Shown here piece by piece: positions 1 to 61,634 of a stretch of DNA of 61,634 bases. This stretch comes from a bacterium. GTDB lineage: Bacteria > Bacillota_I > Bacilli_A > Izemoplasmatales > UBA1188. Below the pieces are notes generated by a model. It ran no database searches, was not told where the DNA came from, and saw nothing but the letters and a program-made list of their open reading frames with translations. Both the position numbers and the translations under genes were made by a program. The stretch covers positions 1 to 61,634 of the forward strand of contig JAGCYY010000025.1 of the NCBI GenBank assembly GCA_017960565.1. Reading direction: 5' to 3'. Position 1 is the stretch's first letter, and each line of letters begins with the position of its first letter.

Positions 1-84
1 AATACAATTGTAGATAAGAATGAAATCTATGATAGTAATATTTTATTTAATTCGGTTCAGACTTTAATTGATAAGTATCAATAA
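1..84 (+). CDS. C-terminal end of an unknown protein (cut by window edge)
   Basis: Frame 1 is open from the first base and stops at TAA 82-84, giving 27 residues ending in TLIDKYQ. No motif is visible, so the family cannot be named. It is the only plus-strand coding sequence in the first 15 kb. It lies just before a GC-rich structured stretch and a MITE-like element, so a mobile-element gene is possible but not shown. That the frame is real is itself an inference from the left-hand truncation. Confidence 0.4.
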   Translation, partial: NTIVDKNEIYDSNILFNSVQTLIDKYQ

Positions 85-127
85 TTATAAAATACTCTAT
101 AATGTTACATGCTGACATGTTTTCTGG

Positions 128-195
128 AGGGGTGTACTGGCGAGCGCCCGTTGAATCGGTATGTTGCCTTGCCAAGCGTTAGTCCTTCACACTTA
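128..195 (+). ncRNA. Candidate structured RNA, GC-rich
   Basis: This stretch is far richer in GC than its surroundings and folds well. ACTGGCG (136-142) pairs with CGTTAGT (177-183) using two G-U pairs. The helix is extended by GTGT (132-135) with ACAC (189-192) across a 5-nt bulge. Inside is a small CCG/CGG hairpin (148-159). It follows directly after an ending gene, a position typical of right-end RNAs of IS605/IS607-type transposons, but the preceding 27 residues do not look like TnpB. The strand is assumed. Confidence 0.35.
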
Positions 196-225
196 AATAA
201 AAAAGGATCATAACATAACAAAAAC

Positions 226-525
226 AAGGGGCTGTTAAGAAACTAACAATTTCTTAATTACCCTTTTTCTATATATTTTGTGAAATAACAACTATGTTGT
301 TAAGAAACTAATCAAAAATTACCTAATTTAGGCATTTTTTAATTAACTTTTTTTCTTAACAATTACATTGTTAAGTAACTCCCTCGCATTTATGCTTTGA
401 GGAGACTTTTTATTCTATATTATCTTCAAAATATTCGACTAGTTTTAAGTATTGTTGCATTAAATAATGCTTTTATTTGTAAAAGAAAAGTTGTTAGAAA
501 CTTTTTAGTTTCTTAACAGCCCCTT
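226..525. mobile_element. MITE-like element with 21-bp perfect terminal inverted repeats
   Basis: Positions 226-246 and 505-525 are perfect inverted repeats of 21 bp beginning AAGGGGCTGTTAAGAAACTA. The 300-bp interior has no credible gene. The motif TGTTAAGAAACTAA recurs at about 297-311 and in altered form at 369-380. No flanking target duplication is obvious. Size, symmetry and lack of coding capacity fit a miniature inverted-repeat element mobilised by a transposase elsewhere. The parent IS family is not identifiable from the window. Confidence 0.75.
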
Positions 526-531
526 ATTATA

Positions 532-1950
532 TTAGTTATTTTCTTTATCTACAATATTTCTTGCGATATAAACACCACATGCTCCAGCTTGGGCAAGGCC
601 TCTTGTAAGGCCGGCACCATCGCCTCCAACATATAGGTTCTTAATGTCTTTTACTTCTAAAGTATTATAGATATCTGGATGAGCACTATAGTATTTAGCT
701 TCTACTCCATATAAAAGGGTATGTTCTATTGCAATACCAGGAGTAATATTATCAAGAACTTGAATCATTTCAATAATAGCTTCTAAATCTTTATATGGAA
801 GACATAACGCCAAATCTCCAGGTACAGCTTCTTTTAAAGTTGGTCTTATAAAACTTTCACCAAGCCTTTTAACCGTAGTACGTCTTCTCATTAATATATC
901 ACCATAACGTTGAACGAGCACAGATCCACAGGCAAGTTGATTTGCAAGACTAGATACTTTTAATGCATATTCATTTGGTTTTTTGAAAGGTTCATCAAAA
1001 TGGTGTGATACTAATAACGCAAAGTTAGTGTTGCTTGAAGATAATTTTGGATCGCTATATGAATGTCCATTTACATTCATTACGCCTTCATAGTTTTCAA
1101 CAACTACGTGTCCTGATGGGTTGCTACAGAATGTTCTAACTGTTAAACCATTCTTTGCTTTATAAATGAACTTTCCTTCATAAAGATTATTATTAATTTC
1201 TTCCATTACAAGATTTGAACATTCAACTCTAACACCGATATCTACTTGTGTTGAAGACATTTCAACGCTATGCTTTTCAAGCATATCGTTTAACCATTTA
1301 GATCCTTCTCTGCCAACACCTAAAACTACATATTTAGAAGTCTTGATAGTACCATCATCTAGTTTAACGCCTTTAACCTCACCATCTTCTATGATGATAT
1401 CATCTACTCTTTTTCTAAATATCATAGTAATCTTAGTTTTTAGATATTCATATATACGAGTTAATATTTTTAAGTTTTCTTCAGTGCCTAAATGTCTAAT
1501 CTTACTTCTAAGTAACTTTAGTCCTACAGAAATAGCTTTGAGTTCAATTTCTTTAATCTTTGGAGTTGTTGGGTCAGTGATAACTGGAGTTGCACCAAAT
1601 TTTAAATTGATATCATCAACATAATTTATTATCTTTAATAAATCATCTGGATTAATATATTCTTGTAGCCAACCACCAAATTCAGTAGTGATGTTGAATT
1701 TGCCGTCTGAATAAGCTCCTGCTCCACCAAAACCACTTGTGATTGAACATGCAGGGAAACATTCTCTATATCCTTTAGCGCTTACAGGGCATTTATCAAT
1801 TTTATGTTCTAAAACTGGACATCTTCTTTTAGTGATGTCTGGTCCTCTATCAATTAATAATACTTTTAAATTTGGGTTCTTTTCAATTAGTTCATAAGCA
1901 CAAAAATATCCATTTGGTCCTGCGCCAACTACAATTACATCATAATCCAT
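532..1950 (-). CDS. NAD(P)/FAD-dependent dehydrogenase, COG2509 type
   Basis: The 472-residue protein opens with a Rossmann FAD-binding motif (DYDVIVVGAGPNG). It has the family's cysteine-rich insert (CPVLEHKIDKCPVSA then ECFPACS) and ends with the FAD-contacting YVGGDGAGLTRGLAQAGACG. These features match the uncharacterised FAD-dependent dehydrogenases of COG2509; the physiological substrate is unknown. The ATG at 1950 is chosen because GGAGG sits 7 nt before it. A longer frame reaches 2055 but starts inside the upstream gene's terminator hairpin. It is probably monocistronic. Confidence 0.85.
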   Translation of the reverse strand: MDYDVIVVGAGPNGYFCAYELIEKNPNLKVLLIDRGPDITKRRCPVLEHKIDKCPVSAKGYRECFPACSITSGFGGAGAYSDGKFNITTEFGGWLQEYINPDDLLKIINYVDDINLKFGATPVITDPTTPKIKEIELKAISVGLKLLRSKIRHLGTEENLKILTRIYEYLKTKITMIFRKRVDDIIIEDGEVKGVKLDDGTIKTSKYVVLGVGREGSKWLNDMLEKHSVEMSSTQVDIGVRVECSNLVMEEINNNLYEGKFIYKAKNGLTVRTFCSNPSGHVVVENYEGVMNVNGHSYSDPKLSSSNTNFALLVSHHFDEPFKKPNEYALKVSSLANQLACGSVLVQRYGDILMRRRTTVKRLGESFIRPTLKEAVPGDLALCLPYKDLEAIIEMIQVLDNITPGIAIEHTLLYGVEAKYYSAHPDIYNTLEVKDIKNLYVGGDGAGLTRGLAQAGACGVYIARNIVDKENN

Positions 1951-2033
1951 AAGTGTACCTCCGCACCATATAGATTTTAACAAAAAATATTTTAAAGTAA
2001 AGCATAAAATTAATTTAATTTTATTTCGCATTA

Positions 2034-2061
2034 AAAAAGATGTGCCGACGCACATCTTTTT
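2034..2061 (-). terminator. Rho-independent terminator, 12-bp stem
   Basis: AAAAAGATGTGC (2034-2045) pairs perfectly with GCACATCTTTTT (2050-2061) around a CGAC loop. It lies a few bases after the stop of the minus-strand membrane protein gene at 2068. The A/T flanks make it potentially bidirectional. Confidence 0.9.
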
Positions 2062-2067
2062 GTCTAT

Positions 2068-2760
2068 CTAACATACATAATCAGAATCTTGATTTATATT
2101 GTTTTCTTTTGGTGGAATATAGTTTGGAGTATCCTCACTAGATGGGAAATCTATTTCTTTTTCTTCTTTTACTTTTTCTTTCTTATTCTTATCAGAAGAA
2201 TATTTTTCTCTATATTTCCTGTAGTTATTTCCACCATCTACTCCAGCAATACCACCAGAAAGACAGAATGCGAGGCCAAATATCCATCTAAATGATTCTG
2301 TAGTAAATGAATCATATCTTGCCATTATCACAACACCTACGGTTAAGATTGCTAGATGTACAATAAATTTAACAGCTTCTTTCTTTCCTTCAAAGAATGA
2401 CAATTCGAGTAGATATACAAGTCCTCTTAAATATAAAACTCCACCTAAAATGAATGGATATATTTTATTAAAATCAGTTGCTGAAGTACCTTCTTTAACA
2501 GTAAATACAATTAATAATACTCCAACAACAAGATCGACAAACATCTCAATGGCATTTATTGTGATTGCCCATTTATTCCTTGTGGTTTTAATAAGTGGAA
2601 TGAATCTAATTAAAACGAATGCAATTAATAATAGACCACTAATAAAGATTACAACACTTTGTCCGAATTCCTTCCAAATAAGCACGATTAAACCAAATGC
2701 GATTAATCCTGCAGCGGCAATCCAAAGATATAACCATTTGAATTTCTTCAAACCTTCCAT
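2068..2760 (-). CDS. Multi-pass membrane protein, DUF308/HdeD-like
   Basis: The 230-residue protein has about six hydrophobic segments between residues 10 and 175, arranged as paired hairpins as in the DUF308/HdeD family. A charged Lys/Glu-rich cytoplasmic tail follows (from about residue 180). HdeD-like proteins are linked to acid stress in enterobacteria, but no role is established for this branch. GGAGG lies 6 nt before the ATG at 2760, and a sigma-A promoter sits just upstream, so it forms its own transcript ending at the hairpin 2034-2061. Confidence 0.7.
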   Translation of the reverse strand: MEGLKKFKWLYLWIAAAGLIAFGLIVLIWKEFGQSVVIFISGLLLIAFVLIRFIPLIKTTRNKWAITINAIEMFVDLVVGVLLIVFTVKEGTSATDFNKIYPFILGGVLYLRGLVYLLELSFFEGKKEAVKFIVHLAILTVGVVIMARYDSFTTESFRWIFGLAFCLSGGIAGVDGGNNYRKYREKYSSDKNKKEKVKEEKEIDFPSSEDTPNYIPPKENNINQDSDYVC

Positions 2761-2784
2761 ACAAAACCTCCACTATCTAACTAT

Positions 2785-2813
2785 ATTATATAATTAATAA
2801 TATGTTAATTCAA
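2785..2813 (-). promoter_or_regulatory. Sigma-A promoter of the DUF308-like gene
   Basis: On the minus strand, -35 TTGAAT (2808-2813), a 17-bp spacer and a consensus -10 TATAAT (2785-2790) lie 24 nt before the start codon at 2760. Confidence 0.8.
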
Positions 2814-2817
2814 GACG

Positions 2818-3276
2818 CTATAACTCATAGATGTATTGATTCTTTAGTATTTTTGTTTTCATAAAACCAGCATTTTCTAATAGTTTTATTGCTGAGATAT
2901 TTTCTTTTTGAACATAAGATATAAACTTATATGCACCAGCTTTTTCAATATAGTAATTTGTTGTGGCAATTAATGATTCAAGTGCATAACCATTATTCCA
3001 ATATTTGTCATCTAAGATAACTGATATCTCATATATTCCTGATTCATCTTTAAATGTATCTATCTCTCCAATATATGTAGAATCTAAAAGAGTAATAGCG
3101 TGATAACTCAAGTTTTTTGATCTTTTATTTAATTCTTTTTGAGCTTCTTCGATTGACTTAAAAGGATCATTTTCAAGAAAATGACAAACGTTTTCTTTAG
3201 AAAGGCAGAAATATATATTATATAAATCACTTTCCATATAATCTCTAATAATCAATCTTTTTGTTTTAATTTTCAT
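2818..3276 (-). CDS. GNAT-family N-acetyltransferase, RimJ/RimL-like
   Basis: The 152-residue protein has the RimJ/RimL layout: MKIKTKRLIIRDYMESDL at the N-terminus, a mid-protein strand ending in an ISVILDDKYWNNGYALES segment that forms the acetyl-CoA site, and the late SAIKLLENAGF motif. Such enzymes acetylate protein N-termini, antibiotics or small amines; the acceptor cannot be deduced. Its start is 3 nt after the stop of the symporter gene, so it is probably the last gene of an ACT protein-symporter-acetyltransferase operon. Confidence 0.85.
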   Translation of the reverse strand: MKIKTKRLIIRDYMESDLYNIYFCLSKENVCHFLENDPFKSIEEAQKELNKRSKNLSYHAITLLDSTYIGEIDTFKDESGIYEISVILDDKYWNNGYALESLIATTNYYIEKAGAYKFISYVQKENISAIKLLENAGFMKTKILKNQYIYEL

Positions 3277-3279
3277 TTT

Positions 3280-4893
3280 CTATTCTTTTTCAAAACTTGC
3301 TTTTTGGATTTCTTCTTTATAAACTTCTTTATCTATTAATACGCTTCCTTCTTTTACAAGAACCTTATGTTCATATGTGCCAAATAGTTCATCTACAAAA
3401 TCTTGATCGAGTTTCTTAGTAAATCTTGAAACAAGTGGCACAAGACAGAATGAGAGCGCCATTGCAAGAACACCCATATAGATAGAATCAGCAAAATCAA
3501 ACCAAAGAATGCCATTAGATTCTAGTTTAAATGAATGTCCTGTGAAACTTAAGATTAATCCTAATAAAGATATTACAATACTCACAATAAAGCTTACATA
3601 AACAGATGCTTTTGTGACTTTCTTTGAATATAATCCATATAAGAATGGCCCTATAAATGCTCCTGAAATTGCACCCCATGAGATGCCCATAAGCCCTGCA
3701 ATATCTTTTGTGAGTTCCTGTGGTCCATATACCTGGAATATTGCAAGAAGCGCTGAAATAATAATAGATGCTAAAACGAGGATTCTAAGAGACCAAAGTT
3801 TTTGCTTTTCTGTCTTGTTCTTCTTGCTATCAAATAGATCAAATGTAATTGTAGATGCGCTTGCAAGAACTAAACCAGATAAAGTAGACATTGATGCAGC
3901 AAGAACTAGCACAATAACTATCGCAACAACGACAACATTTAAACCAGATACCATTCTTGGAATGATATCTCCTGTTTTTTCACTTGCGAATATTCTTGAA
4001 AAACCACCCAGGAAATAACATCCCCCAGCAACTATTACAGCAAATATTGTAGATATAACATTTCCTTTTTTGATTTGTTCTTCATTTCTAATTGAGTAGA
4101 ATTTACCAACCATCTGTGGAAGACCCCAACATCCTAGAGATGTTAAAAGCACTACAAAGATTAAATGAACAGGATCTGGACCGAAAATTGATGCATATTG
4201 CCAGCCACCATTATCACTAAATCCGGTTGTACCAAGCATTTCAAGTGATGACATTAAACCGCCATTCACATTAAGTGCAGCAATCACGACTAAGACAATA
4301 CCCACTAACATTATTATTCCTTGAAAGAAAGAATTTAATGCTGATGAGAATAATCCTCCCACAATTGTATATGCTCCAGTAGCAATTGATATAATTAATA
4401 TCCATACCCAAATTGGAATTGCATCACTAAAACAAGTGCTAAATAGCGATGAAAGTCCATTATAGAGTGCTGCTGTATAAGGAATTAAGAAAATAAATAC
4501 AATGATAGAGGCAAAAACCTTTAAAGTATTTGACTTATATCTTTTGCCAAAGAAATCAGGCATAGTTGCTGATTCAAGCTTTTGAGTCATAAGTCTTGTT
4601 TTTCTTCCAAGTACCTTCCAACACAAAAGCGATCCTATGAAAGCATTGCCAAGACCAATCCAAAGAGCTGATACGCCAAAGAGCCAACCAAATGATCCAG
4701 CATATCCTATGAATATAACAGCTGAAAAATATGATGTACCATAAGCAAATGCTGACAACCATGGTCCTACATTTCTACCCGCTAAGGCAAAATCGTTTGA
4801 AGTCTGCGCTTTTTTTCTTGAGTAGAAGCCAATGAAAAAAGTTGCAGCAAAAAATACAACAATAAATGCTAACTTAATAATAATATCAATCAT
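3280..4893 (-). CDS. Sodium:solute symporter (SSS family)
   Basis: The 537-residue integral membrane protein has about 13 hydrophobic segments. It carries the SSS hallmark after helix 1, FYSRKKAQTSNDFALAGRN, followed by LSAFAYGTSYFSAV, the Na+-site region of LeuT-fold carriers. Family members import proline, pantothenate, sugars or carboxylates with Na+; the substrate is not readable here. The gene directly follows a tandem-ACT protein (21-nt gap), which suggests an amino-acid-type substrate or amino-acid-sensitive control. That link is inference. Confidence 0.85.
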   Translation of the reverse strand: MIDIIIKLAFIVVFFAATFFIGFYSRKKAQTSNDFALAGRNVGPWLSAFAYGTSYFSAVIFIGYAGSFGWLFGVSALWIGLGNAFIGSLLCWKVLGRKTRLMTQKLESATMPDFFGKRYKSNTLKVFASIIVFIFLIPYTAALYNGLSSLFSTCFSDAIPIWVWILIISIATGAYTIVGGLFSSALNSFFQGIIMLVGIVLVVIAALNVNGGLMSSLEMLGTTGFSDNGGWQYASIFGPDPVHLIFVVLLTSLGCWGLPQMVGKFYSIRNEEQIKKGNVISTIFAVIVAGGCYFLGGFSRIFASEKTGDIIPRMVSGLNVVVVAIVIVLVLAASMSTLSGLVLASASTITFDLFDSKKNKTEKQKLWSLRILVLASIIISALLAIFQVYGPQELTKDIAGLMGISWGAISGAFIGPFLYGLYSKKVTKASVYVSFIVSIVISLLGLILSFTGHSFKLESNGILWFDFADSIYMGVLAMALSFCLVPLVSRFTKKLDQDFVDELFGTYEHKVLVKEGSVLIDKEVYKEEIQKASFEKE

Positions 4894-4914
4894 AAATTTT
4901 AGTAACCTCGTAAA

Positions 4915-5346
4915 TTATTCTTTGTATATTTCACTTGGATTTACAATTTTAACACCAAAAGACTTTAGCAATTCATAAGTCTCTCCAAGATTTGGTGTCT
5001 TAATAATAACCACAGAATGGTCTTTCATATATCCAATAACTGAATATATATAAGTTACTTCTATATCATTCTTCTTGATATAGTTTAGTACCTTTGCAAG
5101 TTCATTTGCTTCATCTTTAATTTCTATTCCAAGAGTATCAGCAATCTTTACATTGTAATCTTTTTCTTTGATTGCATAATAGGCTCTCTCTGGTTCATCA
5201 ACAATAAGTCTTAAGATACCAAAATCAGCAGCATCCGCTACCGAAAGAGCCTTAATATTAATGTTTGATTCACCAAGAATTGAAATAACTTCAGCAATTG
5301 AACCTTTCTTGTTGTCCACAAAAATTGAAACTTGCTTAACAAACAT
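4915..5346 (-). CDS. Tandem ACT-domain protein
   Basis: At 143 residues it consists of two ACT-like units (about 1-66 and 72-138). The first shows the typical KKGSIAEVISILGESNINI turn-helix, where a small-molecule ligand usually binds at the dimer interface. No enzymatic domain is attached, so it is a stand-alone sensor of the COG4747 kind. GGGAGG lies 8 nt before the ATG at 5346. It leads the operon with the SSS symporter, so it may regulate or report on the imported solute (inference). Confidence 0.8.
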   Translation of the reverse strand: MFVKQVSIFVDNKKGSIAEVISILGESNINIKALSVADAADFGILRLIVDEPERAYYAIKEKDYNVKIADTLGIEIKDEANELAKVLNYIKKNDIEVTYIYSVIGYMKDHSVVIIKTPNLGETYELLKSFGVKIVNPSEIYKE

Positions 5347-5378
5347 TATTTTTTCCTCCCTTTTGAATATTTCTAAAG

Positions 5379-5407
5379 ATTATACACTAATAAGGATACT
5401 TATTCCA
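5379..5407 (-). promoter_or_regulatory. Sigma-A promoter of the ACT-symporter operon
   Basis: The minus strand reads -35 TGGAAT (5402-5407), a 17-bp spacer, then -10 TATAAT (5379-5384). It lies about 30 nt before the start codon at 5346. Confidence 0.75.
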
Positions 5408-5421
5408 TAGAAAATAGAAAA

Positions 5422-5991
5422 TTATTGTGTTTTACAAGACATAAATTTTAGATTGTCAATCGATTTATTGATGACTATTTTTGGATCTATTGATTTATCT
5501 AACCATGTTTTGATATCATTCTTTTTGATTATGACAGGCATTCTATCATGAATAAATGACAATTCTTCACTTGAATCTTTTGTTAGAATCGTCAAGACCG
5601 GTTTTGATTCTTCAAATCTATATATTCCAAGCAAATATAGGATAGAACTTTCTTTGTCACTAAATATATATTTTTCTTTGTTGTCTTTTTTCCATTCAAA
5701 ATAATTATTAACTGGTATGACACATCTTCTATTTTTAATGCCATCCATAAACAGTTCTTTATTATCTAATGATTCAACTCGAGCGTTAAATACCAATCTT
5801 TTACCGATTGAGTATCCCCACTTCATTTTAAAAACACCAACATTCATATCTTTACTATTGGCTATCGCAACTACATTATCACCAGGAAATAGTTCTCCCT
5901 CTACCTTTAAATCACTTTTATCATTTAAAAGATCATATATTCTTTTTAATTCTTCATCTTTTAAATATTCAATATAACATCTACAGCACAT
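5422..5991 (-). CDS. SRAP-domain protein (abasic-site DNA-protein crosslinking, YedK/HMCES type)
   Basis: The 189-residue protein begins Met-Cys, leaving the catalytic Cys2 at the N-terminus after Met removal as in SRAP proteins. It carries RCVIPVNNYFEWKK and the late HDRMPVII motif with the active-site His. SRAP proteins crosslink to abasic sites in single-stranded DNA and protect them from cleavage. AAGGAG lies just before the ATG at 5991. It is somewhat shorter than E. coli YedK. It sits downstream of the hairpin that ends the 6030 gene, so it probably has separate expression. Confidence 0.9.
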   Translation of the reverse strand: MCCRCYIEYLKDEELKRIYDLLNDKSDLKVEGELFPGDNVVAIANSKDMNVGVFKMKWGYSIGKRLVFNARVESLDNKELFMDGIKNRRCVIPVNNYFEWKKDNKEKYIFSDKESSILYLLGIYRFEESKPVLTILTKDSSEELSFIHDRMPVIIKKNDIKTWLDKSIDPKIVINKSIDNLKFMSCKTQ

Positions 5992-6010
5992 ATATCTCCT
6001 TTTTATTAGA

Positions 6011-6031
6011 AAAAGTGAGATAAACTCACTT
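6011..6031 (-). terminator. Hairpin ending the DedA-PlsC gene
   Basis: AAGTGAG (6013-6019) pairs with CTCACTT (6025-6031). The right arm overlaps the stop codon at 6030. A modest T-rich run follows on the minus strand. Confidence 0.6.
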
Positions 6032-7961
6032 ATTCTTTCTTAAATTCTTCATCTAAGCAGTCATATACTAAAGCTACTCTAGTGCATGATCTTCTATTTT
6101 CTTTAGGATAGAAATAATATAATTCTCCCCCATAATAACATTCATATTCTTCATTCACAGAGAAAGCTAATGCTTGAAGTGTTTTATGGGTATGAGTGAA
6201 TGATAATTCTTCACTGCCAACTATTCCAGTAAATATAAATGAATCTTTAGTAATTTGGCATTTGCCAGTTCCTAAAACATCATATTTCTTTCCTTTAAAA
6301 CTTATTTTCTTTACATCAACTTCTTGTTCGATTATGATATCGTTATCGTTATATTTTATTAGCTCTTCTTTTTCTTTTTCTTTTATCCACGAATAATAAT
6401 CATGAATGTTTTTAAGTCCATATTCATTTTGACTGAATTCAAAATGTTCATTGATAGATAAACTAAATCCACATTCGCAAGAAAAACTGTTTTTAATACC
6501 TTTTAATTTATAATTTTCTAGACACATAGGGCATTTATAAAGCACATTTTCTAATCCCTGAGCCTTGTTTGAATCTTTATATGTCTTTGTAAGAGCGTAT
6601 TCAAATTCATTGTGTTTTAAAGTATCACTGATAATTACATCAAGTTCACTTGCAGTAATATTTTCTAATTCTTCTTTTGTGATAATCTTTTCAACTTTAA
6701 TCGATGCTTTCTTTCTGCCTTTCGCTTTTCTCCATTTAGAATCAGCAAGATATGTACCTTCCATTTTTAATAAAACAATCGGAATATTAAGTTTTTTAGC
6801 GAGGTCAGCAGTTCCATTTGTGAGTGGATAAGTTGTTCCATCGATAGAAAGCCTTCCTTCAGGGAACATAAGGATTGAAATATCTTCTTTTGGATATTTG
6901 ATGATTTTTCTTAGTGATTCAACATCTGAATTAAATAATTTCTTTGGAATAAAACCTAAAACATTGATTATCCATCTAGTACCTGGTATTCTTGTATAAT
7001 ATTTGTTTGCGACAAGTGCTGGTCTAATCGGATACAGATACTTGAATGCAGCATATACATCGTGTGAAGATAAATGATTAGATAAGAATAATATTGGTGA
7101 CTGCATTCCAAGAAGTTTATTGTAGTTGTCATCTTCAACATATTCAATCTTTGAATGAATATTTGTATAAAGACCAAAAGCAAATAGAATAAAATATGAC
7201 CAAAGACTATTTGGTGTATTTTTAATTTTCTTTCCTTTAAATAAATATCTCTTTGCGATTAAAAACATTCCTATAAATAGAATAGTTCCAAGTCCAAATA
7301 TTATTAATATAAGTGCCCAAAGAGGGAGGTTATTACTGATGAAAAGTTTTACACCAGCACCCATCAATATCGATGTGACAATAGATGGAAGAACGCCAGT
7401 TGCACAAGTAAGTATATATCTTGCATATGAAATCTTTCTATTTGATGCAAAATAACATATTGCACCAAATGGAATAATAGGTGTTACAAACAAGAAATAC
7501 ATAAGTATTTGTGTGTTTTGTCCATTCTTTCTAGATGCAAGAGTATTGATTTGTTTCTGTTTGTTTTGAATATAATCACTATTAAATTTAAGCACATGTA
7601 CTATAAAGAATATGATAGTTGCGCCAAGACAAACACCAAAATCACATAATAGAATAGCAAGTAGTGGATGAAAACTTATTCCAGCAGGTATTTGAATAAA
7701 TTCTGCAGGTATCGCTATTACAACCATCTCAAGCGCTTCGACCATCACAACCGTTAGATAACCAAACCAGCCTTTTTCTCTCATCAATTCTTTGATTGCT
7801 TCTTGATCATCAGCTCTAGTATATTTGATTATTTCAATAAGGATATCTTTAAAAAGGAAAAACAAAAGAACTACAACTGTAGCCACAATCAAAACAAATA
7901 AAATCTTGTAAATAATTGAGTTTTTCTTTTTGGTTGATACTCCGTTATTTGTGTTTTCCAT
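6030..7961 (-). CDS. Fusion of DedA/VTT membrane domain, PlsC acyltransferase and zinc ribbon
   Basis: The 643-residue protein joins three modules. Residues about 15-240 form a DedA/VTT-type membrane domain, with the characteristic amphipathic PAEFIQIPAG loop and a later FVTPIIPFGAICY segment. Residues about 285-420 form a lysophospholipid acyltransferase with the HX4D motif (H296 to D301) and the FPEGRLS block. Residues about 490-520 hold a CPMC...CECG zinc ribbon. VTT proteins include lipid scramblases and transporters, and PlsC acylates lysophosphatidate, so coupled lipid flipping and acylation is a reasonable inference. It overlaps operationally with the acyltransferase gene upstream (6-nt gap). 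Confidence 0.85.
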   Translation of the reverse strand: MENTNNGVSTKKKNSIIYKILFVLIVATVVVLLFFLFKDILIEIIKYTRADDQEAIKELMREKGWFGYLTVVMVEALEMVVIAIPAEFIQIPAGISFHPLLAILLCDFGVCLGATIIFFIVHVLKFNSDYIQNKQKQINTLASRKNGQNTQILMYFLFVTPIIPFGAICYFASNRKISYARYILTCATGVLPSIVTSILMGAGVKLFISNNLPLWALILIIFGLGTILFIGMFLIAKRYLFKGKKIKNTPNSLWSYFILFAFGLYTNIHSKIEYVEDDNYNKLLGMQSPILFLSNHLSSHDVYAAFKYLYPIRPALVANKYYTRIPGTRWIINVLGFIPKKLFNSDVESLRKIIKYPKEDISILMFPEGRLSIDGTTYPLTNGTADLAKKLNIPIVLLKMEGTYLADSKWRKAKGRKKASIKVEKIITKEELENITASELDVIISDTLKHNEFEYALTKTYKDSNKAQGLENVLYKCPMCLENYKLKGIKNSFSCECGFSLSINEHFEFSQNEYGLKNIHDYYSWIKEKEKEELIKYNDNDIIIEQEVDVKKISFKGKKYDVLGTGKCQITKDSFIFTGIVGSEELSFTHTHKTLQALAFSVNEEYECYYGGELYYFYPKENRRSCTRVALVYDCLDEEFKKE

Positions 7962-7967
7962 ATATAG

Positions 7968-8723
7968 TTAGTCTTTTGTGTTGATTTTCATCATCCTATT
8001 AAAATATTTTATATTTATGGCATCAGAATCTAAGATAATTAAAACATCACAACTGTTGAAATTATAGTCGATACTGCCACCAACACAAACCCTATGTCCA
8101 AGCCTTAAATACATCCTAAGAAGGCTTGGAAGTTGTTCTTTTGCTTTTAAGATGTCTATTTTATCATCATCTATAAAATGCAAATCAAATGCATTATTGC
8201 ATGCAGTTATATTATATTTCTTGAAAGAATAATCCCTTGCTAAAAAAGAAAAACCATGATCATAGATTGATGGATCTACCCCATGAAAACTGCATAAACC
8301 AATATAATATTTGCAATTATGTTCGGTTGCATAATGATATATCGCAAGAAGCAATAGTTGAATGACAAATCCGTTTCTATAATCAACATGAACTACTGCT
8401 CTTCCAAGTTCTAAAAACCTTTCTCCACTTTCAATCAGTTCATGTATATCATATTCATCTTCTGTTAAAAATTTATGGCCATTAATTGTATCATTAGTCG
8501 CAACTCTATATGTACCAGCAATCACATCTTTTTCTGTATCTATTACTAGGATAGAATCACTAACATCATCATACCCATCAGCATCAACACCTTCTGCTGG
8601 AAGGGAAGGATTATAATCTTTTAAGAGATATAAATAACGAAGTCTTTGTACTTTTTCAACTTCTTCTTTGTTAGTTTTATCCATTAATCTGATTTTAAAT
8701 TTTTCTACGTTGAACTCTTTCAT
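7968..8723 (-). CDS. GNAT-fold acyltransferase, OlsB-like (Acetyltransf_5)
   Basis: The 251-residue protein resembles acyl-ACP-dependent N-acyltransferases such as ornithine lipid synthase OlsB. The shared elements are KVQRLRYLYLLKDYNPSLP, VIAGTYRVA, and FLELGRAVVHVDYRNGFVI, the family's E-x-x-R acceptor region. Its partner gene, 6 nt downstream, encodes a PlsC fusion, so the two may build an unusual membrane lipid (inference). The start at 8723 is preferred over an upstream in-frame ATG because GGAG is 6 nt before it and the promoter at 8754-8782 lies inside the longer reading. Confidence 0.8.
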   Translation of the reverse strand: MKEFNVEKFKIRLMDKTNKEEVEKVQRLRYLYLLKDYNPSLPAEGVDADGYDDVSDSILVIDTEKDVIAGTYRVATNDTINGHKFLTEDEYDIHELIESGERFLELGRAVVHVDYRNGFVIQLLLLAIYHYATEHNCKYYIGLCSFHGVDPSIYDHGFSFLARDYSFKKYNITACNNAFDLHFIDDDKIDILKAKEQLPSLLRMYLRLGHRVCVGGSIDYNFNSCDVLIILDSDAINIKYFNRMMKINTKD

Positions 8724-8753
8724 CTTTCTCTCCGAGTAATCCTTTTTGGGCTT

Positions 8754-8782
8754 ATTATAGCATTTAAAATATGGATTTTCAA
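8754..8782 (-). promoter_or_regulatory. Extended -10 sigma-A promoter of the lipid gene pair
   Basis: The minus strand has -35 TTGAAA (8777-8782), a 17-bp spacer and TGC-TATAAT (-10 at 8754-8759). The start codon at 8723 is 31 nt downstream. Confidence 0.85.
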
Positions 8783-8783
8783 T

Positions 8784-8802
8784 AAAAGGCAACATAGTTG
8801 CC
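8784..8802 (-). terminator. Terminator of degV-type gene
   Basis: GGCAAC (8788-8793) pairs with GTTGCC (8797-8802) around a 3-nt loop. TTTT follows on the minus strand. It sits 20 nt past the stop at 8823 and directly in front of the next promoter. Confidence 0.75.
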
Positions 8803-8822
8803 ATTATTGATTTAATACATTT

Positions 8823-9713
8823 TTATTCTGGATTAAAAATAGTAACTTCTTTGCCTTTAAATGAGATAGTAATAGTATCAGGACCTACTGTTGCGCCGAT
8901 GATTGGCCCAACATTTGATATATTTATTTCAAGTGGATGACATCTATTTTCTATTTCATTTGCGATATATTTAGCATCTTCTAGTGAATCAGCATGTTCA
9001 ATAAATAAAATATTGTCTTTTGGGTTTTCAAATCGTTCAACAATTATATCTATTAGTCTTGCGATTGATTTTTTTCTTCCAATAACACTCTCGTATGCAT
9101 AATTATTCCCATGAGCGTCTGAACAAATAACTGGTTTTACTTGAAGGAGTGTACCAAAGAATGCTTTAGAAGCTTTTACTCTTCCCGCTTTTTTAAGCCA
9201 TTCGAGTGAACCAACTATCGCTTGAACTTGATATTTTAAAAGATCTTTTTTTAATATCTCAAGGGCTTCATCTATTGTCTTTCCTTCGTTGGCTAATTTA
9301 GCTGCATCTATCGCGATTAAGCCTTCAGCATAATTGCTTCTAAGTGAATCAAAACATACAACTTTTCTATTTTCATATTCATTAACAAATTCTTTAAGTA
9401 ATTTTTCAGCAAAATCTTTTGAGCCAGATAATTTAGAAGAACATGCAATATATAGAACATCTAGACCTTGATCTAAATATTTTTTTGTTTTGGTTTCAAA
9501 TTCTTCTTGCTTAATTAGACTAGTTGTTGATCTCTTGCCATTTCTCATTAGCTTATAATATTCATCTGGACTGATTTTACCCCAGTCTAGGTCTGCTTCA
9601 TATTCAGTATCATCAATATTAAAAGTCATTTTATAGTAATCAATATCAAATTTCTCTCTAAAACTTAGTTCTAAATCTGATGTTGAATCTGTGATTACTT
9701 GAAATTTTTTCAT
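8823..9713 (-). CDS. DegV-family fatty-acid-binding protein
   Basis: The 296-residue protein has the DegV signatures: VITDSTSDL at the N-terminus, KRSTTSLIKQEEF, YIACSSKLSGS around the ligand-contacting Ser, and VGPIIGATVGP near the C-terminus. DegV/FakB proteins bind a fatty acid and present it to the kinase FakA for incorporation into phospholipid. No fakA is in the window, but two acyltransferase genes lie immediately downstream, which fits a lipid-related neighbourhood. AAGGAG precedes the ATG at 9713. Confidence 0.9.
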   Translation of the reverse strand: MKKFQVITDSTSDLELSFREKFDIDYYKMTFNIDDTEYEADLDWGKISPDEYYKLMRNGKRSTTSLIKQEEFETKTKKYLDQGLDVLYIACSSKLSGSKDFAEKLLKEFVNEYENRKVVCFDSLRSNYAEGLIAIDAAKLANEGKTIDEALEILKKDLLKYQVQAIVGSLEWLKKAGRVKASKAFFGTLLQVKPVICSDAHGNNYAYESVIGRKKSIARLIDIIVERFENPKDNILFIEHADSLEDAKYIANEIENRCHPLEINISNVGPIIGATVGPDTITISFKGKEVTIFNPE

Positions 9714-9790
9714 AAAAAATATTCTCCTTTTTGATTTAACCGAGAATTATTATTATATAATCATTTGATTATATCAATACTAATTGGCCT

Positions 9791-9821
9791 AAAAATCTCA
9801 ATTCCAAAAATGAGAGATTTT
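9791..9821 (-). terminator. Weak terminator-like hairpin after the LarA-type gene
   Basis: AAAATCTC (9792-9799) pairs with GAGATTTT (9814-9821) across a 14-nt loop, and the minus-strand product ends in a short T run. It is the only plausible end for the five-gene operon upstream. The rest of the 186-nt gap is AT-rich without a clear motif. Confidence 0.4.
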
Positions 9822-9899
9822 AAAAGAATGGTTATTTTTTTCTCAAAAAAAGAGAATATTATATTTTTAGTATAAATAGATATGATGTATTTAAAATTT

Positions 9900-11156
9900 C
9901 TACTCTTTATACATCCAAAGTCCAAGTGCTGGATTTGAAATAAAATATATTTCTTCACCATCGACATTGTTGTATCCATCTTTTAATTTTGATGGATCAT
10001 ATTTCTTTATAACTTTGTTATAATCAAGAGGAATAAAATTAACATTTTTTATTTCTTCTTGAGTTATATTTTTTACGGCATAATACACTTTAAATCTATC
10101 ATCACTAGATCCGTGAATAAGATGGGCGGCAACACTTGTGTTTTCTTTTAAATCCTGGTTTTTATTAAGAAGATCTAATACTTTTAATCTTCCTACATAA
10201 CCATATTTTCTAATGAGCACATCTACTCCTTCGTCTTCACCAAATTTAGTGATTCCTGGAGCTAGAATTATTAATTCACCACCAGTTGCGATTGCCATTC
10301 TAGTACGATAAATCGCTTTGTTTCCGAGCCATGTACTTCTAAATTCTTTTTCATCTAAATAAACAATGCATTTTTTGATTGGTTTATTTACATAATTAAA
10401 ATTATATTTAGAAGATAGTTCTATTGCAGCTTCTAAACCATTTCTATTCTCAGAAATAAAAAGTCCATGTGTATTTATTTTTCCGTGTTCATTTGTAGTG
10501 ACAGTTAAAATGAATGTGATTGGTCTATTCTTTAAAAAATGATTGAATGAATAGTCAAATATCTTTCTTACAGGAGTATTATCTCTACCCATCATCCTTT
10601 CCATACCATATACAGCACCAATAATATGTGATGAATTTATCATCGATCTTCCACCACAGCCAACAAATAAGTTTTTAGCGTGATTTGCCATACCTACAAC
10701 TTCATGTGGCACAACTTGCCCAACTGATAGTATCAAATCATATGATTCATCCATAATGATCTTATTTACTTCTACATCTACAGGTTTTTCCCAAAGACCT
10801 TCTGTAACTGATGACACATATTCTTTTGGAACCTCACCAATCTTGACTACATCATTTCTCCAGTCATGATATAAGAATTTTTCCAAAGGGATATCTCCAA
10901 ACATTTCATTTTTTTGTTCGAGAGTTATCGCTTCATGTGTTCCAAGTGCAGGCATAATGTCTACATAGATTTCTCTTTTTATGCATTCGTGATAAAGAAC
11001 ATTCGTAATGAATCCTGCTTTCGAATGAAATCTTGTATAATCAGGAGGAAGAATCAATAATTTCTTAGGTGCTTTAGTATCAAGCACTTCAATTAGTGAT
11101 TTTATGATATCTTCATCTTTTATATTGCCATTTTCACTTGATAAAAATAATTCCAT
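9900..11156 (-). CDS. LarA-superfamily nickel-pincer racemase/epimerase, possible gluconate/mannonate 2-epimerase
   Basis: The 418-residue protein keeps the LarA cofactor and catalytic residues. H74 lies in ALGTHEAIT. H151 and K161 lie in PHEVVGMANHAKNLFVG, and H177 is 16 residues after the lysine. These spacings equal the H174-K184-H200 spacings of Lactobacillus LarA. K161 would attach the Ni-pincer nucleotide. LarA relatives act on various 2-hydroxy acids, including D-gluconate 2-epimerisation. The operon (SDR, 6-phosphogluconate dehydrogenase, PfkB kinase) favours a sugar acid. Its start abuts the SDR stop, with AGGAG 5 nt before the ATG, so translation is probably coupled. No lar cofactor-synthesis genes are in the window. 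Confidence 0.8.
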   Translation of the reverse strand: MELFLSSENGNIKDEDIIKSLIEVLDTKAPKKLLILPPDYTRFHSKAGFITNVLYHECIKREIYVDIMPALGTHEAITLEQKNEMFGDIPLEKFLYHDWRNDVVKIGEVPKEYVSSVTEGLWEKPVDVEVNKIIMDESYDLILSVGQVVPHEVVGMANHAKNLFVGCGGRSMINSSHIIGAVYGMERMMGRDNTPVRKIFDYSFNHFLKNRPITFILTVTTNEHGKINTHGLFISENRNGLEAAIELSSKYNFNYVNKPIKKCIVYLDEKEFRSTWLGNKAIYRTRMAIATGGELIILAPGITKFGEDEGVDVLIRKYGYVGRLKVLDLLNKNQDLKENTSVAAHLIHGSSDDRFKVYYAVKNITQEEIKNVNFIPLDYNKVIKKYDPSKLKDGYNNVDGEEIYFISNPALGLWMYKE

Positions 11157-11999
11157 TTATACTCCTGAATATGAAGAGAAGCCACCATCTATTGGAAGCA
11201 CTACACCAGTAATGAATGACGCAGCTTCATTGTCTAATAAGAAATATGTTGCACCAACTATTTCTTCTGCTTCACCGAATCTTCCCATTGGTGTGTTTCT
11301 TAAAATCTTTTCTGTTCTTTGTGTTGGAGTTCCATCAGGATTCCAAAGAAGAGCTTTATTTTGAATTGTTGAGAAGAAGCCAGGGGCAATAGCGTTAACT
11401 CTGATACCTACTTTAGAGAAATGTACTGCAAGCCATTTTGTAAAATTAGAAATAGCTGCTTTAGCTGCACTATATGCTGGGATCTTAGTAAGAGGAGTAA
11501 ATGCATTCATAGAACTGATGTTTAAGATATTGCATCCGCTTCTACCGATCATATCTTTCCCAAACACTTGTGTAGTTAAAAGTGTACCAGTGAAGTTTAA
11601 ACCAAAAACAAAATTGAATCCGTCGATTGGTAAATCGAAGAAGTCTTGATTTTCAGGATCATCTAGGTGTTCTGGATCAAAGAATTCGTCAGTTGTTTGA
11701 GCTTTCTTGTTGTTTCCTCCAGCACCATTAATTAAGATATCGCATTTACCATATTTATTTAATACATTTGTATGACATGCTTCAAGTGAAGCTTTTTCTA
11801 AAATATTACATTGGAATGCTTCTGCTTCAAAACCTTCATTTTTGATTTCATCAGCAACTTTTTTACCAGCATCAACATTTAAATCGAGGATAGCAACTTT
11901 AGCACCTCCTCTAGCAATAGCTTTTGCGAGCACAGAACATAAAATTCCTGCACCACCAGTTACAACTACCACTTTGTCTTTAAAATTAGGGATATTCAT
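11157..11999 (-). CDS. uxuB: SDR-family D-mannonate oxidoreductase (fructuronate reductase type)
   Basis: The 280-residue short-chain dehydrogenase has the TGGAGILCSVLAKAI nucleotide-binding loop, NGAGG, and the catalytic Ser (NISSMNAF), Tyr and Lys (PAYSAAKAAI). It has the C-terminus VLPIDGGFSSYSGV, which matches the SDR-type UxuB of Bacillus. That enzyme interconverts D-fructuronate and D-mannonate with NAD(H). Its operon partners and the uronate isomerase at 21.3 kb support the role. Specificity for another sugar acid (for example gluconate 5-dehydrogenase) remains possible. Confidence 0.75.
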   Translation of the reverse strand: MNIPNFKDKVVVVTGGAGILCSVLAKAIARGGAKVAILDLNVDAGKKVADEIKNEGFEAEAFQCNILEKASLEACHTNVLNKYGKCDILINGAGGNNKKAQTTDEFFDPEHLDDPENQDFFDLPIDGFNFVFGLNFTGTLLTTQVFGKDMIGRSGCNILNISSMNAFTPLTKIPAYSAAKAAISNFTKWLAVHFSKVGIRVNAIAPGFFSTIQNKALLWNPDGTPTQRTEKILRNTPMGRFGEAEEIVGATYFLLDNEAASFITGVVLPIDGGFSSYSGV

Positions 12000-12014
12000 A
12001 TATTCTCCTCCTCT

Positions 12015-13469
12015 TTATGCATTATATGTTCCAGCTGTTGTCTTCCCACCATGACCTGTCCAGTTTGTATGGAAATGTTCGCCTCTTTCTTTATCTACTC
12101 TTTCATATGTGTGTGCACCGAAATAATCTCTTTGTGCTTGAAGGAGGTTTTGTGGAAGCATTTCTGATTTATAGCCATCAAAATAAGCAAGTCCAGCTGA
12201 CATAGATGGAACTGGAATTCCATTTAATACTGCAGTTGCAATAACTCTTCTTAAAGCAGCTACAGACTCATCAATCTCGTTTTTGAAATAATCATCAAGC
12301 ATTAGATTCTCAAGAGATGGATTCTTTTTATAAGCTTCATTGATTTTACCTAAGAAACTGCTTCTTATAATGCAACCACCTCTCCATGTTAGAGCAATTG
12401 CACCGTAATCTAGATTCCATTCGTATGTCTTTGCAGCTTCTTTTAAAAGACTAAATCCTTGAGCATATGACATAATTTTAGATACATATAATGCTTTTTC
12501 AATATCATTGATTAAATCTTCTTTAGTACCATTATATGAAATAGGTGTTTTGTTAAATACTTTAGAGGCAGCTACTCTGTCTTCTTTATGAGCTGATAAA
12601 CATCTTTGATAAACAGCTTCTGTGATAAGTGTTAGAGGAGTGCCTTCATCAAGTGCACTGATAGACGCCCATTTTCCTGTACCTTTTTGTCCAGCAGCAT
12701 CTAAAATCTTTTCAACAACAACTTCGCCATTTTCATCTTTGTATTTTAAGATATTAGAAGTTATTTCAACGAGATAACTATTTAATTTACCTTCGTTCCA
12801 CTTAGTGAATATCTTTGAAATTTCTTCACTAGATAGACCAAGAATTTTTCTCATTAAATCATATGATTCACAGATTAATTCCATATCGCCATATTCGATG
12901 CCGTTATGAACCATCTTTACATAATGACCAGCACCGCCTTCACCGATATATGAACAGCACGCTTCACCTGTATCTATCTTTGCTGCAATGGCAGTATAGA
13001 TTTCTTTGATGTGTTCCCAAGCTTCTTTTGTGCCACCTGGCATTAATGATGGACCATTTAATGCACCTTCTTCACCACCTGAAACACCCATGCCAATAAA
13101 TCTTAGTCCCTTATCTTCCATCATCTTTGCACGACGGATAGTATCATTAAAGTTAGAATTACCACCGTCTATAACGATATCCCCTTTTTCAAGGAATGGT
13201 AATAATTTATCGAGAGTTTGATCTACTGGTGAACCAGCCTTGATCATTATCATTATTTTTCTTGGAGTCTTTAAAGACTTAACAAGATCTTCAACTTTGT
13301 GACAGCCTTTTACAGGAAGACCTTTTCCTCTTCCCGTAACAAAATTATCTATTACAGAATCAATAATATCATATACAGATACACTAAAACCTTTGTTGAT
13401 CATATTCATAGAGAGGTTTTCACCCATAACTCCAAGACCGATCATTCCTATATCAAATAATTTATCCAT
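12015..13469 (-). CDS. gnd: 6-phosphogluconate dehydrogenase, decarboxylating
   Basis: The 484-residue enzyme has GLGVMGENL for NAD(P) binding and GGNSNF. The substrate motif is GVSGGEEGALNGPSLMPGG, followed by the catalytic lysine in HYVKMVHNGIEYGDM. The C-terminus is FHTNWTGHGGKTTAGTYNA. It converts 6-phosphogluconate to ribulose 5-phosphate, CO2 and NAD(P)H. The start at 13469 follows AAAAGG and begins the conserved core; the in-frame extension upstream overlaps the kinase gene. The gene lies 4 nt after the kinase stop within the sugar-acid operon. Confidence 0.93.
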   Translation of the reverse strand: MDKLFDIGMIGLGVMGENLSMNMINKGFSVSVYDIIDSVIDNFVTGRGKGLPVKGCHKVEDLVKSLKTPRKIMIMIKAGSPVDQTLDKLLPFLEKGDIVIDGGNSNFNDTIRRAKMMEDKGLRFIGMGVSGGEEGALNGPSLMPGGTKEAWEHIKEIYTAIAAKIDTGEACCSYIGEGGAGHYVKMVHNGIEYGDMELICESYDLMRKILGLSSEEISKIFTKWNEGKLNSYLVEITSNILKYKDENGEVVVEKILDAAGQKGTGKWASISALDEGTPLTLITEAVYQRCLSAHKEDRVAASKVFNKTPISYNGTKEDLINDIEKALYVSKIMSYAQGFSLLKEAAKTYEWNLDYGAIALTWRGGCIIRSSFLGKINEAYKKNPSLENLMLDDYFKNEIDESVAALRRVIATAVLNGIPVPSMSAGLAYFDGYKSEMLPQNLLQAQRDYFGAHTYERVDKERGEHFHTNWTGHGGKTTAGTYNA

Positions 13470-13473
13470 ATTA

Positions 13474-14556
13474 TTACCTTTTAACTCTAGCATTTCCTTT
13501 GAAAATTGACCAAACTTCATCTTCATCAATTGGAGTTGCATAATCATTTAATGAAGATGCTGCTAAAACACCAGTAGCCCAACCAAATTCTGTCGCAGTC
13601 TTAACATCTTTTCCAGATAATAGTGAATATAATAGTCCACCTACGAAACCATCACCACCACCGATTCTATCCATAACTTGAATAGGTCTTGGTTCAATTA
13701 TATTCCAACCTTCGCTAGAATACGAGATAGCACCCCATAAATGTTCATTAGCACTTACAACTTGTCTTAGAGTAGTCGCAAACACAGAAACATTTGGATA
13801 TTCAGCTTTAGCTGTTTCAATCATCCCTTTAAATCCATCAATTTTAGAAACGATATCTTTTCCTCCAGCTTCAGGGCCTTTAAGTCCAAGTGCTAATTGA
13901 TAGTCTTCTTCGTTACCGATTAGAATATCTGTTAAAGATACTATTTCTTTGAATGATTTAGATAATTCTTCTTCTCTATCTTTCCAGAATGATGCACGAT
14001 AATTGAGATCAAAAGAAACTAATGTGCCATTCTTTTTAGCGATTCTTGCGAGCGCTAAACAGAATTCTTTTGTTTCAGGAGATAGGGCAGCAATTAGTCC
14101 AGACATATGGATCATTTGTACCTTTTCTTCTTTGAATAATTTGTCGAGATCGAAATCGTCTACTGATAGCGTTCTACCAACTTCACCAGCTCTGTCGTTT
14201 TCGACTCTTGGTGCACGTGAGCCAAAACCACTGTCAGCAATATTGAATTGATGACGATAACCCCATGGTCCAACCTTAGCTTTATCTTTTCCAATAAAGT
14301 TAATGTTTCTCTTTCTTAGTTCCCCCTTAATGAACTGAGCAATTTGTGAATCCTTTACAAATGTAGTGAGTACAAGTGTAGACATTCCAAGAGATGCTGG
14401 AACGTTTAGGACATTAGTTTCTGCACTAGTAGATTGCATTCTAAATAGATTAGATGTGAAGACTTCAGTTCTATCAACTGGAGTGATTCTAACACCAACA
14501 CTAGATGGTGCAATTAAATTGTACTTTGCAGTTTCATTAAATTTTAATCCGTTCAT
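13474..14556 (-). CDS. kdgK: PfkB-family sugar kinase, probable 2-keto-3-deoxygluconate kinase
   Basis: The 360-residue kinase has the PfkB fold, ending in the anion-hole/catalytic motif DRIGGGDGFVGGLLY (catalytic Asp in GGGD). The mid-protein strand is VSFDLNYRASFW, as in KDG kinases. Those enzymes phosphorylate 2-keto-3-deoxygluconate, the product of mannonate dehydratase. No uxuA or KDPG aldolase is in this window. A gluconate or other sugar-acid kinase activity cannot be excluded. GGAG precedes the ATG by 10 nt, and the gene follows the HAD phosphatase after 2 nt. Confidence 0.75.
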   Translation of the reverse strand: MNGLKFNETAKYNLIAPSSVGVRITPVDRTEVFTSNLFRMQSTSAETNVLNVPASLGMSTLVLTTFVKDSQIAQFIKGELRKRNINFIGKDKAKVGPWGYRHQFNIADSGFGSRAPRVENDRAGEVGRTLSVDDFDLDKLFKEEKVQMIHMSGLIAALSPETKEFCLALARIAKKNGTLVSFDLNYRASFWKDREEELSKSFKEIVSLTDILIGNEEDYQLALGLKGPEAGGKDIVSKIDGFKGMIETAKAEYPNVSVFATTLRQVVSANEHLWGAISYSSEGWNIIEPRPIQVMDRIGGGDGFVGGLLYSLLSGKDVKTATEFGWATGVLAASSLNDYATPIDEDEVWSIFKGNARVKR

Positions 14557-14558
14557 TT

Positions 14559-15359
14559 TTATATGTCTCCTTTTTTTATAAACTTATTAATTACTTCTAA
14601 GACTCCATCATTTTCATTATCATTTATCGTTATGTAGTCTGCGACAGCTTTCACCGTGTCTCTTGCGTTTTTCATCGCAACACCAATACCAGCTCTTTTG
14701 ATCATTGATATATCATTCTCTTCGTCACCAATAGCAATAGTATTTTCGTCTTTGATATTATAATAATCTTGAATTATTTTTAGTGTCTTGCCTTTTGATG
14801 CACTAGAATTAACGAATTCATAGAATTTGAAATCGCTTCTTATTCTAGTGGTTGATTCAAGTTTATTAAAAACATCTAAATCATAATTCTTTTCTTCATC
14901 TTTATTTAAGAACCAGATTATTTTAATAATGTTTTTAAAATCTATCTCGTCAATATTAGATATTTTGATTGGTTCTAGATTAGAATATTTTATATAATTA
15001 AAAACTCTTTCGTTTTCGTCTTTGTAATATAAATCACCATTCATATACAGTATAAAAGGAACACTTAAATCACATAGATGATTGATGATGAATCTAGCGT
15101 CTTTTTCTATCAGCTTGCATTCATAGAGAACTTCTCCTGATGGATATAATTCTACAAGTGAACCATTGAATAAAGAAAGTGGCATTTTTTGATTAAAAAG
15201 ATCTAGGTATTTTTTGATTCCTTTTGTTGGTCTACCAGTGGATATTGAAAAAATAACCTTATGTTTTTTAAGCGAGTTGATTGCTTCAATTTGTTCAACC
15301 GATATCGTTTTATCGTTTTTTAAAAGAGTACCATCTAGGTCAACACATAATAGTTTCAT
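14559..15359 (-). CDS. HAD-superfamily Cof-type sugar phosphatase
   Basis: The 266-residue protein has the HAD nucleophile motif LCVDLDGTLL. It has the STGRP motif II, a C2 cap, the conserved Lys (SKGKTL) and the GDEENDISMIKRAG metal-binding motif. Cof-type enzymes dephosphorylate sugar phosphates or related metabolites. It is the first gene of the sugar-acid operon, facing the AraC regulator across a 112-bp intergenic region, so it may relieve sugar-phosphate build-up (inference). Confidence 0.87.
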   Translation of the reverse strand: MKLLCVDLDGTLLKNDKTISVEQIEAINSLKKHKVIFSISTGRPTKGIKKYLDLFNQKMPLSLFNGSLVELYPSGEVLYECKLIEKDARFIINHLCDLSVPFILYMNGDLYYKDENERVFNYIKYSNLEPIKISNIDEIDFKNIIKIIWFLNKDEEKNYDLDVFNKLESTTRIRSDFKFYEFVNSSASKGKTLKIIQDYYNIKDENTIAIGDEENDISMIKRAGIGVAMKNARDTVKAVADYITINDNENDGVLEVINKFIKKGDI

Positions 15360-15471
15360 AATTTACCTATTTTTTATTACAATTCAATGATAATACACAT
15401 TTTGATACAATACAATTGCATAAATAGCTTTTTTTATTGCAATTCTTGCAAATGTATTATATTATATAAGT
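15360..15471. promoter_or_regulatory. Divergent promoter and AraC operator region with TTGCAW repeats
   Basis: TTGCAT (15416-15421), TTGCAA (15437-15442) and TTGCAA (15446-15451) are spaced 21 and 9 bp apart. On the minus strand a TATTAT -10 preceded by TGTG serves the sugar-acid operon but has no good -35, as expected for activator-dependent transcription. On the plus strand an AT-rich TATATT/TATAAG region precedes the araC-type gene. The repeats are the likely regulator-binding sites. Confidence 0.5.
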
Positions 15472-16266
15472 ATGAACAAAGAAAGAGAACAATTATTCTA
15501 TCATCACACATACACCATAGCCCCTAAAAAGGAAGATTTTTATGGACATATTCATAATGAATATGAACTATTGTTTTTCTATGGTGGAAAAGCCGACTTC
15601 GATATTGGTGGTAAAACATATCACTTAAGAAAGAATGATTTGATTCTCGTTAAACCAGCAATTTATCACTACTTAAACATCTTATCTGACTCTAAACCAT
15701 ATGATAGAGTAGTTTTTAATTTCCGCGAAGATGATATCGATCAAACTTTAAGAGAATCGCTTTTAAAGCTAGGCACTAGATATTCAATAGATGCTGAATC
15801 ACCAATAAAATATATGATGGATGCCCTAATAAAAAACGAAAATATTCTTGATGAACACGAATTTGAATATACTAAACAATCAACAATTAACATCATCATA
15901 TCTTGCTTGGGACATATGACAACTGACAATGACTATATTGTAAAAGACTCTGAAGATACATTCAGTTTGATTGTTGACTACATCGACAACAATCCAGAAA
16001 CATCAATCAATTCTAAAATATTAAAAGAGATGTTTTATGTCAGCGAATCTTGGATAAGCCATGCCTTCAAAAATAGATTTGGTATGAGTTTGATGCAATA
16101 TGTCAATAAGAAAAAGATTCTCTATGCTCAACAGTTAATAGAAACAGGTACATCTATCAAAAAAGCATCTGAAATCTGCGAATACAAAGATTATACAACC
16201 TTTTATAGGCAATATAGAAAATATCTAGGTAAGGAACCTATGAAGGATAAAGGAAGACTACAATGA
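15472..16266 (+). CDS. AraC-family transcriptional regulator
   Basis: The 264-residue protein has an N-terminal cupin-type sensor (HIHNEYELLFFYGGKADF with metal-type histidines, about residues 20-95). A C-terminal double helix-turn-helix follows (about 170-260: MFYVSESWISHAFKNRFGMS then IKKASEICEYKDYTTFYRQY), typical of AraC regulators. It is divergent from the sugar-acid operon and probably controls it in response to a uronate or aldonate; the inducer is not known. Its TGA stop lies in the loop of a terminator hairpin shared with the convergent U32 gene. Confidence 0.9.
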   Translation: MNKEREQLFYHHTYTIAPKKEDFYGHIHNEYELLFFYGGKADFDIGGKTYHLRKNDLILVKPAIYHYLNILSDSKPYDRVVFNFREDDIDQTLRESLLKLGTRYSIDAESPIKYMMDALIKNENILDEHEFEYTKQSTINIIISCLGHMTTDNDYIVKDSEDTFSLIVDYIDNNPETSINSKILKEMFYVSESWISHAFKNRFGMSLMQYVNKKKILYAQQLIETGTSIKKASEICEYKDYTTFYRQYRKYLGKEPMKDKGRLQ

Positions 16267-16276
16267 GTCTTCCTTT
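16249..16276. terminator. Bidirectional terminator between araC-type and U32 genes
   Basis: AAAGGAAGACT (16249-16259) pairs perfectly with AGTCTTCCTTT (16266-16276) around a 6-nt loop. The plus-strand transcript then runs into ATTTT. The stem includes the last codons of the regulator, and the minus-strand gene stops at 16275. Confidence 0.85.
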
Positions 16277-18584
16277 ATTTTAAATATCTTCCAAAAGTGT
16301 ATTTATCCCCACTTAGATTATCGCCATTTAAATAAGCTCTAAGAACTTCTATTACCTCTTCTTTTGTTTCGTTTGTAAAATTGATTCTAAAGTTCTTGAT
16401 GTTAGAATTTTCTAGTTCTTTTTTGAATTTAAATAGACAGGTTGTCTTTGGATTTAATAATCTATTCCCACAAGTGTCAGTTCCTATTATAGGGATTCTT
16501 TCTTTGTTTCTATCTTCTAAATAATATTTATTTTTATTACATAAACCACAATTGATCTTTGTGTTAAAATGATGTCTAATAACACAATATTTAGTGATCA
16601 TTAAATCTACTTTATCATATAAAACAACTTCAATATTAGGATATGTATTAAATAATTCGTTATATCTTTTGTTTATCAATAATAAGTTTCGATAATTAAT
16701 TTCTGGCGACATAGTTATTTTATCTATGCCCTGGGAGAAAAGATATTCTAATGAATAAATGTTTGTGATATTCATATATTCACCAGTCGATATCTGATTT
16801 TTATATTTATATATGGAACCAACATCATTAACATATATATAATCACTAGTATCTATATCAAAATCATAATTATTTATTATTCTTGGAAGCATAACCTCAA
16901 TATTGACATCACCATATTTAGATTTAATCCTTTTATATAACTCATTTCCATAGATAATAAAATGTTTAAATCCAAGATTATATGATGCGATAAACTGATC
17001 AAATGTTTCAGCTTTTATAATTAAACCTTTGGAAGTTTTATTGATAGTGGCATCAAATGAATAATTATAATTAATAAATCTATCAGCTCGAGAATCATTT
17101 GATAATTTATTTATGAGATTTCTTCTCATATTATTTATTAGGCCAAGAGGAATAAAGAGATTATCATCGATATCAAACTCGATATTTTCAATATCGTATT
17201 TGGTATTCTCAAGACGAGATAAGTTCTTAATAATTATTTCTTTTTCTGTAGCTTTATTTATTGCTTTAGATATTTTAATATCCCCTTCGATAGATACATT
17301 CATATTTTTGTCTATTAAAACTGGATATTTTCCTTCTTTCGCTACAAGCTTTAAAGATAGATGAGTAGTTTTTCTAGTGATTTCTTTGTAATATGGTTTT
17401 ATTGCATCATATAATTCTTTAGAATATGTTAGTAGGACTTTTGATTCTCTATAATCTCCTTTTGGAATCTTATATGATTTAATAATGACTATGCCACTAT
17501 CAGACATGTCACATTCTTTACCATCTTTAACAATTTTATCTACCGTAATACCAAAATCACCAAGATTATCATTTATAATTCTTATACCATCTAGTCTTGA
17601 AAGAGGTTTAGAAAGGTTAAGTTTTAAAGAATCTTTATTTGATGATATGACTTTTCCAACTAATAATCCTTGATGGTTTGGACGATATGTATTCACAATA
17701 TCGCTTGAATCTTCATTAAATATATAGCCTTTAGTGAAAGATCTATTATATAACTTTTTAAGATTATTCTCATCTTCTTCAGTGACTATTTTGTTTAGAT
17801 TATTTATTCTTTCTTTATAGAGTTTTGTGGTGTAATAAACATATTCTGGACTCTTGATTCTTCCTTCTATCTTCAATGAATCAACACCAATTTCTATTAA
17901 TTTATCAATATAATTTAGTGTATTTAATTCTTTTGGTGATAAGAGATATTTATCTTTTTCAAGAAGTTCTTTTTCTTTATATAATGAATATTTTAATCTA
18001 CAAGGTTGAGCACATTCACCTCTATTACCGCTTCTTGAAAATAATAATGAACTAAAAAGACACTGTCCAGAATATCCCATACATATAGCACCATGAACAA
18101 AAACTTCTATTTCTAAAGAAGTGTTTTCTTTTATTGATTTAATTGTGTCTATATCTGTTTCTCTTGCGAGTACAATTCTCTTTACTGTGCTTATTCTTTC
18201 AAAGAATTTAACTTCTTCTATCGTTTTAACGTTAGCTTGAGTCGATATATGTAAATCTAGTGATGGATATCTTTTAGAAAAGATATTTATAAGTCCAAGA
18301 TCTTGAATAAGAATAGCATCAACTCCCATTAAATATAGTTCATCTGTATATTTTAATAAATTCTCTATTTCATCATCAAAAATAAGTGTATTTACTGTGA
18401 CATATACTTTTACATTATATTCATGTGCAATATTTATCATATTTTTGATGTCATCTGTAGAGAATTTATCGATTGCTTTTCTAGCACCATATGCTTCTCC
18501 AGCAAGATATACTGCATCACATCCAGCATTTATAGCAGCATAGAAAGCATCTATAGAACCAACAGGGGATAATATTTCTGTCAT
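16275..18584 (-). CDS. U32-family protein, two-domain, RlhA-like
   Basis: The 769-residue protein carries the U32 signature around residues 165-205: EVFVHGAICMGYSGQC, then RSGNRGECAQPCR. Its cysteines are thought to hold an iron-sulfur cluster. A long extra region follows, and a late cysteine set (INCGLCNKNK, DTCGNR) lies near the end. Although annotated as peptidases, U32 relatives such as RlhA and TrhO/P act in RNA hydroxylation, so an RNA-modification role is likelier than collagen degradation. It is 1 nt from the cyclophilin gene upstream and ends a cyclophilin-containing operon. Confidence 0.85.
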   Translation of the reverse strand: MTEILSPVGSIDAFYAAINAGCDAVYLAGEAYGARKAIDKFSTDDIKNMINIAHEYNVKVYVTVNTLIFDDEIENLLKYTDELYLMGVDAILIQDLGLINIFSKRYPSLDLHISTQANVKTIEEVKFFERISTVKRIVLARETDIDTIKSIKENTSLEIEVFVHGAICMGYSGQCLFSSLLFSRSGNRGECAQPCRLKYSLYKEKELLEKDKYLLSPKELNTLNYIDKLIEIGVDSLKIEGRIKSPEYVYYTTKLYKERINNLNKIVTEEDENNLKKLYNRSFTKGYIFNEDSSDIVNTYRPNHQGLLVGKVISSNKDSLKLNLSKPLSRLDGIRIINDNLGDFGITVDKIVKDGKECDMSDSGIVIIKSYKIPKGDYRESKVLLTYSKELYDAIKPYYKEITRKTTHLSLKLVAKEGKYPVLIDKNMNVSIEGDIKISKAINKATEKEIIIKNLSRLENTKYDIENIEFDIDDNLFIPLGLINNMRRNLINKLSNDSRADRFINYNYSFDATINKTSKGLIIKAETFDQFIASYNLGFKHFIIYGNELYKRIKSKYGDVNIEVMLPRIINNYDFDIDTSDYIYVNDVGSIYKYKNQISTGEYMNITNIYSLEYLFSQGIDKITMSPEINYRNLLLINKRYNELFNTYPNIEVVLYDKVDLMITKYCVIRHHFNTKINCGLCNKNKYYLEDRNKERIPIIGTDTCGNRLLNPKTTCLFKFKKELENSNIKNFRINFTNETKEEVIEVLRAYLNGDNLSGDKYTFGRYLK

Positions 18585-18585
18585 C

Positions 18586-19104
18586 TTATATTCTTCTTAT
18601 TGTCTTAATAATGATAGGTTCAACAGGAAAATCATCAAAATATCTTTCAAATCTTCCCGTCTTTACTTTAGAAATCTTAATAGCATTTTCTAGTGATTCA
18701 TTATCTACTGTTTTACCAAATGCTGCATATTCATTATCGAGGTGAGGGCAGGTATTTACGCAGATAAAAAATTGAGAAGATGCACTATCTTTGATATATG
18801 TCCTAGCCATTGATATAACACCTGGCACATGTTTTATATCATTTTTGATTCCATTACTTAAGAATTCACCTTTTATTTCTTTTGCTTCTTTTTCATAAAT
18901 AGCATTATCTCTTATAAAGTATCCACCAGTTTGAATCATAAAATTCGCAATTACTCTATGAAAAATAGTGCCATCATAAAACTTATTATCCACAAGCGAT
19001 AAGAAATTGTTTACTGTGATAGGAGCGATATCTGGGTAGAGTTCAAGCCTTATAGTATCGTTATTTGATAATACGATTTCAACTAATGTTTTTTCTTTTT
19101 CCAT
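18586..19104 (-). CDS. Cytoplasmic cyclophilin-type peptidyl-prolyl isomerase
   Basis: The 172-residue protein is a bare cyclophilin domain: FHRVIANFMIQTGG with the catalytic Arg, SSQFFICVNTCPHLDNEYAAFG, and no signal peptide. It catalyses proline cis/trans isomerisation during folding. The ATG at 19104 follows AAGGA; a longer frame to 19227 overlaps the neighbouring cyclophilin gene and lacks family similarity. It is 7 nt downstream of a lipoprotein paralogue, so the two probably act on either side of the membrane. Confidence 0.9.
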   Translation of the reverse strand: MEKEKTLVEIVLSNNDTIRLELYPDIAPITVNNFLSLVDNKFYDGTIFHRVIANFMIQTGGYFIRDNAIYEKEAKEIKGEFLSNGIKNDIKHVPGVISMARTYIKDSASSQFFICVNTCPHLDNEYAAFGKTVDNESLENAIKISKVKTGRFERYFDDFPVEPIIIKTIRRI

Positions 19105-19111
19105 ATACTTA

Positions 19112-19834
19112 TTATCCTTTATATCTTTCCATACTAGTAATTGTGATTGGTTCCATTGGAAATGCTTCAAATGGAATGTCACCAATATACATACCTTGTA
19201 CAGGGATTGTCGATATCCATATTGCATTCTCTAATGATTCTTCATTTATCACTTTTCCAAATGCAGCATAGTTTCCATCTAGTGATGGTTGATCCTCAAC
19301 ACAAATGAAAAATTGTGTTGAAGCACTATTTGGATTATTCGCTCTAGCCATAGATAGTACTCCTTTTTCATGAAGAAGATTGTTTTCTACACCATTTGCT
19401 GAAAACTCACCTTTAATAGTTTTTTTACCTATTTTTTGTACTAATACTTTGCTAGGTCCGCCATCATCTTCACCTTCATAATCTTCAACAGCATATCCGC
19501 CAGCTTGAATCATAAATCCCGCTATGATTCTATGAAACACTATGTCAGTATAGAACCCATCATCGACAAGAGTTAAAAAATTTTCAACAGTGATTGGAGC
19601 GATGTCTGGGTAGAGTTCAACATATATCTTTGTCCCATTAGAAATATTCATTACAACTATAGGATTACTATTTCCCTCGTTATCAGTAGTCATAGCATCT
19701 TCGTAATGTGAAATTGTAAGATTTGTTTTAGAAGTTGTTGTGGAGGAGTTATCATCTTTTGTTGTACATGATGATAATAATATGCATAATGATGATATTA
19801 ATATTATTGATAAATATTTTATGATTTTTTTCAT
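19112..19834 (-). CDS. Lipoprotein cyclophilin-type peptidyl-prolyl isomerase
   Basis: The 240-residue protein starts with a lipoprotein signal peptide (lipobox LSSC at about residues 20-23), then a Ser/Thr-rich linker, then the cyclophilin domain. The domain carries FHRIIAGFMIQAGG and STQFFICVEDQPSLDGNYAAFG. It is expected on the outer face of the membrane as a foldase for secreted proteins. The GEDDGG insertion before the K-G-E-F strand is longer than in its two neighbours. AAAGGTG precedes the ATG by 5 nt. Confidence 0.9.
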   Translation of the reverse strand: MKKIIKYLSIILISSLCILLSSCTTKDDNSSTTTSKTNLTISHYEDAMTTDNEGNSNPIVVMNISNGTKIYVELYPDIAPITVENFLTLVDDGFYTDIVFHRIIAGFMIQAGGYAVEDYEGEDDGGPSKVLVQKIGKKTIKGEFSANGVENNLLHEKGVLSMARANNPNSASTQFFICVEDQPSLDGNYAAFGKVINEESLENAIWISTIPVQGMYIGDIPFEAFPMEPITITSMERYKG

Positions 19835-19884
19835 TTTGGCACCTTTTTAAATCTTTCTTTTTCTATATTATACATTACAAATAA

Positions 19885-19918
19885 AAATTATAGAAGCAAG
19901 AAGTTGCTTCTATAATTT
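19885..19918 (-). terminator. Strong terminator, 15-bp stem
   Basis: AAATTATAGAAGCAA (19885-19899) pairs perfectly with TTGCTTCTATAATTT (19904-19918) around GAAG. TTTTTATTT follows on the minus strand. It separates the cyclophilin at 19933 from the two downstream cyclophilin genes. Confidence 0.92.
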
Positions 19919-19932
19919 ATGAAATTATTGTT

Positions 19933-20604
19933 TTATTTGTCTGTGCGTTTTATTGTTTCAATATATATAGGGTTTGCAGGGAAGTTTTGGAATCTTGTCC
20001 CACTAATCACCTTATCTACTGTTCTATATTTAGAAATAGAAACTGCAACATCTAAAGATTCTTGATCTATTACTTTACCAAATGCTGCATAATTATCATT
20101 TAATGAAGGATAATCTGCAACGCAGATGAAAAATTGTGATGAAGCACTATTGTAGTCTGTAGCTCTTGCCATAGATACAACACCTGCAGTATGTTTTAAG
20201 TCATTCTTCCAGCCGTTCAATGTAAATTCACCTTTAATTGTGCTTGCATCTTTTTCTGTGATCTTTTCAACTGAGCCATTGTTTGAATAGACATATCCAC
20301 CAGTTTGAATCATAAAATCAGGCATAACTCTATGGAAAACAACTCCATCATAGAATTTGCTTTCTACAAGTTGAGCAAAGTTTCTAGCAGTGATTGGAGC
20401 AATATCAGGGTAGAGTTCAATATTGATTGATTTACCGTTTGATAATTTTATTTCATATGTTGGAATCTCACCTTCACTGAATACGACAGTTGCGGTTGTC
20501 TTCTTGACTGGTCTAGTTTGATATGTGGTTTCTTCTTTATTTCCACATCCTATGAGAACAAAAGAAACTAAAAGAGATAGAGCTATTATTAATATTTTCT
20601 TCAT
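19933..20604 (-). CDS. Lipoprotein cyclophilin-type peptidyl-prolyl isomerase (second lipoprotein copy)
   Basis: The 223-residue protein has a lipobox (LIGC at about residues 17-20), a short linker and a full cyclophilin domain. The domain has FHRVMPDFMIQTGG with the catalytic Arg, and SSQFFICVADYPSLNDNYAAFG. It is the third cyclophilin in a row and closely related to the one at 19112. It follows the flavin reductase-like gene after 14 nt, so the two share a transcript that ends at the strong hairpin 19885-19918. Confidence 0.9.
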   Translation of the reverse strand: MKKILIIALSLLVSFVLIGCGNKEETTYQTRPVKKTTATVVFSEGEIPTYEIKLSNGKSINIELYPDIAPITARNFAQLVESKFYDGVVFHRVMPDFMIQTGGYVYSNNGSVEKITEKDASTIKGEFTLNGWKNDLKHTAGVVSMARATDYNSASSQFFICVADYPSLNDNYAAFGKVIDQESLDVAVSISKYRTVDKVISGTRFQNFPANPIYIETIKRTDK

Positions 20605-20618
20605 ACATATTACATCCT

Positions 20619-21173
20619 TTATTTGAGTTTTAGACCATCTTTAAATGCTTGCCCAACAGCGCTTCCAAGTTCTATATATTTGTGAGTCACAGGTTCATAT
20701 GAGATGATATGAAGCTTTGAAACATCAATATTTCCTTTTTCATCTAAATATTCTTCTCTTGCGCTGACATTTACAATTTTCGCAATTATAGATAGATCTT
20801 CTGATATACTTTCAACTACACATTCTAAAGTGACAGGAAATTCATTTATAATAGGTGCATTTACATATTTAGATTTAGTTATTGTAAGACCAGCTTTTTC
20901 AATTTTATTATTGACTTCATTTCCTGATACTATTCCAAAATAATCAGCTTCTACTATATGATCTTTGTCCGCAAATGCAATAGTGAGTGCCATATTTTCT
21001 CTTAGATTATCAGTAGTCTTGTGTTCGCCTAAATTTATTTCAATTTTACCATAATCTCTAATTCCACCCCACGCAACATTCATTGCGTTTGGATTTCCAT
21101 CTTTATCATATGTTCCAATAATTAAAACTGGCAGTGGAAAGAAGAACGTTTTTACGCCAAAATCTTTTCTCAT
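20619..21173 (-). CDS. Flavin reductase-like FMN-binding protein
   Basis: The 184-residue protein has the flavin-reductase-like fold: FFFPLPVLIIGTYDKDGNPNAMNVAWGG opens the FMN-binding split barrel, and LTIAFADKDHIVEADYFG follows. Such proteins bind FMN and act in small redox reactions; the partner is not apparent. The ATG at 21173 is used (AAAGGAG 5 nt before it). A GTG two codons upstream lies within the ribosome-binding site and is unlikely. Confidence 0.82.
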   Translation of the reverse strand: MRKDFGVKTFFFPLPVLIIGTYDKDGNPNAMNVAWGGIRDYGKIEINLGEHKTTDNLRENMALTIAFADKDHIVEADYFGIVSGNEVNNKIEKAGLTITKSKYVNAPIINEFPVTLECVVESISEDLSIIAKIVNVSAREEYLDEKGNIDVSKLHIISYEPVTHKYIELGSAVGQAFKDGLKLK

Positions 21174-21206
21174 AGTCACTCCTTTAATTCATAATATTCT
21201 TAGTTA

Positions 21207-21235
21207 ATTTTACTATTATTTTGCTTAAAACACAA
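21207..21235 (-). promoter_or_regulatory. Sigma-A promoter of the flavin reductase-cyclophilin unit
   Basis: The minus strand reads TTGTGT (21230-21235), a 17-bp spacer and TAAAAT (21207-21212). It lies directly next to the uxaC terminator. Confidence 0.6.
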
Positions 21236-21236
21236 T

Positions 21237-21257
21237 AAAAAGAAGGCATAGCCTTCT
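21237..21257 (-). terminator. Terminator of uxaC
   Basis: AGAAGGC (21241-21247) pairs with GCCTTCT (21251-21257) around a 3-nt loop, followed on the minus strand by TTTTATTG. It is 8 nt past the uxaC stop. Confidence 0.85.
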
Positions 21258-21264
21258 GTTTCAT

Positions 21265-22680
21265 TTAAAATTCAATTCCAAAATATTCTTTAGCATTATT
21301 AAATGATATGCCTTTAATGATTTTCTCAATTCTATCCATGTTGAGTGGATATTCATGATTTTCAATTAAAGATGCAACATAACTTGAAAGAATTCTTCTG
21401 AAATAATCAAATCTAGTATAAGATAAGAAACTTCTTGAATCTGTCAGCATTCCCACGAAGTTACTTAGTGTTCCAAGCGCAGATAAGTCTTTTAATTGTT
21501 TATATATTCCTTCTTTATGATCATTAAACCACCATGCAGAACCTAATTGCATCTTGCCTTTTACATTTGATCCAAATGCACCAATTAAGGCAAGAAGGGC
21601 ATCGTTGTCATACTGATTAAGAGAATATAATATAGTTTTTGGTAGCTCGTTAGTGCTTTCTAGACAATTTAATAATTTTCCTATAGATTTAATAGATATA
21701 GAATTATCTATAGCATCATATCCAGTATCAGCACCTAAGATGTTAAACATTCTAGAATTGTTGTTTCTAAGGGCACCTATGTGATATTGTTGAACCCAAG
21801 AATATTTGCTGTAAGATTTTCCAAGGAAAACTAACATACACGATTTGAATTTGTTTATTTCACTAGATGATAAAGAAATATTATTTCTTTTTTTATTAAA
21901 TATAGAATCAATTTCTTCTAAATTATAATCTTCAAAGAGGAAATTTTCTATTGAATGATCAGATATTCTAGCACCTACTTCATTAAAATAATCGATTCTT
22001 GATAGAAGTGCTTTTTCTAAATCAAAATAATTATTAATTTTAATAGATGATACTTCTTCTAATTTTTGAACCCATTCATTAAAAATATCATTTTCGATGT
22101 TTATAAATTTATCTGGTCTAAATGCTGGAAGAACTTTGACATCAAATGTTTTATCTTCTTTAAGCTTTAGATGATATTCAAGTGAATCTATAGGATCATC
22201 TGTAGTTGCGAGGCATTTAACATTGCTGGAAGAAATAATCTTTCTTGGAGTTAATGTTTTTAAAATATCATTTGCTTTATTATATATCTCTTTACAGGTA
22301 TCTTTATTTAGTTCGCTGGTAATTCCAAAATATCTATAAAGTTCCATATGAGTCCAAAGATATAATGGATTGCCGATTAAATTTGGAACTGTTTCAGCCC
22401 ATTTCTCAAATTTTTGATAGTCGCTAGCATCTCCTGTAATGAATTTTTCATCCACACCATTGAACCTCATCGCTCTCCACTTATAATGATCACCTTTTCC
22501 ATCTTCAACAAGCATACATCTAGTGATATTTAAATAAGGCTTATTCTCATAGATAGCTTTTGGATCTAAATGGCAATGATAATCAAATATTGGCATATCT
22601 TTTGCATATTTAGTGTAGATTTCCTTCGCAAGAGATGATGATAATAAATAATCATCACCTAAGAATGATTGTTTCTTCAT
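21265..22680 (-). CDS. uxaC: Uronate isomerase
   Basis: The 471-residue protein matches glucuronate/galacturonate isomerase over its full usual length. It has the early metal-binding FDYHCHLDP (H35, H37), the CLATTDDP segment, the PAFRPDKF strand with the conserved Arg, and the late DSRSFLSYTRFDYFRR block. It interconverts D-glucuronate with D-fructuronate, or D-galacturonate with D-tagaturonate. The next step, fructuronate reduction, can be supplied by the SDR in the operon at 9.9-15.4 kb. It has its own promoter and terminator. Confidence 0.95.
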   Translation of the reverse strand: MKKQSFLGDDYLLSSSLAKEIYTKYAKDMPIFDYHCHLDPKAIYENKPYLNITRCMLVEDGKGDHYKWRAMRFNGVDEKFITGDASDYQKFEKWAETVPNLIGNPLYLWTHMELYRYFGITSELNKDTCKEIYNKANDILKTLTPRKIISSSNVKCLATTDDPIDSLEYHLKLKEDKTFDVKVLPAFRPDKFINIENDIFNEWVQKLEEVSSIKINNYFDLEKALLSRIDYFNEVGARISDHSIENFLFEDYNLEEIDSIFNKKRNNISLSSSEINKFKSCMLVFLGKSYSKYSWVQQYHIGALRNNNSRMFNILGADTGYDAIDNSISIKSIGKLLNCLESTNELPKTILYSLNQYDNDALLALIGAFGSNVKGKMQLGSAWWFNDHKEGIYKQLKDLSALGTLSNFVGMLTDSRSFLSYTRFDYFRRILSSYVASLIENHEYPLNMDRIEKIIKGISFNNAKEYFGIEF

Positions 22681-22724
22681 AACTTAACTCCAAAAATAAA
22701 AATTGTTCCCCTTAGACACTTTCT

Positions 22725-22753
22725 ATTATACATTTATTTTGTATTATATACAA
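22725..22753 (-). promoter_or_regulatory. Sigma-A promoter of uxaC
   Basis: The minus strand reads TTGTAT (22748-22753), a 17-bp spacer and TATAAT (22725-22730), 45 nt before the start codon at 22680. Confidence 0.7.
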
Positions 22754-22818
22754 TTGAAAAAGATAAATAATTAGCGATTTATTTTGTATATCCTTTTCAT
22801 TATATGATTCAATATAAA

Positions 22819-23763
22819 TTATCTTTTATTTATTTCTTTAGATTTCTCTTCAAGTTCTAATAAGACTTGATCAAGCCTCTTTGATAATTCATCTAACTTT
22901 TCTAGCCTTTCTAACTTATTTTGAATTGTGATAGCGGATATAGATGAACATCTTATGTTCGCTAGATCAATTCCTCCAACCCTTACAAGTTCATAACTTG
23001 TATATCCATTTATTTGATTTAATAATTTGTTGAAGGAATTTACATCATATATTTCATTTTGATTCATATATCCAACGGTTATGACAAGAGATTCGCTTGT
23101 CTTAACCATCTCATCTATTACATCATAAAAATCATCTTCTTTATAGCCATATGCTTTATATACATAATCTATCCCATTAGAGGCAGTGTCATCACCATAT
23201 TTGATGATTGTATTAATCTCTATAGTTTCAAGTGCTTGAATGGTATTTTCATCTATTTCGCCGTTCATATATACTGCCTTAGCTTTTCCAAGTTCATTAG
23301 AGATAAGAGAATTATTTAGAGATTCAAAATCTGTATCTTTGTCACCTTTAAGAACGAAATCATATCCGACTTGTTTAAGTGTTTTAAGTTGTTTTATTGT
23401 CATATTATTTTCGTCTAAATAATCATCACCAATAGCGATTAGTCCTGTATAGTTATTATTTCTTAAGACAGTATATAACTCATTATATACTTTTTTATCG
23501 GTGTCAGTTGCCATAAACATTATGGTGCCTGCTGAATATTTACCTGTCTTGAGTTCTTGTGTTAGTGTGCTTATTTCCACCTCTATCCTATCTCTTTCTT
23601 CTCTAATAGGGCTTAATATTGCGTTTATTTCTTTAGCTTTTATATCAGATTCTCTTTTAAGTTTTATTTCTTTAACTGTAAAAAATGTAATACCAAAAAC
23701 TAGTGCTAAAACAACTAGTGATAATATTAAAATTCTAACAGTTAACCATTTCCTATAACTCAT
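22819..23763 (-). CDS. Membrane-anchored protein with coiled coils, function unknown
   Basis: The 314-residue protein has an N-terminal membrane anchor (about residues 8-30) and a charged helical stretch (35-72, probably coiled coil). A globular alpha/beta domain (about 75-275) follows, then a second Lys/Glu/Leu-rich helix at the end. The middle domain recalls a polysaccharide-deacetylase barrel in its strand order, but no metal-binding His/Asp set is seen, so any activity is doubtful. It starts 2 nt after the phosphohexomutase stop and is probably co-transcribed, which hints at an envelope role. Confidence 0.6.
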   Translation of the reverse strand: MSYRKWLTVRILILSLVVLALVFGITFFTVKEIKLKRESDIKAKEINAILSPIREERDRIEVEISTLTQELKTGKYSAGTIMFMATDTDKKVYNELYTVLRNNNYTGLIAIGDDYLDENNMTIKQLKTLKQVGYDFVLKGDKDTDFESLNNSLISNELGKAKAVYMNGEIDENTIQALETIEINTIIKYGDDTASNGIDYVYKAYGYKEDDFYDVIDEMVKTSESLVITVGYMNQNEIYDVNSFNKLLNQINGYTSYELVRVGGIDLANIRCSSISAITIQNKLERLEKLDELSKRLDQVLLELEEKSKEINKR

Positions 23764-23765
23764 AT

Positions 23766-25262
23766 TTATTTGATATAATTGATTAGATTTGTCTTATCTA
23801 AAAGATCATAATTATTAAGGTATTCCAGCAATTTTTTTGCGATAATCTTTGAACCATTTGGACTATTTGATTCAATATTTAATGGCATTATTGGATCATG
23901 TAAACTCATTCTTAGTAGAAGCCATCCATCACCATTTTCTTTATCAAAATCTATTCTTACACCTTCATAATTATTTGGTGTAAGATTATAGGACATTTTT
24001 TTAGCATACTCAACTAAATTTAATAAAATATTATTACCATATTCAATAAAATCTATCGATTTATCAAAACTCATTCTTATTTCTACTGATTCTAATGGTT
24101 CTTTTAAATCATCTAAGAGATTACTTAATTTTTGTCCTTTTTTATTTAATTCAGAAATTTTAATAAGAATCCTAGTAATAAGGTATGCTCCATCATCAAG
24201 GAAATAATTTTCTTTTAGTGCTGCATGACCACTTGTCTCTATAGCAAGAGGAGAATATTTTCCCTCATTATTAAGCCTTATTGATTCATCAATAACGTTC
24301 TTATATCCGCGTTTAAAACGATGGTGTATACCACCACGTTTTTCAATGAATTCTCTAAGGCCGTCTGAAGTTAATGAATCAGTAACAATAATACCATTCT
24401 TTTTTTCTTCAAGTAGAATTGATGATATTAAAGCGATGAGTCTATTTCTATTGATTTCTTTTCCAGTATCATCTACGGCACCAGCTCTATCAACATCAGT
24501 ATCAAATATGATACCAAAATCAGCTTTTACTTCTTTTACCTTATCAGATATCGATTTGATTGCTTCAGGGTTTTCGGGATTAGGGATGTGGTTAGGAAAT
24601 CTTCCATCTGGTTCTAAAAATTGTGAACCAGTAGTATCTGCGCCTAGAACCTCCAATACAGACTTTTGATAGAACCCACCAGCACCATTTCCAGCATCTA
24701 CAATGATCTTTAGTCCCTTAAGAGGTTTATCCTCATGTGTCTTTTCACGAACCATTTTCACAAGGTGACTTGAATACATACTCATAAAATCTAATTCATT
24801 GACACTTCCTTTTTTAGAAATAGATAAACCTTGTTCAGCATAATTTAATATTTCTTTAATCTCAAAACCTTCAAGTCCTCCTGATGACACGAAAAATTTA
24901 AGACCATTCTTATTGTATGGAAGATGAGATGCAGTTATTTCTATTGCAGCATCAAAATCACATAGTTTTGTGGTCATAAACATCGCTGGAGTAGTGGAAA
25001 GATGGCATCTATAAACATCTGCTCCACTTTCCTTTAGTGCATTTACTGTGACAGCTTCTATTCTTTCATGTGAAAGCCTTGAGTCGTGACCAACTGCGAT
25101 CTTAAATGAAGATTTATTATATTTTTTATTTAAATAATAGACGAATGCTTTAGCAATATCAGATACTGTTTCATCTGTAAGATTCACATGTTCATTTAAA
25201 ACACCTTCAAGTGCAACACCTCTAACATCGCTTCCGCTTTTTAATTTACTATAGTCTTTCAT
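23766..25262 (-). CDS. Phosphohexomutase (phosphomannomutase/phosphoglucomutase)
   Basis: The 498-residue enzyme has the four phosphohexomutase landmarks: the phosphoserine loop TASHLPYNKNG, the metal loop DTDVDRAG, the sugar loop ETSGHAAL, and a C-terminal phosphate-binding region. It interconverts hexose 1- and 6-phosphates for sugar-nucleotide synthesis; mannose versus glucose preference cannot be set from sequence alone. The ribosome-binding site is weak (GGGTGAT). The gene is preceded by the gpmI terminator. Confidence 0.88.
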   Translation of the reverse strand: MKDYSKLKSGSDVRGVALEGVLNEHVNLTDETVSDIAKAFVYYLNKKYNKSSFKIAVGHDSRLSHERIEAVTVNALKESGADVYRCHLSTTPAMFMTTKLCDFDAAIEITASHLPYNKNGLKFFVSSGGLEGFEIKEILNYAEQGLSISKKGSVNELDFMSMYSSHLVKMVREKTHEDKPLKGLKIIVDAGNGAGGFYQKSVLEVLGADTTGSQFLEPDGRFPNHIPNPENPEAIKSISDKVKEVKADFGIIFDTDVDRAGAVDDTGKEINRNRLIALISSILLEEKKNGIIVTDSLTSDGLREFIEKRGGIHHRFKRGYKNVIDESIRLNNEGKYSPLAIETSGHAALKENYFLDDGAYLITRILIKISELNKKGQKLSNLLDDLKEPLESVEIRMSFDKSIDFIEYGNNILLNLVEYAKKMSYNLTPNNYEGVRIDFDKENGDGWLLLRMSLHDPIMPLNIESNSPNGSKIIAKKLLEYLNNYDLLDKTNLINYIK

Positions 25263-25299
25263 ATCATCACCCTATTATTATTTTAACAAATATTAAAAG

Positions 25300-25323
25300 A
25301 AAATACTGCACGAGCAGTATTTT
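25300..25323 (-). terminator. Terminator of gpmI
   Basis: AAAATACTGC (25300-25309) pairs perfectly with GCAGTATTTT (25314-25323) around ACGA. CTTTT follows on the minus strand. It starts right at the gpmI stop codon. Confidence 0.88.
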
Positions 25324-25324
25324 T

Positions 25325-26893
25325 TTATTTAATAATTGGCTTTTCCCAACAACTTGGTGCCTCAAGACCAAGCATTTTAACTATTGTTGGAGCGACATTC
25401 GCAAGACCGAAACTACCATCCGCAATTTCATATTTGATATCATCGTCCACAATAATGAAAGGTACAGGATTTAATGAGTGAGCAGTTCTAACTTGAATTT
25501 CACCTTTTTTATTCTTTTCAAGCATTTCATCAGCGTTTCCATGGTCAGCAGTCACAAGCATTGTATAGCCTTCTTCTTTTGCTACCTTTAATAATCTTGC
25601 AAGAGAAAGGTCTAGTGCTTCCATAGCACAAATAGTTGCAGGAAGTGAACCAGTATGTCCTACCATATCACCATTTGGATAATTTAATCTTATAAATCCA
25701 TATTTTTTAGATTTTAGAGCTTTTATTACTTCATCTGTAATCTCTGCAGACTTCATCCAAGGTCTTTCATCAAAAGATACCTTGTCAGATGGAATTTCCA
25801 TATAAGTTTCTAATTTCTCTGAAACTTTTCCACTTCTATTTCCGTTCCAAAAATATGTAACGTGTCCATATTTTTGAGTTTCACTGATTGCAAATTCATT
25901 GATTTTAGCATCAACTAATACTTCAGTTAAAGTATTTTTGATTTCTGGTGGGCTTACTAAAAATCTCTTTGGGAGTTGTAAATCACCATCGTATTGTAAA
26001 AGACCTGCATAACATACGTTTGGATAATATTTTCTATCAAATTTATCAAAGTCTTTCATATCGAAAGCCATTGAGATTTCAATAGCTCTATCTCCTCTAA
26101 AGTTGAAGAGAACTACAGAGTCATTATCGACGATTTTACCTACTGGTTTTCCATCTTTTGCGATTACGAATGCTGGTAGATCTTGATCTATAACATCATA
26201 TTCTTTTCTATATTCATCGATAGCATCTTTTGCGTTTTCGAACTGTTTTCCTTCACCTAAAACATGTGTCATCCAACCTTCTTCAACCATCTTCCAGTTG
26301 GCTTGATATCTATCCATTGTGATTTTCATTCTTCCGCCACCAGATGCAATCATCGCATCAAATGTAGAATCATTTAATTCATTTAAAACTTTTTCGAGTT
26401 CATCAACATAGATAAGCGCGCTTGTCGCTGGAACATCTCTACCATCAAGTAGAATGTGAACTCTAACATGCTTAACGCCTTCAAGTTTTGCTTCTTTTAA
26501 CATTTTAAATAGGTGATTGATGTTTGAATGCACATTACCATCAGATAATAGGCCTAAGAAATGAAGTGTTGAATTATGTGTTTTAGTGTTTTCAATTACT
26601 TCTTTCCATGCATTTGATTCATACATCTTGCCTGATTCTATAGATTCATTAACGAGTTTAGCGCCTTGAGAATAGATTTGACCACAACCAAGAGCATTGT
26701 GTCCAACTTCTGAATTTCCCATATCATCATCACTAGGTAGACCAACTGCATCACCGTGAGCTTTAAGGCGTGTATTTGGATAGGTTTTTAGTAAATAATC
26801 AAGTGTTGGAGTATTAGCTAAACTTACTGCATCTCCTAATCCTGTTTTAGAGAATCCAACTCCATCCATAACTACTAATAATATTGGTTTCAT
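25325..26893 (-). CDS. gpmI: 2,3-bisphosphoglycerate-independent phosphoglycerate mutase
   Basis: The 522-residue glycolytic enzyme has the metal site VVMDGVG and the catalytic Ser in DMGNSEVGHNALGCG. It has HILLDGRDVPATSA, and the second metal cluster in NYPNGDMVGHTG and VTADHGNADEM. It converts 3-phosphoglycerate to 2-phosphoglycerate using Mn2+. The ATG at 26893 follows GGAGG by 8 nt and begins the conserved core. A longer frame to 27025 covers the AT-rich upstream region and the end of a pseudogene. Confidence 0.95.
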   Translation of the reverse strand: MKPILLVVMDGVGFSKTGLGDAVSLANTPTLDYLLKTYPNTRLKAHGDAVGLPSDDDMGNSEVGHNALGCGQIYSQGAKLVNESIESGKMYESNAWKEVIENTKTHNSTLHFLGLLSDGNVHSNINHLFKMLKEAKLEGVKHVRVHILLDGRDVPATSALIYVDELEKVLNELNDSTFDAMIASGGGRMKITMDRYQANWKMVEEGWMTHVLGEGKQFENAKDAIDEYRKEYDVIDQDLPAFVIAKDGKPVGKIVDNDSVVLFNFRGDRAIEISMAFDMKDFDKFDRKYYPNVCYAGLLQYDGDLQLPKRFLVSPPEIKNTLTEVLVDAKINEFAISETQKYGHVTYFWNGNRSGKVSEKLETYMEIPSDKVSFDERPWMKSAEITDEVIKALKSKKYGFIRLNYPNGDMVGHTGSLPATICAMEALDLSLARLLKVAKEEGYTMLVTADHGNADEMLEKNKKGEIQVRTAHSLNPVPFIIVDDDIKYEIADGSFGLANVAPTIVKMLGLEAPSCWEKPIIK

Positions 26894-26951
26894 TTTTGTT
26901 TCCTCCATACCTAAACAATTATACACTAAAATACAAAATAATAAAAATGAA

Positions 26952-26971
26952 ATGATATCAATAGATATCAT
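26952..26971 (-). terminator. Hairpin after the RHS remnant
   Basis: ATGATATC (26952-26959) pairs with GATATCAT (26964-26971), and a T-rich run (TTTCATTTTTATT) follows on the minus strand. It lies 2 nt after the last stop of the decayed RHS gene, so it was probably that gene's original terminator. Confidence 0.65.
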
Positions 26972-26972
26972 C

Positions 26973-27826
26973 TCACTTGTTGTCTCTTTTAAAGTGAATA
27001 TAATACCACTCATTTGTTTCATCACGAAAAAACTATGCAGCGGATTTATAAGCTTTCTAGTCGTTTTGAGAACTTGATAACAGTTTGTATTCTTTATATT
27101 TCAAAACACGTCTTAATTGTATTATTGATATTTTCTCTTAAAAAATTTATCGTATTTTTCTTCCGCTTACCATATTTGAAATTGTCTCTCCTTTTGAGTT
27201 GTGTTGAAGAGACTGAATTTCTTTCCGTGCTTCTTCTTTAAATCAGTTTCATTAGCATGATAAATCTCATCACCATTTTTTATAATGGGTTGGGCTTCTT
27301 TTCTCATAAATCTTCTAACACCTATTTTTACTTAATTTACATATGATAATAAAAATGCAAATATACCACCAAAAAGTATTCCATCTGCCAGCCCATGCAC
27401 TAATGCATCAGTATAGATTTATGTTCTATTATAGCATTATATATAGATGAACTTGTTTTGCCTATAACGCCAACAATAAATGGGATTGCTTCGTTTATTC
27501 CACTATATACTTTAATGCTAATTAAAATAGCTAATGCAAGAAATGAGATACTAATACCAATTTTAATTATTGGATTCAGATCATAAAACCATTTAAGCAT
27601 TGATGCCCACATGGTTTTTCACCATGGTTTATTGGCATTTATATCATATGTTGGATTAATGCTTAATTCTTTTTGTGTTTCAATAGTATAAACACTTGGA
27701 ATATATCCAAGTATATTATTGAACATTATTCCATTTTATCTTATACCAGCAAGTCCATCTATATCATAAAAATATCTTATTTCTGTTCCTACTTAGTGTA
27801 TTTTTGATGCCTTCTATATTTCCCAT
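26973..27826 (-). pseudogene. Decayed RHS/YD-repeat toxin gene (C-terminal part)
   Basis: Reading the minus strand in shifting frames recovers an RHS-type C-terminus broken by many stops. It contains a YD-repeat piece (RYFYDIDGLAGIR), then ETQKELSINPTYDINANKPW. A stop comes before KTMWASMLKWFYDLNPIIKIG and a hydrophobic region, then a frameshift near 27415-27420 into YTDALVHGLADGILFGG. The last pieces are a 46-residue open stretch (27167-27307) and a C-terminus FFRDETNEWYYIHFKRDNK. Conserved RHS junction features (NPTYD...NKPW, WFYDLNP) support the call. It contains no functional open frame. The 5' repeat region is missing. Confidence 0.75.
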
Positions 27827-27898
27827 TTTACATTTGTCTATGTAAAATTAAAGATTTAAAGTAAAATTTATCAATTCTTTGGGGCAAATAATATCACC

Positions 27899-28492
27899 TC
27901 AATTATCATCAACAATTCTTGATGGATAGATTCCAAGATATTTATGTTTATTTATAAAATCTATCGGATCAAAATCACTTTTTTTCTCTATAATTCCTGG
28001 TTTTTCACGAGAGAAAATATCATATGCGGTTATGAATTCATTATTTTCAAAGATATCATTCCTATTTAATATTTCTATAACACTAGTAATATCATTATCA
28101 GAATAGAAATGAACGATATTATATCTAGATACATATATTTCATCATGACTTTTTATTGACCCAAAACCAAAGCCATAAAGACCTGAATCGATTATTTGCC
28201 TTCCATATTCATTAAAGAGTTCAAAACATTTTAATTTATCGATGTTGTCAATAAAATATTCTACCTTGTGATATGGATCAGTATCTTTCTTTCTAATTGC
28301 TTCTTCATCTTTTTTATTTAGAGGTACTTCAATTAAAAAGAAACATGGTTCATCTAAGAATTCAATAAAAGATGAGATAATGTTTTCCATTTTCTCATCT
28401 GAAATATTCGCAAAAACTGCATTGTTTCTTCTTTTATAACTCTCTGTTATTTTGTCGCTTTCAGGGACAGTAAAGCACTTACTGAATTTCAT
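27899..28492 (-). CDS. Hypothetical protein next to RHS debris
   Basis: The 197-residue soluble, acidic protein has no recognised motif. Noticeable segments are EPCFFLIEVPLN and GLYGFGFGSIKSHDEIYVSRYN, suggesting an alpha/beta fold. The ATG at 28492 is chosen (AAAAGGAAG upstream). It overlaps the end of the aldo/keto reductase gene by 14 nt, which implies translational coupling. It lies directly upstream of the decayed RHS gene on the same strand, so an orphaned immunity role is conceivable, but its coupling to the reductase argues for a metabolic one. Confidence 0.65.
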   Translation of the reverse strand: MKFSKCFTVPESDKITESYKRRNNAVFANISDEKMENIISSFIEFLDEPCFFLIEVPLNKKDEEAIRKKDTDPYHKVEYFIDNIDKLKCFELFNEYGRQIIDSGLYGFGFGSIKSHDEIYVSRYNIVHFYSDNDITSVIEILNRNDIFENNEFITAYDIFSREKPGIIEKKSDFDPIDFINKHKYLGIYPSRIVDDN

Positions 28493-29462
28493 CAGTTGTT
28501 TCTTCCTTTTTCTCATCTTTTAAATCTAGATAATCTAGTTTATCTTTTATATCAACATTTAGTGCATTTAGATTTTCACCAATATGTGTGAATGATGTAG
28601 AACTTATTATTGGACAAACATCCAAATCTTGATTTAATAAATAGGCAAGTGCGATTATTGAAACTTTAGAATTCTTTTCATTTGCGACATTTTCAACTCT
28701 TCTAAGTCTTTCCATATTTTCTTCTGAATAGAAAAGTTCTCTTGTCAGTTTTGGAAGTTCTTCTGGCTTCGTTTCATCTGCCTTGTATTTTCCGGATAAT
28801 AAGCCATTACCAAGTGCTGAATATGCTAGAACTCTAATATTATTTTCTTTATAGAATCTATATTCTTCACTATCGTTTGATGATATATATGAACCTTCTC
28901 CAGGGAAAACAAAATGTTCGAGTTTTGCAAGACAGTAGTTAGGTGAAGAGACTGTGAATGGGACAAGATTGTTTTCTTTTGCATAATCATTAGCTTCTTT
29001 GATTCTCTCAATACTCCAATTAGATACACCAATTACTCTTGTATAACCCATTTTTATGATATCATTCATAAAATCAACTATTTTAGATACTGGAACTTTT
29101 TTATTATCTCTATGCAATAATAAGACATCAACATAAAACGTTTTTAAAGCTTTAAGAGATTCTTCAACATCTCTTATTGCCGCTTTTTTGTTTACTCTTG
29201 AAATGCCAAATTTGCCTGGATGACAGCACTTAGACACGACAACCACATCTTCTCTTCTTTGTCTCATTAGCCATCTTCCAAAAGATTGCTCTGAAAGACC
29301 ATTTCCATACATCCTTGCTGAATCGAAAGTGTTGATTCCATTTTTAAATGCATATGTTAAATTATCGTCGTTATCATAACCACGATTCATAATGTCATTT
29401 GATAAACCCATAACTATTTTAGACACAGGTTTATTGAGTCCTGGAATGGTTGTGTACTTCAT
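28479..29462 (-). CDS. Aldo/keto reductase
   Basis: The 327-residue enzyme has the complete catalytic set of the aldo/keto reductase superfamily: D47 and Y52 in TFDSARMYG, K78 in VVSKCC, and H117 in LLLHRD. C-terminal NADPH-binding elements follow. It reduces carbonyls; the substrate is unknown. GAGGAGG lies 7 nt before the ATG at 29462. A broken second copy of its N-terminal quarter lies 3.4 kb upstream at 32902-33138. Confidence 0.92.
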   Translation of the reverse strand: MKYTTIPGLNKPVSKIVMGLSNDIMNRGYDNDDNLTYAFKNGINTFDSARMYGNGLSEQSFGRWLMRQRREDVVVVSKCCHPGKFGISRVNKKAAIRDVEESLKALKTFYVDVLLLHRDNKKVPVSKIVDFMNDIIKMGYTRVIGVSNWSIERIKEANDYAKENNLVPFTVSSPNYCLAKLEHFVFPGEGSYISSNDSEEYRFYKENNIRVLAYSALGNGLLSGKYKADETKPEELPKLTRELFYSEENMERLRRVENVANEKNSKVSIIALAYLLNQDLDVCPIISSTSFTHIGENLNALNVDIKDKLDYLDLKDEKKEETTDEIQ

Positions 29463-29510
29463 GCTGTTACCTCCTCTTTTTCAGTATTATTATACAATTA
29501 TTTAGGTAAT

Positions 29511-29536
29511 AAAAAAAGAGCAAAGTCGTACTTTGC
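29511..29536 (-). terminator. Terminator of the ABC transporter gene
   Basis: GCAAAGT (29520-29526) pairs with ACTTTGC (29530-29536), followed on the minus strand by TCTTTTTTT. Confidence 0.85.
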
Positions 29537-29544
29537 CCGGCGTT

Positions 29545-29598
29545 GAAAAGTTATTAAATATTTAAAAATTTTTTGTTTTCAATATTAATAACTTTTCC
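29545..29598. repeat. Imperfect AT-rich inverted repeat
   Basis: GAAAAGTTATTAAATATT (29545-29562) and AATATTAATAACTTTTCC (29581-29598) form a long near-perfect inverted repeat between the ABC gene's stop and its terminator. It could add to termination or protect the 3' end. Confidence 0.6.
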
Positions 29599-29599
29599 A

Positions 29600-31783
29600 C
29601 TATGTTAAATCATCAGATTTTATGAGTATTTCTTTTGGAGATAATTTTAAAAGGATTTTATTAGATATAATAACTGAACAATAAGAATATAGAATTGTAG
29701 ATATAAAAGTAAGTAAAATTGTCCAACTATTTAAACTCAAAAACGGTATTATAAATACTCTTTTATTTATTATGTGATTAAAAATAATTAGTACAAGGTA
29801 AAAAATAAGTAAAACAACAACCGATAGTATGAAACTTTCTATAAGCACAATGGTTTTCAATTTTTTTGACTTAAAACCAATTGAGAGTAAAATTCCAAAC
29901 TCTTTTTTTCTTCTATTTACAACGACATTAAGATATGATGACAATTCAATGACGGTTAATATAAAAAACACAATTATTAAAAGAATTATTATCGCTCGAA
30001 CAAAAATTATTCCCATTGAATTTTTAATACTTTCTGCTTGAGAAGAAAAAATTACCGAAGCATCAACACCATATTCTTTACCTTCTTCATTAAAACTAAG
30101 TTTTTTCAAAAAATATTTGTCTTTTAATATTCCTTTTTTTGCGACTAGAAAGAATTTAGAAACATGTTTTGTATAGTTTAAATACTCTTCTTCGTGCTCT
30201 TCAGCAAATTTCGTCATGAAATCATTGCAAACAATGAAATGGCTTGCTAATAATTTTTTATCTGACTCTTTTAGTGATAATTCAAAATATGAAAAACTCT
30301 CGTTTTTTCTTTGAATCAAACGGTTTTTAAATAAAAGATCACTTTCTGGTGTCTTAAAAACTCCGCATATTATGTAGCCATCTATTATTTTGCCGATTAA
30401 GTCATCAGGCGTATTAATTTTTGAAACGGTTCCATCCTCATTTAAAAAGCCGAATTTGAAGTATGCCTCTGCCTTAATATCGGTGATACCTATTTCATAA
30501 ATAGTTTCTGGATATCGGCACTTTTCTTCATCTTTAAACCTATTATCAGGCTCTAAAGGCAAATTGCTGTTATATTCTATAGCTTTATTCGAAGGAAAAA
30601 CAGACATTCTAATGACATTATCAAAATAATCATAATTATAATCTAAACAAAGAGCACTAATTTCTGATTCAGATAGATTTAATGATGAAACAAAGTTATA
30701 ATTTGGAATCTGAATTATTGGCGCACACCCATAATCTAAAATTTCCTTAGTTTTTTTGCTATATGGATCATAACTATCAGCCTTTTCTATCTTTGGCTGA
30801 TATGTATGATTATTAATTATTTTGTTGTAGCCCTCAACATAAACATAACTATTGTTTCTATATGCATATTTTAATGATGAATAGGAGATATTAGATGTCA
30901 ATAAAGTCACTAAAAATCCAGCAAAAAATAGCGATAAAAAGAGCATTATTATGGTTAAAAAAAGTCTAATTTTTTTGTGTTTAAATCCTTCTAATCCCAT
31001 TCTTAAAAACGTTTTAAACTTAAGATTTCCTTCGCTATTTTGAAACAAAATGGTATCATTTTTTTCACAATTAAAAACGTTTTTGTTTATATCATCTACT
31101 ATTTCGCCGTCTTTAAATCTAATTATTCTATCACCATAAACATTTGCGAACTCTTCATCGTGCGAAACAATTATAACTAGTCTGTCTTTAGATATTTCTC
31201 TTAATAAGTTTAAGATTTCTTTTCCAGTTTCATAATCAAGAGCGCCTGTTGGCTCGTCTGCAAGTATTATTTTTGGATCTTTAATTAAACATCTTGCAAT
31301 TGCGACTCTTTGTTTTTCACCACCAGATAATTCCGATATTTTTCTATCATAGAATGTATTTCCATTACTATCAACTAGAGATACTTTTTTTAGTATTTCT
31401 TCAATTTGTTTGCGCTTTTCATTATCATCTGTGTTAGATTCCTTTAAATCCAAAGCTATCTTTATATTTTCTCCAACTGAATAATAAGGTATTAGATAGT
31501 ATTCCTGAAATATATTACCAATATAGTGATTTCTAATAAATTCAAAATCTTCTTTTCTAGAATTAATATAACTATGTCCACATAAAATAATATCTCCAGA
31601 AGAAGGGGTGTCAATTGTTGAAATCAAGTTCAAAAAAGTGGTTTTTCCAGATCCACTTCTTCCAACGATAAAACACAACCCTTTATTATCAAAAGATATA
31701 CTTACGTTTTTTAATGCTAGTACTTCCGTTTTGATTTTTGGATTGATGTATTTTTTTTGTAAATTTTCAATAATTAAACTCAT
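29600..31783 (-). CDS. ABC transporter: ATPase fused to FtsX/MacB-type permease
   Basis: The 727-residue protein begins with an ABC ATPase (residues 1-235): Walker A GRSGSGKTT, signature LSGGEKQR, Walker B IILADEPTGALD and the switch His in VSHDEE. A membrane segment follows at about 275-300, then a large extracytoplasmic domain (about 300-610). Three C-terminal membrane segments (about 615-715) complete the FtsX/MacB layout. Such systems export peptides or lipoproteins, or transmit mechanical signals. It is 13 nt after a gene for a secreted papain-like protein, so the two may be functionally paired. The ribosome-binding site is poor, suggesting coupling. Confidence 0.87.
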   Translation of the reverse strand: MSLIIENLQKKYINPKIKTEVLALKNVSISFDNKGLCFIVGRSGSGKTTFLNLISTIDTPSSGDIILCGHSYINSRKEDFEFIRNHYIGNIFQEYYLIPYYSVGENIKIALDLKESNTDDNEKRKQIEEILKKVSLVDSNGNTFYDRKISELSGGEKQRVAIARCLIKDPKIILADEPTGALDYETGKEILNLLREISKDRLVIIVSHDEEFANVYGDRIIRFKDGEIVDDINKNVFNCEKNDTILFQNSEGNLKFKTFLRMGLEGFKHKKIRLFLTIIMLFLSLFFAGFLVTLLTSNISYSSLKYAYRNNSYVYVEGYNKIINNHTYQPKIEKADSYDPYSKKTKEILDYGCAPIIQIPNYNFVSSLNLSESEISALCLDYNYDYFDNVIRMSVFPSNKAIEYNSNLPLEPDNRFKDEEKCRYPETIYEIGITDIKAEAYFKFGFLNEDGTVSKINTPDDLIGKIIDGYIICGVFKTPESDLLFKNRLIQRKNESFSYFELSLKESDKKLLASHFIVCNDFMTKFAEEHEEEYLNYTKHVSKFFLVAKKGILKDKYFLKKLSFNEEGKEYGVDASVIFSSQAESIKNSMGIIFVRAIIILLIIVFFILTVIELSSYLNVVVNRRKKEFGILLSIGFKSKKLKTIVLIESFILSVVVLLIFYLVLIIFNHIINKRVFIIPFLSLNSWTILLTFISTILYSYCSVIISNKILLKLSPKEILIKSDDLT

Positions 31784-31796
31784 TTCATTATAAATT

Positions 31797-32831
31797 TTAG
31801 CTAAGAACTATTATGTTAACATGTTTAGAAAGGGTACCATTGGTTGATAAATTATTAGCATATGTCACCAATCTATAGCTGTTAATGCCATCATTATATA
31901 TGTAACTAAATGTTATATATCCAGCAAATAATCTTTCGTATATTCTCTTTTGAGATGACGACCCCGAAGACAACGAAAAACTACTTACATCAATTAAATT
32001 GTTCCAATTCATTGCATCATTTTCAAAACACATCCTCGTGTTATAGTATACTGTAACTGGATTATCAGTATAATTATCAACTTCAATGGTCCATTTAGGA
32101 TTAGAAGATGAAATAGATATATTTAGAAAAATATCATCATAATCAATTATTGTTGATGTTTGCCAAGAATCATATATATGAAAAGGCATAATGTGTCCAT
32201 CTGAAAGCGTTCCTACTTGTAAACCTTGATTCATAGCATTATAATATGCAGCATAAACAAGTTCGGAGCAATACCAAGAATGTTGATTTTCATCTATATC
32301 AATTGGGGTGTTATCCATATCGTACCAATACCATTTTCCAATTTGGCCTAAACAAAAATTGACAGCAGCTTGTTTTTGAGCAGTAGTGCTTAAATATACC
32401 CTGCATATATTTGTACCATAATGTGCAATCCTTGTATCATCTAAAAACCCATATTGTACGCCGCCGCCTACCGCTTCAACAGTTTGTATATATGTTTTTA
32501 ATAATCCATTCGCATCATAATAATAATGCGAAATATCTACAACAATAGCGGCGTGGCCTATATTTCCTATAAATGTATCCGACTCATATATAATGTCACC
32601 TACACATATATTGGAAAGATTATAAAACCCGTACTTTGGTTCACGTTTAAATTCGCTATTTGGAGTAATAGAATAGGTTTGGTTTGAAAGTATATAATCA
32701 GCATCTATTGAAGTTCTATCCTGTTCTTTAGAATAAAACGGTTGTTTATTGTTCTCTGCTTTTGCATTTATTGAAAAAATATATGAAAAAAAGAACAATA
32801 ATAAAATGGTTACAATAATTCGTTTTTTCAT
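31797..32831 (-). CDS. Secreted permuted papain-fold protein, YiiX/NlpC-P60-like
   Basis: The 344-residue protein has a signal peptide (cleavage near ANAKA, residue 25). A circularly permuted NlpC/P60-type domain follows, with the histidine in GNIGHAAIVVD (H93) and the cysteine in SWYCSELVYAAY (C188). That order is used by YiiX/YaeF-type amidases and acyltransferases. A C-terminal beta-rich domain (about 230-344) may bind a ligand. It probably cleaves an amide or ester in the envelope. No clean Shine-Dalgarno is visible. It shares a transcript with the ABC-permease fusion. Confidence 0.75.
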   Translation of the reverse strand: MKKRIIVTILLLFFFSYIFSINAKAENNKQPFYSKEQDRTSIDADYILSNQTYSITPNSEFKREPKYGFYNLSNICVGDIIYESDTFIGNIGHAAIVVDISHYYYDANGLLKTYIQTVEAVGGGVQYGFLDDTRIAHYGTNICRVYLSTTAQKQAAVNFCLGQIGKWYWYDMDNTPIDIDENQHSWYCSELVYAAYYNAMNQGLQVGTLSDGHIMPFHIYDSWQTSTIIDYDDIFLNISISSSNPKWTIEVDNYTDNPVTVYYNTRMCFENDAMNWNNLIDVSSFSLSSGSSSQKRIYERLFAGYITFSYIYNDGINSYRLVTYANNLSTNGTLSKHVNIIVLS

Positions 32832-32901
32832 AGTATCTACTCGTATTATATATATTGTGATATTTCACAGTTTCTATATAATACCTTCTCCTTTTCAAAA
32901 T

Positions 32902-33138
32902 TTATAATAGATTATCTCGTCTTTGCTTTCTAAGCCGTCTTTCAAATGATTATTCAGATTTATCTTTTCCGTATACTCTTACATAGTCAAAGGTGTTGAT
33001 TCCACATTTGAATGCATATGTAAGATTATCATCGTTTTCATATCCTTTATTCATGATATCATTTGATAATCCCATTATTATTTTAGATACTTGTTTATTG
33101 AGCCCTGGAATTGTTGTGTACTTTATATATCTTCTCAT
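32902..33138 (-). pseudogene. Broken duplicate of the aldo/keto reductase N-terminus
   Basis: The minus strand encodes KYTTIPGLNKQVSKIIMGLS and onward, nearly identical to residues 2-52 of the intact reductase at 28479-29462. The original start is ATA. A TAA (32950-32952) replaces the Gln codon of SEQSF, and similarity continues past it (SFERRLRKQRR) to a second stop at 32902. No ribosome-binding site is present. It is a decayed partial duplication. The remaining sequence at 32832-32901 and 33139-33215 shows only AT-rich promoter-like material. Confidence 0.85.
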
Positions 33139-33215
33139 TTTACACTTATATTATATAATATAATCTTAAATTTAACAAAAAATAAGTCATTTAAGAGAGA
33201 TTAAATACATATTAA

Positions 33216-33240
33216 AAAAGGATGGGGGGCCAATCCTTTT
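33216..33240 (-). terminator. Terminator of the 33261 lipoprotein gene
   Basis: AAAAGGAT (33216-33223) pairs with ATCCTTTT (33233-33240) across a GC-rich 9-nt loop, with TTAAT following on the minus strand. Confidence 0.75.
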
Positions 33241-33260
33241 CATATTGATTCTTAAATGAT

Positions 33261-33968
33261 TTATTTTACGTATTCTAGACTTGCGGATGGAGCTCTATAT
33301 ATTTCATATATCCATGTTTTAGTCTTTCCAGCATTGATATAAGATTCTATATTAGATACATCATCACTGTGTATTGAAAATACAAATAGTCTTTTAAAAT
33401 CTGGGTCACTCGTTTCTATTGCGATTTCTTTGTGTCTATCGATTGTGATTTCTTCAAAGCTTACATAATTAATAAAACTAAAATCATCATCTGTATATTC
33501 TTTATTCTTTAAGCTTTCCTCGTTAGTCATAATCAGGATGATTGTTTTAGATTCTTCTTCTGGATAATACATATAATCACTTGTAGACTGATACCATTCA
33601 TATGGGTTAGATGCAAAGATTAATTCTAAAGATTCAGTTTTGCCATATATATGTGCATTAAGAACATTATTTTTGAGCTCGTATGAAACAAGATTAGAGG
33701 TTAGAGGTATTGTTTCTATCTCTTTTGTCTTTTTGTTCATTATATTGATTTCATAATCGTTTGGATCTATTTTTTCGCCATAAAAATAATATCTTTTTTC
33801 TTTTTGTTTTATAGAAACTGAATAATCATTATCTAATTCTGTAGTAGTTGGTTTTTCTTCTTTTGTAGTTGTAGTAATATCAGTTGAAATTGTAGATGTT
33901 TTGTTTATACATCCACTAGTTATTCCTAGTAATAAAACCATAAATATGATTAAAATAATTTTTCTCAT
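33261..33968 (-). CDS. Lipoprotein of unknown function
   Basis: The 235-residue protein has a lipoprotein signal peptide (lipobox ITSGC at about residues 16-20). A Thr-rich linker and a beta-rich domain follow. The segment ESLKNKEYTDDDFSFINYVS followed by FEEITIDRHKEI is shared with the next gene upstream, so the two are tandem paralogues (10-nt spacing). No enzyme motif is present. It is likely a surface protein. Confidence 0.75.
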   Translation of the reverse strand: MRKIILIIFMVLLLGITSGCINKTSTISTDITTTTKEEKPTTTELDNDYSVSIKQKEKRYYFYGEKIDPNDYEINIMNKKTKEIETIPLTSNLVSYELKNNVLNAHIYGKTESLELIFASNPYEWYQSTSDYMYYPEEESKTIILIMTNEESLKNKEYTDDDFSFINYVSFEEITIDRHKEIAIETSDPDFKRLFVFSIHSDDVSNIESYINAGKTKTWIYEIYRAPSASLEYVK

Positions 33969-33978
33969 TGCTGGCCTC

Positions 33979-34635
33979 CTAGTAGTATGTATTATTCATA
34001 TAGTAAAAAGATGCAATTGTGGTTTTTGATTCAATCGCACTAGCTATACTTGAAATATTTTCTGGATCAAAATAGATTATAAAAAACCTGTGAAATTTAT
34101 CTCTATCTTCTTCTAACTTTATATCTTTCCATCTTTCTATGGTTATTTCTTCAAATGAAGTGATGTTTAAACCTTGGAAGTCATCTAATGTATATGCTTT
34201 ATTTTTTAAACTTTCTTCGTTATCTAATTCTATTATGAACGAGTCATTTCTTTGATAAGCATAATACATTGGATATAGAAAATATTCAGACTTTAACCAA
34301 TCATCTTCGGTAAATCCATAGTTGAGCTGATAAGATATTTTGTGGTTTTCTAGTGATACATAGAGTTTATTGTATTTTATTTCATATTCAATTGGCGTTG
34401 TATCAAGTGAGTATTCGTTATAACTTCCATCAATATACTCAACTTTAATCTTGTATCCATCAGGATTAAAGTCTTCACCAACTAAATAATACTTATTTCC
34501 ATATTCACTAAAACTCAATTTTGTAATCTCTTTGGTTGTATCAACTGAGAGATTTGTTGTAGTGGGATTATTAATATCAAAACCAAAGCTAAAAAACAAG
34601 ATAGATGAAATAAATAAAATTAATAATTTTTTCAT
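33979..34635 (-). CDS. Secreted paralogue of the 33261 lipoprotein
   Basis: The 218-residue protein has a signal peptide (about residues 1-18) but no lipobox cysteine, unlike its tandem paralogue. The shared core is ESLKNKAYTLDDFQGLNITS followed by FEEITIERWKDI. The first part (YYLVGEDFNPDGYKIKVEYIDG) resembles the bacterial immunoglobulin-like Big_3 pattern found in secreted Firmicutes proteins. GGAGG precedes the ATG at 34635. It may be released from the cell while the other copy stays anchored. Confidence 0.7.
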   Translation of the reverse strand: MKKLLILFISSILFFSFGFDINNPTTTNLSVDTTKEITKLSFSEYGNKYYLVGEDFNPDGYKIKVEYIDGSYNEYSLDTTPIEYEIKYNKLYVSLENHKISYQLNYGFTEDDWLKSEYFLYPMYYAYQRNDSFIIELDNEESLKNKAYTLDDFQGLNITSFEEITIERWKDIKLEEDRDKFHRFFIIYFDPENISSIASAIESKTTIASFYYMNNTYY

Positions 34636-34736
34636 AAGTTTTGTCCTCCTTTGATGTTAGGTATCTCTATACTTTATGTTATCATATATATATATATATC
34701 TACAACACATTTTTAGTTTATAGGCAATATGTATGA

Positions 34737-35993
34737 TTATTTCTCAGGCCTTTCTTTTCTCGAGTAATAATAATCAATTTCATCCTTCATATTTTGAGGA
34801 ATGATTCTTTTTACTGGCACTTTAACTGAGTTAATAATTCTTTCAGAAAAAGTGGTGATAAAATCACAGGTTCTATAATAATTTGCTTCACTTAAATGAC
34901 CCATCACATCATCATGAGAATGGATGGTTGCACCGCCTTGAGGAGCGAGTCTTGCGAAGGAAAGAGATGGAACTCCATTATCGGCAAATGGTGTTGAGTC
35001 ACTAGAATAAACACCTTGTGATACCTTTATTGGAAAACCCACTTCCATTCCAAGATAGTTTATATAATTTACTAGTGCTTCTTCCGCTGTTACACGGGCA
35101 ATATCGAATCCGATAGTTACACCAGTCATATCTACGTTGATATTTAATAGATAGTTTTCGAGTTCTTCTTGATGAGCTTTCGTATATGCTTTAGATCCTA
35201 GTAAGCCCATTTCTTCAGAACCGCACCAAATAAACTTAAGGGTTCTATCTGGTTTATGCTCACTAAAATATGCAAGCAGTTGCATTATTGTCACAGAACC
35301 AGTTCCATTATCATAAGCGCCTTTAGAATATGGTACAGAATCATAGTGCGCTGTGAAAGCGATGATTTCTTCTGGTTTTTTAGTCCCTGGAATAGTCGCA
35401 ACTACATTTCTTGATTTTTTTGTATATTCATCTTGAGAGAGGGTAATTGTTGCATATTTAGGATTTGCGATTATGAGTTTTTCTGCATCTTGTCCACTTA
35501 TAGCAACGCCAGGAATTTTACCAAGTGTATAATCTAATTCTCTAAGCTGATATGGGTCTAAATCGACTTCACTATTATCTTTGTAGAGATTTCCTATCGC
35601 TAGTATCATACCTACACAGCCTTTTTGAACCAATGTTTTATACATCTTGTGTGATGCCTTTTTACCATATATTAAGCATATTTTATTATTTACATCATAT
35701 AATTCTAATGCTTCTAAAGAATCGATATAAACAAATTCTCCAGTAATACCATTACTATCTGTAGAACCAGAAACACCAACTCCAACATAATTAAAATTTA
35801 ATGTTTTATCTGAAAAAGAGAGTTTTGCGTTTTTGATTTTATATCCATCTATATCAAAATCTTCTATTACAGCACTTACACCAAACTTTTCACATTCATC
35901 TTTTAGAATGTTTGCGGCTTTAAGTTCGTTTTCGCTTCCGCCAGTTCTTTCAAAATATAAATCATATAATAATTTAAAACTTTCATATTTCAT
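34737..35993 (-). CDS. M28-family zinc aminopeptidase
   Basis: The 418-residue protein has all M28 zinc ligands: His in FTAHYDSV, bridging Asp in AYDNGTGS, the Glu-Glu pair in GSEEMGLLGS, Asp in NVDMTG and His in TIHSHDD. A PA-type insert occupies about residues 90-190. It releases N-terminal residues from peptides; no signal peptide is seen, so it is probably cytoplasmic. The ATG at 35993 follows GAGGTGA; an in-frame ATG 11 codons upstream has no such site. Confidence 0.9.
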   Translation of the reverse strand: MKYESFKLLYDLYFERTGGSENELKAANILKDECEKFGVSAVIEDFDIDGYKIKNAKLSFSDKTLNFNYVGVGVSGSTDSNGITGEFVYIDSLEALELYDVNNKICLIYGKKASHKMYKTLVQKGCVGMILAIGNLYKDNSEVDLDPYQLRELDYTLGKIPGVAISGQDAEKLIIANPKYATITLSQDEYTKKSRNVVATIPGTKKPEEIIAFTAHYDSVPYSKGAYDNGTGSVTIMQLLAYFSEHKPDRTLKFIWCGSEEMGLLGSKAYTKAHQEELENYLLNINVDMTGVTIGFDIARVTAEEALVNYINYLGMEVGFPIKVSQGVYSSDSTPFADNGVPSLSFARLAPQGGATIHSHDDVMGHLSEANYYRTCDFITTFSERIINSVKVPVKRIIPQNMKDEIDYYYSRKERPEK

Positions 35994-36042
35994 ATAAGTC
36001 ACCTCTTGTATCTTATAGTTTAACATCTTTTTTCACAAAAAA

Positions 36043-36071
36043 ATATAGGAGAAAACTGAATTCTCCTATAT
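36043..36071 (-). terminator. Terminator of tuf
   Basis: ATATAGGAGAA (36043-36053) pairs perfectly with TTCTCCTATAT (36061-36071). TTTTTT follows on the minus strand. Confidence 0.92.
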
Positions 36072-36091
36072 CTTTTATTATCTTATTTTAA

Positions 36092-37282
36092 TTAAGAAAG
36101 TACGTCTGTAACTGTACCAGCACCTACAGTTCTACCACCTTCACGGATAGAGAACTTAGTTCCTGGTTCAAGAGCGATGTGGTGAATTAATTCAACAGTC
36201 ATGTTTACGTGATCACCAGGCATAACCATTTCTACACCTTCTGGGAGTTGGATAACGCCAGTAACGTCTGTAGTTCTGAAATAGAATTGAGGACGATAAC
36301 CATTTAAGAACGATGTATGACGTCCACCTTCTTCTTTAGTTAATACGTAAACTTCAGCTGTGAATTTGTTGTGAGGTTTAACTGATCCAGGTTTAGCAAT
36401 AACTTGACCACGAACGATTGATTCACGATCAATACCACGGAGTAATAAACCGATGTTGTCACCAGCTTCAGCGTAATCAAGAGTCTTCTTGAACATTTCT
36501 ACGCCAGTAGCTACTGATTCTTGAGTGTCTTTAATACCAACGATTTCTACCTTATCGCCAACTTTAACTTGACCTCTTTCTACTCTACCAGTTGCAACTG
36601 TACCACGACCAGTGATTGTGAATACGTCTTCAACAGGCATTAAGAATGGTTTAGCATTGTCACGTTCAGGAACGTCGAAATAGTTGTCAACAGCGTCCAT
36701 TAATTCTTGGATAGCTGGAGTGTAAGCTGGATCGCCTTCAAGAGCCTTTAATGCAGAACCTCTTACTACAGGGATTTCATCTCCTGGGAAGTTGTATTCG
36801 CTTAATAGATCTCTAACGTCCATTTCAGAGATGTCGATTAATTCTGCATCTTCTGGAGCGATTTGGTCAACTTTGTTTAAGAAAACGATGATTTTTGGAA
36901 CACCAACTTGTCTAGCAAGAAGGATGTGTTCACGAGTTTGAGGCATAACTCCATCTGGAGCTGATACTACGAGGATAGCGCCGTCCATTTGAGCAGCACC
37001 AGTGATCATGTTCTTTACATAGTCAGCGTGGCCTGGGCAGTCTACGTGTGCGTAGTGACGATTTTCAGTTTCATATTCGATATGAGCTGAGTTGATAGTG
37101 ATACCTCTAGCTTTTTCTTCTGGTGCTTTATCGATTTCATCGTATCTAGCCATTTTAGCTAAACCTTTACCAGCAAGATATAATGTGATAGCTGCTGTTA
37201 AAGTAGTTTTACCATGGTCAACGTGTCCGATAGTACCAATGTTTAAGTGTGGTTTGTTACGGATAAATTTTTCTTTTGCCAT
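36092..37282 (-). CDS. tuf: Elongation factor Tu
   Basis: The 396-residue GTPase has [10 protein letters not shown] (P loop), DCPGHADYV (switch II), NKVDQ and the intact domains 2 and 3 ending [10 protein letters not shown]. It delivers aminoacyl-tRNA to the ribosome. It is the last gene of the str cluster. It has its own promoter at 37335-37363 and an unusual 16-nt palindrome between GGAG and the ATG. Confidence 0.98.
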
Positions 37283-37298
37283 AAATAATTAATTATTT
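37283..37298 (-). promoter_or_regulatory. Palindrome between Shine-Dalgarno and start of tuf
   Basis: AAATAATTAATTATTT fills the whole distance between GGAG (37299-37302) and the tuf ATG. Folded as a 6-bp hairpin it would bring the otherwise distant (16 nt) ribosome-binding site close to the start codon. Confidence 0.55.
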
Positions 37299-37334
37299 CT
37301 CCTTTAATTTTTTATTATTTTTAATATCCTATTA

Positions 37335-37363
37335 ATTTTAACAAATAATCTAGATTATTTCAA
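37335..37363 (-). promoter_or_regulatory. Sigma-A promoter of tuf
   Basis: The minus strand reads TTGAAA (37358-37363), a 17-bp spacer and TAAAAT (37335-37340). It lies in the 90-nt gap after fusA, giving tuf independent expression. Confidence 0.75.
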
Positions 37364-37372
37364 TACATAACT

Positions 37373-39439
37373 TTAGCCATTTCTTTTCCTGATGATTTCA
37401 TCTTGAATAGATTTGGCTGCAGTTTCGTAGTGAGAAAATCTCATTGTTGATGTGCCTCGTCCTTGAGTTAGGCTTCTAAGAGCGGTTGTGTAGCCAAACA
37501 TATTAGCTAGTGGCACCATCGCAGATACCTTTGCATCAACCATTCTTGTTTCTTGACCTTCGATTCTTCCTCTTCTTTGAGTTAAATCACTCATGACAGC
37601 GCCTAGGTACACTTCAGGTACAACCACATCAACTGCCATAATTGGTTCTAATAATGTTGGTTTGCAGACATCTTTAGCATTTCTTAAAGCCATAGATGCT
37701 GCAATCTTGAAAGCAAGTTCACTTGAGTCGACTTCATGATATGAGCCGTCTACGACACTGCATTTGATATCCATCATTGGATAACCACAAAGCACTCCAG
37801 ATTCCATAGATTCTTCAAGACCTTTTTTAACTGCCTCTACATATTCTTTTGTGAGAACACCGCCTGTAGTTTTATCGAAAAATTCAAAACCTTTTCCAGG
37901 GTTAGGTTCAAATTCGATTGTACAATCGCCATATTGACCTTTACCACCTGTTTGTCTGATGAATTTACCTTCGACAGTTCCAGGAGCAGTAAATGTTTCA
38001 CGATAAGAAACTTGTGGATTACCAACATTGGCTTGAACTTTAAATTCTCTTTTCATTCTTTCAATAAGAATATCTAAGTGAAGTTCTCCCATTCCTGCCA
38101 GTATTGTTTGTCCAGTTTCCTTATCAGTGTAACTTTTAAAAGTAGGATCTTCTTCAGTTAATTTTTGAATAGCGTTAACCATTCTTTCTTGGTCTGCTTT
38201 AGTCTTTGGTTCAATCGCAAGCATTACAACTGGTTCAGGGAATGTCATTGATTCAAGAAGGACAGGATGATCGATAGCGCATAATGTTTGACCTGTAGTA
38301 GTGTTCTTTAGTCCAACTACAGCGACTATATCACCGCTATAGATATGATCGATATCTTCTCTTTCATCAGCATTCATAAGTAAGATTCTACCGAATCTTT
38401 CTTTTTGACCGGTCACAGTGTTTACTACAACTCCGCCTTTATCTAAGTGGCCTGAATATACTCTGAAATAAACTAGTTTTCCAACAAAAGGATCTGTCAT
38501 TACTTTAAAAGCTAAAGCTGCAAAAGGCGCATTATCTTCATAAGATAATTTAACTTCTGTACCATCTTTTTTTGTGGCCTTGACCATTTCAACATCAGAT
38601 GGAGATGGAAGATAATCGACGATTGCATCTAATAATAATAAGATTCCTTTGTTTTTGAAAGCTGAACCACAAAGCACTGGAAAGAAGTTTGCGGATAGAG
38701 TTGCTTTTCTTATTGCACGTTTTAGAACTTCTGTAGTTATATTTTCACCACCAAGATATAACTCCATTAATTCATCGTCAAAGTCAGATACAGCTTCTAT
38801 CAGTTCTTGTCTTTTTGAATCTACTTGTTCTTTGTAGTCGTTTGGAATATCTATTTCAGTTGGATTTTCTAATTTATCATCATGATATTCATAGGCTTTC
38901 ATCTCTACTAAATCGATGATTCCATTGAATTTATCTTCTGCACCAATTGGAAGTTGAATGGCTTTAGCTGTAGCGCCAAGCCTATCTTTAATTGATTTAC
39001 AAGATAATTCAAAGTCAGCACCGGCTTTGTCCATCTTATTAGAGAAGACTATTCTTGGGACTTTATATTCGTTTGCTTGCCTCCAAACTGTTTCAGTTTG
39101 CGGTTCTACGCCAGCCTGTGAATCTAAAACTGCGATGGCACCATCTAAAACTCTTAGTGATCTTTGAACTTCAACAGTGAAATCGACATGTCCTGGGGTA
39201 TCAATGATGTTAAATCTAGTGCTTTTCCAATATGTTGTCGTTGCGGCTGCAGTTATGGTGATACCTCTTTCTTGTTCCTCTTCCATCCAGTCAAGGACTG
39301 TATCACCATCATGGGTTTCACCCATTTTATGAATCTTACCTGTATAGAACAATATGCGTTCGCTTATTGTTGTTTTGCCGGCATCAATGTGAGCCATGAT
39401 TCCAAAATTACGGGTTTGATTCAAACTGTAATCACGCAT
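37373..39439 (-). CDS. fusA: Elongation factor G
   Basis: The 688-residue translocase is full length with [23 protein letters not shown], and domains IV and V ending in the typical [17 protein letters not shown] tail. It drives ribosomal translocation and, with RRF, recycling. GGAG lies 10 nt before the ATG. It follows rpsG by 21 nt in the str operon. Confidence 0.98.
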
Positions 39440-39460
39440 AAATTAAATTCTCCGTATTTA

Positions 39461-39931
39461 TTAAACACGATAGTGAGCGAAAGCTTTGTTAGCTTCAGCT
39501 TGTCTATGAACTTCATCTCTCTTCTTGCATGCTCCACCTAAGTTGTTAGATGCATCAAGAATTTCTTTAGCGAGCTTTTCAGCCATAGTTTTTTCGTTTC
39601 TTAGTCTAGCATAACTTACTAACCATCTTAAACCAAGGGCGATCTTTCTTTCAGGTTTAACTTCCATTGGTACTTGGTAGTTTTGTCCACCGATTCTCTT
39701 TGCTTTAACTTCGAGAACTGGCATGATGTTGTTTAATGCTTGTTCGAATACTTCATTAGGGTTCTTTCCTGATTGTTCAGCAATAATATCGAAAGCACCG
39801 TATAATATTGACTGTGCAGTACCCTTTTTACCTGATACCATCATTCCATTGATGAGTCTTGTGACTAATTTAGAATTGTAAATTGGATCTGGTAATACGT
39901 CTCTTTTTGGCACATTCCCTTTACGTGGCAT
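39461..39931 (-). CDS. rpsG: 30S ribosomal protein S7
   Basis: The 156-residue protein aligns end to end with bacterial uS7: [16 protein letters not shown], the [11 protein letters not shown] beta arm and the [18 protein letters not shown] tail that contacts 16S rRNA. GGAGG precedes the ATG. It lies 16 nt after rpsL. Confidence 0.98.
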
Positions 39932-39947
39932 GTTTCTTACCTCCTAA

Positions 39948-40370
39948 TTAGCCGATCTTAACGCCGCTCTTCTTAGCGCCGTATTTTGATCTAGCTTGTT
40001 TTCTTCCATCAACGCCTAGAGTATCTAATGTTCCTCTGATGATATGATATTTAACACCAGGGAGATCTTTAACTCTACCGCCTCTGATTAATACTACAGA
40101 GTGCTCTTGGAGCTTGTGTCCGACGCCAGGAATGTATGCTGTAACTTCAATTCCACTTGTTAATCTAACACGAGCGTATTTTCTCATAGCTGAGTTAGGT
40201 TTCTTAGGTGTCATTGTTGCAACACGTGTACATACACCTCTTTTTTGAGGCGAATCAATTGATGTATACTTACTCTTTAGAGTGTTATAGCCAATTGATA
40301 AATGTGGTGATTTAGACTTTTTGATTTTGTCTTGTCTGCCGTTTCTTACTAATTGATTAATTGTAGGCAT
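39948..40370 (-). CDS. rpsL: 30S ribosomal protein S12
   Basis: The 140-residue uS12 has the decoding-centre loop [17 protein letters not shown], with the lysine that is wild type for streptomycin sensitivity, and [13 protein letters not shown]. It is the first gene of the str operon, with AAAGGAG before the ATG and a structured leader upstream. Confidence 0.98.
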
Positions 40371-40454
40371 GATTCTCCTTTCTTGCTCACACTTCCAGGA
40401 AGTGCGGAAATTACATTTTTATATGGGGTATTTAGCCCCTACGCTTCACAGCGT
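40371..40454 (-). promoter_or_regulatory. Structured 5' leader of the str operon
   Basis: The roughly 80-nt leader holds three consecutive hairpins that are GC-rich for this genome. They are ACGCT/AGCGT (40441-40445 with 40450-40454), GGGG/CCCC (40425-40428 with 40436-40439) and CACTTCC/GGAAGTG (40390-40396 with 40398-40404). A ribosomal-protein autoregulatory site is likely but not a recognised family. Confidence 0.5.
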
Positions 40455-40459
40455 TATAT

Positions 40460-40488
40460 ATTTTATATTAAAATATTTTTTAAGTCAA
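40460..40488 (-). promoter_or_regulatory. Sigma-A promoter of the str operon
   Basis: The minus strand reads TTGACT (40483-40488), a 17-bp spacer and TAAAAT (40460-40465). Confidence 0.85.
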
Positions 40489-40601
40489 GAAATTATTTTT
40501 CTGAATTGATATTTTTGTACTTAATTAAGATTTTTTTGTTATAAATATAATCACATATCTAGGTGTATCGTTTTTTTGTGTATTTTTTTTCAAAAAAATT
40601 C

Positions 40602-40630
40602 TTTAAAAGTGAGGCGAAAACTTGTATAAT
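40602..40630 (+). promoter_or_regulatory. Promoter of the small membrane-protein gene
   Basis: TTTAAA (40602-40607), a 17-bp spacer and TATAAT (40625-40630) precede the AGGAGG at 40652-40657 on the plus strand. Confidence 0.65.
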
Positions 40631-40670
40631 ATTAGTATACAAAATTGTTTTAGGAGGCGATATAGCTGTT

Positions 40671-40889
40671 ATGGCAAAAGGTGGAAGCGATTATTTTGGA
40701 TTAGGAAGACTCGTTAGTCTTATCCTTGCTATTATCCCAGTTACATCTTGGGTATGCGGAATCATCACTAGAATTCAAGATGGTAAGATCTTAGCTGCTA
40801 TTATCCGTATTTTCTTCGGATTTAACATCATCTGGATCTTAGACATCATCTTCATGGTTCTAAACGGAAAGATTTTCAGACTCTTCTAA
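40671..40889 (+). CDS. Small two-helix membrane protein, unknown function
   Basis: The 72-residue protein has a short polar start (MAKGGSDYFGLGR) and two hydrophobic helices (about 13-33 and 41-64) separated by TRIQDGK. The ATG at 40671 is the first Met after the ribosome-binding site, although the spacing of 13 nt is long. The gene has its own promoter and a very strong terminator, so it is clearly an expressed unit. It sits opposite in strand between rpoC and rpsL. No family is recognised. Confidence 0.8.
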   Translation: MAKGGSDYFGLGRLVSLILAIIPVTSWVCGIITRIQDGKILAAIIRIFFGFNIIWILDIIFMVLNGKIFRLF

Positions 40890-40902
40890 TAAGTTAGAAA
40901 GA

Positions 40903-40938
40903 AACAAAAACAAGAACGTCCTCGTTCTTGTTTTTGTT
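40903..40938. terminator. Strong bidirectional terminator, 16-bp stem
   Basis: AACAAAAACAAGAACG (40903-40918) pairs perfectly with CGTTCTTGTTTTTGTT (40923-40938). It serves the small plus-strand gene and, from the other side, rpoC (stop at 40969). Confidence 0.92.
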
Positions 40939-40968
40939 TTGCTTTATATAATTACTTATATATACAAA

Positions 40969-43900
40969 TTATTGATTGTAGTCATCAAAAGTATCTTCTT
41001 CTTGTTTGTTTAATCCTTCATATTCGAGCTTAGTTGTTTGAAGGATACCAGTACCAGCAGGAATTAGACCACCGATGATTACATTTTCTTTTAAACCTTT
41101 TAGATAATCTGTTGCACCAGCTATTGCAGCATCAGTGAGAACTTTTGTTGTTTCTTGGAATGAAGCAGCTGATAAGAATGAATCACTTCTTAAGGCAGCT
41201 TTTGTGATACCAAGAATGATAGGAGTTGCAACTGCAGGTTTCTTGCCACTTAGAAGAGCTTCTTTATTGGCATCTGCATAGTGGTTAGATGAAATTAATG
41301 AGCCAGGGAGAAGTGCAGTATCACCTTCAAGTTGAACTACGAGTCTCTTTGTCATCTGACGAACAATAATTTCAATATGTTTATCGTTTGGTTCAACACC
41401 TTCTTTAGAATAAACTTTTTGAATTTCTCTAATGATGTATTGTTGAACTGTTTCAATATTAGTAGCTTTTAAGAGTTGTCTTAAGTTGATTGAACCTTCA
41501 GTAAGTTGTTGGCCTGATGCAACTTCTTGACCTTCTTTTACTAATAGAGTAGCTGCAGCTTGATGAGGATAAGTTTTAGATTCTATAGTACCAGTAACAG
41601 TGATTGAGTTAGCACCTAAAGATACTTTACCAGCGAATTCAGCGATTAAAGCTTCACCTTTTGGAGTTCTTGCTTCAAATAATTCTTGAACACGAGGTAG
41701 ACCTTGTGTGATATCACCACCAGCGACACCGCCCGTATGGAAAGTACGCATTGTGAGCTGTGTTCCTGGTTCACCGATTGATTGTGATGCGATAACACCT
41801 ATTGCTTCACCTACTTCAACTATTTCATTAGTAGCGAGATTACGTCCATAGCATTTTACACAGATACCATTGTGTGAATTACATGTACATACTGTTCTAA
41901 TACCTACTGATTTTATACCAGCATCTACAATGTTCTTCGCTATATCTTCTGTGATATATTCGTTCTTTCCAATTAACACTTCGCCTGTAGTTGGATTGAT
42001 ACAATCTTTATATGCATATCTACCAAGGATACGATTATATAGAGATTCGATTGGGTGTTTTGGATCTTCTTTGTTTTCGATTTCTGATACCATTACACCT
42101 CTATCAGTACCACAATCATATTCTCTAATTGCTACATCTTGAGATACATCTACAAGTCTTCTTGTAAGATATCCAGAGTCAGCTGTCTTTAAAGCTGTAT
42201 CTGTTGAACCTTTTCTTGAACCATGTGTTGATACGAAGAATTCACGCATTGATAAGCCTTCACGGAAACAGTTGGTGATTGGGATTTCAATTGCTCTACC
42301 TTTAGTATCGTTCATAAGTCCACGAACGCCAGCAAGTTGTGAGAAGTTAGATGTGTTACCACGGGCACCAGAATCAAGCATGATGAATAAGTTGTTGTCT
42401 GTGAAGTTCTTTCTTAGATTCTTGATTAATTCATCAGTGATCTGTTTATTTGCTTCTTTCCATACTTTATTTGTGACAAGTCTATATCTTTCTTCGTTAG
42501 TAATTTCGCCAAGTTCATACCATTCGTTATATTTATCGACTCTTTCTTGAGCTTTTTTAACGATTTCGTATTTAGGTTTATATACTTCGATATCGAATGC
42601 AGATACAGTAATACCTGAAACTGTTGAGTAATGGAAGCCGAGGTTTTTGATACGGTCTAACATCTTAGATGTTTCGTTTGTTTTATATTTTGCGAATGTT
42701 TGAGCAATAACTTTACCTAAGAACTTTTTACCAAATGGTTTTGTAACACCTTTTGGATTATCATCACTCTTGCGACTTTCATCTAAGTTTTTGATATATT
42801 CTTTGATATTTGTTCCTGACTTTACAAAATAAATATCAGGAGTTTTGTTTATTAGATTGTCATCAGATGGTTCATTGATATATGGGAAACCTTTGACAAG
42901 TTCAGCATTGAATATAACTTTACCATATGTGGTAATGATATAGTCATTCGCATGTTCTACAGGCATTTCAAATGGAAGTGAAGATGCTTTAAATGCTATT
43001 CTTGTATGAAGAGTAATCTGATGATTTAGATAAGCCATTTCGGCTTCATCTCTATCTTTGAAAGCTCTACCTTCTCCTTCTTCACCAGGTTGTTCCATAG
43101 TGAGGTAGTAGTTACCAAGTACCATATCTTGTGATGGCATAGCGACAGGTTTACCATCCTTAGGGTTTAAGATATTTGATGATGCAAGCATCATTACTCT
43201 TGCTTCAGCTTGAGCTTCTTCTGATAGAGGAACGTGGATTGACATTTGGTCACCATCGAAGTCAGCATTGAATGCTGGACATGCGAGTGGATGAAGTTGA
43301 ATAGCCTTACCATCGATTAGAATTGGTTCAAATGCTTGAATACCAAGTCTATGAAGAGTTGGAGCACGATTTAAAAGGACAGGGTGTTCTAATACTACAG
43401 CTTCGAGTGGGCCCCATACTTTATCATCTTTATTGTCGATTAATCTCTTAGCGCCTTTAACGTTTGTAGAAATACCTTGTCTCATTAATTCGTGGATAAC
43501 GAATGGTTTAAAGAGAATTAAGGCCATTTCTCTTGGAACACCACATTGATGCATTTGAAGAGATGGACCAACGACGATAACTGAACGTCCTGAGTAGTCT
43601 ACACGTTTACCAAGAAGATTTTGTCTAAAACGACCTTGTTTACCACGTAATTGATCAGAAAGGCTCTTGAGTGGATGATTTCTTTCTGAGACAGCGGCTT
43701 TTTTACCTCTTTTAGAGTTATCGATTAGAGCGTCAACTGCTTCTTGAAGAAGTCTCTTTTCGTTTTTAGTGATCAAATGTGGTGCATTTGAATCACTTAA
43801 TTTTTTGAGACGATTGTTTCTGTTTAAGATTCTTCTATAGAGGTCATTTAAACCAGTGGTTGCGAATCTACCGCCATCTAGTTGTACCATAGGTCTTAGA

Positions 43901-44613
43901 TCTGGTGGTATAACTGGTAGGATTGTGAGAACCATCCATTCTGGACTGTTGTCAGAATTTTTGAATGATTCAACAACAGCTAGTCTCTTGACAGCTCTTT
44001 CGCGTTTTTGTTTAGAAGCACTCTTGAGATCTTTTCTTAAAGAATTAACTTCGGCTTCAAGATCAAGTTTTCTAAGTAAAGCTAGGATAGCTTCGCCACC
44101 GGTTTTAGCATTGAATCTATTTCCATATTTATCATATTTTTCTTTGAATTCAAATTCAGTTAAGATTTGTTTGAATTCTAGGTCAGTTCCTTCACCAGCA
44201 TCGATTACTATATAAGATGCGAGATATACTACTTCTTCAAGTTCACCAGCCTTAATATCTAATAATAAGGCAAGTTTAGATGGAGTACTCTTAAGATACC
44301 AAGTATGTACTACTGGAGCTGCGAGAGTGATGTGACCCATACGTTCTCTTCTAACTTTAGATTCAGTTATTTCAACTCCACAGATAGGACATTTCTTATT
44401 TTCAATATTAGTGTTCTTTTTTGATTTAGAAGGGCAAGAACATTGATAATCTTTTACAGGACCGAAGATTTCTTCAGCGAAAAGACCGCCTCTTTCTGGT
44501 TTTAAAGTACGATAGTTGATTGTTTCGTGGTTCAATACTTCGCCAAAAGACCAAGATTTTATTTCTAAAGGTGATGCAAGTCTTATTTTAAGATGTGAAT
44601 AGTTTTGACTCAT
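40969..44613 (-). CDS. rpoC: RNA polymerase beta' subunit
   Basis: The 1214-residue subunit has the N-terminal zinc site (CSCPS...CPICG), and the catalytic NADFDGDQM with three Mg2+-binding Asp. It also has the second cysteine set (CGTDRG...[15 protein letters not shown]) and the trigger loop region [18 protein letters not shown]. The length is typical for Firmicutes. It follows rpoB by 12 nt as an rpoBC operon. Confidence 0.98.
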
Positions 44614-44625
44614 TACATAATCCTC

Positions 44626-47600
44626 CTAGAAATGATATTTTTGAATGAAGTTGTCACTATCTTCATCTACTAAAGAATTGTCTACAACATTCTTTCCTGT
44701 AGCTTTATCGATTAGTTCAACATAGATACCAAGAGATCTTAATTCTCTTGTGAATACTCTGAATGATTCTGGTAGGTTAGGTTCAGGGATTTCTTTACCT
44801 TCAGAAATCGCTCTTGAAACTCTATTTCTTCCTAGAATATCGTCAGATTTAACAGTGAGCATTTCTTGAAGTGTGTAAGCAGCACCATAAGCTTCTAGTG
44901 CCCAAACTTCCATTTCACCGAATCTTTGTCCACCATTTTGAGCTTTACCACCAAGAGGTTGTTGAGTTACGAGGACATATGGTCCTACACTTCTAGCGTG
45001 CATCTTATCATCAACCATGTGGTCAAGTTTAATCATATACATAACGCCGACATTTACACGATTATCAAACTTTTCACCAGTTCTTCCGTCATATACATCG
45101 ACTTTTCCATCTTTAGTCATGCCAGCTTCAGCCATCATTCCGTCTAAGTCTTCATCTCTACAACAGTCGAAAACTTCTGTAGCAGCTAAAACTTTAACAG
45201 AATCTAGTTCTTCTTGAGTTGGAGCTTTTAGGCCAGCATCTTTTCTTTCTTTCTTTAATTCTTCTTGAGCTTTGATAGTTAATTTTCTACAAGCCATGCC
45301 AAGGTGAACTTCAAGAACCTGTCCAATATTCATACGAGATGGAACACCTTGTGGATTTAATAAAATATCTAGTGGTGTACCATCAGAGAGGAATGGCATA
45401 TCCTCTTGTGGAAGAATATTAGAGATGACACCTTTATTACCGTGTCTTCCTGACATCTTGTCACCAACACGGATTTTTCTCTTTTGTACGATATAAACTC
45501 TTACAACTTCGTTTACACCTACTGGAAGATCTCTATCTTTTGGTCGTTTATAGTGACGAATAGCTTGAACAATACCACCACCACCATGAGGAACTTTAAG
45601 AGATGAATCTTTAACATCTTTAGCTTTTTCACCAAGGATAGCATCTAGAAGATGTTGGTAAGGGGTTGGCTCAACTTGACCTTTAGGTGTAACTTTACCA
45701 ACTAGATAATCTTCTTCTTTAACTACCGAACCAGGAATTACTAGCCCTTCTTTGTCAAGATTCTTTCTTGATTCTTCACTAGAGTTAGGAATTTCTCTTG
45801 TGATTTCTTCTTTACCAAGTTTAGTATCACGTGCTTGTAGTTCATACTTCTCGATATGAATCGATGTATAGATATCGTTTTTAACGAGGTTTTCGTTCAT
45901 AACGATTGCATCTTCATAGTTGTAGCCTTCCCAAGTCATGAAGCCGATCAGCACATTTCTACCAAGAGCAAGTTCACCTTTATCCATTGATGGACCATCA
46001 GCGAGGATCTCTCCAGCTTTAACTATTTCGCCAATTTCACATATTGGTTTTTGGTTGATACAAGTGCCTTGGTTAGATCTTAAGAATTTATTTAGGCTGT
46101 ATGTATATTCTTCACCTGTTTCATTTTCTCTAACTTTGATTTTTTCACCATCAACATATGTGACAACACCGTCAGCTTTACAGATGCAAGCAACACCTGA
46201 ATCATGTGCAGCACTATATTCAATACCAGTTCCAACATATGGAGCTTCTGGCTTTAATAGTGGAATAGATTGACGTTGCATGTTTGAACCCATAAGAGTT
46301 CTGTTGGCATCATCGTGTTCGAGGAATGGTATACAAGCTGCAGAAATAGAAACGATTTGTTTAGGAGAAACGTCCATATAATCTACTATTTCTCTATCGT
46401 AGAGGTTTGTTTCTTGATTGTGTCTTGCATATACTTTTTCGTGAGCAAAAGTATAATCATCGTTAAGTTCTGTGTTAGCTTCTGCAATGAAATGCATTGC
46501 TTCATCATCAGCAGTCATATAGATATATTCATCTGTAACTTTTCCATCAACAACCTTTAAATATGGTGTTTGGATGAAACCAAATGAATTGACTTTTGCG
46601 TATGTCGCAAGAGATGTGATTAGACCGATATTTTGTCCTTCTGGTGTTTCGATTGGGCAGATACGTCCATAGTGAGTTGGATGCACGTCTCTAACCTCAA
46701 TACCAGCTCTATCTCTTGTGATGCCACCAGGACCGAGAGCTGATAATCTTCTCTTGTTTGTGATTTCATCAAGAGGATTAGTTTGTGACATGAATTGTGA
46801 TAATTGGCTTGAACCAAAGAAATCTTTAACACAAGATTCAAGAGGTTTAGCGTTAACTAATTTTTGAATTGTCATTTCTTTGACGTCGTTAGTAGACATT
46901 TTGTCTTTAACGCTCTTTTCAAGTTTCGCAAGACCAACTCTTACTTGGTTAGCAATCAATTCACCAGTGAGTCTTAAACGTCTATTCGCAAGATTATCTA
47001 CATCATCGAAATTGCCAACATTTTCGATTAAGTTTAAATAATATGAGGTTGCCGCAATGATATCAGAAATAGTGACATGATTCTTTTCTTCGTCAAAATA
47101 TGAACCGATGATATTAACAACTTTTTCTTCTTCATTCTTCTGTTTAGCAAGAACTTGGATTTCTTCAACGATGATGTCGTTGTTTAATTCTGTTTCATCT
47201 CTTAAAACGAATTCAAGATCAACTTTCTTTCTAAATAATTCACGGTTATCGTCGAGAATCTTAGCGAAATCTTCATCGATTTCAGTGCCTTTTTTGAAAG
47301 TCTTTTTAACTTTTTCACCATTTTCATCTTGAACATATAGGCTATAACTCTTCGCAAGTTTATGACCGATAGCTCTTTCCACAAAATCAAGTTTTTTGTT
47401 GAATTTGTAGCGGCCAACGCCCATGAGTTCATATCTTCTTGTGTCCATTAAATGAGATTCAAGATAGCTTCTTACTCCATCTGCAGGAATCTCATCACCT
47501 TGTTTGATCTTTGAATATAGATCTCTTAAAGCTTCATCACAGTCTTTTGTGGTGTCTTTTTCCATTGTGATATTTAGATATTCAATATCGCTACCAAAAA

Positions 47601-48228
47601 GATCTCTTATAGCTTCGTGATCTTTGAAACCGATTGATTTTAAGAATATTGGAAGATATATCTTTTTAGAACGATCAACTTTAGCATATAGATAGTTTCT
47701 AGAACCCATTTCATATTCGATCCATGAACCTCTAGTTGGAATAACTTGACCGATTAAATTTGAATTTAATGTTTTATTGTCGATCTCTTCTTTGAATAAT
47801 ACACCAGAAGATCTAACGATTTGGTTAATGATTACTCTTTCAGCTCCATTTATGATAAATGTGCCAGTAGGTGTCATCCATGGAAATGCACAAAGAAGGA
47901 CGTTATCTTCCTTAACTTCACCAACTTCGCCATTGTGGAATTTAACCATACATCTTAAAGGTCTTGTATAAGATGTTTCTCTTTGCTTACATTCAAGGAT
48001 AGAACACTCAGGTTCACCAAAAGAAAAATCACCAAAATATAATTCTAGTGTTTGACTTGGATTAGAGATTACAAGATTGCTTAATAAATCTTTTAATCCA
48101 TCAGTAACAAACCAATTAAAAGAATCAATTTGGTTCTCAATTAGATTTGGTAAAGCCACTTTGTGTTTAGATCTAGCAAAGTTTCTTCTTACGTGGAATT
48201 TACCATATTTCACTTCGTTGTAATACAT
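44626..48228 (-). CDS. rpoB: RNA polymerase beta subunit
   Basis: The 1200-residue subunit is complete, from NFARSKHKVALPNLIENQ to the C-terminal FRVFTRELRSLGI region. The rifampicin cluster reads LSQFMSQTNPLDEITNKRR. Compared with E. coli this gives Ser at 516 (usually Asp), Thr at 518 and Asn at 526 (usually His). GAGGTGA precedes the ATG. No rplKAJL genes lie upstream; the neighbour is rplM-rpsI, and rpoB has its own promoter. Confidence 0.98.
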   Translation of the reverse strand: MYYNEVKYGKFHVRRNFARSKHKVALPNLIENQIDSFNWFVTDGLKDLLSNLVISNPSQTLELYFGDFSFGEPECSILECKQRETSYTRPLRCMVKFHNGEVGEVKEDNVLLCAFPWMTPTGTFIINGAERVIINQIVRSSGVLFKEEIDNKTLNSNLIGQVIPTRGSWIEYEMGSRNYLYAKVDRSKKIYLPIFLKSIGFKDHEAIRDLFGSDIEYLNITMEKDTTKDCDEALRDLYSKIKQGDEIPADGVRSYLESHLMDTRRYELMGVGRYKFNKKLDFVERAIGHKLAKSYSLYVQDENGEKVKKTFKKGTEIDEDFAKILDDNRELFRKKVDLEFVLRDETELNNDIIVEEIQVLAKQKNEEEKVVNIIGSYFDEEKNHVTISDIIAATSYYLNLIENVGNFDDVDNLANRRLRLTGELIANQVRVGLAKLEKSVKDKMSTNDVKEMTIQKLVNAKPLESCVKDFFGSSQLSQFMSQTNPLDEITNKRRLSALGPGGITRDRAGIEVRDVHPTHYGRICPIETPEGQNIGLITSLATYAKVNSFGFIQTPYLKVVDGKVTDEYIYMTADDEAMHFIAEANTELNDDYTFAHEKVYARHNQETNLYDREIVDYMDVSPKQIVSISAACIPFLEHDDANRTLMGSNMQRQSIPLLKPEAPYVGTGIEYSAAHDSGVACICKADGVVTYVDGEKIKVRENETGEEYTYSLNKFLRSNQGTCINQKPICEIGEIVKAGEILADGPSMDKGELALGRNVLIGFMTWEGYNYEDAIVMNENLVKNDIYTSIHIEKYELQARDTKLGKEEITREIPNSSEESRKNLDKEGLVIPGSVVKEEDYLVGKVTPKGQVEPTPYQHLLDAILGEKAKDVKDSSLKVPHGGGGIVQAIRHYKRPKDRDLPVGVNEVVRVYIVQKRKIRVGDKMSGRHGNKGVISNILPQEDMPFLSDGTPLDILLNPQGVPSRMNIGQVLEVHLGMACRKLTIKAQEELKKERKDAGLKAPTQEELDSVKVLAATEVFDCCRDEDLDGMMAEAGMTKDGKVDVYDGRTGEKFDNRVNVGVMYMIKLDHMVDDKMHARSVGPYVLVTQQPLGGKAQNGGQRFGEMEVWALEAYGAAYTLQEMLTVKSDDILGRNRVSRAISEGKEIPEPNLPESFRVFTRELRSLGIYVELIDKATGKNVVDNSLVDEDSDNFIQKYHF

Positions 48229-48307
48229 GCTGTCACCTCATTTTTAATATTACATAGCTTAATTATTAATGAATAATTAATAATGCCGCATTTTACTGCA
48301 TTTTAGC

Positions 48308-48336
48308 ATTATACAATAAGAAACGCAAAAAAGCAA
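48308..48336 (-). promoter_or_regulatory. Sigma-A promoter of rpoBC
   Basis: The minus strand reads TTGCTT (48331-48336), a 17-bp spacer and TATAAT (48308-48313). The 80-nt leader that follows contains an AT-rich hairpin (ATTATTAAT/ATTAATAAT). Confidence 0.75.
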
Positions 48337-48397
48337 ACATTTTTTTTATTTTTTTTAATAAAAATATAAAAATAATGTGAACTGACTGCAAAAAAGA

Positions 48398-48420
48398 AAA
48401 AAAGAAGGCATAAACCTTCT
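48398..48420 (-). terminator. Terminator of rplM-rpsI
   Basis: AGAAGG (48403-48408) pairs with CCTTCT (48415-48420), and TTTTTTTCTTTTTT follows on the minus strand. Confidence 0.85.
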
Positions 48421-48445
48421 CTCTTCTTTGGTTCCAATCCAGAAA

Positions 48446-48844
48446 TTAACGTTTTGAGAATTGAGGTGCTCTTCTAGCTTTCTTGAGACCGTATTTCTTA
48501 CGTTCTTTAGCTCTAGGATCACGAGTTAACATATGTGCAGGTTTTAATAATTTTCTGTACTCAGGGTTAACTTCAAGTAATGCTCTAGAAATACCGTGAC
48601 GGATTGCGCCAGCTTGACCAGTGATACCTCCACCTTTAACATCAGCTATTACATCTAATGTTCCTTGGCTTTCAGTGATAACGAGAGGTTGTAAAACGTC
48701 AAGTCTAGTTAATCCATTAGGGATATATTCTTCAAAAGAACGACCGTTAATTGTAATTTCACCAGTTCCAGGAGTTAATCTAACTCTTGCGACAGAGCTT
48801 TTTCTTCTACCTGTTCCATAGTAAATAACTTGATTCTTTGCCAT
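48446..48844 (-). CDS. rpsI: 30S ribosomal protein S9
   Basis: The 132-residue uS9 has [16 protein letters not shown] at the N-terminus, [15 protein letters not shown] in the core and the basic tail [18 protein letters not shown] ending SKR, which reaches the P-site tRNA. GGAGG lies just before the ATG and next to the rplM stop. Confidence 0.98.
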
Positions 48845-48852
48845 AACTCCTC

Positions 48853-49287
48853 CTATTTAACCTCATAAACTTCTGGTTTTTGTGCTACTTGTTTGTAGTC
48901 AGGACCAGCATAAACATAGAGCTTACGATAGCAAGCATTTCCTAGTTTGTTGTGAGGTAGCATACCTTTAACTGCGTGTTCAACAGCTTTGCAAGGTGTT
49001 TTTTCGAGTACTGTTTCAAGAGTAGTAACTCTTAAACCACCTGGGTATTGTGAATGATTGTAGTAAACCTTATCTGTTAACTTATTGCCTGTAACGTGGA
49101 TTTTTTCGGCATTGATAACAACGACATAGTCACCGCAGTCAACGTGAGGAGTGAAGATTGGTTTTCCTTTTCCTCTGAGTAAGTTTGCAACTTCAGTTGC
49201 AAGTCTTCCTAATGTTTTGCCAGTTGCGTCGATTAAATACCATTTTCTCTCGACATTTTGATTATTGGCCATATATGTAGTTTTCAT
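48853..49287 (-). CDS. rplM: 50S ribosomal protein L13
   Basis: The 144-residue uL13 starts [20 protein letters not shown], the usual Firmicutes form, so the first ATG is kept rather than the internal Met6. [14 protein letters not shown] and [18 protein letters not shown] are conserved. GGAGG precedes the ATG. It heads the rplM-rpsI operon. Confidence 0.97.
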
Positions 49288-49344
49288 TTTTAATTTCCTC
49301 CTAATAATAATTAAAAGGGCTTCGTGGGTATTAAAAATGTACCG
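49288..49344 (-). promoter_or_regulatory. Candidate L13-type leader of rplM
   Basis: The 57-nt untranslated leader can form GGTA/TACC and carries a CCCACGAAGCCC stretch. An rplM leader RNA is known in Firmicutes, but this sequence was not matched to its consensus here. Confidence 0.4.
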
Positions 49345-49379
49345 AGTGATATAATATCACTTTTAGTGATTATAGTCAA
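49345..49379 (-). promoter_or_regulatory. rplM promoter overlapped by a 17-bp perfect palindrome
   Basis: The minus strand reads TTGACT (49374-49379), a 17-bp spacer and TATTAT (49351-49356). AGTGATATAATATCACT (49345-49361) is a perfect palindrome covering the -10 box, and another AGTGAT half-site lies at 49365-49370. A repressor operator is a possible reading. Confidence 0.7.
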
Positions 49380-49424
49380 ATGTTTTTTGTTTGAATATAA
49401 AATATTTAGTCTTGATGATGTGAT

Positions 49425-50297
49425 TTATTTGATTATTACTATTTTAGTTTCATTATTTAAAACAAAATTTGATTTTGGAATTACCAACCCAAATCTAGTG
49501 TTATTATGTTTTTCTTCTGGAGCAAATCCAGCTTTATATTCATAATTTTGTATAAATATATAGAAAGTATTGTCTTTATAATACACTTGAAATATGTCAA
49601 TTTTGCTTCCAAGTGTCGTAATATATATGCTATCAGTAACTACAAGATAATAATTTTCAAAAAAATTATCTGAGAACGTTTCTAGTGTATCTGCTCTTGC
49701 TTTTTCAATGCTTTCATAATTCGTAACTATACTATAATTGGTTTCCATAATATAGTTATCATATTCTTTGGTTATCTTAAAATCTTCGGTAAAATTTTCA
49801 TAGTAATTTAATATTTCAGCAGTGTTTTTATAAACACCGTTTGCCAAAAAGAGTGGTGGTACAATCACGGGATTGATAAGATTAGATTCGCTTAGATTTG
49901 CTTCGTATGTTATGGGGTTTTTAACATATGTGATAGTCAAATTGTCTTTATCGAATATTATTAAATCGTTTTCTATTGTAATTTCATTTTTAATCTCTAT
50001 ATTACATTCTTCACATATTCTTAATAGATAGTACGCTCCGTCTTCTTCTAGAATCATGTTTTTATATCTATGGTCTGATGAGCACAAATCTTTGGTGGTT
50101 ACAATCGGATCGAATTCACTAATGTAATCAATTTGATGATTGATATGAGCAGTTCTAATTTGTTTTGTTAAACTAGTTGTATCACTTATTGCTGTTTCGT
50201 TGGTTGTATTCTTGGTTGTACTAGGTGTTTTATTCATATAACACGATGAAAGAGTTGCTAACAAAAACAAAATAATTAAACATCGTAAATATTTCAT
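49425..50297 (-). CDS. Lipoprotein of unknown function
   Basis: The 290-residue protein has a lipobox (LSSC at about residues 16-19), a Thr/Asn-rich linker and a domain with a CEEC pair (about residues 94-97). A C-terminal beta-rich half follows. No enzyme motif is visible. It lies 48 nt downstream of a broken subtilisin-like gene that also carries Cys-x-x-Cys pairs, so the two may derive from one secreted-protein cluster. Confidence 0.7.
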   Translation of the reverse strand: MKYLRCLIILFLLATLSSCYMNKTPSTTKNTTNETAISDTTSLTKQIRTAHINHQIDYISEFDPIVTTKDLCSSDHRYKNMILEEDGAYYLLRICEECNIEIKNEITIENDLIIFDKDNLTITYVKNPITYEANLSESNLINPVIVPPLFLANGVYKNTAEILNYYENFTEDFKITKEYDNYIMETNYSIVTNYESIEKARADTLETFSDNFFENYYLVVTDSIYITTLGSKIDIFQVYYKDNTFYIFIQNYEYKAGFAPEEKHNNTRFGLVIPKSNFVLNNETKIVIIK

Positions 50298-50345
50298 TTG
50301 ATTATTTTTCTCCTTGACTTTTGCATTACTGATTGTATGCGCTTA

Positions 50346-51173
50346 CTAATAAGGGATTATGCTTATCCTTCCACATTTGGTACATATGTATCTTGTTGGG
50401 CCGTGCTGACCATTTATTTCTCTATTCAGCACTATATTACCGCCATAATATTGTGTCCATACATGAGATTGCATATATGTGTTTTCGCAAATGGAACAAT
50501 ATGCATAGTGACTAAACTCATCAAAGTCAGAGTAATAAAGACTATGAGTATGCAAATATAGAAAACTTGCATAAATGTTCAGTTGTTTTCCATCTACACA
50601 TAAATTAGTAATATTAGAATTGCTTTCTCCGTGATAAACCAAAGCATTCTTTATGGTTGACAATGATAAATTTGGATTATAGGACAACAATAGTGCAGCT
50701 GCAGCCGAAACAAGGGGAGCCGCATATGAAGTATATGCTCCTAACTGAGCGTAATAAAAACCATTGTTATCAAATGTTATTGCTTCAACATAATCGCAAT
50801 AAGCAAACATATCCACAGACGTTGCTCCATAATTAGAAATACTAGCGATGGAAGAATTTACATTTTGTATTCCTCCCACACACAAAATGTTAGCGCATGG
50901 ATATTTTCCGGGATAAATAAAATAATTTGCTTGTGTAGTATCTATATTTACACCACCGTTTCCAGAAGAACAAATGAATAATCCTGAATAATTATTTATT
51001 GCTTGTTCCAAACATTGAGAATATGTTCCATCATTTAAGCTTGCATTGATTATGGGTATTTGATTTATACTTGAATAATTGATTGCACTAATAAGACAAT
51101 CTGTTCCGAATCAATTGTTTTACACGCGAGTGAAAACATTAGAAAAAATAAAAAACCATTAAAATGTTTAAAA
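50346..51173 (-). pseudogene. Broken subtilisin-like (S8) protease lipoprotein gene
   Basis: The 3' part (50346 to about 51107) encodes the C-terminal half of a subtilase. It has the oxyanion Asn in CSSGNGG and the catalytic Ser in YTSYAAPLVSAAAALL, followed by a CSIC...CTKC tail. The Asp and His regions are absent. Upstream, in another frame, a lipoprotein signal (LFFLMFSLAC, about 51173-51132) runs out of frame into it, and a TGA interrupts the protease frame. An internal deletion thus joined signal peptide and catalytic end. A TTG at 51011 could start a 221-residue fragment, but it would be inactive. Confidence 0.75.
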
Positions 51174-51321
51174 GTAGTATTTTTTTAACTTTATATGCCG
51201 TTTTCTACCCTTCTACTATTTTGATTACAAGGTTATTATATCATTTTCATTAAACCATCACAATTATAATTTAAAATATAAACATCTTTCTCTTCTGTGG
51301 GGTAAACGTAAATGTTTTCCC

Positions 51322-51353
51322 AAATAAGGCGGGCCAATTGGTTCGCCTTATTT
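51322..51353 (-). terminator. Hairpin after the 51353 gene
   Basis: AAATAAGGCG (51322-51331) pairs with CGCCTTATTT (51344-51353), 12-nt loop. The T run on the minus strand is short (TTATTT). Confidence 0.65.
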
Positions 51354-52027
51354 TAATCTAAATTAAATGAAATGAAATCACCATCTAAAGAATCCAATAC
51401 TTTAATTGGTTTATAACTTTTGTATACATAATTAGGAACATACCACATAGGTTTGAACCTTAAAAGTTGAATATCACTACTAGCTTCATTCTCTTTAACA
51501 AATAAAAGATTTTGATCAATCTTTTCAATACCATTATTTGATATATCAAAATAATAATTAGAACCTATATTCAACTCTTCATTTGTTTCGACCGTTGTAA
51601 TGTGTTTCTCAAAACATATATTGTAGTCATATGAAGATTTATAGTTTGCGATTGTTTCTTTTCTTATCTCAATATTGAATAGATTATTGAATATAACCTT
51701 TTTTGATACTTTGTTTGTTTTGTTTGAAATATAGTCATCATAAGAAACAAAAACAAGACTTCTATCATCAAACATAAATTCTTTATATTCACTTATAATC
51801 TCATCACTTATTCTTTTATTTTGATAGTAAGATATTACTTCTACTTTATAAATGCCATCGTTTTTTTCGATAACATTACCATATAGATAGAAACAATCAT
51901 CTATATATTTATTAGAACGATCTTCGACTAAAACATCAGAAAAATGAACACAAAGTAAAGTGTAGAGAGATACCAAAACAATAATAGATAATATTGAACT
52001 AAAAATTATAATTGTTTTTTTAATCAT
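51353..52027 (-). CDS. Membrane-anchored protein of unknown function
   Basis: The 224-residue protein has one N-terminal membrane segment (about residues 5-28), and the rest is predicted outside the cell. It has no cysteine motif and no recognised domain. It starts 12 nt after the stop of an XRE-type regulator gene, so it is probably the third gene of a unit with the two membrane-anchored regulators. Confidence 0.65.
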   Translation of the reverse strand: MIKKTIIIFSSILSIIVLVSLYTLLCVHFSDVLVEDRSNKYIDDCFYLYGNVIEKNDGIYKVEVISYYQNKRISDEIISEYKEFMFDDRSLVFVSYDDYISNKTNKVSKKVIFNNLFNIEIRKETIANYKSSYDYNICFEKHITTVETNEELNIGSNYYFDISNNGIEKIDQNLLFVKENEASSDIQLLRFKPMWYVPNYVYKSYKPIKVLDSLDGDFISFNLD

Positions 52028-52039
52028 AGTACTTCCTTT

Positions 52040-52480
52040 TTAATATTTTTCTAATATTTTCTTCATAAAAATAGTAAAACAAATTATAAATACTGAAATT
52101 GATAAAAACTCAAAAATAAAATATGCATTAAGCTTTAATTCTGTTGGTGTCTCACTAATGGAATCAAATAACATCATAAGACAGAATAAAGAAAAACTGA
52201 TAAAAGAAAGGCACAATAGTGCTACATCTAAAATAAATTCCTTTCTTTTTCTAATTCTTCTTTCGGTTATACTATTGTTTTCTGCTTTAAAATCAGCCAG
52301 CTCATCTATAGAACAATTAAATAGCTTAGAAAGAGCAATTATGCTTGATGTGTTCGGCAGCTGCTGATTGTTTTCCCATTTTGAAATGGAAACTCTACTG
52401 ACATTCAATAATGTCGAAAGATCTTCTTGAGATAGGTTGTTATCAATTCTTTTTTGCTTAATTATTTCACCAATAGTCAT
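52040..52480 (-). CDS. XRE-family regulator with two C-terminal membrane helices
   Basis: The 146-residue protein begins with a helix-turn-helix of the Cro/C1 type (IGEIIKQKRIDNNLSQEDLS, then VSRVSISKWENNQQLPNTSS). A charged linker and two membrane helices (about 82-105 and 116-140) follow. Such proteins bind DNA from the membrane and may sense an envelope signal. The ATG at 52480 follows AGGTGAT; a longer start would overlap the upstream paralogue. It is a tandem paralogue of the gene at 52488. Confidence 0.85.
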   Translation of the reverse strand: MTIGEIIKQKRIDNNLSQEDLSTLLNVSRVSISKWENNQQLPNTSSIIALSKLFNCSIDELADFKAENNSITERRIRKRKEFILDVALLCLSFISFSLFCLMMLFDSISETPTELKLNAYFIFEFLSISVFIICFTIFMKKILEKY

Positions 52481-52487
52481 ATACGCA

Positions 52488-52910
52488 TCACCTACTAACA
52501 ATTCTCACAACAAACAGCGTTATAAATATTAAAAACATAAAATAAAAAACGAAGGCGAATATTACAAATGGATTAAATTTAGACCCTGTGGTTGTTACAT
52601 CTCTAATATCAAGTAAAATTAAAAATAAAAGCATTAAAAAGGAAACGATACTCATTGCTAAAAACAAAAATTTTAGTATTCTTTCTCGTTTATTTTGTTT
52701 TTGAAATTCTTCGTTACTGCCGCTTATTATATTGTCAATAGAACAATTGAATAAAGATGCTAATTCAACCAAGTTATTTAAATCAGGCAATAAAACATCG
52801 TTTTCCCATTTAGATATTGTCTGTCTGCTAATAAATAACTTTTCAGCTAATTCACTCTGAGAAAAATTGTTTAGTTTTCTTAAATATTTGATATTTTCTC
52901 CAGTAGACAT
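52488..52910 (-). CDS. XRE-family regulator with two C-terminal membrane helices (tandem paralogue)
   Basis: The 140-residue protein has the same plan as its neighbour: helix-turn-helix (GENIKYLRKLNNFSQSELAE, FISRQTISKWENDVLLP), SLFNCSIDNI, then two membrane helices (about 80-100 and 112-136). GGAGG lies 5 nt before the ATG at 52910; the in-frame TTG upstream overlaps that site. The pair is separated by 7 nt. The 105-nt gap to thiI contains no clear promoter beyond AT-rich sequence. Confidence 0.85.
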   Translation of the reverse strand: MSTGENIKYLRKLNNFSQSELAEKLFISRQTISKWENDVLLPDLNNLVELASLFNCSIDNIISGSNEEFQKQNKRERILKFLFLAMSIVSFLMLLFLILLDIRDVTTTGSKFNPFVIFAFVFYFMFLIFITLFVVRIVSR

Positions 52911-53015
52911 TTTTACCTCCAATGAGATTATAACATTGCAATATGAAGAGCAATATTATTTTATGTTGTGTTTGATTTACATTGGTGTAACTATTTTGTT
53001 GAACTTTTATTTTAC

Positions 53016-54254
53016 TTAATTATTTTCATAATTATCTAAAGCTTCGGAAACTGTGAAACCAAGTGATGCTAGATCTATATTTGAATCTTCTTTTAATAAA
53101 ATTCTTTTTGTGTTTTTTATTGCGTCATTAATGAGATTATCAAAATCACCTTTTTCTTCTTCAACTTTAGCTATTTTAAGGTTTGGTTTTGTGGCAGGAT
53201 GTTCTGGGACATATACAGTACAACAATCTTCAAATGGTCTTATTGAAATATCATATGTTCCTATTATTTTAGATATTTTTATAATATCTTTCTTATCCAT
53301 TGTGAGAAGTGGTCTTAAGACTGGATAATTTGTAACATTATTGATCACAAACATTGATTCTACTGTTTGTGATGCAACTTGTCCAAGTGATTCTCCGTTT
53401 GAGATAGATTGAATCTTTCTATATCTTGCAATACCTTCTGCAATTCTATACATACATCTTCTCATGATTGTAATTAAATATTCTTCTCTCACTTTTGTTA
53501 ATATTTCATTATGGACATCTTTAAAAGGGACCATATGAAGATATACTTTAGCACCTCTTGTGTATCTACATAGACATTTTGCAAGATCAATAACTTTTTG
53601 TGCTGATTCTATAGAGGTTAGTGGGGTTGACTCAAAATGAACTATTTCTATTGTCATTCCTTGTTTAATAAGCTCATATGCTGCAACGGGAGAATCTATT
53701 CCACCACTCATCATAAGAAGGGTCTTTCCACCGGTTCCAGTTGGGTATCCGCCCATTCCTTTTATTGATGATGTTAAAACATAGGCTCCATCTTCTCTTA
53801 TTTCTATATATATTGTGAGATCTGGAGAATGAACATCCACAAGACAATTTTCTCTATTTCTTAATATATGTGCGCTTACCACTTTCATTATTTCTAATGA
53901 ATCGAGTTCGAATTGCTTATATGTTCTTCTAGCTTCAATTTTGAATGATTCATTGTTTTTGTGATATTTGTCGTAAGTTTCAAGTGCTAGTTCTTTTATT
54001 TTATCCAAATCAAGAGGGCATTTAGTATATAGAGAATAAGAAAATAGACCTGAAACATGATTTAATGCTTCAATAACGTCTTCAAGTTTTTCGTTCTTGG
54101 TATCAATATAAACTCTTTCGCCATAGGCTTTTATTTTAACGTCTAAATGATGGAGTTTTTCTTCTAAAAGAGAATTTGCCATCATTAAAAAGTAGTTTCT
54201 ATTTTTTCCTTTTAAATAAAGATCTCCATATCTTACAATTAGATTATCACTCAT
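53016..54254 (-). CDS. thiI: tRNA 4-thiouridine synthase / sulfurtransferase ThiI
   Basis: The 412-residue protein has the N-terminal ferredoxin-like/THUMP region (about 1-165), the PP-loop LMMSGGIDSPVAAYEL and the conserved EDCCTVYVPEHPATKP region. It lacks the C-terminal rhodanese domain of the E. coli enzyme, as usual in Bacillus. It makes 4-thiouridine at tRNA position 8 from an IscS-type cysteine persulfide. The ATG at 54254 starts the conserved MSDNLIVRYGD; the upstream in-frame Met is part of the ribosome-binding region. Confidence 0.95.
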   Translation of the reverse strand: MSDNLIVRYGDLYLKGKNRNYFLMMANSLLEEKLHHLDVKIKAYGERVYIDTKNEKLEDVIEALNHVSGLFSYSLYTKCPLDLDKIKELALETYDKYHKNNESFKIEARRTYKQFELDSLEIMKVVSAHILRNRENCLVDVHSPDLTIYIEIREDGAYVLTSSIKGMGGYPTGTGGKTLLMMSGGIDSPVAAYELIKQGMTIEIVHFESTPLTSIESAQKVIDLAKCLCRYTRGAKVYLHMVPFKDVHNEILTKVREEYLITIMRRCMYRIAEGIARYRKIQSISNGESLGQVASQTVESMFVINNVTNYPVLRPLLTMDKKDIIKISKIIGTYDISIRPFEDCCTVYVPEHPATKPNLKIAKVEEEKGDFDNLINDAIKNTKRILLKEDSNIDLASLGFTVSEALDNYENN

Positions 54255-54411
54255 GATTAATTCATCCTCATACATTTCTTATGTTAATTATAGCATATTT
54301 ATAGAACATAGGATATCTTACGACTTTAAATTATATTTCTATGAAATATATTGTTAGATACTTTTACTCATTGAAAATATTATTTTTAAACAATAATATA
54401 AAAATTAGTCC

Positions 54412-54440
54412 TTGATTAATAATATAATATGTGCTATATT
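54412..54440 (+). promoter_or_regulatory. Extended -10 promoter of rpsD
   Basis: TTGATT (54412-54417), a 17-bp spacer and TGC-TATATT (-10 at 54435-54440) on the plus strand. The predicted transcript carries a leader of about 165 nt. Confidence 0.8.
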
Positions 54441-54446
54441 ATTCAC

Positions 54447-54611
54447 GCTGTGTAATAAAAGGCAGCTGTATTATTGATTAATTCATATAGATTGTTCCTA
54501 CGGGTTTAACAGTAGCCTTTGCTGCTTAAGGCAAGATTATCAAAACAATCTCAGATTAATTATTAATACTCCTCTTGCTTACACAAGTAATTAAAAAAGG
54601 AGGATCATACA
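54447..54611 (+). promoter_or_regulatory. rpsD leader RNA (S4 autoregulatory type)
   Basis: A long-range helix AGATTGTT (54489-54496) with AACAATCT (54544-54551) encloses CTAC/GTAG and GCCTT/AAGGC hairpins. Near the gene, CTCCT (about 54570-54574) can pair with AGGAG of the ribosome-binding site. Stand-alone rpsD genes of Firmicutes are known to be repressed by S4 through a leader of this kind. A formal covariance match was not possible. Confidence 0.7.
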
Positions 54612-55214
54612 ATGGCAAGATACACTGGACCTTCTTGGAAGAAAGCTAGAAGATTAAATTATTCTATTCTCGGTGGAGAAAAAGAATTAGCTAAGAGGCC
54701 TTATGCTCCTGGTCAACACGGACAAGGAAGAAAGAAAATTACTGAATATGGTACTCAGCTCCAAGAAAAACAAAGAGTTAGATATGTCTATGGTTTAACT
54801 GAAAAACAATTTAGAAAGACATTCGATGAAGCTAAGAAGATTAAAACTGGTAAACAAGGTGTAAACTTCCTCTTCTTACTAGAATCACGTCTAGATAATC
54901 TAGTTTATAGAGCTGGTTTTGCAAGAACTAGACAACAAGCTAGACAACTTGTTACTCATGGTCATATCACACTTGATGGTCATAAGGCAGATATTCCTTC
55001 AATCAGAGTTAAACCTGGTCAAGTTATATCTATCAAGGAATCTTCAAAGAAATTAACTATCATCGCTGAAGCTTTAGAAGCTCAAGTTGTAAGACAACCT
55101 TATGTTGAATACGATGAAGAAAAGATGGAAGCTAAATATTTAAGATTACCTGAAAGAGAAGAAATTCTTCCAGACATCAAGGAAAATCTAATCGTTGAAT
55201 TCTATAATAGATAA
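54612..55214 (+). CDS. rpsD: 30S ribosomal protein S4
   Basis: The 200-residue uS4 starts [20 protein letters not shown]. It has the [15 protein letters not shown] motif without the zinc-binding cysteines (C- type), and the S4 RNA-binding domain [20 protein letters not shown]. It initiates 30S assembly and probably represses its own mRNA. AAGGAGG precedes the ATG. It is monocistronic and divergent from thiI. Confidence 0.98.
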
Positions 55215-55275
55215 TTCAATAATTATTGACTCTTTCCAATAGAATCTACATCTTTGGAAGTCCAAGTCAAATGAG

Positions 55276-55313
55276 AAAAAAGCACTATAGTTTTGATACT
55301 ATAGTGCTTTTTT
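55276..55313 (+). terminator. Terminator of rpsD
   Basis: AAAAAAGCACTATAGT (55276-55291) pairs with ACTATAGTGCTTTTTT (55298-55313). The stem is 16 bp and the right arm ends in T6. Confidence 0.93.
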
Positions 55314-55387
55314 CATAAGCCCTTGTCCTAGAGTCATTTATCCAATAACTGTATATTATAAATATATTGTTTATTATCTCAGAAAAA

Positions 55388-55906
55388 CTAATTGAAATAG
55401 CCATTCTTAATTAATAACTCTAGTACTTTAGCTTCACGTTCAATCATATCTTTATCCTTAGGGCCATGATCTTTATTTCTATTTATATCGATGGCTATTT
55501 TCGGATCAACAAGTTCTAAAGTGAATTTTTCAAAATCTTCATAATCATCTAGTTTTTGTTCGATTTTATTTTCTTCTACATTGCATAGATAATAGTAATT
55601 ATCTTGAACAAACATAGAATAATCATCGTCTTTTGCTTTCTGAACTCGATGTACATATCCAAATTCTTTAATAGAATCTTTTAATATTATAAGCCCAGCT
55701 TCTTCTTTTGTTTCTCTTATTAATGCATCAATGTTAGATTCACATTTCTCAATTCCTCCACCAGGAAATTTATAATAATCATAAACTAGACTATGTACCA
55801 TATATATTCTATTGTCTTTTATTATGATTGCCCTTGCGGATGGTCTTTTAAATGCTTTGCCGTTTATATTATAATTTTTCTTATCAATTTCAAATAATAA
55901 TTTCAT
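55388..55906 (-). CDS. NUDIX hydrolase
   Basis: The 172-residue protein has a complete NUDIX box, GGGIEKCESNIDALIRETKE followed by EAG, with the catalytic Glu residues. KRPSARAIIIKDNRIYMV lies before it, as usual. NUDIX enzymes hydrolyse nucleoside diphosphates linked to another group; the substrate is not readable. The Met at 55906 begins the conserved domain but lacks a clear ribosome-binding site. A frame extending to 56005 through a GTG is possible and would add 33 residues. Confidence 0.85.
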   Translation of the reverse strand: MKLLFEIDKKNYNINGKAFKRPSARAIIIKDNRIYMVHSLVYDYYKFPGGGIEKCESNIDALIRETKEEAGLIILKDSIKEFGYVHRVQKAKDDDYSMFVQDNYYYLCNVEENKIEQKLDDYEDFEKFTLELVDPKIAIDINRNKDHGPKDKDMIEREAKVLELLIKNGYFN

Positions 55907-56341
55907 AGTTTTCTTTGTTTTGCTACTAAGTAATAAGATATTTACTATTTTAACATTTCTATTTCTAAGAATCATTAGAAACGTCTCTGTCTTAACAACA
56001 ATCACGTATCAATATACTACATTTATATGAACACAACTGGGAACACATAGTTATTTTATAACATAACACTAGCCAGGATTATAATGAGCTTTATCGGAGG
56101 AAACTGGTCATCTAATTTGAAGTTCAAATCAAATTTACCTATATTTTATTCGCCATTTCGTTTTCTTCATAGCAAAAACGTTATATTTAAGTATCATCAT
56201 ATCCGACAGCATCTTTTACAGCATCTTACAAACCAACTAATTCGCCATACATTAAATATTTACTAGCAATTTCAAATACATCGTGGAAAGTTTGACCATC
56301 TATATTTTTATATAGATTAAACTTTGTCCCTTTATTTGAAC

Positions 56342-56515
56342 TTAGATTAAGTAGTTCAAAATTGCTGGAGTTAACCCTTCTATTGTCCAACCATCCTTTA
56401 ATAATTTTGGAAAATCTTTCTCGTAATCTTTCATTACTTGCAATGTGAGTGTCTTGCTTCCTGACACTTTCAAAAGATTTTCTTCTACTTTCTTCTTGTA
56501 TTCTTCTAAACTCAT
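56342..56515 (-). CDS. Small acidic/basic helical protein, 57 residues
   Basis: The protein starts MSLEEYKKKVEENLLKVSGS and ends PAILNYLI. Its middle has MKDYEKDFPKLLKDGWT, a pattern seen in short conserved proteins of gut Firmicutes of unknown function. GGAG lies 7 nt before the ATG at 56515, which makes this frame better supported than the longer overlapping frame at 56226-56546. Downstream (56020-56341) only fragments remain (for example YLMYGELVGL then DAVKDAVGYDD across a stop), suggesting decay. Confidence 0.65.
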   Translation of the reverse strand: MSLEEYKKKVEENLLKVSGSKTLTLQVMKDYEKDFPKLLKDGWTIEGLTPAILNYLI

Positions 56516-56592
56516 TTTCGTTCTCCTCTACATTTTTATTATACACTTCGGTATTCTTTTTTCGTTATAATCATATTGATTAGATTTGCTGT

Positions 56593-56778
56593 CTACATCT
56601 TATTTTTTTGAAATTTACTCTTCTTATTTTTCTTCTTTTTTAGGATATTCATAACCCTAGAATTCATATATGCAAGTCTATGTTCTTTTAGGGCATCATT
56701 AAATGTCTTGATGATATGTCTTTGAACTTTTGTATCTTTTACAATGTCACATTTTATTTTACCAACAAACAAAGACAA
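56593..56778 (-). CDS. Possible small basic protein, doubtful
   Basis: An open stretch of 61 residues, rich in Lys and helical (TKVQRHIIKTFNDALKEH), starts only at a TTG without a ribosome-binding site. It may be the remnant of a gene. It lies directly downstream of a tandem repeat (56784-56807). No family is recognised. Confidence 0.25.
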   Translation of the reverse strand: MSLFVGKIKCDIVKDTKVQRHIIKTFNDALKEHRLAYMNSRVMNILKKKKNKKSKFQKNKM

Positions 56779-56783
56779 AAAAT

Positions 56784-56807
56784 ATCGTTTTATAAAATCG
56801 TTTTATA
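56784..56807 (-). repeat. Direct repeat of an 11-bp operator-like motif
   Basis: ATCGTTTTATA occurs at 56784-56794 and 56797-56807, a 13-bp period (one helical turn plus). The rest of the 56779-56945 gap is AT-rich with nothing further seen. Confidence 0.5.
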
Positions 56808-56945
56808 CCAAGATAGAATATTTATAATTAACTTTTAATAAAATAGAACACAAAACGGAAATTAGGTTAGAATTATACCATTAACTGCGCTCTACTAAGG
56901 TTTATATCATTATTTTATAACTATAGTATCTCTTTTGTAGAAATC

Positions 56946-58241
56946 TTATCCGATTATCGATAGGATTTCTGTTGATTTAAGATGCTTCTTTTCATATAGA
57001 AGATTACCTAAATCAATTATTTGTTTTTTATGAGATTTAATATATTTAATTGTTTCTTTTTCACATTTTTTGAGAAGGAGTTCAACTTTTCTTTCTACTT
57101 TTCTTCTTTTTACTTGAGATTCTTCATAATCATAAGAATCAGGTTGTGTTTCCCAACAAGATGAATAACCATTAAAACCTACAACATCATAAGCTTCTTT
57201 TCTAACTCTTGATAGATCATTTTCACAACCTAATGAGCCTCTACCACAAATAATCTTTTGGCCTAAAATACCAGCCATACAAATTTTAATATCTGCGATG
57301 ACTTTATCATATGGCCAGAAGCCTTCTTCAACCTCTTTAGCAGAAAAATATCCACTATCACCATAAATATTTAATCTCTTAACTTCAAAGAATTTAGAGA
57401 ATGAATATGCAACTATTGCGTGTGATGCTTCATGAATTGCAACTTCAAAATTATCTTCTCTATTTGCTGATTTTATTTTATCGCTAATATTGAGAATAGA
57501 TTTATCTATCATTTCTGTTGTAATATTATCGAATCCATTTCTAAGCACTAGATCATTTACAACAGCTTTTATACCAGCACAAGAATTAGAATATAGTGAT
57601 AGGCCAACTTCATATTCATCAAAATCAAGTGGTAGTTTTACATTAAATTTATTGCAGTGGAACTTAAATAGTTCTACTGCTTCTTCACTAGATGGATATG
57701 GAATGCCAATCACTTTTTCAAGTCTTCCATTTCTTAGGAGTGCACTTGGAATATCTCGTAAAGAGTTTGTCGCAGCAAGTACTAAGATATCATCGCTTGA
57801 TTCAACACCATCTAGGTTTTCTTGAAGAGCTCTTACAACTCTATTATTCTTGGATATTAGAAGATCTAATTCATCAAATACTATGATTGAATGTCCTATT
57901 TCTTTGGCTTTATTAAATACTTCAACTATTCCTTCAACTGTGTTTTCTTGTTCATCTTTAAAAATAAATACAGGAGCTTTACAATAATTAATTATTTCTT
58001 TTATTAATAGTGATTTACCATTTCCTGGATCACCAAATAGAATTACACCTCTTGGAATTGATATTCCTTTGTCTTTTAGTTCTTTAGAACGATTAAACCA
58101 GTCCACAACAAATAATAATTCCTCTTTTTGTTTTTCATGGCCTACTACGTTTCTAAATGGCTGTAGGGTCTCTTCTTCATTAGTTTTGTAAATTAATTCA
58201 TATGGTATCTTATCCATATCTTTTTTAATGTTTTCTTCCAT
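56946..58241 (-). CDS. Soluble FtsH-like AAA+ metalloprotease without membrane segments
   Basis: The 431-residue protein has an AAA+ module (residues about 25-240). Its motifs are Walker A GDPGNGKS (70-77), Walker B IIVFDELD (119-126), sensor ATN (157-159) and the arginine-finger region LLRNGRLEK. An M41-type peptidase domain follows, with HEASH (270-274) and a plausible third zinc ligand at D342 in CENDLSRV. FtsH normally begins with two membrane helices and is over 600 residues; here both are missing and the protease domain is shortened. Cytoplasmic regulated proteolysis is the inference. GGAGG precedes the ATG at 58241. Confidence 0.85.
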   Translation of the reverse strand: MEENIKKDMDKIPYELIYKTNEEETLQPFRNVVGHEKQKEELLFVVDWFNRSKELKDKGISIPRGVILFGDPGNGKSLLIKEIINYCKAPVFIFKDEQENTVEGIVEVFNKAKEIGHSIIVFDELDLLISKNNRVVRALQENLDGVESSDDILVLAATNSLRDIPSALLRNGRLEKVIGIPYPSSEEAVELFKFHCNKFNVKLPLDFDEYEVGLSLYSNSCAGIKAVVNDLVLRNGFDNITTEMIDKSILNISDKIKSANREDNFEVAIHEASHAIVAYSFSKFFEVKRLNIYGDSGYFSAKEVEEGFWPYDKVIADIKICMAGILGQKIICGRGSLGCENDLSRVRKEAYDVVGFNGYSSCWETQPDSYDYEESQVKRRKVERKVELLLKKCEKETIKYIKSHKKQIIDLGNLLYEKKHLKSTEILSIIG

Positions 58242-58454
58242 ATAACTCCTCCGTTTATTATTGTTTTCTTTTACTTCTTATTTAGTGTTTTATTTATTAC
58301 TACTTTTGATTTATGTTTTACCAAACCAAAAATTACCATGAATCAATAAACATTTAAAACGAAATCGGACACAAAAAAACACACTATTAAATGCGTTAAT
58401 AATATTACCCTCCTTTTTTATACTAATTTATAATTTTATTATTTTAAAAATACA

Positions 58455-58479
58455 AAATGCAGTTTCGTTTACTGCATTT
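58455..58479 (-). terminator. Terminator-like hairpin in the leader of the FtsH-like gene
   Basis: AAATGCAGT (58455-58463) pairs with ACTGCATTT (58471-58479), followed on the minus strand by TTGTATTTTT. It lies about 15-20 nt after the predicted start of transcription. The remaining leader (58242-58440) includes a strong GGAGGG site without a good start codon. Confidence 0.6.
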
Positions 58480-58501
58480 ATAATATAATATTATATATTA
58501 T

Positions 58502-58530
58502 ATTATACACCTAAAAATATTTAATGTCAA
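58502..58530 (-). promoter_or_regulatory. Perfect consensus sigma-A promoter
   Basis: The minus strand reads TTGACA (58525-58530), a 17-bp spacer and TATAAT (58502-58507), the exact consensus. It lies about 260 nt before the FtsH-like start codon, with a terminator-like hairpin in between. Confidence 0.9.
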
Positions 58531-58662
58531 TAAAAAATTGCATAATGTGCGCAAGTTAATTCTTTTTCATAATTTCAACTATTTGAGTATTTTTATTTCT
58601 AATATTTGAGGTTATTCGCTTCTAAGACTTCATCTTTATAATTATTAAATAAATATTCCAAT

Positions 58663-58697
58663 AAAAAAACAACTAGTAGCTCAAAAAGCACTAGTTG
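58663..58697 (-). terminator. Terminator of the PD-(D/E)XK gene
   Basis: CAACTAGT (58670-58677) pairs with ACTAGTTG (58690-58697), and TTTTTTT follows on the minus strand. Between 58531 and 58662 nothing else is recognised. Confidence 0.88.
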
Positions 58698-58757
58698 ATT
58701 TTGTTCATTCAAATATAAGATAAGTGTATTTTATCTTCTTTTGTTTAAAAGAGCATT

Positions 58758-60224
58758 TTATTCAATTTCATTTTCAGTAACTTCGACAGGATTTTTAACT
58801 TCTACCTTAGGTGCTGGCTTAATCCATTTTTTAAAGTACTGCATTATTGATTCATAAAAATCTAATACATATTTTTCTTCATATGCGATAGATTTAACAG
58901 GACTATAGAAATCTTGGCCAATCTCAATTTCAGAAACAATATAAACCTTTTTTAATTCAGCGTTTTTATCGATAATAACATTCTCTGGTTTTAAAAAATC
59001 TGAAATTTTATATTTTAAATCGTCATTTTTTCCTTTTGTGATAACCAGTACATTTGTATAATTAGAGAAAAATTGGAATCCTTCTTGAGATTTCTTTTGA
59101 GCCGATTTTAAAAAGTCTCTTATAAATGCTAGTTTTGCTTTTATGGAGCCATCCTCAGGATAAGAAACTAAGAATTGTTGCTTAATTACTTTTCTTGTAG
59201 GATCCATAGTTACTTCTAATGGAGAAACAGCATTTGGAATTCTATAGATTGATTGTAGAATTTTTTCAGTCTCAAGCAATTTTTCATCTTCTTTTATTCT
59301 TTCATCGATTGATTGTTTTGTTTTCTTCTCACAACTAACTTTAATAATTTCACTATCAGTTAATTTGTCTCCAAGTTTAAATGCTAAATCTTTTTCTTGT
59401 TGAATCCAATCAAGAATAATCGTTGAGATTTGCTTTTTTATTTCTGTGTTTGGAACAAAATTGCCTGAACCAACTTCTCTCATTAATGGTTTCCAACAAT
59501 CTGACATTTTTTCAAATGTTTTGATTGCACCACAATCGCTATAATATTTATTTATCTCACCCATGATTTCAAGTTGATCTTCATCCTCAATTCCACCAGT
59601 TGAACTTCTAAATAGACCAACTCCTAAAATTCTTAAGCCATCCCATGTAAAGTGATATAAATCGATTTTTTTCTTTTCAGCATATTTTTTAACTGATTGT
59701 AAAGGGGAATGGGTAAAACTTGTAACATATTGGTTAGATATTGTAACAAATTTTTGAATACCTAAAGTTTTTGCCATATCCAAATATAGTAATAATTGAT
59801 TTTCATCAAGTTGATTACTACCTATTTTCATTTCAAATATAATAGCATCTTTGATATCGCCTTTATTGTTTGTTAGTAAAACAAGTCCATCAAATCTTGC
59901 TTTTTTCTTTTCATCACTATCAGCAAATAGTAGTGGAAAAGAAACTTCTTTCAAACATATGATATTGTTGGCTTTAGATACTTTTATCATGTCAAATATT
60001 TCATTTCTAAATTCTTTGATAAATTTTAAAGATGATAAAAATACAGAAGCAACAGCTAATTCATCATCCTTCTTGCCAATAGGTATTAGTCTTGCCTTTG
60101 AGGCATACATTTCTATTCCTTTTTCATCAACAGACTCTTTTGAATCAGCAGGCGTAATACTCAAATTTTTGTAATTAATGGTGGTATTCTTTCCGACTAG
60201 TCCTTTGCTTAAAATACTTTTCAC
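58758..60224 (-). CDS. Uncharacterised protein with a PD-(D/E)XK nuclease-like domain
   Basis: The 488-residue protein has a nuclease-type arrangement in residues about 55-165: E55 in a helix, D112 in RFDGLVLL, E131-x-K133 in AIIFEMKIG and Q143 in LDENQLLLYLDM. These match motifs I-IV of PD-(D/E)XK enzymes. The following 320 residues, mixed alpha/beta with a Pro-rich tail, are not recognised. The start is a GTG with GGAG 9 nt upstream. It has its own promoter and terminator. A DNA-directed or defence role is an inference from fold and location only. Confidence 0.7.
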   Translation of the reverse strand: MKSILSKGLVGKNTTINYKNLSITPADSKESVDEKGIEMYASKARLIPIGKKDDELAVASVFLSSLKFIKEFRNEIFDMIKVSKANNIICLKEVSFPLLFADSDEKKKARFDGLVLLTNNKGDIKDAIIFEMKIGSNQLDENQLLLYLDMAKTLGIQKFVTISNQYVTSFTHSPLQSVKKYAEKKKIDLYHFTWDGLRILGVGLFRSSTGGIEDEDQLEIMGEINKYYSDCGAIKTFEKMSDCWKPLMREVGSGNFVPNTEIKKQISTIILDWIQQEKDLAFKLGDKLTDSEIIKVSCEKKTKQSIDERIKEDEKLLETEKILQSIYRIPNAVSPLEVTMDPTRKVIKQQFLVSYPEDGSIKAKLAFIRDFLKSAQKKSQEGFQFFSNYTNVLVITKGKNDDLKYKISDFLKPENVIIDKNAELKKVYIVSEIEIGQDFYSPVKSIAYEEKYVLDFYESIMQYFKKWIKPAPKVEVKNPVEVTENEIE

Positions 60225-60269
60225 TTTTTAAGTCTCCTTCCAATATGTAATTAAGCTGTTAAAAGCATT

Positions 60270-60298
60270 TTTATAATTCTAACATATTTTTATAACAA
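60270..60298 (-). promoter_or_regulatory. Promoter of the PD-(D/E)XK gene
   Basis: The minus strand reads TTGTTA (60293-60298), a 17-bp spacer and TATAAA (60270-60275). Confidence 0.6.
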
Positions 60299-60486
60299 TT
60301 ATAAGAGTATATGTAACAAAAACTATATACTTTTCATTCGCAAAGATTATAACTAGCTTACCACCAGTCTCATAAATAGCATCAGATAGCTCAAAACAAG
60401 GTTTTACTCCTCTTCCTGCTTCGCCTAAGTCGATTACCTCTTTTTTTCTTTTCATCCTCGGCTCTTAATTCAATAATAATCTGCAT
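60279..60486 (-). pseudogene. Small gene with a one-base frameshift in an A7 run
   Basis: GGAGG precedes ATG at 60486, starting MQIIIELRAEDEKK. The frame then closes early, but dropping one A from the run of seven (plus-strand T7 at 60441-60447) continues as EVIDLGEAGRGVKPCFELSD to a TAG at 60279, 68 residues in all. The family is unknown. Either a recent frameshift or slippage at the homopolymer is possible. Confidence 0.6.
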
Positions 60487-60547
60487 TCATTTATCCTCCT
60501 TATGCATAAAATTAACCATAAAGAGAAAAAAACTGATAAAGTAAATA

Positions 60548-60600
60548 TACGGTGGTGTAAACTACGGCTGTCATTATACGATGGTGTGATTTTACACCAC
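60548..60600. repeat. Operator-like direct and inverted repeats
   Basis: ATACGGTGGTGT (60548-60558) and ATACGATGGTGT (60576-60587) are direct repeats about 29 bp apart. GTGGTGTAAA (60552-60561) and TTTACACCAC (60591-60600) are perfect inverted repeats. They lie between divergent units: the frameshifted gene on the left and a TATAAT (60639-60644) plus small reading frame on the right. Confidence 0.6.
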
Positions 60601-60676
60601 TTTATAATTACAGCTGTATTTTAAAAGAAAAACCCCTCTATAATATTATTGAGAGACATATTAATGGAGGGGGACT

Positions 60677-60769
60677 ATGAATAGTCAAAATAATTATATC
60701 ACAATGCTTTGGAATCTAAATAAGGTTCCTAATATCGATTGGAATAAAAGCTCTTGTTCTTTTGCATAG
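60677..60769 (+). CDS. Small 30-residue reading frame with a strong ribosome-binding site, possibly truncated
   Basis: GGAGGGGG ends 3 nt before the ATG, a TATAAT lies upstream, and the frame encodes MNSQNNYITMLWNLNKVPNI and ten more residues to a TAG at 60767-60769. The expression signals are better than expected by chance, but the product is short and may be the start of a disrupted gene. The gap 60770-60874 contains nothing recognisable. Confidence 0.4.
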   Translation: MNSQNNYITMLWNLNKVPNIDWNKSSCSFA

Positions 60770-60874
60770 AAAGTTTCAAAAGCACATAAGTCTTCATAAA
60801 CCAATCCTTTTTACATACCAATAACTAGTAAAATCATATTCTTTTATCTCATTTAGACAAAATACACTTTCATA

Positions 60875-61363
60875 TTATAATTTTAGCACAGCTGGCATTT
60901 CTCCAAGATTTTCATATAGTTCAGGCTTTTCAACAAAACCAAAAGATAAATAAAGATTTCTTGCTACTGTGTTTTCTGCTTCATAGCTTATAAAGCAGTA
61001 TTCTATATTATCTGATTTGAAACTTCGAATCATATTCAGCGCTTCTATCATTGCTTCTTTTCCATAGCCATTTCCTTGGTATTTTTCATCGATCATGAAT
61101 TTCCAGATGTAATAATACTTTCCGATTGAACCAAAGTATTTCTTAATCCAAGGAACGTTACGCGCAAACATCATAAATCCAATAGGCTTCTTTTTTAAAT
61201 AAATGCCAAAAGGAAAAACCTGTGCCTTGATTTCTGTCATAGCGAAGAAACCCTGAATAAGACATTCTGAGTTTTGAATCATATATTTTTTCTGTTCTTT
61301 TGATACCTTTAGTTTAAGAACATCATCGTAATTATCCCATGTAAGTTTTTCTAGGTGTATCAT
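60875..61363 (-). CDS. GNAT-family N-acetyltransferase, spermidine/spermine type
   Basis: The 162-residue protein has the GNAT core: FPFGIYLKKKPIGFMMF, the acetyl-CoA-binding MIDEKYQGNGYGKEAMIEAL and the late ENTVARNLYLSFGF. The overall pattern resembles BltD/diamine acetyltransferases; the acceptor is unproven. The ATG at 61363 follows GGAG by 9 nt; the in-frame Met five codons earlier overlaps that site. Confidence 0.85.
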   Translation of the reverse strand: MIHLEKLTWDNYDDVLKLKVSKEQKKYMIQNSECLIQGFFAMTEIKAQVFPFGIYLKKKPIGFMMFARNVPWIKKYFGSIGKYYYIWKFMIDEKYQGNGYGKEAMIEALNMIRSFKSDNIEYCFISYEAENTVARNLYLSFGFVEKPELYENLGEMPAVLKL

Positions 61364-61528
61364 TTTTATTTTCTCCATTAAATATCTATCTAATAATTTA
61401 AAACATTATTAATTGTCTGTTCTAGCATTTTAAGCACATAATCTTTTTATTTTTAAGAAGATAACTTTTTGTCCGCACTCCCAAAATGAAAAGGGTAAAC
61501 TGAAAACGTAGAAAAACGCTCATCTCAA

Positions 61529-61558
61529 ATTGTAGGTTTTTCTATAATATTCTACAAT
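61529..61558 (+). promoter_or_regulatory. Inverted repeat around a -10 box at the right edge
   Basis: ATTGTAG (61529-61535) and CTACAAT (61552-61558) flank TATAAT (61543-61548). GTTTTTCTA (61536-61544) can alternatively pair with TAGAAAAAC (61509-61517). No good -35 is present. Confidence 0.5.
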
Positions 61559-61582
61559 CTATATATGATTGGGGGATATTAG

Positions 61583-61634
61583 ATGAGAAAAGACGTATTT
61601 GAGGCAATTTTTATGGCGAAAAGAGAAAGTATTA
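61583..61634 (+). CDS. Start of a gene cut by the window edge
   Basis: GGGGGA lies 7 nt before ATG 61583, and the frame MRKDVFEAIFMAKRESI remains open to the end of the window. Seventeen residues are too few to assign a family. It is on the plus strand and preceded by an operator-like inverted repeat. Confidence 0.6.
   Translation, partial: MRKDVFEAIFMAKRESI

Follow-up and report, generated by a model that had tools for sequence, protein, structure and literature searches.

What is the function of the protein encoded at positions 58758-60224 of the window, the 61,634-nucleotide stretch of an Izemoplasmatales genome (contig JAGCYY010000025.1) analysed here? A preliminary description, made from the sequence, had read it as an unrecognised 488-residue protein with the motifs of a PD-(D/E)XK nuclease, a long unassigned C-terminal region and a possible role in defence or DNA processing. 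Searched alone, the protein exceeded the cut-off of no family in Pfam, NCBIfam, PADLOC or PHROGs and had no sequence match in the PDB. Matches to DUF5694 and NKWYS were rejected, as they are weak, far below cut-off and outside the proposed nuclease core. Models in PADLOC-DB 2.0, among them those for Shedu, Gabija and CBASS effectors, gave 0 matches at E values up to 1.

The gene and its surroundings

The open reading frame lies exactly where the preliminary description had placed it; that description gave no strand, and the gene is on the minus strand (58758..60224) with a GTG start. Checks of the reading frame and its translation indicate a real gene: the plus strand across 58758-60224 is stop-rich, the base composition by codon position is like that of the other genes in the window, and homologues align over residues 44-474. 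A Shine-Dalgarno sequence, GGAAGGAG, can be read 9 nt 5' of the GTG (60234..60241, minus strand). On the 3' side of the stop codon, a hairpin, CAACTAGT...ACTAGTTG, followed by seven T residues (58663..58697, minus strand; z = -5.2; not returned by a simple terminator scan), is a probable intrinsic terminator. Because this hairpin and T-run follow the stop, the nuclease gene is probably a single transcription unit that is transcribed alone.

The FtsH-like gene reported nearby is real and is the next gene downstream, 516 bp away (56946-58241, minus strand). It encodes a cytosolic protein in which Pfam recognises an AAA ATPase and an M41 metalloprotease (Peptidase_M41), with a HEASH motif. PADLOC IetA models match the ATPase part of this protein (E 1e-14), and within the genus it is matched by housekeeping-type FtsH alone, at 25-34% identity. 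A functional partnership with the nuclease gene is not supported, since the 516-bp gap and the terminator-like hairpin lie between the two genes and, beside the homologues, neither an FtsH-like gene nor any other recurrent neighbour was recognised.

The preliminary description had also pointed to operator-like repeats. An inverted repeat does exist (60541-60611; arms of 21 nt, 86% complementary and 29 nt apart), but control of the nuclease gene by it is unsupported, because the repeat sits more than 300 bp upstream and beside another reading frame, a short and apparently truncated plus-strand ORF that begins at 60677. On the same flank, a possible gene remnant can be read at 60330-60480 (minus strand). 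Separately, the start of an ORF, perhaps of a mobile element gene, occupies 61583-61634 (plus strand) and is cut by the contig end at 61634, on the right side of the nuclease gene.

Compared with same-genus genomes, the window is rearranged right after rpsD (54612-55219), where the order rpsD-tpiA-pgk is lost: in a near relative rpsD is immediately followed by tpiA, and in the window genome by accessory genes. The idea that DNA had simply been inserted between rpsD and tpiA was rejected. Since tpiA of the window genome is found on a different contig, where other genes follow it, this is a rearrangement breakpoint and not a clean insertion.

The N-terminal PD-(D/E)XK core

Invariant motifs, a profile match to VRR-NUC and the predicted fold all support the PD-(D/E)XK nuclease reading. 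As delimited by alignment, model and profile, the core spans residues 44-206 (59607..60095, minus strand) and opens with an invariant A44-R45. The residues that had been proposed for the active site are all present at their positions: E55 in the first helix (codon 60060..60062), D112 (59889..59891), E131 and K133 of an E-M-K version of the E-x-K motif (59826..59834) and Q143 (59796..59798), each on the minus strand and each invariant in 34 of 34 aligned homologues. The dipeptide ending in D112 is P-D in 32 of the 34 members and F-D in the window protein. Only 17 of the 488 residues are invariant in this 34-sequence alignment, in which identity falls to about 20%, and the chance that five random positions would all be among those 17 is about 3e-8.

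VRR-NUC sequences were collected and aligned for this analysis, and hhalign matched the core profile to their alignment at 85.6% probability over 48 columns. D, E-x-K and Q fell in register, E131-M-K133 being aligned with the VRR-NUC E-V-K; the C-terminal domain, used as a control, gave 0.1%. VRR_NUC was matched weakly by 22 of the 34 members (best E 9e-4), and other PD-(D/E)XK families were matched as well, Tox-REase-7 by 10/34 and PDDEXK_4 by 1/34. The family is like VRR-NUC (PF08774) in the order D, E-x-K, Q and in the position of Q at K+10. In contrast, its D-to-E spacing is 19 rather than 14, it carries a large extra C-terminal domain, and the two members tested individually, at 12.4 and 14.9 bits, fall below the Pfam gathering cut-off of 23.8 bits; the window protein itself had no VRR_NUC match in the Pfam search.

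The AlphaFold model of the window protein (pLDDT 79, pTM 0.74) contains the restriction-endonuclease-like core that the preliminary description had led us to expect. Its elements run helix-strand-strand-strand-helix-strand-helix-strand, the restriction-endonuclease order, and include helix 55-68, strands 87-97, 108-118 (with D112) and 124-132 (with E131), helix 141-153 (with Q143) and strand 158-163, so that D112 and E131 stand on consecutive strands. In a Foldseek search of the PDB the best match was the restriction endonuclease EcoT38I (7e8r; probability 1.00, E 4e-3), from which the window protein differs in its 14% identity, in the low TM-score and in having no methyltransferase partner seen beside its gene. 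BamHI scored lower (probability 0.54), no Foldseek match had an E-value below 1e-3, and full-chain TM-scores to known nucleases were low (0.14-0.32). Because of these low TM-scores the fold evidence alone is moderate, while the motif, profile and fold lines together are strong. We are highly confident that the N-terminal core has a restriction-endonuclease-like fold. We also hold it very likely that the protein is an active nuclease, the chemistry of the core being most likely metal-dependent phosphodiester hydrolysis, with DNA rather than RNA as the probable substrate.

The linker and the C-terminal domain

A helical linker region, recognised from alignment and model, follows the core (residues 207-300; 59325..59606, minus strand) and has conserved residues E223, F237, M240, W244 and W273. 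It leads into the C-terminal domain (residues 301-475; 58800..59324, minus strand). The preliminary description was right to leave this long region without assignment: the window gene has no family match, and the domain has neither a Pfam domain match nor a sequence match. Within the family this C-terminal region forms a second domain that is conserved. When residues 296-488 were folded separately (pLDDT 86, pTM 0.77), the domain showed the order helix, three strands, helix, strands, helix, an order shared with the type III secretion chaperones and with YbjN/TY-Chap domains. Among the matches listed, only the type III secretion chaperones ExsC and SchA exceeded a probability of 0.4 (0.44-0.69), but with TM-scores of only 0.28-0.44 the fold match is weak. 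The domain is possibly type III secretion chaperone-like, which we offer as a lead and not as a claim of membership. Chaperone-like domains of the TY-Chap and YbjN types have been described in bacterial conflict systems (PMC9503650).

Homologues and the TerD fusion

Scans of genomes and viral contigs with the single sequence as query found no relative, and an alignment query was needed for the genomes. A tblastn search of plasmids gave two Rhodococcus matches, both annotated 'TerD family protein', with E values of about 1e-7 to 1e-8 and 20% identity across 71-75% of the query. A search with the Rhodococcus unit recovered 11 plasmid records, which come from Rhodococcus and Streptomyces, and the alignment-based scan of genome contigs yielded 76 loci. 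The closest relative is from a Spirochaetaceae MAG (33% identity over residues 44-474), and further homologues were found in Rhodospirillaceae, Chloroflexota and many Actinomycetota; no homologue was found in the phage and viral collections. The gene had been described as stand-alone, and its homologues do stand alone in four phyla besides its own (Actinomycetota, Pseudomonadota, Chloroflexota and Spirochaetota), but it belongs to a widespread family and is not an isolated orphan. This family is uncatalogued in the protein libraries searched, its members being annotated 'hypothetical' or 'TerD family protein'. Nearer to the window the gene is sporadic: it was found in 1/7 genomes of the genus, 1/90 of the order and 1/392 of the phylum sample. 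When the whole class was searched with the 34-row profile, one further weak match of 44 residues appeared (E 1e-4).

The two Rhodococcus proteins consist of a TerD domain (Pfam E 2e-43), a linker and, at the C-terminus, a unit that is a homologue of the window protein. Such N-terminal fusions to the stress-sensing TerD domain occur in soil bacteria, among them Rhodococcus, Nocardia, Streptomyces and other actinobacteria. The fused Actinomycetota proteins (for example WP_241065045.1) share the nuclease and C-terminal unit over its full length at about 20% identity, whereas Pfam finds no TerD domain in the window protein. There, the place of TerD and linker is occupied by a leader, residues 1-43 (60096..60224, minus strand), which is mostly of low confidence (pLDDT mostly below 50 over residues 1-35). 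Inspection by eye recognised no Ter genes among the neighbours of the window gene. Members without TerD come from Spirochaetota, Pseudomonadota, Chloroflexota and some Actinomycetota.

An IQ-TREE phylogeny of 34 members places the window protein beside the spirochaete (100/99) and unites the TerD-type rows in one clade (100/99), which is consistent with one TerD fusion event; for one row of that clade (L043), the open frame examined had no TerD match. The window branch is very long, at 3.04 changes per column, so the exact position of the protein in the tree is less sure.

Settings of the homologues

Two Rhodococcus plasmids carry the TerD-nuclease gene near a CBASS-like cluster of SMODS, ThiF, JAB and DUF6602 genes (L002:543-9032 and L004:5209-12106), with opposite gene order in the two. 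On the contig of the closest homologue (L009:375-5656), the gene is flanked by an AAA_13 ATPase gene on one side and an HNH_4 nuclease gene on the other; the HNH of the latter is weakly Cas9-like. An Acidimicrobiia homologue adjoins a phage integrase. These CBASS-like and HNH neighbours favour the proposal that the window gene encodes a defence enzyme, but among the 25 families listed, defence-gene models match few of the 82 homologue neighbours. Nine loci of the Nocardia group have the same conserved chromosomal surroundings, which points to a stable cellular role in that group. Since the neighbours point both ways, defence is a possible reading and not the sole one, and we place a role in defence or genome conflict at slightly less than an even chance.

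Proposed function and alternatives

The gene, its family, the conservation of the motif, the predicted fold, the TerD fusion and the sporadic distribution are established by the computation; the explanation that we prefer for them is that the gene encodes a mobile, single-gene effector enzyme. In order for the protein to act in this way, the N-terminal core would bind a divalent metal through E55, D112, E131 and K133, with Q143, and would hydrolyse phosphodiester bonds, with DNA as the most likely substrate. The C-terminal domain would gate the nuclease or direct it to its target, and in the actinobacterial branch the added N-terminal TerD sensor may do so as well. The enzyme may be aimed at nucleic acid that is foreign or damaged or, once a stress signal has arrived, at the DNA of the cell itself. 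We give even odds to this best overall explanation, a metal-dependent nuclease effector that is controlled or targeted by its C-terminal domain and acts on such targets. Its sporadic presence and the synteny breakpoint after rpsD count for a mobile effector, and the CBASS-like plasmid neighbours, together with the links between Ter and phage, count for the defence side. Against it we count the low TM-scores, the Foldseek E-values, none of them below 1e-3, the few defence neighbours, the Nocardia-group synteny, the lack of a homologue in the phage and viral collections and the absence of TerD, the proposed sensor, from the window protein.

What TerD proteins do biochemically has, to our knowledge, yet to be established. 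Ter proteins have been linked to phage resistance, and TerD has been proposed to sense or bind a nucleotide-like signal (PMC7824862; PMC3710099).

Many VRR-NUC proteins have a proposed role as structure-specific nucleases, and by profile the core is closest to VRR-NUC. The protein could then be a nuclease of DNA repair or maintenance that has spread horizontally and does not serve defence, its TerD fusions responding to genotoxic or chemical stress. The conserved Nocardia-group neighbourhood and the scarcity of listed defence matches among the 82 neighbours agree with such a role; a gene found in only one of seven genomes of its genus and one of 392 sampled in the phylum, with homologues on plasmids and beside CBASS-like genes, does not, and we hold repair to be rather unlikely.

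Doubtful, too, is a more specific proposal, namely an undescribed, broadly distributed family of immunity or stress effectors in which a VRR-NUC-like nuclease would be joined to a chaperone-like C-terminal domain sensing protein or peptide, with a TerD receptor in Actinomycetota, the whole serving as a signal-gated, single-protein abortive nuclease. A restriction-like enzyme, encoded by a single gene of type IV or Shedu-like kind and reading modified or unmodified foreign DNA through its C-terminal domain, would fit a stand-alone gene that has no conserved partner and whose product comes closest in fold to a type II restriction enzyme. We consider it improbable, as no methyltransferase neighbour was seen, nothing matched in PADLOC, whose models are intended to include the known defence systems, and the fold of the C-terminal domain is more suggestive of a peptide-binding chaperone than of a DNA reader. 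That the window copy is a decaying or inactive relic, as its very long branch, its singleton status in the class sample and the apparent gene fragments nearby might suggest, is very improbable for an intact, full-length reading frame with a Shine-Dalgarno sequence that keeps all catalytic and all other invariant residues of the family.

The nuclease effector that we prefer would give a testable identity to a family that in many actinobacteria now carries no more than the label 'hypothetical' or 'TerD family protein'. Furthermore, the natural fusion of TerD to a nuclease, with TerD-free relatives as controls, would allow a direct test of whether Ter signalling is linked to the cleavage of DNA.
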